Assembly (NCBI GenBank): GCA_016201275.1
Contig: JACQDB010000119.1
Location: 1 to 35,461, forward strand
Direction: 5' to 3'
DNA from: Acidobacteriota bacterium
GTDB lineage: Bacteria; Acidobacteriota; Blastocatellia; UBA7656
DNA: 35,461 bases
Made by a program: the position numbers and the translations under genes. The notes beneath the pieces were generated by a model. That model did no database searches. It saw nothing but the letters and a program-made list of their open reading frames with translations, and was not told the origin of the DNA. Below are positions 1 through 35,461 of the stretch, piece by piece. Position 1 is the first letter of the stretch; the number at the start of each line of letters is the position of its first letter.

Positions 1-106
1 ACTGGGCTATATGCTATCGCCCACTTCGCGGGCTAGCGAGAGATGGTTTCGCATTTACCCAGCGCTGACGCACTGGGCTATATGCTATCGCCCACTTCGC
101 GGGCTA
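1..106. repeat. 71-bp period direct repeat with hairpins
   Basis: A 35-bp unit at 1-35 recurs exactly at 72-106, giving a 71-bp period. Each unit carries a short inverted repeat (GCCCACTTCGCGGGC), and the spacer holds a second palindrome near 59-78 (CCCAGCGC..GCACTGGG). It is part of the larger repeat shared with the right end of the window. No coding potential is apparent. Confidence 0.8.
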
Positions 107-175
107 AAAAACTATCGCAGTTGATGAAGTTCTGACTTATGGGTAAAAGTAAGCCCTCACGGTCGGGCTACTGAC
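14..175. repeat. Left copy of window-end inverted repeat (family D)
   Basis: This stretch is the reverse complement of 35264-35461, with about two mismatches over the first 140 bases. The copies differ at 151-163: the right copy has a perfect 17-bp-arm hairpin, while here only a shortened remnant of one arm is left. A family-B palindrome arm follows directly in both copies, so D and B may form one composite element. Confidence 0.85.
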
Positions 176-190
176 ATTGGGTCGCAACCG

Positions 191-265
191 ACTGCAAACC
201 GCTATATAGCGGCTTGCAGAGGTGTGCGCTTGGTTGTGGGTCGTGGGCAAATGAAATTCGCTATA
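191..265. repeat. Family B palindromic element, copy 1
   Basis: The element starts with a palindrome (CTGCAAACCGCTATA facing TAGCGGCTTGCAG) and ends with ATTCGCTATA, so the ends form imperfect inverted repeats of the type TATAGCG..TTGCA. Related copies lie at 4042-4137 and 22537-22590, and a weaker arm at about 35239. Positions 266-341 hold nothing I recognise. Confidence 0.7.
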
Positions 266-341
266 AGACCTTGCCTTCGAGGGGCGCGCTGCTAATGAAT
301 AACTCCGGCGGCATCCAAGTGAGGGTCGCCGAAGTTAAGAC

Positions 342-452
342 CTAGAGCGGTTTTCATATGGGTGTACTGAACCCCCTATCGTTGAGCAGCGGTCTTCGAC
401 CGCCGCTCAACGGCTTTGAGGTTTCAGTAATCTCAAACAAAAACTGCTCTAG
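342..452. repeat. MITE-like family A element, copy 1
   Basis: The ends are CTAGAGCGGTTTT and AAAACTGCTCTAG, which are imperfect terminal inverted repeats. Inside are two stem-loops: GTTGAGCAGCGGTC facing GACCGCCGCTCAAC, and TTTGAGGTT facing AATCTCAAA. Full copies lie at 20874-21002 and 24041-24166. It has no transposase gene, so it would be non-autonomous if mobile. It sits at the 3' edge of the decayed gene at 453-781. Confidence 0.8.
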
Positions 453-781
453 CGGATTTGTCCGCCCATCAAAGCGGTCGCCAGGGCGTTGTTGATGATC
501 GGAAAACGAAACGGGTTGGTACTGAACAAACTCACCGTCACGCTCACTATCAGCGATGCCGTTGGTGGTGACGACTTGGCCGACTCGTGCGGAAGTCGGA
601 GCGCTGCCTTGAATATTGTGTATGGCAAGTGTGCTGCTTTGCGCGGCGGCGTGGCGCAGCGCGGCAAGACCAAAGACCAAAGTCAACAGGCAAACAAAGC
701 CAACCGTCGGTACTGCCGTTGGTGCTGCCATCGGTGCTGCGCCGTTGGTTGCGAGCGCGAAATTTTTAGCTTGTGAGACAT
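453..781 (-). pseudogene. Decayed fragment of a secreted protein, possibly ExeM/NucH-like nuclease
   Basis: An ATG at 781-779 opens a reading frame with a basic start (..QYRRLALFA) that hits TGA after about 32 codons. The next frame continues with a hydrophobic segment and AAAQ, a plausible signal peptidase site, then AIHNIQGSAPTS and VGQVVTTNGI. That pattern resembles the beginning of ExeM/NucH-type extracellular nucleases, where 'IQG..S..VGQ.VTT.GI' is typical (from memory). After about 40 further codons the similarity stops, and the open frame runs into repeat A1. I read this as a gene start with at least one frameshift and a lost 3' part. It lies just downstream of bcp on the same strand. 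The family assignment is tentative. Confidence 0.45.
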
Positions 782-785
782 GAGT

Positions 786-1253
786 TTATGCAAGTTTTTC
801 CAGCACGGCCAGCACCTCCTGGCTGTGCTTTGCGGTGTCCACCTTCTTGAAGATGTGAGCGATTTTGCCTTGCTCGTCAATGATGAAGGTGGTGCGCTTG
901 ATGCCCCAATATTTTTTGCCGTAATTATTTTTTTCCTGCCACACGCCGTAGCTATCGGCTACCGCGTGGTCGGTGTCGGCCAGCAGCGGAAACTGCAAGC
1001 CATACTTATCGGCAAATTTCTGATGCGAAGTTTCATCATCGGTCGAAACGCCAATAACGACGGCGTTTTTGGCGGCGAGAGGTTGTTGGTCGGTTTGAAA
1101 ACCGCAGGCTTCTTTGGTGCAACCGGGCGTCATATCCTTCGGATAAAAATAGAGGACAACTTTCTGGCCTTTGAAATCGGCCAGCCGGATGGTTTGCCCA
1201 GCCGCGTCTTTTAACTTGAAGGCGGGGGCTTGGTCTCCTATTGATAAAGTCAT
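786..1253 (-). CDS. bcp: Thioredoxin-dependent peroxiredoxin, Bcp/PrxQ family
   Basis: The 155-aa protein has the AhpC/TSA thioredoxin-like fold. It reduces hydrogen peroxide and organic peroxides using electrons from thioredoxin, in the cytoplasm. The peroxidatic Cys is C45 in the [13 protein letters not shown] motif, and C50 fits the resolving Cys of the C-x4-C subclass. Length and the [13 protein letters not shown] segment are typical of Bcp. There is no signal peptide. The ATG is preceded by GGAGA about 13 bases upstream, a somewhat long spacing. The gene is transcribed divergently from the cytochrome c gene at 1350, sharing a 96-bp intergenic region. The family call is very secure. Confidence 0.96.
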
Positions 1254-1286
1254 CGCGGGTTTGGTTCTCCTTTATGAAAAAAGTTA

Positions 1287-1295
1287 TGCTAGAAT
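1287..1295 (+). promoter_or_regulatory. Candidate extended -10 promoter for the cytochrome c gene
   Basis: TGC followed by TAGAAT resembles an extended -10 box and lies 54 bases before the ATG at 1350, in the divergent bcp/cytochrome region. No convincing -35 box is visible. Confidence 0.3.
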
Positions 1296-1349
1296 TGCGC
1301 TTCTTTAGGGAGTCGTCATTATATTCAAAAATTCACCAGCGGAGCAATT

Positions 1350-1934
1350 ATGAACAAAGAAGACATCGGATTTGCAATCGTCGGCATCGTCCTGGGCTTG
1401 GTCATCGGCTTTTATTTTGCCAACCTGACACAGTCTTCGGTCAACGCCACGCAACAGGCCGCCAATTCTGCTACGCCATCAACCTCGGTCAATTCCGGCG
1501 CAGGCACGCCGCCCTTACCGGCCAATCATCCGGCGATTGACGGCAAGCCTATGCCTGCCGGTCCCTTGCCGTCTGACGCGACCACCGGCGGCGCGCCAAA
1601 CCCTGCGGCAGGTGACATAGCGGAATTGCCGTCGCTTGAACCCTTGCCGGCTGGCAGCAAAGAGAAGCGCGCCGAACAGGAATACAAAAACATTCAATTG
1701 TTGAAAGGCATCCCCGCCGAGCGTTTGATGAAGGTGATGTTTGCCTTCAAATCATCCTTGAATGTGGATTGCGATTTCTGCCACATCAAAGACGCTTTTG
1801 AAAAAGATGACAAGCCGATGAAATTGGTGGCTCGCAAAATGATCAAGCGCATGAATGAAATCAACAGCGATGGCGCAGGTGGGCGCGTCACTTGCTACAC
1901 CTGTCATCGCGGTCAGAAAACTCCGGCGCAATAA
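1350..1934 (+). CDS. Membrane-anchored dihaem cytochrome c, reaction-centre cytochrome type
   Basis: The 194-aa protein begins with an uncleaved-looking membrane helix (about residues 7-24), followed by an Ala/Pro/Ser/Thr-rich linker (about 30-100) and a C-terminal haem domain. Two haem attachment sites are visible: CDFCH at 141-145 and CYTCH at 182-186. Between them KMIKRMNEIN could supply an axial Met. The spacing and the VTCYTCHRG ending match the cytochrome subunit of photosynthetic reaction centres (CytoC_RC domain). That domain is also common in non-phototrophic Acidobacteriota, so it does not prove phototrophy. The likely role is periplasmic electron transfer. The ATG follows GGAG with 5-6 bases spacing. 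The gene heads a plus-strand cluster with cupin and TPR genes. Confidence 0.9.
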   Translation: MNKEDIGFAIVGIVLGLVIGFYFANLTQSSVNATQQAANSATPSTSVNSGAGTPPLPANHPAIDGKPMPAGPLPSDATTGGAPNPAAGDIAELPSLEPLPAGSKEKRAEQEYKNIQLLKGIPAERLMKVMFAFKSSLNVDCDFCHIKDAFEKDDKPMKLVARKMIKRMNEINSDGAGGRVTCYTCHRGQKTPAQ

Positions 1935-1959
1935 AATTGCGGATTGCGGATTGCGGAAT

Positions 1960-2289
1960 ATGGAAATCAAGAGCCTGAAAGCGGCAGAGCGTTTCTCAAA
2001 CGACAAGATGCAGAAAGTGAATCTGGTTGAGACCGCTAATCTGTTTGCCGATATTTATTGTCTGGAGTCGGGGCAGGAACAGAAAGTTCACGCCCATGCG
2101 GGAGCCGATAAAATCTATTGCGTACTCGAAGGCACGGGGCGTTTTTATATCGGCGGCGATGAACAGGAAATCAACGCCAATCACCTCGTCCTTGCGCCTG
2201 CCGATGTCGAACACGGCGTCCGCAATGCTTCCAGTGAACGCCTTGTCTTACTCGTGATGATGGCTCCGAATCCGAATGTGAAAGGATGA
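1960..2289 (+). CDS. Small cupin-domain protein
   Basis: The 109-aa protein is a single cupin_2 barrel: VHAHAGADKIYCVLEG supplies the first metal-binding motif with two His and one Glu, and APADVEHGVRN holds the second. Such small cupins bind a metal and may act as isomerases, dioxygenases or regulators; the substrate cannot be told from sequence. I chose the ATG at 1960 because the reading frame upstream runs through the 3' end of the cytochrome gene and a short tandem repeat (ttgcgga units, 1938-1957). No strong ribosome binding site is visible. The 3' end overlaps the TPR gene by 4 nt (ATGA). Confidence 0.85.
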   Translation: MEIKSLKAAERFSNDKMQKVNLVETANLFADIYCLESGQEQKVHAHAGADKIYCVLEGTGRFYIGGDEQEINANHLVLAPADVEHGVRNASSERLVLLVMMAPNPNVKG

Positions 2290-2963
2290 TTGAGCAGAAG
2301 GGGAAACAGGGAGAAAGGGCGAAGGGGAGACAGGGAGACAGAGAGAAGAAATTTTCCCCGCGCCTTGATATGAAGTTTATGAATGATGAAGTGAATATGC
2401 ATGAAGAGCCCAAGCAGTTCATTGCACTGCACACCGGCATTGGCGAAATGCCTTTCGGGCGTGATGAATTTCTGACCGCTGCACAGGCGGCGCGTAAGCA
2501 TGAAGCCTTGCAGTTTTTTCAACAAGCTTACGAAGCGCAGATGCGCGGCGAGTTGGATGAAGCGGCGGATTTGTACAAACAATCCCTCGAAGCTTTCGCA
2601 ACCGCCGAAGCGCATACCTTTTTAGGCTGGACCTACAGCTTTATGGGGTTGACAGACAAGGCCATTGCCGAATGCCATCGCGCCATCGAAGTTGACCCGG
2701 ATTTCGGCAACCCCTATAACGACATCGGCGCGTACCTGATTGAACAGGGCGATTATTACGGCGCAGTAGAATGGCTCGAACGAGCGAAAACCGCCAAACG
2801 CTATGCCGTGCGCTGCTATCCTCATTTCAATCTTGGGCGCGTCTATCAGGCGACCGGACGTATCGTTGAGGCGCTGCGCGAATATCAGGCGGCGATAGAA
2901 TTGAACCCGCAATACAAACTTGCAATAAAAGCCTTCAGGAACTTGCAAAGCAAGCTCAATTGA
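2286..2963 (+). CDS. TPR-repeat protein
   Basis: The protein is up to 225 aa. Its second half consists of tetratricopeptide repeats, for example AIAECHRAIEVDPDFGNPYN, LIEQGDYYGAVEWLERA and GRIVEALREYQAAIELNPQY. TPR arrays mediate protein-protein contacts; no catalytic domain is seen. The start is uncertain. ATG 2286 overlaps the cupin stop and would allow translational coupling, but the first 28 codons come from a purine-rich microrepeat (about 2296-2350) and read as low-complexity KGKQGERAKGRQGDREKK. ATG 2370 or 2397 may be the true start. No partner is evident beyond the cupin gene. Confidence 0.82.
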   Translation: MIEQKGKQGERAKGRQGDREKKFSPRLDMKFMNDEVNMHEEPKQFIALHTGIGEMPFGRDEFLTAAQAARKHEALQFFQQAYEAQMRGELDEAADLYKQSLEAFATAEAHTFLGWTYSFMGLTDKAIAECHRAIEVDPDFGNPYNDIGAYLIEQGDYYGAVEWLERAKTAKRYAVRCYPHFNLGRVYQATGRIVEALREYQAAIELNPQYKLAIKAFRNLQSKLN

Positions 2964-3026
2964 TAAACAATTCGCGCTGCATTTTTTCATGCTTGCATAG
3001 CAATTATAGATTTACAGGAGAACGGC

Positions 3027-3692
3027 ATGGATGTGATAAATCCGCGAGGCGGATGGATTGAAGTGATTACCGGCGGGATGTTCAGTGGTAAAAGTGAAGA
3101 GTTGATTCGGCGTGTGCGGCGTGCCGAAATCGCCCGCCAGAGAGTGCAAATCTTCAAGCCTTCCATAGATGATCGCTTCGACACCAAACGCATCGTGTCG
3201 CGGGACAATCGCGGCATTGATGCGATTGCCGTGAGCAGTTCGCAGGAATTGCTTGCCAATGTGGTCATCGGCGTCAAAGTCATAGGCATAGACGAAGTGC
3301 AGTTTTTTGATGACCGCATAGTTGATGTATGCATGGAGTTGGCCGACGCCGGGGTGCGAGTCATCGCCGCCGGGTTGGATCAGGATTATCTGCGCCGTCC
3401 GTTTGGGCCGGTTCCGGCTTTGTTGGCGGTTGCCGAATACGCTTCGAAGATGCACGCCGTGTGCGTGCGCTGCGGCGGCCCGGCGCACTATTCGCAGCGC
3501 GTCGCCGGTGGCAATTCGCAAATCGAAGTCGGGGATATTTCTTACGAGGCGCGCTGCCGCCAATGCTTCGAGCCCTACAGAGCGTTGTCCGAAGCGAAAG
3601 CTGAACAGGCTAAACTTCAAGCCGAACCGGCGAAGGCTCAAGCCGAGCCAATTAAAATCGTCGAACAAGTTCAAACCGCCGAACCATCATAA
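3027..3692 (+). CDS. tdk: Thymidine kinase, type II
   Basis: The 221-aa enzyme phosphorylates thymidine with ATP in the pyrimidine salvage pathway. The P-loop is GGMFSGKSEE (16-25), the Walker B/catalytic region is IGIDEVQFF (D89, E90), and a structural zinc site is formed by C146, C149, C177 and C180. The thymidine-binding lasso is in the segment between the two Cys pairs. The last 35 residues form an Ala/Glu/Lys/Pro-rich tail (AKLQAEPAKAQAEP) that is not part of the usual enzyme. The ATG follows AGGAG at a good distance. The gene appears to have its own transcription unit after the TPR gene. Confidence 0.96.
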   Translation: MDVINPRGGWIEVITGGMFSGKSEELIRRVRRAEIARQRVQIFKPSIDDRFDTKRIVSRDNRGIDAIAVSSSQELLANVVIGVKVIGIDEVQFFDDRIVDVCMELADAGVRVIAAGLDQDYLRRPFGPVPALLAVAEYASKMHAVCVRCGGPAHYSQRVAGGNSQIEVGDISYEARCRQCFEPYRALSEAKAEQAKLQAEPAKAQAEPIKIVEQVQTAEPS

Positions 3693-4041
3693 AAGCTTTT
3701 GCGTGATCGAAGGGGCAGCGTGAAGAGTCAAACGTCTGTCCTTTTCCCTCTACTCTCAGCGCCGCAAATTGAGAACCGTTTTTATCAAACGTCTTGGCAA
3801 GCGAAGCAAGGTTCCGGCTTGTCAACGCTTCATCCAGACGTTACAGTTTCACCGTTTTTACAACGACAAATTTTAGAGAACCAAAGCGATGACCATGGCG
3901 GACAATCCTTAGATTATTTTTATGATTGCGAGTCAACCTTAGAACGACTAACCAAACTTACCACGAGTAAATGAAAAGCCGACATTGTTTTTTCGTTTAA
4001 CCAATCGGCTTGATGTCCGCGCAGCGCGTTCTACAAATTTT
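3693..4041. other. Intergenic region without recognisable gene
   Basis: An open frame exists from TTG 3699 to 3974, but its product shows no family similarity I recognise and it lacks a ribosome binding site. I see nothing else convincing before repeat B2. Confidence 0.4.
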
Positions 4042-4137
4042 TAGCGGCTTGCGAATGTGTGCGATTTGTTGAGAGGCGGTCAGAGACCGCCTCTCAACAA
4101 GGTGTCGTGGGTCGCGAGCAAATGAGATTCGCTATAT
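4042..4137. repeat. Family B element, copy 2, carrying a nested family C hairpin
   Basis: The ends (TAGCGGCTTGCGAATGTG and AAATGAGATTCGCTATA) match the B copies at 191-265 and 22537-22590, but the middle is longer by a GTTGAG palindrome at 4068-4098. That makes this copy a nested insertion. It lies upstream of the SNF2 helicase gene, so it is in a position to affect the start of the defence operon. Confidence 0.7.
4068..4098. repeat. Perfect 14-bp-arm hairpin, family C core
   Basis: GTTGAGAGGCGGTC and GACCGCCTCTCAAC are perfect reverse complements around an AGA loop. The same core occurs at 7126-7178, 16936-16970 (one arm) and 30402-30455. Confidence 0.85.
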
Positions 4138-4222
4138 GGTGTCTGGTTACTCAAGGCTTCTTCGTAAAGCCGTCTTACTCACGCAGTTTTTCAAAAATTT
4201 TCTGTGTCTTTAGAGGATCGCA

Positions 4223-7099
4223 ATGACTGCTTATCATGCAAAATATTTCGCACATGAAATTACCAAGCGCAGCGCCTCGGACAACATAGCAAAACTAGGG
4301 GCGTCTTTGTTCAACGCCACGGTTGACTTAAACCCGCACCAATTGGACGCCGCCTTATTTGCCTTTCGCTCTCCGCTGTCGCGTGGAGCCATTCTCGCCG
4401 ATGAAGTCGGATTGGGTAAAACCATCGAGGCAGGCATTATCATCAGTCAACTCTGGGCGGAACGTAAACGGCGCATTCTGGTTATCGCGCCAACCATTCT
4501 TCGTAAGCAGTGGGCGCAAGAGTTGGCTGATAAATTTTATCTTCCCGCCTGGGTTGTGGATGCACGCGAATACAAGGCGCGTCAACGCACCGGCGCTCAC
4601 CCTTTTGAAGCGCAAGATAGCGTCATCATCTGCTCGTATAACTTCGCGCAAGCCAAAGAGACGGAGTTGAAGCATACGCGGTGGGACCTTGTGGTAATAG
4701 ACGAAGCCCATCGCTTGCGTAATGTGTACAAATCCGGCAACAAAATTGCCTCTGCCATCAAGCGTTCTATCAATCAAAGACCGACCCTTCTGCTTACCGC
4801 AACGCCTTTGCAAAACAGCTTGCTTGAACTCTACGGTTTGGTCAGTTTTCTCGACGAGCATATCTTTGGCGACAGCAAAGCATTTCGCGCTCGTTATATG
4901 CGCGGCGCAATCGCGCAACGCGAACTTGACGAGTTGCGCCAACGCTTGAAACCGATTTGCCAACGCACCTTGCGCCGACAAGTCAGCGAATATGTGCGCT
5001 TCACCAATCGCATCCCCTTCACTCAAGACTTCACCCCGACCGCCGAAGAACAGCGGCTGTACGATTTGGTTTCCGCTTACTTGCAACGCCAAACCCTCAA
5101 CGCCTTGCCCGCTAGTCAACGCAAATTGATGACCTTGGTGTTACGCAAGCTGCTGGCTTCTTCAACTTTCGCGATTGCCGGAACCTTGCGCGCCTTGGCG
5201 GCAAGATTAAAAACTCAGAGCCGAAAAAACGCTGCGCCAATCGCCGAAACCTTGGCAGAAGATTTTGAAGCGTTTGATGAAATGACCGAAGAGTGGACGG
5301 GCGAAGTCGAAGCGCAGAACCCAGACGATGCGCTCACAGACCTGCAAGCAGAGATTGGCAAAGAGATAAAGGAACTTTCAGACTACGGCGACCTCGCCGC
5401 GTCCATCACCTTCAATGCCAAAGGACAAGCCTTGTTGCAAGCCTTAGAGCAAGGCTTTAGCAAGCTCGAAGAACTTGGCGCGCGTCGCAAGGCGGTTATC
5501 TTTACAGAGTCGCGGCGCACTCAGGAATATCTCTTTAAGCTGCTCAACCATCAAGGCTACGGCGGGCGCGTCATGACCATCAACGGCACCAACACCGATG
5601 AACGCTCTAGCGCAATCTATCGTCAATGGCTTAAACAACACGAAGGCGAGTCAACCATGACCGGCAACAAGACGGTTAATTTGCGCGCCGCCTTGGTCGA
5701 GCATTTCCGCGACGATGCGGAGGTGATGATTGCCACGGAAGCCGCCGCCGAAGGGGTCAATCTGCAATTTTGCTCGCTTGTCGTCAATTACGATTTGCCT
5801 TGGAACCCGCAACGCATAGAGCAACGCATAGGGCGTTGTCATCGCTACGGACAGACTCACGATGTCGTTGTCGTGAACTTTCTCAATCGCAGTAATGCCG
5901 CCGATAAGCGAGTCTTCGAGTTGCTGTCAGAAAAATTTCGACTCTTTGAAGGTGTCTTCGGTTCTTCTGACGAAGTGCTGGGGGCGCTGGAAACGGGCGT
6001 GGATTTCGAGCGCCGCATAGGAGAAATTTATCAATCGTGTCGCACCTCCGCAGAGATTGACCTGGCGTTCGCGCAGTTGCGTCAAGAACTCGAAGACCAG
6101 ATTGCCGCACGCATGACCGATACGCGGGCGGCGCTGTTGGAAAATTTCGATGAAGAAGTCCATCGCCGTCTGCGCCTCAGTTATGAAGACAGTCGCCAAC
6201 ACCTGGATCAAATGGAACGCTGTTTATGGCGTTTGACCAAATACGAACTCACCGAAATTCTCAAGGGCGAGACCCACTTCGATGAGCAACGCTACGAATT
6301 TGATTTGCATGGTTCAGAGATAGACGGTTTAGAGGTGCCAAGCGGGCGTTATCGTTTCGTCCGGCGCTTGCCCCAAGAAGGCGAGGCGCAAGTTTATCGG
6401 CTGGGGCATCCGCTGGCAGAGCATTTGATTGCCAAAGCCGAAAGCCGAACCTTGCCGCCTGCTGAAATAATTTTTGATTACACCAATCACCAAGGCACAG
6501 TGGGCTTGCTCAAATCGCAACAGGGCAAATCCGGCTATCTGACCATCAGCCGTTTGAAGGTGACGGCGCTGGAAGAAGAAGATCGGCTATTGTGCGCCGT
6601 CTTCAACGATGAAGGGCAAACGCTGCATTCCGATTTCGGCGAAAAGCTCTTTTCGATTGACGGACAACTGAGCCGCGAAATTGCCTTGCCGGAGGCTGCC
6701 GCAGAGAGCTTGCAAACCCAGACAGAGGCTTTACAAAAATCTGCTCTGCAAGAGATCAGCGAACGCAACAGTCGCTTTTTTGAAGAAGAGATAGAGAAGC
6801 TCGAACGCTGGGCGGACGATTTAAAACATGGTTTAGAGATGGAACTCAAAGACCTTGACGCACAAATTAAACAAGCGCGACGCGATGCCAAACTGGCTGT
6901 AGAGTTGCAGAGCAAGTTGGAATTTCATCGCCGCATTAAAGAGTTGGAGGCGGCGCGTTCGCGCCAACGCCGCGAACTATACGAAGCCCAAGACGACATT
7001 GACTCGCGCAAAGAAGCATTGATTTCCGGCGTTGAAGCGCACTTGCAACAAAGCGTCGAAACCACTGCTTTATTCACTATCCGCTGGAAACTGATTTAA
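4223..7099 (+). CDS. SNF2-family helicase of a defence island
   Basis: The 958-aa protein is a superfamily 2 ATPase of the SNF2/RapA type. Motif I is DEVGLGKT (60-67), motif II is DEAH (160-163), motif III is in TATPLQN, and motif VI is QRIGRCHRYGQ (534-544). The helicase core is followed by about 370 residues, the last 120 of which are strongly charged and probably coiled coil (EEEIEKLERWADDLK onward). Such enzymes translocate on double-stranded DNA. Related helicases sit beside type III-like mod/res genes (from memory), as here. It is not obviously the DrmD helicase of DISARM, and no DUF1998 or PLD gene is present. AGAGGA lies 5 bases before the ATG. The TAA stop lies within the terminal repeat of the element at 7096-7216. 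It is the first gene of the island. Confidence 0.92.
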   Translation: MTAYHAKYFAHEITKRSASDNIAKLGASLFNATVDLNPHQLDAALFAFRSPLSRGAILADEVGLGKTIEAGIIISQLWAERKRRILVIAPTILRKQWAQELADKFYLPAWVVDAREYKARQRTGAHPFEAQDSVIICSYNFAQAKETELKHTRWDLVVIDEAHRLRNVYKSGNKIASAIKRSINQRPTLLLTATPLQNSLLELYGLVSFLDEHIFGDSKAFRARYMRGAIAQRELDELRQRLKPICQRTLRRQVSEYVRFTNRIPFTQDFTPTAEEQRLYDLVSAYLQRQTLNALPASQRKLMTLVLRKLLASSTFAIAGTLRALAARLKTQSRKNAAPIAETLAEDFEAFDEMTEEWTGEVEAQNPDDALTDLQAEIGKEIKELSDYGDLAASITFNAKGQALLQALEQGFSKLEELGARRKAVIFTESRRTQEYLFKLLNHQGYGGRVMTINGTNTDERSSAIYRQWLKQHEGESTMTGNKTVNLRAALVEHFRDDAEVMIATEAAAEGVNLQFCSLVVNYDLPWNPQRIEQRIGRCHRYGQTHDVVVVNFLNRSNAADKRVFELLSEKFRLFEGVFGSSDEVLGALETGVDFERRIGEIYQSCRTSAEIDLAFAQLRQELEDQIAARMTDTRAALLENFDEEVHRRLRLSYEDSRQHLDQMERCLWRLTKYELTEILKGETHFDEQRYEFDLHGSEIDGLEVPSGRYRFVRRLPQEGEAQVYRLGHPLAEHLIAKAESRTLPPAEIIFDYTNHQGTVGLLKSQQGKSGYLTISRLKVTALEEEDRLLCAVFNDEGQTLHSDFGEKLFSIDGQLSREIALPEAAAESLQTQTEALQKSALQEISERNSRFFEEEIEKLERWADDLKHGLEMELKDLDAQIKQARRDAKLAVELQSKLEFHRRIKELEAARSRQRRELYEAQDDIDSRKEALISGVEAHLQQSVETTALFTIRWKLI

Positions 7100-7216
7100 G
7101 GGAAGCGGAAAGAAATATCATCTCTGTTGAGAAGCGGTCTTTGACCGCGAGACTGGCGGTCAGAGACCGCTTCTCAACGGCAATTATGGGATTATATTTT
7201 CTTTCCCTTCCCTAAG
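7096..7216. repeat. MITE-like family C element, full copy, between defence genes
   Basis: The outer arms TTAAGGGAAGCGGAAAG and CTTTCCCTTCCCTAA are near-complementary terminal inverted repeats. Inside, GTTGAGAAGCGGTCT faces AGACCGCTTCTCAAC (7126-7178, perfect 15-bp arms), and between these TGACCGC faces GCGGTCA. A half copy lies at 16898-16970. The element contains the stop codon of the SNF2 gene (7097-7099) and separates it from the 67-aa gene. The predicted cruciform could attenuate transcription or protect mRNA ends. Confidence 0.8.
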
Positions 7217-7235
7217 AAACTAGGAGGCTGACGCA

Positions 7236-7439
7236 ATGTCTGATGATTTGTCCTTATCGCCGAATGAAAAATTAGCCGCACTCATTGTTGAAAAACTGCT
7301 GGAGCAAAAATTGATTCCGCAGAAACGCGCCGCAGAAATTAAACATCGCCTAGCGGAAGGCACAGCCAAAGCGGAAGATTGGCGCAACTGGATAGAGCTG
7401 GCGCTGCCGCAAGCGGCGCAGGAGTCCGACCATGAATAA
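7236..7439 (+). CDS. Small conserved-looking protein of the defence operon (unknown)
   Basis: This is a 67-aa acidic protein that looks helical (NEKLAALIVEKLLEQKLIPQ, then RAAEIKHRLAEG). I do not recognise a family. It has a strong ribosome binding site, AGGAGG, about 9 bases before the ATG, and it overlaps the next ATPase gene by 8 nt, which suggests translational coupling and a stoichiometric partner role. A small subunit or regulator of the SMC-like ATPase is the simplest inference. It has no membrane segment and no Cys. Confidence 0.75.
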   Translation: MSDDLSLSPNEKLAALIVEKLLEQKLIPQKRAAEIKHRLAEGTAKAEDWRNWIELALPQAAQESDHE

Positions 7440-9768
7440 GCGTATTGAAAAATTGGTGCTGCATAAATTTCGCGGCGCGACGACAAAAACGATTCTGGAG
7501 TTTGACAGCAAAAAGCCTATGGCTTTAATCTTCGGCGAAAACGGCACAGGCAAATCCAGCATCATTGACGCCATTGATTTTCTCTTCAACAAATCAGGCG
7601 GCTCAATCAAAACGCGCAGTTCGACGGATGAGAAAAAACATCTCGCCTCGATTGGCAATAAAGCTAAAGATTTTGCCGTAGAATTGACTTATGGAAGTGA
7701 CCAATGGGTTGGCGTACATACCGGCAAAGAGATTGTTATCAACGGCAATTCATCGCTTCCTCAAGCTTTCATTCTAAGGCGCAGCCAGTTATTACGATTG
7801 GTCGAAGCCAGCCCCGCAGATAGTTACAAAGAGTTGCGCCGCTTCATAGACGTTCAAAACGTCGAAGACAGCGAACAGGCATTACGCAATGCTTTCAATG
7901 AAGCCAAGAGTCGTTTGAACTCGTGGACAGGACAAAAAGTTGAAGCAGATGCAGCTTTGCATGAACTTTGGCAGGGCGAAGGCTCTCCCAACAATACCGA
8001 GATAGATTGGGCATCTGAAAAAAAACGAGCCGATACGCAAAAACTACAAGCATCACTGTCTGAAACCCTAACCATACTACAGCAATTTGCGGCGGCGCTG
8101 ATGCAACAGAATAACTATCAAACGGCTCAACAAACTTTGCGGAGCAAGACACAGGAGTGGACTCAACTGCAAAATCAAATCTCTGCTGGTTCGCAAACCC
8201 AGGAAGCAAATCGCAAGCTCGTGCAGATGCTCAAGCAAGTCGAAAGCTATCTTGCAGCGCCTCTCGACAAAGACCATTGTCCTACTTGCCTTTCTACATA
8301 CCAGGTGGATAAGTTGCGCCGCGAAGTCGCAACACGCATAGCCGATATGACCGTGGCAGATGAAGTGAACGCAAAATTTGCCGACGCCGAAAAAGCCACG
8401 CAAAACGCCCATGCGGTCGTCGAACAATCGCGCAAGAATTTTACACAGGCGGCGCAGACCTGCACTTTATCGCTGCAAAAGTCTAAATTGCCGGAGATCG
8501 ACAAAGCAAAAATAGATTGGACGACTTACAGTCAACTTTTGAGCGGCGACACCCAACTGCAGGCTACAGAAGCCGAACGCTTATTGAGCGATACCAATTT
8601 GCTCCGCCTACAGTTGGAAAAGTTGAAAGCGCAAATGCAGAAGGACTTGAGCCAGCACAAAGCCATCACACAAGCGTATGAGCGCGTCGTCAATGCTGGA
8701 CAACAAGCCACCGAACAAGACTTGGTCACGCAAAAACTGAAACAGGTTCTGGACGTGGTTCACGACATCCGTATAGCTTTTACCGATCAGGTGCTGGAGG
8801 CTGTGAAAAATGAATGCAGCCGTCTCTATTCGCGCCTACACCCGGACGAACCATACACCCTCACTAGGCTTTTTCTAAATTTGAAGACCAAAGGCTCGCT
8901 TCATCTAGCGGCGCATTTCGACGGTTACGACGAGGTTTCGCCGCAAGCCTATTTCAGTGAGTCTCACCTCGACACGCTTGGATTTTGTTTATGGCTTGCC
9001 ATAGCCAAATTATCGAGCAACGGAAATGCGTTGGTGGTTTTGGACGATGCTTTCACCTCCGTTGACGCGCAACATATTGACCGCATCATTGACCTGCTTA
9101 CGGATGAATCTGATTCTTTTAATCAAATCATTATCACGACACACTCGCGCCGTTGGCTTGATAAATATCGCAATAGTGATAAACCAAAGAACAAAACGTA
9201 TGTATTGGAGTTATTGCGATGGCAACGCATGACAGGCATTTGCGCGATGGAAAGCAAACTGGAGGTCGCGGAACTCAGAGAAAAACTTAATCCTTTCCAA
9301 AAGTTGGACCGTCAGGCGGTCTGTTCTCAAGCGGGCGTGTTGTTAGAGCGCGCTCTGGATCATCTGGCTAAGTTATACGGCTGCCGTATGGCGAGGAACC
9401 GGGACAACGCCTATACTTTGAAACCGTTGTGTGACGCGACCAAAGAGTTGTTCAAAAAAATCAAAATCAAACGCTTACGAAAAGACGCTTCGGGAGTCAT
9501 CATTGAGCCGAATAATTACGAGCCGTCTTTGCAGCCTTTGTGGCAAAAGATCAGCGACCATGTGATTGTTCGCAATCAAGTTGGAGCGCATTTCAATGCC
9601 AATGCCGTCGAATACAGCGATGCCGACATTGAGGATTTTGGACACTACGCGGTTGATATAGTTTCAGGGTTGGTTTGCCATACCTGCGATTCTCTGGCGC
9701 AAACCAACAAAGGAGCGTACTTTGCCTGCGGCTGTGGAATGTTGCGGATGGAGCCTTATAAAATTTGA
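7432..9768 (+). CDS. SMC/Rad50-like ATPase with zinc hook and HEPN-like C-terminal domain
   Basis: The 778-aa protein has an N-terminal ABC half-domain with Walker A GENGTGKSS (35-43), then a coiled coil with a zinc-hook CPTC (C283, C286), a second coiled coil, a signature-like SESHLDTLGFC, and Walker B VVLDDAFTSVD (D538, D539). After the ATPase head comes an extra domain of about 170 residues. It contains RNQVGAH (R714 to H720), matching the RX4-6H signature of HEPN nucleases, and ends in Cys pairs C749/C752 and C766/C768 that look like a zinc ribbon. The layout recalls RloC, where a zinc-hook ATPase controls an anticodon nuclease next to a type I R-M system. The nuclease assignment is inference from one motif. 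The usual PrrC/RloC catalytic triad was not recognised. Confidence 0.88.
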   Translation: MNKRIEKLVLHKFRGATTKTILEFDSKKPMALIFGENGTGKSSIIDAIDFLFNKSGGSIKTRSSTDEKKHLASIGNKAKDFAVELTYGSDQWVGVHTGKEIVINGNSSLPQAFILRRSQLLRLVEASPADSYKELRRFIDVQNVEDSEQALRNAFNEAKSRLNSWTGQKVEADAALHELWQGEGSPNNTEIDWASEKKRADTQKLQASLSETLTILQQFAAALMQQNNYQTAQQTLRSKTQEWTQLQNQISAGSQTQEANRKLVQMLKQVESYLAAPLDKDHCPTCLSTYQVDKLRREVATRIADMTVADEVNAKFADAEKATQNAHAVVEQSRKNFTQAAQTCTLSLQKSKLPEIDKAKIDWTTYSQLLSGDTQLQATEAERLLSDTNLLRLQLEKLKAQMQKDLSQHKAITQAYERVVNAGQQATEQDLVTQKLKQVLDVVHDIRIAFTDQVLEAVKNECSRLYSRLHPDEPYTLTRLFLNLKTKGSLHLAAHFDGYDEVSPQAYFSESHLDTLGFCLWLAIAKLSSNGNALVVLDDAFTSVDAQHIDRIIDLLTDESDSFNQIIITTHSRRWLDKYRNSDKPKNKTYVLELLRWQRMTGICAMESKLEVAELREKLNPFQKLDRQAVCSQAGVLLERALDHLAKLYGCRMARNRDNAYTLKPLCDATKELFKKIKIKRLRKDASGVIIEPNNYEPSLQPLWQKISDHVIVRNQVGAHFNANAVEYSDADIEDFGHYAVDIVSGLVCHTCDSLAQTNKGAYFACGCGMLRMEPYKI

Positions 9769-9789
9769 AAGCCGTTTATGAGTATCTCT

Positions 9790-9885
9790 ATGAGCAAACC
9801 AACGAAGCTGGAATTGACTTGGATAGACAAAGAGCGGCATTCGCCGTTCCCATCCTTTCGCGTCTTTGGCGAGCATCGTTTATAA
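9790..9885 (+). pseudogene. Duplicated 5' end of the mod gene (remnant)
   Basis: The sequence from ATG 9790 repeats the start of mod at 10631 almost base for base for about 45 nt; both encode MSKPTKLELTWI. It then diverges and stops at TAA after 31 codons. The two copies differ at some silent and some coding positions, so the duplication is not brand new. The toxin-antitoxin pair lies between the copies, which suggests that mod once began here and that its start was duplicated or rebuilt when the pair was inserted. Confidence 0.7.
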
Positions 9886-9886
9886 T
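9881..9886 (+). promoter_or_regulatory. Candidate -10 box for the toxin-antitoxin pair
   Basis: A perfect TATAAT lies 19 bases before the antitoxin ATG. A matching -35 box is weak (TTTCGC at 9856-9861, 19-nt spacer). Its own promoter would fit an independently acquired module. Confidence 0.4.
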
Positions 9887-9905
9887 CGGATTTTGGAGAA
9901 AAGCC

Positions 9906-10136
9906 ATGCAAGACATCCAAGAGATTTACACAACAACTATCGCGTCTTTGCCGTCGGAAGCGAGATTGAGGCTGGCAGCATTGATAATAAATAGACTAGC
10001 CGAATCGCAAACCTCATCCGCGCCGCGCCAATCCGTGCGACAGATGGTTAAGAGAATGCCTAAGCAAAGACTCTTCCAAACTGCCGCCGAAGTTGATGAC
10101 TACCTGAAAGAGGAGCGCGAATCTTGGGAACATTGA
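9906..10136 (+). CDS. Antitoxin partner of a PIN toxin
   Basis: The 76-aa protein begins with a helical segment (SLPSEARLRLAALIINRLAE) and ends with RLFQTAAEVDDYLKEERESW, a tail seen in small antitoxins that precede PIN-domain toxins (from memory). Its C-terminus would thread into the toxin active site. I chose ATG 9906 because GGAGA precedes it by about 6 bases and the frame further upstream lies in the mod remnant. It overlaps the toxin start by 13 nt. It should repress the operon and neutralise the toxin. Confidence 0.78.
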   Translation: MQDIQEIYTTTIASLPSEARLRLAALIINRLAESQTSSAPRQSVRQMVKRMPKQRLFQTAAEVDDYLKEERESWEH

Positions 10137-10561
10137 GCTTGCCTTCTCAAGGGCTGATTTATATTGATACCGCACCGCTGATTTACAGCGTTGAACAACA
10201 TCCCGATTATGGCAATTTGCTTGCGCCTTTGTGGGAGGCGTCAGAAGCGGGTCAAATTCAGGTGGTTGCCAGCCAATTGCTTTTACTGGAAGTTCTGACC
10301 GGCGTGTTGAAACGCAACGACGCAGAGTTGCTGTCTGACTATGAACGTGTGTTGACGGCTTCCGAATTAAATCTTGTTCCGATTAGCGCGTCTATCTTAC
10401 GCGAAGCGGCTCACCTTCGCGCCACAATGAATTTAAAAACACCGGATGCCATACACGCGGCGACAGCTTTGACCGTCGGATGCGTACAATTTATTACCAA
10501 CGACTTTGAGTTTCGCCGCCTATCACAATTGAATGTGGTCATACTCAAAGAACTGATCTGA
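10124..10561 (+). CDS. PIN-domain ribonuclease toxin, VapC-like
   Basis: The 145-aa protein has the four acidic positions of a PIN nuclease: D15 in IYIDTAP, E56 in LLLLEVLTG, D108 in KTPDAIHAATA and D127 in FITNDFEF. PIN toxins are Mg2+-dependent RNases that block translation. The likely start is TTG 10124, with GAGGAG about 9 bases upstream, inside the antitoxin gene; an in-frame ATG is absent from the N-terminal region. The pair sits between the SMC-like ATPase and mod, which is an unusual place and points to insertion into the R-M operon. The target RNA cannot be told. Confidence 0.9.
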   Translation: MGTLSLPSQGLIYIDTAPLIYSVEQHPDYGNLLAPLWEASEAGQIQVVASQLLLLEVLTGVLKRNDAELLSDYERVLTASELNLVPISASILREAAHLRATMNLKTPDAIHAATALTVGCVQFITNDFEFRRLSQLNVVILKELI

Positions 10562-10630
10562 AACAACCGATTTAATGCGCTCGAAATTTCCATACATAGT
10601 TTTGCGTGTTGAACAAATAATCGAAGAACG

Positions 10631-12347
10631 ATGAGCAAACCAACGAAACTGGAATTGACTTGGATAGGCAAGGACAAGCGCCCGCGACTTGAGCCGCGCA
10701 TCTTGCTCGAAGACGAAGCACTATCGTATCACGCGGCGCATCGCGTCAGTGAACATGACAGCTTCGACAATCGCTTGATACACGGCGATAATTTGCTGGC
10801 ATTGAAGTCTTTGGAACAGAGCTTGCAGGGGGGGGGTCAAATGTATCTACATTGATCCGCCTTACAACACCGGCTCGGCTTTCACACATTACGACGACGG
10901 CATAGAGCATTCGCTGTGGCTTTCGTTGATGCGTGACCGCTTGGAAATCCTCAGATCACTACTCACCCCTGACGGCTCCCTCTGGATTACGATTGATGAT
11001 AACGAAGCACACTATTTGAAAGTGCTGTGCGATGAAGTTTTCGGCAGGGCAAATTTCGTTGCGAACGTTATTTGGCAAAAAAAATCTTCTCCCTCAAATG
11101 ATGCAAAATGGATTTCTGATAATCATGACCATATTCTCGTCTATGCAAAAAATAAAGAATTTTGGAGACCAACAAAATTAGAAAGAACAGATGAGCAAAA
11201 CCGTATCTATAGACACTCTGATGAATATGATGGAGTGGGTGAAGACGGAAAAATATATGGACGCGGCCCTTGGTTTCCCGGTGATATGACAGTCAAAACG
11301 ATAAGTGAAAATGCCTTATATGAAATTATTACCCCTTCAGGAAGAGTCGTTAAACCTACAGACGGGCGAGCTTGGGTTTATTCCAAAGGAAAATTTGATG
11401 AGTTGTTAAAAGATAAGCGAATAACCTTTGGGAAAAATAAGGACAATAAGCCTTGTATAAAAAGATTTTTGACAGAAGTTGAAAATTCTAAAATAGTGCC
11501 TAAATCTGTTTGGCTCTATGAAGAAGTTGGTGAAAATCGAAACGCTCGACAAGAAGTTAAAAAATTTAATTCTATAAATCCTTTCGGCACACCTAAACCG
11601 GAACGATTACTTCAACGCATTATTCATCTCGCAACACAGCCCGGCGACATTGTGCTTGATTCGTTTGCCGGTTCGGGAACGACCGGAGCCGTCGCGCACA
11701 AAATGAATCGGCGTTGGGTGATGATTGAACTCGGCGAACATTGCCACACCCACATCATCCCGCGTCTCAAAAAAGTCATTGACGGCACAGACGAGGGCGG
11801 CATCTCGAAAGCCGTCAACTGGCAAGGCGGCGGCGGCTTTCGCTACTATCGTCTAGCGCCATCGTTGCTTGAACGCGACAAGTGGGGCAACTGGATTATC
11901 AATAAATCCTACAACGCCGCGATGCTTGCCGAAGCCGTCTGCAAACACGAAGGCTTTACTTACGCGCCTTCTGAAACCCTTTACTGGCAACAAGGGCATT
12001 CTTCCGAACGCGATTTCATTTATGTCACCACGCAAACCTTGAACCGTGAACAACTCGCCGCACTCGCCGAAGAGGTGGGCGATGATCGCTCGCTCCTCGT
12101 CTGTTGCAGCGCCTTCAAAGCCCAACCTGACGCCTTCCCAAATCTGACTTTGAAGAAAATCCCTAACACCGTTTTGCATCGCTGCGAATGGGGACGCGAC
12201 GATTACAGTTTGCAGATTGCTAACTTGCCACTCGCGCCGGTCGTTGAAGAAACGGCGCAAGCGCCAAGGGCTTCGTCCGCAACAAAACTAAAGCGCGCAA
12301 AGGAAATGTCCATGCCGCTCTTTGAACAAGGAGACGAACGCGAATGA
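10631..12347 (+). CDS. mod: Type III-like DNA methyltransferase (mod), frameshifted at a G9 tract
   Basis: Two overlapping frames make one gene. The first, from ATG 10631, gives the usual start (MSKPTKLELTWIGK, then RLIHGDNLLALKSL) and crosses a G9 run at 10828-10836 into TGA at 10853. The next frame reads VKCIYIDPPYNTGSAF and continues to 12347. One G fewer joins them into about 571 aa. The motif order is DPPY (motif IV), target recognition region, then DSFAGSGTTGAVA (AdoMet-binding motif I). This is the beta order of type III Mod adenine methyltransferases (N6_N4_Mtase family). The middle part (about 11060-11600) is AT-rich compared with its flanks. It overlaps res by 4 nt. The shift may be phase variation or a homopolymer sequencing error. 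Confidence 0.9.
10828..10836 (+). repeat. G9 homopolymer, possible phase-variation switch
   Basis: Nine consecutive G lie just upstream of the catalytic DPPYN codons of mod. With 8 (or 11) G the full frame is open; with 9 it ends 5 codons after the tract. Contingency poly-G tracts of this length are known from phase-variable genes in other bacteria. Confidence 0.65.
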
Positions 12348-15085
12348 ATCGCCACATCAACGCCATCAGTGGGCGGCTTTCGTTACGCCCGCCACAACGT
12401 CAATCCTTAGAAATCCTCTCGCACATAACCGAAATTCTGCCGCTTGAAAAAGGCGCAGATAGTGCAGAATCTTTGCGCCTTATCAATGCGGAATATCCAA
12501 CGGTTACGGACTTCGAGCGCGACTTCCCTTCGCTGTGTTTTGCGCTGGCAACCGGCGTAGGCAAGACGCGCTTGATGGGCGCCTTCATCGCCTATTTGCA
12601 TCTGGCAAAAGGCATCAGACATTTCTTTGTGCTGGCACCGAATTTGACTATCTATAACAAGCTGATTGCCGATTTTACGCCCAACCATCCCAAGTACGTT
12701 TTGCAAGGCATAGCCGAATTCGCGCAGGAGCCGCCGGAAATTATCACCGGCGACAATTATGAATCGGGGCGCGGCGTAAGAGAGCGAGACTTGTTTGGCG
12801 AACGCGGCATTCACATCAATGTTTTCAACATCTCGAAGATCAATTCCGAAACTCGCGGCGGACGCGAGCCGCGCATCAAGCGGCTTTCGGAATACATAGG
12901 GCAAAGCTATTTCGATTATCTGGCGGAACTCAATGACTTGGTTTTATTGATGGATGAATCGCATCGTTATCGCGCCTCTGCGGGAGTTCGCGCCATCAAC
13001 GAATTGAAACCTATTCTCGGATTGGAATTGACCGCCACGCCGCAAATCGAAGCAGGCAGCAAACCCCTTGCGTTTAAGAATGTCATTTACAGCTATGCAC
13101 TTTCACAGGCTCTGAGCGATGGTTTTGTCAAAGAGCCTGCGGTTGCCACTAGAGAAAATTTCGACCCCAAAAATTACACGGCAGAACAACTTGAAGAATT
13201 AAAAATCGCCGATGGCGTAAGGATTCACGAAAGCACCAAGGTCGAGCTTGAGACCTTTGCAAAACAGCATGACTTGCTGATTGTGAAGCCCTTTATGTTG
13301 ATAGTGGCGCGTGACACAGAACACGCCAACGCCCTGATGACGCAAATCAAGAGCGCTGATTTTTTTGCCGGACACTATAAAGAGCGCGTCATTACAGTGC
13401 ATTCAAATCAACGCGGTGAAGAGGCTGACGAAACCGTTGCGCGTTTGCTGGCGGTTGAAAAGACCGACGAGCCTACGGAGATTGTCATTCACGTCAATAT
13501 GTTGAAAGAGGGTTGGGACGTGACCAACCTCTACACCATTGTGCCACTGCGCGCCGCTAATTCACGCACCTTGGTCGAGCAATCCATAGGGCGCGGCTTG
13601 CGTCTGCCTTACGGACGACGGGTAGGCGTTTCGGCGGTTGACCGTTTGACCATTGTGGCGCACGACAAGTTTCAAGAGATCGTTGACGAAGCCAATAAAC
13701 CCGATTCGGTCATCCGCCTAGTCCCTGTTTATATAGGGCGCGATGTCGCGCAAGAACAGAAAAAATCTGTCACCGTAGAGCCAACCATCATCGCTGCTTT
13801 GACCAGTCAACTCAAGGCGACAGAGTTACAGAGTGCGCCACCAGCTCAAAGCCTTGACGGAGTTGAGGTAATGCCACAAGGGCAAAGCAAGGTGCCGCAA
13901 CTTGTGCAACAACCGATGCGCTTCGATAATCTTGAAGAGCAGCAAATCGCCAGAGTCACGCTGGAAACGATTCGCAAATTTGAGCGATTGCCGCGCTCTG
14001 CTGATTTGCAGAAGCCTGAAATCCAAGCCGAAATCGTCCGCGCCGTCGCACAAGCTTACATCCCTGTAGCGCAAAACGCGCTGCCCGGATTGGCAAGCCA
14101 ACCAAACATCGAGCGCCTTGTAGCGCAGACCACCGAACTCTTTATTGAGCTCTCCATTGATATTCCAAAAATCGTCGTCACCCCGAAAGGCGAAGTGGCA
14201 TACGGCTACAACGATTTCGATTTAGACACCAGCGGCATCAGCTTGCAACCTGTGGCGATGGATATACTGATTCAACATCTGCATAGCAATGAACGCGAAA
14301 TGCTGGCAAGCAAGAGCCTCGCGCAAGAGACGCGCTTGGAAGATTACATCGTCCGCGCCTTGATTGATTATGACGACATTTCGTATGACGACCATGCAGA
14401 TATGCTCTACAAATTGGCAGGGCAATTGACGGCGCACCTGCGCTCTTATTTGCCGGATGAAGAGGCGCTCACCAATGTCTTGCAATATCATCAACAACGT
14501 CTGGCGGCAGCCGTACACGCGCAGATGCAAGCCCAGCAATGGCAAGGCGCGACCGACTACGCGGTGAATGTCACACGCGGCTTTACGAGCTTGCGCTCAA
14601 ACAGTTATTCCGTTGGCGTTGGCGAAGGCGTGAGAGATTTCCGCGCTCCCGTCAGTGAGCGGCAGAACATCCGCAGTATGCACTTTGGCGGCTTTCGGCG
14701 TTGCCTCTATCCTGTACAGAAATTTGATTCGGATTCAGAGCGACGTTTTGCGGTGATTCTGGAAGATGCTTCGGAAGTCTTGAAATGGTTTAAACCGACA
14801 CGCGGACAGTTACAGATTTACTACACCAGAGATCATTTATATGAGCCGGATTTTGTCGTTGAAACAGCGACGGCAAAACTTTTGTGCGAGCCGAAACGCG
14901 CTTCGGAGATAGAAGACGAGGAGGTGAAAGCGAAAGCGCGCGCGGCTATCGCGTGGTGCCGCCAAGCAACTGAACATGAACTCGCGCATGGTGGAAAGTC
15001 TTGGCACTATTTACTCATCCCGCATGATGCGATGCTCTCGAATATGACAATAGGCGGCTTGATCGCAACCTATAATTTATCGTAA
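12344..15085 (+). CDS. res: Type III-like restriction subunit (Res): SF2 helicase plus PD-(D/E)xK nuclease
   Basis: The 913-aa protein starts with a ResIII/DEAD-type helicase: motif I ATGVGKTR (69-76), motif II DESH (204-207), TATPQ, and a C-terminal helicase lobe with HVNMLKEGWDVTN and EQSIGRGLRLPYGRR. Near the C-terminus, PDFVVE..LLCEPK supplies D836, E849 and K851, a PD-(D/E)xK endonuclease site. Res forms a complex with Mod, uses ATP to signal between two sites and cuts DNA near unmodified sequences. It depends on Mod for target recognition, so in the present mod-off state it should be inactive as a restriction enzyme. ATG 12344 overlaps the mod stop (ATGA), indicating translational coupling. 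All motifs look intact. Confidence 0.93.
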   Translation: MNRHINAISGRLSLRPPQRQSLEILSHITEILPLEKGADSAESLRLINAEYPTVTDFERDFPSLCFALATGVGKTRLMGAFIAYLHLAKGIRHFFVLAPNLTIYNKLIADFTPNHPKYVLQGIAEFAQEPPEIITGDNYESGRGVRERDLFGERGIHINVFNISKINSETRGGREPRIKRLSEYIGQSYFDYLAELNDLVLLMDESHRYRASAGVRAINELKPILGLELTATPQIEAGSKPLAFKNVIYSYALSQALSDGFVKEPAVATRENFDPKNYTAEQLEELKIADGVRIHESTKVELETFAKQHDLLIVKPFMLIVARDTEHANALMTQIKSADFFAGHYKERVITVHSNQRGEEADETVARLLAVEKTDEPTEIVIHVNMLKEGWDVTNLYTIVPLRAANSRTLVEQSIGRGLRLPYGRRVGVSAVDRLTIVAHDKFQEIVDEANKPDSVIRLVPVYIGRDVAQEQKKSVTVEPTIIAALTSQLKATELQSAPPAQSLDGVEVMPQGQSKVPQLVQQPMRFDNLEEQQIARVTLETIRKFERLPRSADLQKPEIQAEIVRAVAQAYIPVAQNALPGLASQPNIERLVAQTTELFIELSIDIPKIVVTPKGEVAYGYNDFDLDTSGISLQPVAMDILIQHLHSNEREMLASKSLAQETRLEDYIVRALIDYDDISYDDHADMLYKLAGQLTAHLRSYLPDEEALTNVLQYHQQRLAAAVHAQMQAQQWQGATDYAVNVTRGFTSLRSNSYSVGVGEGVRDFRAPVSERQNIRSMHFGGFRRCLYPVQKFDSDSERRFAVILEDASEVLKWFKPTRGQLQIYYTRDHLYEPDFVVETATAKLLCEPKRASEIEDEEVKAKARAAIAWCRQATEHELAHGGKSWHYLLIPHDAMLSNMTIGGLIATYNLS

Positions 15086-15268
15086 TCCGGCAGCCGGATT
15101 TACCCCGCAGAGGCACAGACTTCTGTGCGCCTCAGAAAAGCTTGGCGGCGCAGCCTACGTGCCGCAAAAGCGCCAGTCAATGACGCTGACAGATAGGCGT
15201 AGCCTTCGTGTGCATCAAAGCGGCAGAGCCATCGTCACTGGTTGAGAACTTCGCTAATTTTTTGGCTT
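15086..15268. other. Intergenic region with a small hairpin
   Basis: An imperfect stem-loop (GAGGCACAGA facing TCTGTGCGCCTC, about 15110-15134) lies 25-50 bases after res. It has no T-run, so it is not a classic terminator. Nothing else is recognised here. Confidence 0.4.
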
Positions 15269-15298
15269 TTGCTATATCAACACGGCGTTTGCTATTAT
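15269..15298 (+). promoter_or_regulatory. Candidate promoter for the polyprenyl synthase gene
   Basis: TTGCTA and TATTAT are separated by 18 bases, and TGC precedes the -10 box. The gene starts 86 bases further on. Confidence 0.35.
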
Positions 15299-15383
15299 TG
15301 CCGACTTCGTTAATATAAAAACAGCGAGCCAACATTCAGTCGAACGCCTGGTTTGCCGAGAGGGAACGGGAGTTTTTAGCCTT

Positions 15384-16406
15384 ATGTCCACAACTTTGAG
15401 TCTCGATGAAATCGAAGCGCAAGACCAGGTGATGTCACCCGTAGAGATTTTTTCACTCATCAAGGACGACTTGATTGGCGTCGAACAGGAGTTCGGCAAA
15501 CAGGTTGATGACGCTTCGCCCATCGTGGCTGCCATCGTCAAATACTTGCTCGAAAGCGGCGGCAAGCGCGTGCGTCCGGCGCTGGTTTTACTGGCTTCCA
15601 AACTGGTGTGTGGCGCGACAGTGCCAGCCGCCATACGCATGGGCGCGGTGATGGAGATGTTGCATTCGGCCACCTTGGTTCACGATGACATTATTGATGA
15701 AGCCTGTGTGCGGCGCGGACGCACTTCGGCAAATGTCAAATGGGGCAGCAACGTCTCGGTGTTGATTGGCGACTGGTTGTATATGACGGCCTTTGATAGC
15801 AGTCTGCGCGAACGCAGTTTTGCGATTCTCGAAACCCTTACTTCGATGACCCGCTTGATGGTCGAAGGCGAAGTCTTGCAACTCTCTTTAATCGGCAACA
15901 GCCACATCAGCGAAGTCGAGCATCTGGAAATCGTGCGCCGCAAGACCGCCTATATGTTTCGCGCCTGCGCTGAAATCGGTGCGCTGGTCGCCGACGCCAG
16001 CCATGAACAACGCCGCGCTCTGGCGCATTACGGCTTGTCCGCCGGTATTGCTTTTCAATTGGTTGACGACGTGCTGGATTTCGTTTCCACTGAAGACAAA
16101 CTAGGCAAGCCGGTGGCCAACGATTTGCGCGAAGGCAAATTGACCTTGCCGCTGATTTATCTTTTGCAGCAGCATCCCGAATATCGTCCGCAACTGGAAA
16201 CCGTCATGCAGGAACGCGGCTTTGCTTCGGTCAGCCGCGAAGCGGTGTTGGAGTGGATCAAGCAACACGGCGCATTGGAACGTGCGCGCAACGAAGCTCG
16301 CCGCTATGCCGAAGAAGCCACCGACGCCTTGAGCATCTTTCCGCCTTCCGAATATCGGCAAGCCTTGTTAAGCATTCCGCGCTTCATCATCGAACGCGAT
16401 ATGTAA
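15384..16406 (+). CDS. ispB: Polyprenyl (octaprenyl-type) diphosphate synthase
   Basis: The 340-aa enzyme condenses isopentenyl diphosphate onto an allylic diphosphate to make a long trans-polyprenyl chain, most likely the side chain of the respiratory quinone. Visible motifs are GGKRVRP (59-65), the first Asp-rich motif DDIID (101-105) with small residues upstream, and the second DDVLD (228-232). The length fits long-chain synthases such as IspB or HepT; the exact chain length is not predictable here. It is cytoplasmic. ATG 15384 follows a weak purine stretch (GGGAACGGGAG, about 13 bases upstream). It stands alone between repeat-rich gaps. Confidence 0.92.
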   Translation: MSTTLSLDEIEAQDQVMSPVEIFSLIKDDLIGVEQEFGKQVDDASPIVAAIVKYLLESGGKRVRPALVLLASKLVCGATVPAAIRMGAVMEMLHSATLVHDDIIDEACVRRGRTSANVKWGSNVSVLIGDWLYMTAFDSSLRERSFAILETLTSMTRLMVEGEVLQLSLIGNSHISEVEHLEIVRRKTAYMFRACAEIGALVADASHEQRRALAHYGLSAGIAFQLVDDVLDFVSTEDKLGKPVANDLREGKLTLPLIYLLQQHPEYRPQLETVMQERGFASVSREAVLEWIKQHGALERARNEARRYAEEATDALSIFPPSEYRQALLSIPRFIIERDM

Positions 16407-16519
16407 AATCCAAGTCCACAGTCTGGTGTCCAGCGTCCGTATGCCAACGCCAACACGCGAAATCAACGCGCCGGTATCTCGTCACCGAAACACAAGATTA
16501 AAAATTTTGTAACTACCCA

Positions 16520-16612
16520 GCCCTCTTTGCCCCAAAGGGGTGTAGGAAATTAGCCAGTGCTGCAGGCACTGGAACCATGTTGGGCAAACGCTACGCGCCC
16601 TGAAAGGGTGCA
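16520..16612. repeat. Cluster of short hairpins
   Basis: Three small palindromes follow each other: CCCCAAAGGGG, CCAGTGCTGCAGGCACTGG and GCCCTGAAAGGGTGC. They resemble the hairpin units of the array downstream but are not exact copies. Confidence 0.55.
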
Positions 16613-16676
16613 GGAGATGCGACACTGCAAACCTCCGGCGCTTCTTCAGAGCGCGACCGTCAAACTGCCTGCGCCT

Positions 16677-16899
16677 TCCCGTGGCTTCACCACGGGCTAA
16701 TCTCCTGTGCGCCTCTGGCGCAAAAACGAATTCCCGTGGCTTCACCACGGGCTACTCTCCTCTGCGCCTCTGGCGCAAAAACGAATTCCCGTGGCGCTCC
16801 CACGGGCTACTCTCCTGTGCGCCTCTGGCGCAAAAATGGCAATGCAGCGGCGCGCATCCTCTCAGCGGTAATCTCCTGTGCGCCGATGGCGCAAAAACT
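16677..16899. repeat. 55-bp tandem array of paired hairpins
   Basis: Units start at 16677, 16732 and 16787, with an exact 55-bp period and few mismatches; a fourth, decayed unit extends to about 16899. Each unit holds two stem-loops, CCCGTGGCTTCACCACGGG and TGCGCCTCTGGCGCA, followed by an A-run. The third unit has a changed first hairpin (CCCGTGGCGCTCCCACGGG) that keeps its pairing, which points to selection or gene conversion on structure. There is no open frame that would make this a gene. Confidence 0.8.
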
Positions 16900-16970
16900 A
16901 AGAGAAGGGGAAGAAAATATAATCCCATCATTCCCGTTGAGCAGCGGTCTCTGACCGCTGGCTTGGCGGT
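16898..16970. repeat. Half copy of family C element
   Basis: From CTAAGAG to GGCGGT it matches the reverse complement of the right half of the element at 7096-7216 (AAGAAAATATAATCCCAT, then CCGTTGAGCAGCGGTC). The other half is missing and is followed directly by GTGCGCCGACGGCGCA, a hairpin of the 55-bp array type. Confidence 0.75.
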
Positions 16971-17125
16971 GCGCCGACGGCGCAACAACGAAGCGACCGG
17001 CAATTTTCAAACAAACTGAGTAGATACAAAAATTTTCTTTCCATCAACGAAGCATTTTCATGGCAAGAGGGTTTGCCGGCTACCGTCTGAAACTTCAGCA
17101 CAGCCCTGCGACAACGCGCAGGCGG

Positions 17126-17162
17126 ACGCCGGACACCGGACTTCTGACTTCAGACTTCCCCG
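17126..17162. repeat. GGAC/CAGAC microrepeat, left of the SUMF1 gene
   Basis: It is built of short words (GGACGCCGGACACCGGAC, CTTCTGACTTCAGACTTCC). Similar words in reverse complement lie at 19433-19463, just after the gene, and GACGTCA repeats at 19556-19573. Confidence 0.5.
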
Positions 17163-17241
17163 GTTTTCTGGAAAGCATAGACGCAATCCCGCGACATCTG
17201 TATATTTACTGCGAAAACACTTTCTCAGGTTGGTCTTCGGT

Positions 17242-19431
17242 ATGATGTATTGCGAACGCTGTAACGCGGGGTTTCCCGCAGGCATGATTTATTGCAAATG
17301 GTGTGGGCAGATTTTACAGGAATGTTATCCGCACACCGCGCCCTTCATGAAATGCGCTTCGTGTGCGACGCCGATTCAAGAAGGCTGGACGTTTTGCAAT
17401 TCCTGCGGTGCCAAATTAACGCCATCGTCGCAAACCGGTTCGCGCTCGGTGTGTTTGCGTTGCGGCGCAATGGTTCCTCCCGGCGCTTCTTCTTGTGTGC
17501 GTTGCGGCGAACGCTTCACTATGGAAAGAACCATCCCTGTGACTACGCCACCGGCCAACGCCGATCTCAACGCCCAGCACTGCATGAATTGTAGCGAACT
17601 CGTAGAAGCCGGAAGAGCTTATTGCAAAGCCTGCGGCGCGCCGGTGTACAGACCAACGGAAGGCAGCGAATCGCCTTATCAAACTTCGGTGAATCCAAGT
17701 TTTCCAGCCACTGTGCTGCCGCCCGCAGAGCCGCCGCAGGCGTTTCACCTGTTGCCTACGGAACCGATTCAAAAGACGCAGGCTTATGAGCCGCCGCACA
17801 CTGCCGAGGCGTCGCCGCCGCAAAGTCCGCGCACAGAGGTTTATCAAAGTCTGCAACCGAAAGATGCGCCGACCGCGCCGACTTCAACCGTGGCGTTTCA
17901 ATCGCCGCCTGCGGAATTGCCGGAAGCGCAAAATGCTTCGTCATTTGCGCCAAATCAGACGATTGAATACAGCGCTTTTCAAACTCCGCCCACTGAATCA
18001 TCCAAGCCCACGCCCAACGATTTGCTGGCGCAAACCGAAGTTTTCGATCTCTTCGACGCCAAGGCGGAAACTCCGTCGCCCTTGCTGTTGGAGATCGAAG
18101 ATGAGCCGACCGCCGCGTACCAATTGGAACTCACTGCGGTTGATGAAGAGGCGTCGCCTGATGCCGCAGAAGCACCGCCTCAGCCATCACAGACGCGGCA
18201 CTTGGAATTTGATCAACTGCCGTTTGCATCAACCGTCCCCGAACCTACCGAATTGTTGAATAAGGGGCGCGCCACTTCCAGACTGTTGCCGCCGGAAACC
18301 GCTGACACGACCCCGGAAGATGTGCAGAATTGGAAGACTCCGGTTTCTCCTGCAACCATCACGCCGCCACTCGTAGAGCAACCGTTTTCGCCTGCACCAC
18401 CGCGCACCGCTCAACCGCCGCACCCTGTGTCGCCGCAAACTTTTGCGTCACCCTCGGCACAAGCGGGGACCCCTTGGCCATCTGCGCCGCAAGCCAACGC
18501 TTGGCCGGACAATCCCCAAGTCGTCGTGCCAACCAGCGTGAAAAAGAAAAGCGGCAGTCCGTTGGCGCTCATCGTCGTAGCGCTATTGGTGCTGGGCGCG
18601 GCAGGCGTTGCCGTCTGGTGGTTGGTGTTGCGGACGCCGAAAACTATCCCGTCGCCAAACGCCAACGCTTCAAGTAACACCCCTGTCGCCAATGCCAACA
18701 GCAGCACGGTCAACACCAATACGGCAACCACCAACCCGCCGACGGTTCCCGAAGGCATGGTGGCGGTAGCGGCGGGCGCATATACTTTGGGAACTGATGC
18801 GGGTCAAGACCTCGCCAGACCTAAGCACCTCACCACGCTCAAAGCTTTCTTTATAGACAAGACTGAAGTCACCAATGCCGATTATAAAAAATTCATAGAG
18901 GCGACCGCTCACAAAGCGCCTGAGGATTGGCAAAACGGCAACTTCAAAGAAGGACAAGCGGCTTTTCCGGTAGTGAATGTGACCTGGCAAGACGCCAACG
19001 ATTATGCCAAGTGGGCGGGTAAGCGTTTACCTACGGAAGCCGAATGGGAAGCCGCAGCGCGCGGCCTGGAAGGGCGTAAATATCCCTGGGGCAATCAGTG
19101 GGATAAAAACTTGGCAAATGTTGATGGCAGCGGTCTCACCGAAGTTGGCAAATTTCCGCGAGGACAAAGCGCGGTCGGCGCTTTAGATATGATCGGCAAT
19201 GTTTGGGAGTTGACGGCGGATGAATTTTCGCTCTATCCGGGAAGCCCTGCGCCGATGCCAAAAGAGATTCTACCGGCCATAAAATATCGCGTGATTCGCG
19301 GCGGCGCTTTCGATCTTCTGGATGCCATCAACAAGCACGGCATTTATATTGATGCCACGCATCGCGGCTACATAGAAGAAAATAAAGGCTACCCGAAAAC
19401 CGGATTCCGCTGCGCGAAAGATGCAAACTGA
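17242..19431 (+). CDS. Zinc-ribbon membrane protein with C-terminal SUMF1/FGE-sulfatase domain
   Basis: The protein is about 729 aa from ATG 17242. It begins with four double-Cys zinc ribbons (for example CERCNAGF..CKWCG, CASCATPI..CNSCG, CLRCGAMV..CVRCG, CMNCSEL..CKACG). A long Pro/Ala/Thr-rich disordered linker follows, then one membrane helix (LALIVVALLVLGAAGVAVWW), an Asn/Thr-rich spacer, and a formylglycine-generating-enzyme-like domain: PEGMVAVAAGAYTLG, FFIDKTEVTNADYKKF, GKRLPTEAEWEAAARG, YPWGNQWD, GNVWELTADE, GFRCAKD. The Cys pair used by true sulfatase-activating enzymes is not evident, so it is probably a ligand-binding SUMF1-like module outside the membrane, with the ribbons inside. 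ATG 17245 is an alternative start. Function unknown. Confidence 0.88.
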   Translation: MMYCERCNAGFPAGMIYCKWCGQILQECYPHTAPFMKCASCATPIQEGWTFCNSCGAKLTPSSQTGSRSVCLRCGAMVPPGASSCVRCGERFTMERTIPVTTPPANADLNAQHCMNCSELVEAGRAYCKACGAPVYRPTEGSESPYQTSVNPSFPATVLPPAEPPQAFHLLPTEPIQKTQAYEPPHTAEASPPQSPRTEVYQSLQPKDAPTAPTSTVAFQSPPAELPEAQNASSFAPNQTIEYSAFQTPPTESSKPTPNDLLAQTEVFDLFDAKAETPSPLLLEIEDEPTAAYQLELTAVDEEASPDAAEAPPQPSQTRHLEFDQLPFASTVPEPTELLNKGRATSRLLPPETADTTPEDVQNWKTPVSPATITPPLVEQPFSPAPPRTAQPPHPVSPQTFASPSAQAGTPWPSAPQANAWPDNPQVVVPTSVKKKSGSPLALIVVALLVLGAAGVAVWWLVLRTPKTIPSPNANASSNTPVANANSSTVNTNTATTNPPTVPEGMVAVAAGAYTLGTDAGQDLARPKHLTTLKAFFIDKTEVTNADYKKFIEATAHKAPEDWQNGNFKEGQAAFPVVNVTWQDANDYAKWAGKRLPTEAEWEAAARGLEGRKYPWGNQWDKNLANVDGSGLTEVGKFPRGQSAVGALDMIGNVWELTADEFSLYPGSPAPMPKEILPAIKYRVIRGGAFDLLDAINKHGIYIDATHRGYIEENKGYPKTGFRCAKDAN

Positions 19432-19432
19432 G

Positions 19433-19590
19433 CGTCTGAAGTCTGCGGTCCGGCGTCCGGTGTCGTTGCAAAGGGTTCGTGTACAGGCTGAGACCTTCAT
19501 CCTCAATCGTATTGCATTAAGAAGCACTATACTCTCGGTTCTCATCTGGCATTCGGACGTCAGACGTCAGACGTTTCCAGACTGTTTACT
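19433..19590. repeat. GGAC/CAGAC microrepeats, right of the SUMF1 gene
   Basis: TCTGAAGTCTGCGGTCC and GGCGTCCGGTGTCG at 19433-19463 echo 17126-17162 in the opposite orientation. CGGACGTCAGACGTCAGACG at 19555-19574 is a short tandem repeat ending 17 bases before the next gene. A TATACT at 19524-19529 might be a -10 box for that gene. Confidence 0.45.
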
Positions 19591-20877
19591 ATGAAATTAA
19601 GTGAGAAGCTTGCCGCGCTTTGCGCTCTTGTCGCTGCCGTGCCGTTGATGATTGCCGCGCTCATCGCCTTCAGCGCGTTGGCCGCCAACGCACGCCAGCA
19701 AGCCCTTGAGCAACTTCGTAAAGATTCCCGTGCGGTCGCCAGTCTCTACGACAAACGCCTGGACACCATGCGCGTGGCGGCGCAGCAAATCGCCGTGGAT
19801 ATTTCCAATAAAGCTTTGGTCAGCAGCGAAGCCGCTGATGGCAGCAGCAACACCGCCTGGGCGCGTTTGCAGGATATGCTGCCGCGCGCTCAGAACGAAT
19901 TCAATCTCGACTTCTTAATCGTCGCCGACCCGACAGGCCGCGTCATCGCCCGTCATAACGATAAACCGGCGGCAGGCGAAACCCTGATCTCCTTCAACGA
20001 TAAAAATTTGCTGGTTGAAAAAGTCATCGCCGACGCCAATCTCTTACGCAATCCGGCGCAGGCAGCGGCGGTAGTCGAACACCGCGACCATCTGGCCAAA
20101 CTGGGCTTGGAGAATCTGGCGCAGGTGCGCCTTGGCCATGAGGTGAAAGTGAGCGACGCTTTGATGCTGGAAGCCAGCGCTGCCATCTTCAGCGCCGGGC
20201 GTTTTGTTGGCGTCATTTTGATCGGCCAGATGTTGAACAATTACGCCGTAGCGCGCCCCGGAGCCAGCCCTTTGCAAACGCCTCTGGTGGCCGAAGCGCG
20301 ACAGGTCTTGCAGGGTTCGATGAATCAGGAATCCGCCGCCGCGATTCCTTTCGGTGCGGCCATCGCGTTGGGCGATACGATTATCGCGTCCAGCATCTTG
20401 CTGCCCGGCACGGGCGAAAAAGCGGCGCTCTCAGGGGCGCTGGTTACGCCCACCGATACGCCCAATTTGATTCAGGAGAGCAATCGCCATTTCGCTATCG
20501 CCTGGCAGCCGATTAAATCTTTCGAGGGCTTGCCGGTCGGCGCTATCGGGGCAGCGATTTCCGCCGATGGCATCAACGGCGCGAGCGCTTCATTGAAATG
20601 GAGTTTGTGGTTATTGACGTTGTTGGCTTGCCTGCTGGCGGGGGCCGCTGGTTATCTTTTCGGGCGTAATCTGTCGGCCCGAATTAATACCTTGACGGAC
20701 GCCGCCAGCCGCATGAGTTTAGGCGAATTGAGCGCCCCTGTACGCGATGAAAGTTTGCCCGAAAAACGCTTGCTGCCGGAATTTCTGCTCAAAGATGAAA
20801 TCACTACCTTGACCAATAAACTGGATGATATGCGCGAAAGTTTCCGACAGGCGATTGAGCGTTTGAAGAAACGCTAG
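19591..20877 (+). CDS. Membrane sensor-like protein with Cache-type region and HAMP, no output domain
   Basis: The 428-aa protein starts with a membrane helix (about 7-30), followed by about 300 extracytoplasmic residues that look like a double Cache sensor (FNLDFLIVADPTGRVIARHN; AIAWQPIKSFEGLPVGAIG), a second helix (LWLLTLLACLLAGAAGYLFG) and a HAMP linker with DEITTLTNKLDDMRESFRQA. No histidine kinase, GGDEF, phosphatase or chemoreceptor signalling domain follows. The chain ends right after HAMP, where the TAG stop lies in the terminal repeat of element A2. It may be a natural receptor stub acting with a separate partner, or it may have been truncated by the insertion. No clear ribosome binding site is seen. 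Confidence 0.82.
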   Translation: MKLSEKLAALCALVAAVPLMIAALIAFSALAANARQQALEQLRKDSRAVASLYDKRLDTMRVAAQQIAVDISNKALVSSEAADGSSNTAWARLQDMLPRAQNEFNLDFLIVADPTGRVIARHNDKPAAGETLISFNDKNLLVEKVIADANLLRNPAQAAAVVEHRDHLAKLGLENLAQVRLGHEVKVSDALMLEASAAIFSAGRFVGVILIGQMLNNYAVARPGASPLQTPLVAEARQVLQGSMNQESAAAIPFGAAIALGDTIIASSILLPGTGEKAALSGALVTPTDTPNLIQESNRHFAIAWQPIKSFEGLPVGAIGAAISADGINGASASLKWSLWLLTLLACLLAGAAGYLFGRNLSARINTLTDAASRMSLGELSAPVRDESLPEKRLLPEFLLKDEITTLTNKLDDMRESFRQAIERLKKR

Positions 20878-21002
20878 AGCGGTTTCCATATATGTGTACG
20901 GAACGCGCTATCGTTGAGCAGCGGTCTGTGACCGCACGAAGGTCTTCGACCGCCGCTCAACGGCTTTGAGGTTTCCGTAATCTCAAACCAAAACCGCTCT
21001 AG
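20874..21002. repeat. MITE-like family A element, copy 2
   Basis: CGCTAGAGCGGTTT and AAACCGCTCTAGCG are perfect 14-bp terminal inverted repeats (counting two flanking bases each side). The interior has the same stem-loops as copy 1, with a longer first stem-loop (GTTGAGCAGCGGTC to CCGCTCAAC). It provides the stop codon of the Cache-HAMP gene and lies 87 bases before pyk. Confidence 0.85.
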
Positions 21003-21089
21003 CGCCTCTGCACCTGGTGCCTTCTTACCGCGCAACTTCAGGCAAAATTTGCTGGCGTAAAAGCGTTGCCAACGATTAAATTGAAATCC

Positions 21090-22529
21090 ATGCGTAGAGC
21101 GAAAATCGTCGCAACCATAGGCCCGGCTTCGGAATCTCCTGAGCAATTGCGCCAACTCATCAATGCTGGCCTTGATGTCGCCCGCGTCAATATGTCGCAC
21201 GGCGAACGTCCGCATCACGGCGAAGTCATACGCCGCATCCGTCAGGTGTCGGCGGAACTCAAAAAACCCGTAGGCGTGATGCTAGACCTTTCCGGGCCAA
21301 AGATTCGCACTGGACTGATGCGCGGCGGCGCGGCGCACCTCGAAGAAGGCGCTGAAGTTCGCATCACTACGGATGAAATCGAAGGCGATGCGACACGGTT
21401 TTTTGCCAACTATCCCTTGCTTGCTCGCGAAGTCAAAAGCGGCGACCGCATCTTGCTCAGTGATGGCGAAATCGAGTTGGAAGTCCTTGCCACCAGCGAC
21501 CGCGACGTAACGGCGCGCATCATTCATGGCGGCACGCTCGGCAATCACAAAGGCGTGAACTTGCCCGGCGCGCAGATTTCCATTCCTTCGATCACCGAAA
21601 AAGATGTCGCCGATTTGCGTTTCGGCATAGACGCCGGAGCCGACATCGTGGCGCAATCCTTCGTGCGTTCGGCAGCCGATTGTCAACGGGCGAGAGACTT
21701 GCTGCGTCAGTTCAACGGCAAAGCGCGGCTCATTGCCAAGATTGAAAAACCCGAAGCCTTTGACGATCTGGCTAACATTTTGGACGCCGCCGATGGCGTG
21801 ATGGTAGCGCGTGGCGACCTTGCCGTAGAGACTTCAACCGAGCGCGTGCCGGTGTTGCAGAAGCAGATTATTGCCGCAGCCTTGAAGTCGGAAAAGACCA
21901 TCATCACGGCGACGCAGATGTTGCAATCCATGATCGAAAGTCCGCGCCCGACACGCGCCGAAGCCTCGGATGTGTCCAACGCCGTGTTGGATGGTTCGGA
22001 CGGCGTGATGCTGTCGGGCGAAACGGCGGTCGGGCGTTACCCTGTGGAAGCGGTCAGGATTATGGATAAAATTATACGCGCCACGGAAGCGATGAATGCA
22101 CCGGCGCAAACGGCGCTGCGACAAACCATGTTCGGGCGACATTCGGGGTCGTATGGAAGAGCGGTATCGGAAGCCGCATTGTTTGCCGCCGAAGAAGCGG
22201 GCTGTCAATTGATTGTGGTGATCACGCAGACCGGCCACATGGCGCGACGGATAGCCGCCTTGCGACCGCGACAACGGATCATCGCATTGACGCCGGTTGC
22301 ACCATCGTGTCATCAAATGGCGATGAGTTGGGGCATCGAGCCGTATCACCTGAGCAACTGCACGATTGATTCGAAGTTTCTGCTGGCCTTGGCTGACAAA
22401 GCGTTGCTTGATTACCACCTCGCCGAACGCGGCGAACGCGTGGTGATGATGGCAGGCCGCTTGGAAGATGTGGCGCTGTCGCTTTCGATGAAGTTGCACT
22501 GCGTCGGCGATTTCACCGGAAAAAATTGA
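21090..22529 (+). CDS. pyk: Pyruvate kinase
   Basis: The 479-aa glycolytic enzyme transfers phosphate from phosphoenolpyruvate to ADP. Hallmarks are the start MRRAKIVATIGPAS, ARVNMSHG, LDLSGPKIRTG, the active-site region ARLIAKIEKPEA, VMVARGDLAVE and ATQMLQSMIESPRPTRAE, then the allosteric C-terminal domain ending in VGDF. A TTG at 21066 would add 8 residues, but ATG 21090 fits the family start. No strong ribosome binding site is visible. Length is standard. No partner gene is adjacent; repeats flank it on both sides. Confidence 0.97.
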   Translation: MRRAKIVATIGPASESPEQLRQLINAGLDVARVNMSHGERPHHGEVIRRIRQVSAELKKPVGVMLDLSGPKIRTGLMRGGAAHLEEGAEVRITTDEIEGDATRFFANYPLLAREVKSGDRILLSDGEIELEVLATSDRDVTARIIHGGTLGNHKGVNLPGAQISIPSITEKDVADLRFGIDAGADIVAQSFVRSAADCQRARDLLRQFNGKARLIAKIEKPEAFDDLANILDAADGVMVARGDLAVETSTERVPVLQKQIIAAALKSEKTIITATQMLQSMIESPRPTRAEASDVSNAVLDGSDGVMLSGETAVGRYPVEAVRIMDKIIRATEAMNAPAQTALRQTMFGRHSGSYGRAVSEAALFAAEEAGCQLIVVITQTGHMARRIAALRPRQRIIALTPVAPSCHQMAMSWGIEPYHLSNCTIDSKFLLALADKALLDYHLAERGERVVMMAGRLEDVALSLSMKLHCVGDFTGKN

Positions 22530-22536
22530 AGTCGGT

Positions 22537-22590
22537 TATAGCGGCTTGCAGATCGGTGCGATGGGGCGTGGGCAAATGCAATTCGCTATA
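22537..22590. repeat. Family B element, copy 3
   Basis: TATAGCGGCTTGCA at the left and TGCAATTCGCTATA at the right are imperfect terminal inverted repeats around a GTGCGATGGGGCGTGGG core. It starts 7 bases after the pyk stop. It is the shortest, simplest copy and shows what copy 2 looked like before the nested insertion. The region 22591-22869 holds no other feature I recognise. Confidence 0.75.
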
Positions 22591-22869
22591 TGAGTTTCGA
22601 GGAGGGGCGACCGCCGCAGGGTCGCCTGTACAGGGGTTTTTACGACTTTGCCTTCGCCCTATCTCCATAGGCATACGAGCCAAAAAGAATCCTGCGCTCC
22701 GGCTTGAATTCTCTGGCGATGCGCTCACCAAGACTATAGATTTCTCCGCTTCTGTTCATCTCGCAAACCGCTACCAGATCATAAGCAGCCGAGGTTTTGC
22801 TTGGCAATCGAAACGTCTCAGGCTAGACTCAGCAGGTCAAGGCAGAGCAAATCATCAGGCGGAATGTTT

Positions 22870-23742
22870 ATGTTTGAATGGCGCGTCAACGACAGGCATT
22901 TTGTGATACGCGAAGCGTGCCGCGACAGCGATTATCGCGGCGTCGAACAGGTGCAGCGCGAAGCTTGGCAATGCAGCGACCTTGATGTGGTTGGGGCGCT
23001 GATGTTGATTGCCAGTCAGCACGCCGGAGCCATTCTGTTGTGCGCTTTTGAAGGCGACGAGATGATCGGCTTCACCTATGGCATTCCGGCGCTCGAATCC
23101 TCGCAACTCTCCATTCATTCGCACATGGCGGCGGTTCGTGAGTGCTGGCGCGGACGCGAATTTCAAGTTGGCTTTTATCTGAAACGGGCGCAACGCACGG
23201 CAGCGCTGGCGCGTGGCATCGCGCACATCACTTGGACGTTCGACCCGCTGCAAAGCCTCAATGCCTATTTCAATTTCGTCAAGCTGGGCGTGATTTGTTC
23301 GCGTTACTGCGTCAATTTTTACGGCGATTCCAGCACCAGCCCTCTGCATCAAGGTTTCGGCACCGACCGTTTGTGGGTGGACTGGTTTCTGGAAAGCGAG
23401 CGCGTCATCAGCCGCGTCGCTACCTTCACCGAGCGACTATCAGCTAATCAAACTGACTCTTTCACCTTCGATCATCCCGCCGCCTTGTTGATTGAGGCCG
23501 AAGATCAACAACCGCGTGTTGCCGAAGACCGACGTGAAAAACTTTCTCGCGCGGTGTGCTTCATAGAGATTCCTCCCCACATCAACGCCGTGAAGGAACG
23601 CCTGCCCGAGCTCGGCAAACAGTGGCGCGAAGCGACGCGAGAGGCTTTCCTGCAAGCGCTTGAAGCCGGTTTTACGATCAGCGATTTTCACCAAGCAGTA
23701 GATGGCAATCGCGTCAGATGGTTTTACCGATTGACGCGCTGA
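22870..23742 (+). CDS. Predicted GNAT-superfamily acetyltransferase-like protein
   Basis: The protein is about 290 aa from ATG 22870 (292 from ATG 22864). The first half resembles the COG3375 type of predicted GNAT acetyltransferases: FVIREACRDSDYRGVEQVQREAW, GFTYGIPAL, SHMAAVRECWRGREFQVGFYLKRAQR and ITWTFDPLQSLNAYFNFVKLG. GNAT enzymes transfer an acyl group from CoA, but the acceptor is unknown. The second half (about 190-290) is less clear. ATG 22870 fits best with AGGCGGA about 7 bases upstream. The gene stands alone. A strong hairpin follows at 23856. Confidence 0.8.
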   Translation: MFEWRVNDRHFVIREACRDSDYRGVEQVQREAWQCSDLDVVGALMLIASQHAGAILLCAFEGDEMIGFTYGIPALESSQLSIHSHMAAVRECWRGREFQVGFYLKRAQRTAALARGIAHITWTFDPLQSLNAYFNFVKLGVICSRYCVNFYGDSSTSPLHQGFGTDRLWVDWFLESERVISRVATFTERLSANQTDSFTFDHPAALLIEAEDQQPRVAEDRREKLSRAVCFIEIPPHINAVKERLPELGKQWREATREAFLQALEAGFTISDFHQAVDGNRVRWFYRLTR

Positions 23743-23809
23743 AACCGCAAACCCGTTGCGTCGAGGTTCAAATAAGAGAGAATTTTAAACACGACTTTGT
23801 ACAAGTTGA

Positions 23810-23827
23810 GATTGGTCCGCACCAATC
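23810..23827. repeat. Small hairpin after the acetyltransferase gene
   Basis: GATTGGT and ACCAATC pair perfectly around CCGC. It precedes the much longer hairpin at 23856-23891. Confidence 0.6.
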
Positions 23828-23855
23828 CAAAGCTCACGTTGTGGTTAGCGCCTTG

Positions 23856-23891
23856 AAGTATTGAACCTCAAAAAGTTGAGGTTCAATACTT
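23856..23891. terminator. Long perfect hairpin, possible terminator or structured RNA
   Basis: AAGTATTGAACCTCAA and TTGAGGTTCAATACTT are 16-bp perfect arms around AAAG; outside them GCCTT and AAGGC can extend the stem with small bulges. It lies 114 bases after a stop codon. There is no T-run, so intrinsic termination is uncertain. Confidence 0.5.
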
Positions 23892-24040
23892 CCAAGGCTT
23901 GAAAGTAAAAAGCCGCTTCAATCAGGATGATTCGCCTCTGAAAAATCTAGCAACTGAGTGCCGAGGCAATTTGCCCATTCACCTGAATCCCGCCAACGGC
24001 AGTTGGCGGATGCTTAACGTCCAACCTACACCGCAGGCCA

Positions 24041-24166
24041 CTAAGCTTTTTTCATATGTGTGTACTGCCCCCCTATCGTTGAGCAGCGGTCTTCGACCGT
24101 GCGAAGGTCTTCGACCGCCGCTCAACGGGTTTGAGGTTTCCGTAATCTCAAACAAAAACCGCTCTA
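24041..24166. repeat. MITE-like family A element, copy 3
   Basis: The interior matches copies 1 and 2 (TATCGTTGAGCAGCGGTC, TTTGAGGTTTCCGTAATC). The right end AAAACCGCTCTA is typical, but the left end is altered. A 14-bp direct repeat, CTAAGCTTTTTTCA, occurs at 24041-24054 and again at 24164-24177, flanking the element. Confidence 0.8.
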
Positions 24167-24320
24167 AGCTTTTTTCAATCCCGCCAACGGTAGGTGGAGG
24201 ATGGTTAAAGTCCAACCTTGCCCAAGGCTCAAGGCTGGACTTTAACTATCCCCCGATTGCCATCAGGGGGATTCGTTTATCTTTGGCTGCGTTTTGTAGG
24301 TTGGACTTTAACTATCCCCC

Positions 24321-24366
24321 GATTGCCATCGGGAGGATTGGTTGATTGCCATCGGGAGGATTGGTT
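24321..24366. repeat. Exact 23-bp tandem duplication
   Basis: The 23 bases from 24321 (GATTGCCATCGGGAGGATTG onward) are repeated without change at 24344-24366. It duplicates the hairpin part of a family E unit and is probably recent. Confidence 0.85.
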
Positions 24367-24548
24367 GAGGTTGCTCGGTGTTTCGTAGGTTGGACGTTAA
24401 GCATCCCCAACTGCCGTTGGGGGATTGGCAAGGTTGGTTCGCCTCTGACAAATGTATAAAGAGGCGAGCCGAGATGTTCGCGCTCCCGATTCGAACTTCA
24501 TGCCATTGGCCTGTAGGCGCGGCACGAAAATTTTTCTTTCCCCTGCAA

Positions 24549-24576
24549 TTGAGCCGCTACCCAACGGTGCTATACT
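24549..24576 (+). promoter_or_regulatory. Candidate promoter for the SLC13 transporter
   Basis: TTGAGC and TATACT are separated by 16 bases, with TGC just before the -10 box (extended -10). The gene starts 49 bases downstream. Confidence 0.45.
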
Positions 24577-24625
24577 TTTTGCTCTTTGCAGCAAAAATCA
24601 TGACGGATAAAAGAGGTTTTCGGAT

Positions 24626-26437
24626 ATGCAAATCGCTATTGTGCTGGGACTGTTGGCGTTCGCTATCGTGTTGTTCGCTATCGAAAAACTTTCGGTTGAC
24701 CTCATCACCCTTATCCTGTTAATGGCACTGGTGCTGACCCGCATCTTGACGCCAGCGGAAGCTTTCGCCGGATTCAGTCAGGACATCATTATCATTCTGG
24801 CTTCGATCTTCATCATCAGCGGCGCTTTGCAAAAGAGCGGTTTGATGGACGCCTTGGGAATGTGGCTCTACAAATTCGCGGGCGGCAGCGACAATCGTTT
24901 GCTGCTGACGATTATGGCGGTGGTCGCGGCGGTCTCGGCGTTTATGAATAATACGACAGTGACAGCGATCTTTGTGCCGCCGGTACTCGGCGTGGCGCGC
25001 CAATCAAAAATCAGCGCCTCGAAATTATTAATGCCGGTGGCCTTCGCTTCGATACTCGGCGGCACCTGCACGCTCATCGGCACTTCAACCAACGTGGCGG
25101 TCAGCGGCTATATTGCCAAAGTCGGTATGCAGCCGCTTACCATGTTTGAGGTCACGCCCATCGGCTTGATCGTCACTGCTGTTGGCATCGCTTACATGAT
25201 GCTGCTAGGCAAACGTATGCTGCCCGATCATCAAGACGCCAGCCTCACCGAAGGGTACGCCATGCGCGAATACCTTTCGGAAATCATCGTCATGGCGGAT
25301 TCCAATCTGGTTGGTCAACGCATCTTTGAATCCGACCTGTCCAAAAAAGAGTTCCGCATTTTGGAGGTCATACGCGGCGCAAAGAAATCGCTGCCGACGC
25401 CGCGCACCGTGATCGAAGCCAACGATGTCTTGCTGATCGAAGGCAAAGTCGAAGAGTTGATCAAAGTCAAAGAGACCGCCGGTATAGAGATTCGCGCCGA
25501 GATGAAACTCGGCGACCTGGATTTGCAGAGCGATGACATCAAGATTGCCGAAGTGCTGGTGACCTCGAAATCGGATTTGATTGGCCGCACCGTAAAAGAC
25601 GCAAACTTTCGCTCTCGCTATGGCTTGTCGGCGTTGGCGATTTATCGGCACGGGCAATCGCTGCGCGAAAAACTGGGGCGCATACGCTTGCGGCTGGGCG
25701 ACCTGCTGTTGGTGCAAGGGACTTCTGACAAGTTGGAAGACCTGCGGCGCACCGGTGATTTATGGGTGTTGGAAGAGTTTCAACCGCGTCCGTATGCCAA
25801 ACAAAAAGGGCTTTATACCTTAGCTTTTTTTGCTGTGGCGGTATTGGCGGGGTCGCTCGGACTGGTGCCGCTTTCGATAGCCTTTCTAGGCGCGGCAGTC
25901 TTGGCAGCGCTGTTTCGTTGTCTGACCATTGAAGAAGCCTATGCCTCCATAGACTGGCGCTTGTTAATTTTAATCGGCGGCATGACGGCCTTCGGCACGG
26001 CTATGGACAAGACCGGCGCGGCGGAATTTCTGGCCGCGAAAATCGTCAACACCTTGAATCCTATGGTTGCCAATATGCCGGAGCCGTGGGGCGTGACCGT
26101 GATTCTTGGAGCCTTTTTTGTCTTAACGGTGATGCTGACGCAACCGATGTCGAATGCGGCGGCGGCGCTGGTGGTGTTGCCGGTGGCGTTGGAAACGGCG
26201 CAGAAACTAGGCGTCAATCAACGCACCTTTGCGATTGCCATTATGGTTGCGGCGTCGGTTTCATTTGTCACGCCGTTCGAGCCGTCCTGCATACTGGTGT
26301 ACGGCCCCGGCAAATATCGCTTCCTGGATTTCGTCAAGACCGGCACGATTCTAACCATTATCTTGATTCTCATTACGCTGCTGGCGGTGCCAATGATCTG
26401 GCCGCTGCACCCGATGCCCGGACACAGCGTGCCATAG
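24626..26437 (+). CDS. SLC13/DASS-family permease with two RCK_C (TrkA-C) domains
   Basis: The 603-aa membrane protein has about 5-6 helices, then two cytoplasmic TrkA_C domains (about residues 210-385; LLIEGKVEELIKVKE and LGDLLLVQGTSDKLEDL), then more helices. Family motifs are FMNNTTVTAIFVPPVL and GTCTLIGTSTNVAVSGY, the latter containing the SNT-type substrate/sodium site, repeated as QPMSNAAAALVVLPVA in the second half. Members with RCK_C insertions move sulfate, dicarboxylates or other anions with sodium, and the RCK_C parts probably regulate; the substrate is unknown here. AAGAGG lies about 9 bases before the ATG. Confidence 0.93.
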   Translation: MQIAIVLGLLAFAIVLFAIEKLSVDLITLILLMALVLTRILTPAEAFAGFSQDIIIILASIFIISGALQKSGLMDALGMWLYKFAGGSDNRLLLTIMAVVAAVSAFMNNTTVTAIFVPPVLGVARQSKISASKLLMPVAFASILGGTCTLIGTSTNVAVSGYIAKVGMQPLTMFEVTPIGLIVTAVGIAYMMLLGKRMLPDHQDASLTEGYAMREYLSEIIVMADSNLVGQRIFESDLSKKEFRILEVIRGAKKSLPTPRTVIEANDVLLIEGKVEELIKVKETAGIEIRAEMKLGDLDLQSDDIKIAEVLVTSKSDLIGRTVKDANFRSRYGLSALAIYRHGQSLREKLGRIRLRLGDLLLVQGTSDKLEDLRRTGDLWVLEEFQPRPYAKQKGLYTLAFFAVAVLAGSLGLVPLSIAFLGAAVLAALFRCLTIEEAYASIDWRLLILIGGMTAFGTAMDKTGAAEFLAAKIVNTLNPMVANMPEPWGVTVILGAFFVLTVMLTQPMSNAAAALVVLPVALETAQKLGVNQRTFAIAIMVAASVSFVTPFEPSCILVYGPGKYRFLDFVKTGTILTIILILITLLAVPMIWPLHPMPGHSVP

Positions 26438-26563
26438 CGCGCTGTGCCTCATCTCCGCTTCATGGTCGAGCCGTGCCCCGCAGTTGCCAACCGTTGGCTT
26501 GCGCTGGTGGCGCGACGCTACATTGACGGATGGAGTTTACAGAGTAGAGAATGGATTGAGCCA

Positions 26564-27820
26564 ATGCGACAGACGAAACCTCTACACACACCATTGACCA
26601 AAGGGCTTTTCAGGATTGTGGTTCTACTGCTGACGAGTGGTGTTTTGCCGTCGTCTTCATTGCCAGCCATTGCCCGCCTTGACCAAGCCAAAAAATCGCA
26701 AACCGTCGGACGACCAAGCACCAAAGCCCGACGCCCAGCCCCTTCGACAGCGGTAGCCGAAGCCGGAGCGGTTTCTCATTCCCCTCTCGCCTTGCCGTTC
26801 AAGCGTGCATGGTTTTATGCCGACGACATCACGACGCTGGCAACGACAGCGGATGAAGCGCGCATTTACTTGCCGCTGGTCGCCGGTCGCGTCGTCTGTC
26901 TGGAACGCGAAACTGGCGCACGGGTGTGGTTAAGCGAACCCGGCGGCGTTATCTGCGCCCCCGTAGCGATTGGCGATAAGGTGGTTTATATCGCCTCGCG
27001 CAAACTCGCCGAAGACGGCAGCGAAGCGGGCGCTGCACTGCGCGCCGTGGATAAAATCACCGGCCTGACGTTGTGGGCGAAAGATTATCCCAGAGCCTTT
27101 ACCTCGCCGTTGACGGTGACGAAAGAGCGCCTCTATGCGGGCTGTGCCGATGGCGCGCTCTATGCTCTGTCCTCAACCGATGGCGAAATTTTATGGCAGG
27201 CCGCAACGCAGGATGTCATTTACGGCGGCGTCTTGATTACGGAAAACGCCATCTATTTCGGCAGCGATGACGGCGCTTTGCGCGGCGTCGAAGTGGACAA
27301 AGGCCGAGAGCTGTGGAAGTTTCAAACTGCTGGTCATATTCGCGCCGCGCCGGTTGCCGATGACCATGATTTTTATTTCGGCTCAAGCGACGGTTACTTC
27401 TATGCGGTTAATCAAGTGAGCGGTAAAGTGAAATGGAAAAGCCGCGCCGGAGCGGCGATTGCCGCTGTGCCGGTTATCGTCGGCGATAAAATTTTGGTCG
27501 CCTCGTTCGACAATTTCATCTATGCGCTGGCGCGTTCGACCGGCAACAAGATATGGAAACGGCGGCTGGAAAATCGCCTCACCGCCGCGCCGCTTGTTGA
27601 AGGCGATGCCTTGATGATTGCGCCCATACGCGGCGACCACGTTGCTGTTTTTCTGCTCGCCGATGGTCGGCGCGTCAATTTTTATCGCCTCGATAAAGCG
27701 CTGGAAATTGTCTCTGCGCCGGTCTTCACCGACAACTTGTTGTTGTTGGCCACGGACAAAGGCTTGCTGGCGGCGCGCAACGAAGCGCCCCGTTCCGCGC
27801 CCCCCACAGACAAACCTTAA
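26564..27820 (+). CDS. Secreted PQQ-type beta-propeller protein
   Basis: The protein is about 418 aa from ATG 26564. A basic start and hydrophobic segment (GLFRIVVLLLTSGVLPSSSL) form a likely signal peptide. The rest is a PQQ_2/BamB-like propeller with repeated blade motifs: GARVWLSEPGG, GLTLWAKDYP, GEILWQAATQDV, GRELWKFQTAGH, GKVKWKSRAGA and GNKIWKRRLENR. No PQQ-binding dehydrogenase residues are evident, so it is more likely a scaffold or binding protein of the periplasm than an enzyme. Upstream in-frame starts would add 40 residues that do not look like a signal peptide. It follows the transporter by 126 bases. Confidence 0.87.
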   Translation: MRQTKPLHTPLTKGLFRIVVLLLTSGVLPSSSLPAIARLDQAKKSQTVGRPSTKARRPAPSTAVAEAGAVSHSPLALPFKRAWFYADDITTLATTADEARIYLPLVAGRVVCLERETGARVWLSEPGGVICAPVAIGDKVVYIASRKLAEDGSEAGAALRAVDKITGLTLWAKDYPRAFTSPLTVTKERLYAGCADGALYALSSTDGEILWQAATQDVIYGGVLITENAIYFGSDDGALRGVEVDKGRELWKFQTAGHIRAAPVADDHDFYFGSSDGYFYAVNQVSGKVKWKSRAGAAIAAVPVIVGDKILVASFDNFIYALARSTGNKIWKRRLENRLTAAPLVEGDALMIAPIRGDHVAVFLLADGRRVNFYRLDKALEIVSAPVFTDNLLLLATDKGLLAARNEAPRSAPPTDKP

Positions 27821-28441
27821 CGCCCTGCGACCGATGAAAAAATCGGCGTAAAAAAACCGACGTGAAAAAATCAGTGCAGAGGAAAAACAGTACAGCGCCG
27901 ACTGGAAGCTTTATTCGGGAGCAGGCTTCAAGAGTCGGCGCTGTGTGGTTACACGTTGGATGGCGAAGGGGCATCCGTATCCAACGGGTGAGGTGGTGGG
28001 GCTTGAGAAAATTCCAAGGGGGCTTGGAAAGCTTCTCGATTCACGCACAAACCTGTGCGGCAATTTACAACTTCGGTAACCATTGATGAGGGGGCTTGGG
28101 GGCAAAACGGGTTCCAGCAAATTGGGGGGGCTGGGGGCAATCTCGATTCCTCGGTCTATCAATTTTCAACCGCTCTGGGGGCGGGTCTGTAGCAACAATC
28201 TGCAACTCCTCTTCGCTCGGTAACAACTCTATAATTGCTGTTCGCGCTCTTTACTTTATCAATTCCCGTTCCACAAAGTGAGCGGCGCGAAATTCTAAAA
28301 AACCGCCTGTTTATTACGTATTCAGTGAAAGTGGTTCCACCAAAATGAAGTAAACTCTGCACCCCTGACTGACGGATTGACCGATTTACTGACTCGACGG
28401 TGACAGAAGTTGTCGGCGAATGCCACCGCCGTTGAACACAA
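27821..28441. other. Long intergenic region, G-rich degenerate repeats
   Basis: No convincing gene is seen on either strand. Positions 27985-28140 contain G-rich related words (GGGGCTTGAG, GGGGGCTTGG, GGGGGCTTGGGGGCAAAA, GGGGGCTGGGGGCAATC), the last two roughly 45 bases apart, suggesting a degenerate tandem repeat. Unusual G-runs here may be prone to assembly error. Confidence 0.4.
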
Positions 28442-28476
28442 TATATAGTTGCGCCTATGAGTTGGACAACTATATA
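28442..28476. promoter_or_regulatory. Inverted repeat, possible operator of the DUF1573 gene
   Basis: TATATAGTTG and CAACTATATA are perfect 10-bp inverted repeats with a 15-bp spacer, 96 bases before the DUF1573 start codon. The inner AGTTG..CAACT can pair alternatively. The shape would suit a dimeric regulator, but a simple repeat is also possible. Confidence 0.4.
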
Positions 28477-28572
28477 GCCGCTGACGGGGCAAACTCCGCG
28501 TCAGGAAAAAATGTTTTCTCCTGAACTTCCATCTAGCCAAGTCAATCTGCTTGCTGATACATTATTGAGGCC

Positions 28573-29097
28573 ATGAAGAAAATCATATTTTCCTTATTTG
28601 CTCTGATTCTGGCTGTCTTTTTGACCGCTTGTTCTCATTCGGAACAAAAGCCGACAGCGCAAGCTGCGCCCAGCGACAATCCAAATGTTGTTAAAGCGGA
28701 CGGCGGCGTCGTAGGCATGATTCCGCAGTCACCAACCGCCAATTCACCGGCGGTGGTGATGCCGTCTGCGCCCGTGGATATGAGCAAAGCGCCGCATATC
28801 GAATTGCCTGTGCAGAAGATGGATTTTGGCGTGGTCAAAGAGGACAAAAAAATCGCCAAAACATTCACCGTAAAAAATGTCGGCAAAACGCCGCTCAATA
28901 TCGTCTCCGTAACCCCTAGCTGAGGCTGCACCACGGTGGACTTTCCCAAAGTCCTACAGCCTGGTCAGGCTGGCAAAATCAAAATCAAAGTGGATACCGG
29001 CAAAGGCGCAGGGCAACGCACCAAAACCGTCACCATCAACTCGGACGACCCGCAACAGCAATCCGTCATCTTTGAATTTTCGTTTACGGTGAAATAA
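28573..29097 (+). CDS. DUF1573 lipoprotein with in-frame TGA at a conserved Cys
   Basis: The frame has 174 codons with one internal TGA at 28921-28923 (codon 117). The N-terminus is a lipoprotein signal (AVFLTAC, lipobox Cys about 20), followed by a disordered spacer and a DUF1573 domain: FGVVKEDKKIAKTFTVKNVG, PLNIVSVTPS, then after the TGA GCTTVDFPKVLQPGQ and later TVTINSDDP, ending at TAA 29095-29097. In the family, TPS is normally followed by CGCT, so TGA stands exactly where the first Cys belongs, and the downstream frame is intact. It could be read as selenocysteine, or be a single-base nonsense change (TGC or TGT to TGA), or a sequencing error. The molecular role of DUF1573 proteins is unknown. 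Confidence 0.85.
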
Positions 29098-29164
29098 TCA
29101 CCAAGAGGGTTAGTCGGTTGGCCGAATCTGACCGACCACTAGCGCTGGGGAAAGGATAAATCCT

Positions 29165-30370
29165 GTGACTGATTATGATGAGATGCTGTCCACGGTGGGG
29201 CGTCATTTGCGGCCTAATGAAATTCGCAAACTGACCTCGCTGCTCGGTCGCGGCGAGGTGATTTCGTTTGCCGCCGGAGCGCCGAGCGCCGAAACTTTTC
29301 CCCTCGCAGAGTTGACGGAAATCGCCGCCCGTGTGGTGCGCGAGCATGGCAAATTCGCTTTGCAGTACGGCCCTACGAAAGGCTCCAGCACGTTGATTGA
29401 TAGCGTGGTCTCGACGATGCAAAAGCGCGGCGTGCATAGCAGTGCTGCGGCTATCATTCTGACCACAGGGTCGCAGCAGGGGCTGGATTTAGTCTCGCGT
29501 TTGTTGATGAACGCAGGGGACGTGGCGCTGGTCGAATTGCCGAGTTACGTTGGCGGCACGATTGCGCTGCACAACGCGCAAGCACGTCTGATAGGCGTTC
29601 GGCAAGATCAAGGCGGCCTTGTGCTTGCGGATTTGCGCGATAAACTCGAAGCGGCGCAAGCCGCAGGGCAGCGCGTGAAATGCCTCTACACGATTCCCAA
29701 TTTTCAGAATCCTTCGGGCGTGTCGCTGGCTTTGGAGCGCCGCGCCGAGATAGTACGATTGGCTGAAGCGTTCGATTTTCTGATCCTCGAAGATGATCCG
29801 TATTTCGAGTTGTACTTTGACGAAGACCGCGCACAGCGCACTCCGCTTGCGGCCTTGAATCCCGAACGGGTGATTTATCTGAGCAGTTTTTCCAAAGTGC
29901 TGGCACCAGGGCTGCGTACCGCCTGGGTGCAGGCTCCGCCCGCGCTGGCCGCGAAACTGGAATTGCTGAAAGAAGGCGCAGACCTGTCTTCGAGCGTCTT
30001 CGATCAGGCCATCGTGGCGTTAGCGGTGCGCGAAGGTCTGGTTGAAAATCGTCTGCCGATGATACGCGAGTTTTACCGTGTGCGGCGGGAAGCGATGTTG
30101 ACGGCGCTTGAGCAGCACGCACCGCCCAATGCGCGCTGGACAAAACCGACCGGCGGATTTTTTCTGTGGATGGAAGTCGCCAAAGAGATAGACGCGAAGA
30201 AACTGTTACCCACAGCCATAGAGAGCGGCGTCGCCTATGTTCCCGGCCAACCGTTTTTTGTCGATGACAGCGGCGCGAACACTTTGCGTTTGGCCTATTC
30301 CAAAGAGACTCCCGAAGCCATCGCCACAGGCATAGCGCGTTTGTGCAGCCTGCTCCATTCAGCAGCATGA
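29165..30370 (+). CDS. PLP-dependent aminotransferase, class I/II (LysN/MocR-like)
   Basis: The 401-aa enzyme is a fold-type I PLP aminotransferase. Recognisable parts are the N-terminal ISFAAGAPSAETFP, LQYGPTKGSSTLID, TTGSQQGLDLV, the PLP-contact NPSG (182-185), EDDPYFELYF, and the Schiff-base lysine K244 in SSFSKVLAPGLRTAW. Similar enzymes act as 2-aminoadipate or other amino acid transaminases; the substrate is not clear. The GTG start at 29165 has AAGGA about 9 bases upstream. There is no N-terminal GntR domain, so it is not a MocR regulator. It lies 67 bases after the DUF1573 gene and is convergent with the DUF4384 gene. Confidence 0.92.
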   Translation: MTDYDEMLSTVGRHLRPNEIRKLTSLLGRGEVISFAAGAPSAETFPLAELTEIAARVVREHGKFALQYGPTKGSSTLIDSVVSTMQKRGVHSSAAAIILTTGSQQGLDLVSRLLMNAGDVALVELPSYVGGTIALHNAQARLIGVRQDQGGLVLADLRDKLEAAQAAGQRVKCLYTIPNFQNPSGVSLALERRAEIVRLAEAFDFLILEDDPYFELYFDEDRAQRTPLAALNPERVIYLSSFSKVLAPGLRTAWVQAPPALAAKLELLKEGADLSSSVFDQAIVALAVREGLVENRLPMIREFYRVRREAMLTALEQHAPPNARWTKPTGGFFLWMEVAKEIDAKKLLPTAIESGVAYVPGQPFFVDDSGANTLRLAYSKETPEAIATGIARLCSLLHSAA

Positions 30371-30401
30371 GAATACCGAAAGGCAAAATCAAATGAGGTG
30401 A

Positions 30402-30455
30402 GTTGAGAGGTGGTTTTTGACCGCCGGAATTTGCGGTCAAAGACCGCCTCTCAAC
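30402..30455. terminator. Family C palindrome between convergent genes, possible bidirectional terminator
   Basis: GTTGAGAGGTGGTTTTTGACCGC pairs with GCGGTCAAAGACCGCCTCTCAAC with one G-T type mismatch, giving a long stem around GGAATTT. Its site between the convergent aminotransferase and DUF4384 genes would suit a terminator, though no T-run follows. Confidence 0.5.
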
Positions 30456-30538
30456 GATGCCAGACGGAAGGTGTTTTGTAACTTGGTACAGGCAACCTGT
30501 GGTACATCACCCGTGATGCTCGTTGCCACAACTTTCTC

Positions 30539-31543
30539 TCATTTGATTTTCATGGGCAGACTCAACAAGAAAGGATTGCCCGGTTTGGTGGCGATGATAA
30601 AGAGGGTTTGCGGCAATTCGTCGTCCTGCGTCAACAAGCGAGCGTTGCTTTGTCCGGCCTCTTTTTCGGCTTTGGTATAGACTTGGCCTTTGCCGTCTTC
30701 GAGTTCCCACTTCTCGGCAATCACGCTCCAGTTCTTCTCCCAGTTGTTCACCTGGGCGTTGTCGAGTTGCACCATGCGCGGACCTATGCTGATTTCTGCA
30801 AGCGGCTCCGGCGTGACGATAAAGCTCAAGCGTTCGCCGCGATAATCGGCGCGTTTGGCTTTCAACTTGAACGAGGTCTTGGGAACTTCAACGACTCGCC
30901 CGGCCATCACACGGTTATTGCCGTTGTAATCTTTCGTGGTCGGGAAGATTAAAAACGGTGCGCTCATCGAACCATCGGCGTACAACTCGCGGTCAACCAC
31001 GTACAGATAGCCGTCACGCGGTGATTCAAAACTGAGGCGCACACGGTCGCCCAAAGCAAAGACGGTATCCGAATCCACTCGCACAGGCGTCCATTCCATA
31101 GTGCTTTCGTCTTCGCGTTCCAGCAAGCGCACGTTCTTATCATCGGAGGTGAGCGAGGGGCGCAACTTCCACATCGTCAACCCGACCACTTCATTTCCGG
31201 CCTTGATCTCAGGGTTATTGGCGGTTTGATTTTCCCCTTTGTTTACCGATTTATTTTCCCCTTTGTTGTCGCCGTGGCTGCCGCTTTGGTTCTCCGTTTT
31301 GGTCTCGGCTTGGCCAATCTGGTCAGAGATTTTCGGTGATGTGCGTTGGTATTTTGCTAGGGTCTTTTTTTTGTGGGACGACGCGGGCGGACGTTTTTGC
31401 AGAAAGCTGGTGTCAATCAATTTGCGCGTGTCGTCATCCTGCAAAACCGCTCTGGCGATGACGGTCAAAGCAAAAAGGCAAAGCGTCATTGCGGCCAATG
31501 CCAATGAAAAATATTTTGAATAACGGTTCAATGGTGTCGTCAT
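30539..31543 (-). CDS. DUF4384-domain protein, membrane-anchored or secreted
   Basis: The 334-aa protein has a hydrophobic N-terminal segment (FSLALAAMTLCLFALTVIA), then a charged low-complexity region with Asn/Lys/Glu/Gly repeats (SGSHGDNKGENKSVNKGENQ), and a C-terminal DUF4384-like domain: FALGDRVRLSFESPRDGYLYVVDREL, FPTTKDYNGNNRVMAGRVVEVP. DUF4384 is often coupled to peptidase-like or kinase-like signalling proteins; its function is unknown. The ATG at 31543 has GAGGAG 4-9 bases upstream. It lies 22 bases after the CHAT protein gene on the same strand, so the two almost certainly form an operon. Confidence 0.82.
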   Translation of the reverse strand: MTTPLNRYSKYFSLALAAMTLCLFALTVIARAVLQDDDTRKLIDTSFLQKRPPASSHKKKTLAKYQRTSPKISDQIGQAETKTENQSGSHGDNKGENKSVNKGENQTANNPEIKAGNEVVGLTMWKLRPSLTSDDKNVRLLEREDESTMEWTPVRVDSDTVFALGDRVRLSFESPRDGYLYVVDRELYADGSMSAPFLIFPTTKDYNGNNRVMAGRVVEVPKTSFKLKAKRADYRGERLSFIVTPEPLAEISIGPRMVQLDNAQVNNWEKNWSVIAEKWELEDGKGQVYTKAEKEAGQSNARLLTQDDELPQTLFIIATKPGNPFLLSLPMKIK

Positions 31544-31565
31544 ACTTCTCCTCTTGATGATTCGG

Positions 31566-34500
31566 TTAGCGCCATTCGCCTTGCATGATGAAGGCCGCCC
31601 AGTAATACGGCGCGCTCCATTTTTTCTTTTCCGACATTCGCACCTGCGCCGAACGCAAGGCCGCCGATGGCGTTAAATCTTTTTTGAAGATGCGTCGGTA
31701 AAATCTTTCCATTAAATCCGCCGTAGCGCGGTCGCTGACGCTCCACAAACTGACCACCACGCGAGCGGCTCCGGCGTACATGAAACCGCGTGTCAAGCCA
31801 ACCAGCCCTTCGCCACGAATCGCTTTGCCCAGGCCGGTTTCACAGGCGCTCAAGACCACCAGATCGGCAGGCAGATTGAGATTGAAAACATCTATGGTGC
31901 GTAAGAATCCGCCTTGCGGTTGCGGGTTGCCCTGTTTGTCAATCAGGGAAAGCACGATGGCCGATAACATAGGCTGCTCAGTGTTGATGTAGCCGTGGCT
32001 GGCGAAATGCACATAGCGATACTGGCTCATCAAGGGACTGAGCGCGGCTTCGCGGCTGGCCTCAAAGTCGAGCAACTCCAAGCGCTCGTTTTCCGGCACC
32101 AGATGAGTGATACCGTCGGCTTCCTGGCGGGTATAAGGCAGACGTTTGATGCGGCGCAGCAATTTGGTTTCCGGCGGCCCGTCCTCTTCATCCACGCGCT
32201 CCAACAGGCGGTTGGCGTCTTCGCTTTCCGAGCGCGTACCGCCTGTGGTTGCGGTCGTTGGCGCGCTTCTGGCAACGCGCTCGTCCTGTTTATCAAAGAC
32301 CGGATCGGCAACTACGGCCAGCGATTTTTCCGCAGGCTTGCGCCCCTTGATGTCGCGCCGCAACACCGCCATGGTCGAAGCCGATGGCAGGCTGACGATT
32401 TCATGATGGACCACCAGCGGCGTGAATTTCTTTTTGCTCTGCGGCAACGGCAAAGCTGCAAACGGGATGTATTGCAAAGCGCCATCGGCAACAATCAACA
32501 GGCGTTTTTTGCCCAGCAGGGAAGCGACCGGCGACAGCAGCATCCGCCCCAATGCGGCAGCGGCCTGCGGGTAGGCGGCATCGGCTTGTTTGATGCGCGC
32601 TGCTTTCTGTTCCGCCGTTTCGCCTTTCTTATAGTCATTGCGCGTTGTCAGCAATTTGTAAACGGTGCGCGCCTGGGCTTCAATCTCGTCCGCTTTCGGC
32701 AAGACGAAACTGGTGATGGCATCTGCGCTGACCGCCCACAGATAACTGCGCTCAGGGCCTAAAGAGTATTCCAACAGCATGGTATCCGCATCCAGCACCT
32801 GCGTTTGAATCTCTTTCAAAGTTAAGGGCTGCGGTTGAGTCAAAGCGGCATAGCGCGGACTGGTGGCGCGAATCTGCGCCTGCACTTGTTGATAAGCGGT
32901 CGTCAGAATATTAATCTCCTGCCGCAGTTTGGCGATCTCGGTTTCGTTGCGCCCTGCCAACAGCGCGTTGGTGAGTTGTCCGGCCTTTTCGTTGAAGCGT
33001 TTTTGCAAAGCGGTTTCGCGCTCCAGCAATTCCGGCTCTACGCCTTGCCGTATATTGGCACGATTTTCGGTCAGCGCTTCGAGCAGACTGCGCGCCAAGC
33101 CGCTTTCGTTTGCTTGCAAGGCCAGCGCAGCAAACTCGCCGTTGGGCTGCTGTTCGTGCAACTTCATCAAAATGTCGAGATGCAGTTTGTAAGCTTCCTG
33201 CGCGAAGGCCAACCAGGAGGCGCGCAATTCCGGTTGCAGCACACTGACGCGCAACGATTCGATCACCTTGATGGCGTCTTCAATTTGCGTGCGTGCGTCT
33301 TGTAGCTTGCCTTGCTTTTCCTGCGTGAACGCCATCAGGCACAGCGCGTCAATTTCAGCGGCGCGATCACGGAAATCTTTGGCGACAACCAGAGCGCGTT
33401 TGGCGAATTCAATAGCTTGGTCATATTCCTTTTGCTCGTAGTACGCTTTGCCCAAGGCCGCGTTGGCCTGTCCGCCCACGCGCCGGTCGCTGGTTTGACA
33501 AACGGCTATCGCTTGCTTCTCCGTCTCTATGCTCTTTGGCGCGTTACCGGTTTCCAGATAGACCAGACCGAGAACGCTGAGGGTCGAGCAAAGCTGTCCG
33601 GGGTCTTTCAATTCGGTGCGAATCTGCAACGCCTGTTCCAGCGTCTCGGTGGCTTTGGCCGGGTCGTTCAGCAGTTTGTACGCCAGTCCCATATTGTGAA
33701 GCGAGAAACCTTTGGCGCGCAGGTTCTGCGTTGCTTCGGCAAACTCCAACGCTTTTTTGTGCCGTTCGAGGCCGCTTTTGGGGTCGCCCAGATACACATA
33801 GACCAGCCCCAAATTGTTGAGCGTCGAAATGCGATTGTTCAAAGGCGTGTTGATCGCATTGTCTATTTCTATGGTTTTGTTGTAAGCGTCAAAAGCTTTC
33901 TGCGATTGTCCCCAGATGCGATAAATCAAGCCCATGTCATTGAGTGTGTCGGCCTCTCTGCCGCGTTCATTGGCCTGCCGCAGAAGCGGCAACGCCTGTT
34001 CGTAATAGCCCATAGCGATTTGCGGATAGCGTTCGCGGAACAACGAACCGCTGCGATATCGTTCAATGCCTTCGCCGCGCACCTCGGCCATAGCGCGCCA
34101 CACCTGTATGGCTTGATTGGCAGATTCGACGGCCTTTTCCAACTGGTCAAAGGCCAGATAGAGTCTGGCGATATTGCTCAGGGAATCGGCCTCGCCTTGA
34201 GTGTTTTTGCTGTTGCGACTAAGCGTCAGCGCCTCGTTGAAACTGGCAAGCGCGTTCGTCATATCCGCCGCAGCGGAATACGTAAAGCCTTGATCGTTGA
34301 GCAGAGCGATTTGCAAACGCGTCTCCGCAGTTTGGCGCGCCGCACTCAGCGCCTGCTTGAGGGCGTCGAGTTCTTTGCCGTGTTCGCGGTCGTTGCGATA
34401 GGTGAAGGCCAGTCCGCGCAAGGCTCGCGCCTGCCACACAAAGTCGCCTTCGTTTTGAAAAACCTGCAATGCCGCCTGATAATTTTCGATAGCTTTTTGA

Positions 34501-35045
34501 CGGGCTTCGGCGGAATTTTGAAAGCGATATTGATCGGCTTGCACCAGCAACTTCTGCCCCAACTCTTTGGCTGTGGCCGGGCGCAATTCTTCAACCGTGA
34601 GTTTATAGCTGCCGGTTGGCGCGTCTTTATTGAGTTGCTTCACTTGAATTTGATACTCGTCCGCCGTGTCAATAATGACGGTGACGGTTTCGACATTCTG
34701 TTTAGTAGTGGCGCGGGCAATTTCCAACAGGCGTTTGTTGTCCGGCGTCAGCACAATCGTGCTGAGAGTGTTGTTGGGACGTTCGATGCTCACGCGCAGC
34801 AACGCCTTGGCTTCGCAATGCAGGCGATAGGTATGCGAAACCAGCGCGGCGATCTCGCGTTCGACCGTATTGCCGACGGCAATCGGGCGCACCTCTGGCG
34901 GCGCTTCGGCGGCATTCTGCGCGCCAGCAGGCAATGCCGTTTCGCTGATTGTTGCGGCAAAGATTGATTTGCCGGTTACCGCGATGAAGCCAAGCGTCAG
35001 CATAACAAGAAAGCATTTCAGGATGGGACTGTTGATGAAAACCAA
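31566..35045 (-). CDS. Secreted TPR-CHAT protein (caspase-like peptidase)
   Basis: The 1159-aa protein has a hydrophobic signal segment (CFLVMLTLGFIAVTG), a PPC-like beta domain (about 50-160), about ten TPR units (about 180-620), a coiled region (about 640-720) and a C-terminal CHAT domain. The likely catalytic dyad is H1017 in HFASHG and C1068 in SACETG; downstream GLTRGFMYAGAARVVVSLWSV is typical of CHAT. CHAT proteins are caspase-like cysteine peptidases, with TPRs for partner recognition. Translation probably starts at TTG 35045-35043: GGGAGG lies 8 bases upstream and the first in-frame ATG would cut into the signal segment. It is followed by the DUF4384 gene. Confidence 0.93.
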   Translation of the reverse strand: MVFINSPILKCFLVMLTLGFIAVTGKSIFAATISETALPAGAQNAAEAPPEVRPIAVGNTVEREIAALVSHTYRLHCEAKALLRVSIERPNNTLSTIVLTPDNKRLLEIARATTKQNVETVTVIIDTADEYQIQVKQLNKDAPTGSYKLTVEELRPATAKELGQKLLVQADQYRFQNSAEARQKAIENYQAALQVFQNEGDFVWQARALRGLAFTYRNDREHGKELDALKQALSAARQTAETRLQIALLNDQGFTYSAAADMTNALASFNEALTLSRNSKNTQGEADSLSNIARLYLAFDQLEKAVESANQAIQVWRAMAEVRGEGIERYRSGSLFRERYPQIAMGYYEQALPLLRQANERGREADTLNDMGLIYRIWGQSQKAFDAYNKTIEIDNAINTPLNNRISTLNNLGLVYVYLGDPKSGLERHKKALEFAEATQNLRAKGFSLHNMGLAYKLLNDPAKATETLEQALQIRTELKDPGQLCSTLSVLGLVYLETGNAPKSIETEKQAIAVCQTSDRRVGGQANAALGKAYYEQKEYDQAIEFAKRALVVAKDFRDRAAEIDALCLMAFTQEKQGKLQDARTQIEDAIKVIESLRVSVLQPELRASWLAFAQEAYKLHLDILMKLHEQQPNGEFAALALQANESGLARSLLEALTENRANIRQGVEPELLERETALQKRFNEKAGQLTNALLAGRNETEIAKLRQEINILTTAYQQVQAQIRATSPRYAALTQPQPLTLKEIQTQVLDADTMLLEYSLGPERSYLWAVSADAITSFVLPKADEIEAQARTVYKLLTTRNDYKKGETAEQKAARIKQADAAYPQAAAALGRMLLSPVASLLGKKRLLIVADGALQYIPFAALPLPQSKKKFTPLVVHHEIVSLPSASTMAVLRRDIKGRKPAEKSLAVVADPVFDKQDERVARSAPTTATTGGTRSESEDANRLLERVDEEDGPPETKLLRRIKRLPYTRQEADGITHLVPENERLELLDFEASREAALSPLMSQYRYVHFASHGYINTEQPMLSAIVLSLIDKQGNPQPQGGFLRTIDVFNLNLPADLVVLSACETGLGKAIRGEGLVGLTRGFMYAGAARVVVSLWSVSDRATADLMERFYRRIFKKDLTPSAALRSAQVRMSEKKKWSAPYYWAAFIMQGEWR

Positions 35046-35103
35046 ATTGATCGCCTCCCGGATAAGAGCGAGTTACCGAACCAAACAACTACGGACGGCA
35101 AGA

Positions 35104-35133
35104 AATATAGCGCGAAACCATTTCGCAAGTGAA
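35104..35133 (-). promoter_or_regulatory. Candidate promoter for the CHAT operon
   Basis: On the minus strand TTCACT (35133-35128) and TATATT (35109-35104) are 18 bases apart, about 58 bases before the TTG start. Confidence 0.35.
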
Positions 35134-35263
35134 GTATGAAAGCACCCCTAGCATTTGCAAAGGCGGTTGCAAATCATGGTCATGCAGTTCTCTTTACCGT
35201 AAGCGAGCAACGCCAACACCCATGCACACCAATGCACATATAGCGATTTGCAATTGCGTGCGT

Positions 35264-35461
35264 GTCAGTAGCCCGACCGTGCGGGAGGGCTGGCTGCGTA
35301 ATCAAGCCCTCCCGCACGGTCTTACTTTTACCCATAAGTCAGAACTTCATCAACTGCGATAGTTTTTTAGCCCGCGAAGTGGGCGATAGCATATAGCCCA
35401 GTGCGTCAGCGCTGGGTAAATGCGAAACCATCTCTCGCTAGCCCGCGAAGCGGGTGATAGA
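35264..35461. repeat. Right copy of window-end inverted repeat (family D)
   Basis: It is the reverse complement of 14-175. It carries an extra perfect hairpin (35275-35291 and 35305-35321: GACCGTGCGGGAGGGCT and its complement, 13-base loop) that is collapsed in the left copy. A family B-like arm (TATAGCGATTTGCA, 35239-35252) lies beside it, as at the left end. The sequence runs to the last base of the window. Confidence 0.85.

Follow-up and report, generated by a model that had tools for sequence, protein, structure and literature searches.

What does a protein that joins an SMC/Rad50-like ATPase to a putative RNase domain do when its gene is lodged between a SNF2 helicase and a type III restriction-modification (R-M) pair? 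The question is raised by contig JACQDB010000119.1 of an Acidobacteriota bacterium, of which the full stretch of 35,461 nt is referred to here as the window. The genes of the locus run in the order DrmD-like helicase, small gene, ATPase-HEPN, PIN pair, Mod and Res:

4223..7099, + strand: DrmD-like SNF2 helicase, 958 aa, first gene of the conserved locus (Pfam SNF2-rel_dom, E 5e-38; PADLOC DrmD, 707 bits)
7236..7439, + strand: small partner gene, 67 aa, no Pfam family (conserved P9, G42, D48 and W49)
7432..9768, + strand: SMC/Rad50-like ABC ATPase with zinc hook, C-terminal HEPN domain and zinc ribbon, 778 aa
9765..10136, + strand: short ORF directly before the PIN gene, probable antitoxin by position only, with its first ATG further inside; accessory insertion
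10124..10561, + strand: PIN-domain (VapC-like) gene, accessory insertion between ATPase and Mod (Pfam PIN, E 7e-17)
10631..12347, + strand: type III Mod methyltransferase (PADLOC MTase_III, E 8e-165)
12344..15085, + strand: type III restriction subunit Res, 913 aa (Pfam ResIII, E 3e-21; PADLOC REase_III, E 7e-244)

Mod and Res lie adjacent in tandem, which identifies them as a type III R-M pair, with the Mod frame shifted in the assembly. The shift falls at a G9 tract (10828-10836) near the Mod start and just 5' of the DPPY motif, leaving an N-terminal part that begins at 10631 and a main ORF at 10926-12347. The relatives checked have no such run and read through; the tract may reflect an error of assembly or else act as an ON/OFF switch for phase variation. 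The short ORF at 9765..10136 has no family match, and the PIN gene was not found between ATPase and Mod in the other loci examined. Promoter and terminator scans remained at chance level. Palindromes of the form TTGAGA(A/G)GCGGTC...GACCGC(C/T)TCTCAA are seen on either side of the helicase gene (4066-4100 and 7117-7187); as the exact pattern recurs at 83 sites in the genome (control pattern 0), they represent a dispersed REP-like family.

Domain architecture of the 778-residue protein

The product of the ORF at 7432-9768 (+) contains CPTC at residues 283-286, RNQVGAH at 714-720, and cysteines at 749, 752, 766 and 768. Homologues were gathered by a contig scan of genomes followed by multiple alignment, yielding a set of 35 proteins including the window's own, to which the others are 25-40% identical. 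The following elements are recognized:

7525..7560, + strand: Walker A region, aa 32-43 (F34, G35, E36, G38, G40 and K41 invariant in 35 sequences)
8278..8289, + strand: zinc hook CPTC, aa 283-286 (C283, P284 and C286 in 35/35)
9040..9051, + strand: end of Walker B, aa 537-540, including D538 and D539 (both invariant in 35 sequences)
9304..9675, + strand: predicted HEPN domain, about aa 625-748, with E639 in its long helix (model pLDDT 91; the 17 best VIA-align matches are HEPN)
9571..9591, + strand: RNQVGAH, predicted HEPN active site, aa 714-720 (R 33/35, N 33/35, H 35/35)
9676..9735, + strand: C-terminal zinc ribbon, C749-x2-C752 ... C766-x-C768 (C749 35/35; C752, C766 and C768 30/35 each)

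The N- and C-terminal halves of the ATPase match the Pfam families SMC_N, AAA_15 and AAA_21, and the full-length model recovers the heads of SMC, Rad50 and Lamassu LmuB proteins (Foldseek E 3e-12 to 3e-10), with long helices flanking the zinc hook on both sides. As the Walker A region, the Walker B aspartates and the switch histidine H571 are all invariant across the alignment of 35 sequences, the ATPase is probably active. The same invariance, extending to the CPxC hook, bears out the original prediction of a zinc-hook SMC-like ATPase.

That prediction further took RNQVGAH for the signature of a HEPN nuclease. The published signature is R-x4-6-H with a polar residue after the arginine (PMC3710099), and the protein shows R714-N715...H720. 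The pattern is nevertheless easily come by: in a shuffle control on the last 179 residues, R-x4-6-H appeared in 57% of shuffles and R[NDH]x3-5H in 10%, so that the motif by itself is weak evidence and was dropped as sole proof of a HEPN domain, conservation being the real test. Across the 35 homologues H720 and E639 are each present in 35/35, G718 in 34/35, and R714 and N715 in 33/35 each; one of the two exceptions at R714, a Hymenobacter protein (L067, PRNAGAH), retains R-x4-H. These residues are among the most conserved in a domain with a mean conservation of just 0.34. The protein has two further R-x4-6-H matches, neither of which is conserved as a pair.

Residues 600-778, modelled alone from the 35 sequences, gave a pLDDT of 91 and a pTM of 0.86. 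A plain Foldseek search with this model returned nothing significant, but when the Foldseek candidates were ranked by VIA-align, the top 17 rows were all HEPN (Z 8.5-6.0), comprising Sulfolobus and Thermus HEPN homologues, HepT toxins and Csm6, with the best non-HEPN row at 5.1; a Z near 8 is moderate for a helical domain. It is this ranking, together with the R-N-x-x-G-x-H motif and the invariant glutamate in the long preceding helix, that identifies the C-terminal domain as HEPN by predicted fold and by motif, in agreement with the first reading. Neither of the outcomes named beforehand as refuting that reading, a predicted C-terminal fold other than HEPN or weak conservation of R714 and H720, was observed. 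Neither Pfam nor PDB sequence searches with the domain gave a match; it thus constitutes a HEPN family undescribed in the Pfam library.

The terminal C-x2-C/C-x-C site, likewise anticipated as a zinc ribbon, is complete in 30/35 homologues. Where C752, C766 and C768 are missing they have mostly been lost together, and the ribbon is probably dispensable in some relatives; its role is probably to help bind nucleic acid or a partner.

By record title the homologues come from about 14 phyla, many of them as metagenome-assembled genomes: Acidobacteriota, Armatimonadota, Pseudomonadota, Binatia, Bipolaricaulota, Elusimicrobiota, Chloroflexota, Nitrospirota, Verrucomicrobiota, Ignavibacteriota, Omnitrophota, WOR-1 and Bacteroidota, with Deinococcota represented by one interrupted copy (L059). 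Searches of phage records and viral contigs gave just distant or short ATPase matches.

Relationship to known defence systems

The original prediction likened the protein to RloC, a zinc-hook anticodon nuclease (Pfam AAA_13). In both RloC and PrrC an ABC ATPase controls a tRNase of the HEPN type; mutations in the hook of RloC raise its activity, and the type I enzyme of PrrC keeps it inactive until a phage blocks restriction (PMC2610378, PMC3710099). RloC rarely maps to R-M loci (PMC2610378). The likeness extends to the ABC ATPase head, the coiled-coil CXXC hook and the C-terminal HEPN-class nuclease, and the position of the hook is nearly equal (C288/C291 in Geobacillus RloC, C283/C286 here). 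However, the anticodon nuclease triad of RloC and PrrC is R-x3-E-x36-52-H (PMC2610378), whereas the window protein has R-x5-H, with the arginine beside the histidine; the residue four positions before E639 is G635, and H720 follows E639 by 81 residues. The AAA_13 profile scores 24 bits against a cut-off of 36, matching one ATPase stretch at profile positions 510-610. With the triad absent and AAA_13 below its cut-off, membership of the RloC/PrrC group was ruled out: the parallel holds for architecture, and by sequence the protein is not an RloC. It further differs from RloC in its extra zinc ribbon, its small partner gene and its fixed link to type III Mod/Res and a SNF2 helicase. Similarly, PrrC of the PrrI type I locus is an ABC ATPase-HEPN RNase fusion lying among R-M genes and a proposed second line of defence, but it has no hook, a type I rather than type III host locus and another catalytic spacing.

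Among other systems, Lamassu LmuB has a similar SMC head and coiled coil. One LmuB model is the best PADLOC match of the ATPase (E 2e-23, best stretch residues 138-581), and LmuB structures are among the Foldseek matches. In the window protein, however, the HEPN effector is fused in cis, and no LmuA or LmuC was recognized. LmuA is absent from the PADLOC matches listed for the locus proteins and larger flanking ORFs, and membership of Lamassu as defined was rejected. The helicase is most similar to DrmD of DISARM, but scores 709 bits against NCBIfam DISARM_DrmD_b (NF038318; cut-off 950) and 278 bits against NF038317 (cut-off 610), and the methyltransferase here is a type III Mod. None of DrmA, DrmB and DrmC was recognized among the locus proteins and larger flanking ORFs scanned with PADLOC, and DISARM membership was rejected on both the helicase scores and these absences. 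The Hma / BREX-related type 1 systems also combine a SNF2 helicase, a methyltransferase and an ATPase-HEPN fusion in one locus; theirs is a STAND/Cdc6-type AAA+ ATPase with an N-terminal HEPN (HEPN-DUF499), whereas the window encodes an ABC/SMC ATPase whose HEPN is C-terminal, along with a type III Res (PMC12839542). The open-access papers searched yielded no description of the ATPase-HEPN/helicase/type III combination, although a brief earlier mention may exist.

Conserved gene neighbourhoods

Contextual counts were taken over 26 other loci with at least 3 kb of upstream and at least 5 kb of downstream sequence. The helicase is present in 24 of the 26, and Mod and Res are both present in 21/26, on the same strand and in the same order, which substantiates the proposed tie to a type III system. 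In most related loci the helicase lies 5' of the ATPase, at 46-67% identity. Where all four large proteins are present (13 loci), the distances of the helicase are correlated with those of the ATPase (r 0.79; 0/2000 permutations as high), with the ATPase evolving faster than the helicase (mean identity 0.33 vs 0.54). In three loci (L032, L048 and L054) this helicase and ATPase occur together with Mod/Res of a more distant type. This exchange and the distance correlation indicate that the cassette travels with the helicase. The conserved operon is thus DrmD-like SNF2 helicase / small gene / ATPase-HEPN / Mod / Res.

In a phylum sample the helicase was found at E <= 1e-60 in 15/297 genomes, five of these 15 also encoding this ATPase. 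Seven helicase-positive, ATPase-negative loci (L121-L127) were inspected. The gap between helicase and Mod is occupied by a PLD-like gene (L121), an AlbA/Schlafen gene (L122), an OLD-TOPRIM ATPase (L123) or a DUF3800 gene (L124), and is empty in L125-L127. Loci with the ATPase often carry extra cargo as well, including AbiV HEPN (L025, L053), PLD (L031), AIPR (L052), AlbA (L033; AlbA-like ORFs in L041 and L044), YhcG (L037, L052; a similar ORF in L049) and the PIN pair of the window. Across these loci, predicted effectors of various kinds occupy one or two constant sites within the helicase/Mod/Res locus. By eye, AbiEi/AbiEii-like ORF pairs were also noted near the ATPase in unrelated bacteria (L055, L031, L074).

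The 67-residue ORF, which the original prediction did not mention, has a good ribosome-binding site and overlaps the ATPase start by eight bases. A homologue precedes the ATPase gene in nearly all related loci, including those on plasmids; in these homologues one tryptophan is invariant, and P, G and D are nearly so. A clear homologue was not detected in L052 and L053. Comparisons with Pfam, PDB and PADLOC gave no convincing family match. This gene and the ATPase-HEPN gene form a two-gene cassette.

Proposed function and alternatives

It is quite likely that the 67-residue partner and the Rad50-like ATPase-HEPN/zinc-ribbon protein act, within the SNF2-helicase/Mod/Res locus, as an effector cassette whose ATPase-controlled RNase provides a second line of defence. 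By analogy, the ATPase-HEPN protein is probably a built-in self-shutdown switch for occasions when phage threatens the first-line R-M system. Two ATPase subunits would join via the zinc hook, with their heads closing on ATP and DNA, and at rest the HEPN pair would be held apart or shielded by these heads, the hook and the small partner. Candidate triggers are DNA ends, intermediates of replication or restriction, and a failing restriction complex, any of which might alter the state of the heads. The HEPN dimer would then cleave RNA, perhaps tRNA, and translation and phage growth would stop. The helicase, Mod and Res would form the first line and the HEPN RNase the second, under control of the kind exerted in RloC and PrrC.

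The cassette is also found without R-M genes, so guarding an R-M system, the role that the original prediction supposed along with possible abortive infection, is not its sole setting. The Hymenobacter and Fibrella plasmids carry it without helicase, Mod or Res, and L063 and L067 have it without R-M genes. The main rival to the guard reading arises from this occurrence of the two genes by themselves: the small protein and the ATPase-HEPN might be a complete abortive-infection system, a self-contained sensor of DNA structure that detects phage DNA unaided, as Lamassu is thought to, and is merely carried by the R-M locus. The plasmid pairs beside Mov34/ThiF genes and the best PADLOC match to LmuB favour such a sensor, which we regard as possible but somewhat less than even in its chances, since the link to the helicase in 24 of 26 loci and the correlated distances suggest a functional tie. 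As to surroundings, the plasmid copies (L016-L020, Bacteroidota) adjoin Mov34/JAB and ThiF (ubiquitin-like) modules, mostly with a WYL-domain gene, and the chromosomal Hymenobacter copy (L067, 12389-19126) adjoins, by eye, a WYL-like regulator and apparent Wadjet (JetABCD-type) genes.

In nearly all loci, on plasmids as well, the small gene comes first and overlaps the ATPase gene, which also recalls a classical toxin-antitoxin pair, with the 67-residue protein as direct antitoxin of the HEPN toxin. We think this unlikely, given that the toxin is already fused to a large ATPase regulator, that the small homologue is not clearly detected in two loci and that the small protein lacks a family match. 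Direct antitoxin action of the 67-residue protein is in any case compatible with both the R-M guard and the stand-alone sensor.

The C-terminal homology (hhalign 99%) extends to a more distant branch that comprises Scalindua, Brocadiaceae, Roseibium, G067 and others. In its members L022, L027, L071-L075 and L094 the C-terminal histidine is kept, and mostly the zinc ribbon, but the active-site arginine has been lost; HEPN activity is consequently doubtful there, and an RNA-binding role is possible. A GIY-YIG-like ORF, judged by eye, lies just upstream in L074 and L075. Although this loss, the Rad50-like heads with their hook and the operon position would suit an R-M control protein, whose HEPN would be a non-catalytic RNA- or protein-binding module and whose ATPase would bridge DNA for the type III enzyme or aid post-restriction repair, such a role is quite improbable, as R, N, G, H and E639 stand out from a divergent domain in the manner expected of an active site.

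Returning to the second-line effector cassette, a broader version is conceivable, which we offer tentatively and with the balance rather against it: the helicase, Mod and Res may represent a broad undescribed class of restriction system with an exchangeable effector slot, with the Rad50-like HEPN cassette as one plug-in, which would sense a state of the helicase or of the restriction complex and respond to a failure of restriction by cutting RNA.

Implications

PADLOC flags the proteins of this locus merely as parts of other systems, namely DrmD, LmuB, and type III Mod and Res. The locus contributes a HEPN family for which Pfam has no model, joined to a Rad50-like sensor and held in a constant five-gene arrangement across about 14 phyla. 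That different effectors replace one another at one site suggests that the plug-in design is general, and a single operon now makes it testable how a restriction system could call in a suicide RNase.

Follow-up and report, generated by a model that had tools for sequence, protein, structure and literature searches.

The DUF1573 lipoprotein gene and its neighbors

The gene considered here lies in the window (the whole 35,461-nucleotide stretch analyzed) and runs in one frame from ATG to TAA, with a single in-frame TGA at codon 117 (Table 1). Its translation reads MKKIIFSLFALILAVFLTAC...VTPS-U-GCTTVDFPKV...FTVK*, where U marks the TGA. The product scores 77.5 bits (E 8e-22) against Pfam PF07610, well over the gathering cut-off of 26.1 that defines membership of DUF1573. 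Lipobox rules are established, and they are the basis on which the LTAC signal peptide with Cys20 points to a lipoprotein. The aminotransferase that follows does not suggest a redox role.

Table 1. Features of the lipoprotein gene and its immediate neighbors in the window.
Feature	Positions	Strand	Basis
BamB/PQQ-like beta-propeller	26444-27820	+	Pfam PF13360; neighbor gene in the same five genomes with a short Sec lipoprotein
DUF1573 lipoprotein CDS	28573-29097	+	174 residues with Sec117, stop TAA; Pfam PF07610; orthologs read through TGA
Lipoprotein signal peptide (predicted), lipobox LTAC (Cys20)	28573-28632	+	read from the translation
UGA, almost certainly read as selenocysteine (U of the U-G-C motif)	28921-28923	+	28 genes have TGA here; 27 homologous sequences have Cys (TGC/TGT)
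Cys119 (TGC), putative resolving Cys of the U-G-C motif	28927-28929	+	C119 invariant in alignments A3 and A4
HP1, proposed spacer hairpin, 7 bp, CCC loop	28938-28954	+	covariation; RNAalifold; synonymous shuffles, z 5.2
HP2, probable SelB-binding hairpin, 6 bp, GGUC loop at 28963-28966	28957-28972	+	compensatory changes; RNAalifold; z 8.2
PLP-dependent fold-type I aminotransferase	29165-30370	+	Pfam PF00155; next gene downstream in 5/5 genomes with a short Sec lipoprotein

Elsewhere in the window, positions 4223-15085 hold a phage-defense island composed of a DrmD-like SNF2 helicase (707 bits), an AAA ATPase, a type III methyltransferase (548 bits), and a type III restriction enzyme (810 bits). 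The methyltransferase ORF matches its profile only from position 99, so its N-terminal part may be encoded further upstream or have been lost.

Probable selenocysteine at codon 117

The first-pass annotation of this stretch had proposed a selenoprotein, noting that the reading frame is kept on both sides of the TGA and that the TGA stands at the first Cys of a CGC motif. Both observations hold: the DUF1573 match covers both sides of the TGA, homologs have Cys at this codon, and downstream of it the differences are biased toward third codon positions. Against relative G002 they number 7, 9, and 24 at codon positions 1, 2, and 3, and similarly, in the five closest orthologs this part of the gene varies mainly at third positions.

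The annotation had suggested looking for relatives that share the TGA at this codon, and these do exist. When 195 related genomes were searched with the window protein read through the TGA, 28 DUF1573 genes (27 distinct sequences) in 23 genomes of the phylum had TGA at exactly the position of codon 117. Other DUF1573 copies carry TGC or TGT there (27 Cys homologous sequences), and in some genomes the Sec and Cys forms lie side by side (G019 contig 24, G041 contig 153). A tree of 52 domains has up to eight Sec/Cys changes, of which at least two are forced by well-supported branches. This shows that DUF1573 selenoproteins are common in the phylum and have been exchanged repeatedly with Cys forms.

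The genome, which is 98.7% complete, also encodes the full machinery for selenocysteine: SelB (364 bits, cut-off 242), SelA (540 bits), SelD (356 bits), and tRNA-Sec (selC; 66 bits), for which ARAGORN calls the anticodon UCA. All four genes that the annotation had named for a search were thus found. The SelD gene (L076) itself has an in-frame TGA, in the motif SCAGUAAKL, as do the SelD genes of most relatives. Whether selB goes together with Sec genes across the relatives was uninformative, because almost all of them carry selB.

One might instead take the TGA as a true stop, whether in a pseudogene, through a sequencing error, or as the end of a truncated product of 116 residues; after all, TGA is the ordinary terminator of other genes in the window, for example, that at 7432-9768. 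However, a base error is implausible because the same TGA is common to independent genomes. Together with the coding constraint downstream and the Sec/Cys exchange, the shared TGA therefore makes error, pseudogene, and plain truncation very unlikely. The complete machinery and an RNA structure specific to the Sec genes (below) tell against the same reading, to which we give almost no credence. With TGA aligned to a conserved Cys, TGA-bearing relatives, and SelA, SelB, tRNA-Sec, and SelD all encoded, the proposed selenoprotein is upheld, and judging from these comparisons the in-frame TGA of the lipoprotein gene almost certainly encodes selenocysteine.

Two hairpins downstream of the UGA

The annotation had also described a stem, GGACTTT/CCC/AAAGTCC, starting 14 bases after the TGA at the usual SECIS distance. 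This stem is present as described (HP1), its loop lying 21 nt after the UGA. The lower stem GGCTG/CAGCC that went with it did not survive comparison: it is not conserved, and 283/500 shuffles pair equally well. As for the G reported missing from the loop, the CCC loop of HP1 does lack it; a second hairpin directly downstream (HP2) had been overlooked, and the doubt is resolved because its GGUC loop carries the G. A scan of the window against Rfam gave no match.

Folding the region as a single sequence gives ambiguous results (z -1.7 to -1.9 for 43-60 nt), with alternative pairings of the 60-nt region often competing with HP1 and HP2, and for that reason we turned to comparative tests. Two tandem hairpins downstream of the TGA are common to the Sec members. 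In 27 distinct Sec sequences, 85% of HP1 and 81% of HP2 helix cells are paired, versus 39% and 42% in 27 Cys homologs, a set that is partly from Bacteroidota, although same-phylum Cys sequences also fail to pair. Unguided, RNAalifold predicts the same two hairpins. Counted on the fixed structure, 18 cells are changed on both sides versus 3.6 in shuffles (0/500 as high), and sliding the partners of the helices abolishes this covariation. At pair 18-34 of HP1 both sides have changed in 6 of the 22 closest Sec sequences, and HP2 has compensatory changes at three pairs. Distant members L029, L064, and L066 rebuild both hairpins from other bases or in a shifted register; a few members (L065, L147, L152) have only a weak HP1.

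Since the conserved codons D-F-x-K-V underlie HP1, we ran 300 synonymous-codon shuffles of these 22 sequences. Pairing was 92% for HP1 (78% expected, z 5.2) and 96% for HP2 (68% expected, z 8.2), and none of the 300 shuffles reached the observed pairing and stability of the Sec set. Part of the HP1 pairing does follow from the protein sequence, given the overlap with these codons. It is important to remember that the window sequence is by itself only moderately remarkable, its pairing being equaled by 82/20,000 synonymous shuffles and its folding energy reached by 108/1000.

A covariance model of the two-hairpin element, built from 22 sequences, recovers its source genes and a further set in 7/7 genomes of the bacterium's own family. 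Its three good matches in this genome are all Sec DUF1573-type genes, and those ranking below them do not rise above chance. Alongside the window gene there is a second, longer UGC DUF1573 selenoprotein gene (L053; contig 43, 49880-49936, + strand). The third Sec gene (L146; contig 73, 62690-62746, - strand) has the frame APYT-U-C-SKNFVFDKVIQPGQAG, and its counterparts in relatives read APS-U-C...DFYFDKV, with Sec followed directly by Cys. This UC subfamily (L146-L152), present in 7/7 family genomes, consists of DUF1573-like genes of roughly 400 residues with an in-frame TGA and the same two-hairpin signal; it is not in the selenoprotein catalogs searched. In 6/7 UC genes HP2 lies 3 nt further on, and in four of these six HP1 is enlarged to 21-23 nt, while the other two (L147, L152) have a weak HP1. 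The copy in this genome has an 8-bp HP1 made from other bases.

Weak model matches in other genomes (L153, L154, L155) proved on inspection not to be Sec genes. Three Cys copies, at L033:1651-1707 (+), L062:1963-2019 (-), and L030:1591-1647 (-), still reach 31-37 bits when scored by the SECIS model; these signals are possibly the decayed remains of recent Sec-to-Cys changes.

Which of the two hairpins would SelB bind? The bacterial SECIS (bSECIS) model places the apical loop 16-37 nt from the UGA (PMC13188914). The HP2 loop lies outside this range in 34/34 Sec sequences, at 38-44 nt, the value for the window being 39 nt. If the nucleotides of HP1 are subtracted, the distance is 19-22 nt in 28/34 and about 20-22 nt in the window. 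In energy, HP2 alone (-7.7 kcal/mol) and the 43-nt region (-14.6) both fall below the bSECIS limit of -7.5 kcal/mol MFE. Of the 34 HP2 loops, 29 are GGUC or GGUA. The automatic scan demanded a G in the loop; that of the window is clear when read in a fixed register. The loop of Escherichia coli fdhF is also GGUC.

A rival assignment keeps the selenoprotein but takes HP1, or an alternative fold of the whole region, as the SECIS and HP2 as incidental: HP1 is the hairpin at the usual distance, and some members have a G in its loop (GAT, GAC). Many members, however, including the window, have an HP1 loop without G (CCC, CCU, UCC, ACC), whereas the HP2 loop is near-constant and matches the SelD SECIS loops of the phylum. 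HP2 also stands further above the synonymous shuffles than HP1. We thus regard this assignment as improbable, and HP1 as genuine but probably not the SelB-binding hairpin.

Most simply, HP2 would be the hairpin bound by SelB, and HP1 would take up the surplus distance. A compound SECIS within the coding region would direct the recoding of UGA 28921. In it, 17 nt of spacer would be folded into HP1, which would bring the GGUC loop of HP2, some 39 nt off in sequence, to the canonical ~20-22 nt from the UGA, and SelB with tRNA-Sec would decode the UGA as selenocysteine.

Putative function and comparison with known systems

In the AlphaFold model the domain is Ig-like with seven strands, pLDDT exceeds 90 from around residue 80 onward, and U117-G118-C119 is placed with high confidence in a turn between strands 108-115 and 120-123. 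In this turn, Sec117 and Cys119 would most likely form a reversible selenenylsulfide and serve as a thiol/selenol redox center in the periplasm or at the outer membrane.

Metal binding would be equally compatible with a CxC-like motif on an Ig-like fold, and the neighboring genes include no evident redox partner, so that one may think of a metal-binding (copper-like) or structural lipoprotein with Sec as a ligand rather than a redox catalyst. The UC variant, however, retains both residues, and redox centers are typically marked by Sec/Cys exchange next to a resolving Cys. We find the ligand role unlikely, if less so than HP1 as the SECIS. Taken together, an exported one-domain DUF1573 lipoprotein, whose UGA 28921 is read as Sec by means of a compound HP1 and HP2 SECIS and whose Sec117/Cys119 act as a redox center, is in our judgment a highly probable account.

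Among solved folds, the nearest found by Foldseek include the HYDIN PapD-like domain 2e6j and Porphyromonas 2qsv, and the window protein also matches Pfam PF22544 (HYDIN/CFA65/VesB Ig-like). The DUF1573 domain shares its fold with these Ig-like (ASH, PapD-like) domains; sequence identity is only 18-21% over the aligned part.

The window protein is a member of an already known selenoprotein family, OS_HP2 (PF07610, NF041425), which was reportedly first described in 2007 from a worm symbiont, as cited in reviews. It shares the domain, the U-G-C motif, and the Sec position of that family, but is a short lipoprotein of 174 residues that scores 81.8 bits with NCBIfam NF041425 (OS_HP2_seleno), under the curated cut-off of 100 for membership; 12/12 aligned relatives match the same model at E 1e-5 or better. 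DUF1573 with the motif UGC has already been cataloged as a selenoprotein (PMC9312934, PMC13188914).

The new part is the RNA signal, an unusual two-hairpin layout just beyond the reach of the standard bacterial model. No description of a two-hairpin SECIS or of the UC subfamily was found in the literature searched, which excluded the 2007 first description. We lean toward a separate class of bacterial SECIS, one whose conserved spacer hairpin would let SelB use an otherwise too distant GGU-loop hairpin, serving DUF1573-type selenoproteins including the previously unlisted vicinal Sec-Cys subfamily. A fixed distance window in SECIS models lies behind most selenoprotein gene discovery so far, and some selenoprotein genes fail such a model, with not every case explained (PMC13188914). 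A hairpin-shortened SECIS offers a concrete, testable reason for such failures, and the two-hairpin search model has already yielded extra Sec genes here. The Sec/Cys exchange in this case affects a surface lipoprotein whose chemistry is putative.

With the bSECIS consensus (PMC13188914), HP2 shares a small apical loop starting GG/GU, a stem of 4-16 bp, and a position within the coding region; the window element differs in its 38-44 nt to the loop and in the extra conserved hairpin in between. The Sec-containing SelD genes of the phylum would use the same machinery, and several have a GGUC loop as in HP2. The clearest of them, however, have just one hairpin, whose GGUC-type loop lies at the canonical spacing, roughly 26 nt past the UGA. 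In the SelD gene of this genome the loop is GUU, 33 nt from the UGA, and only a weak 4-bp stem comes before it. The DUF1573 genes, by contrast, have two hairpins.
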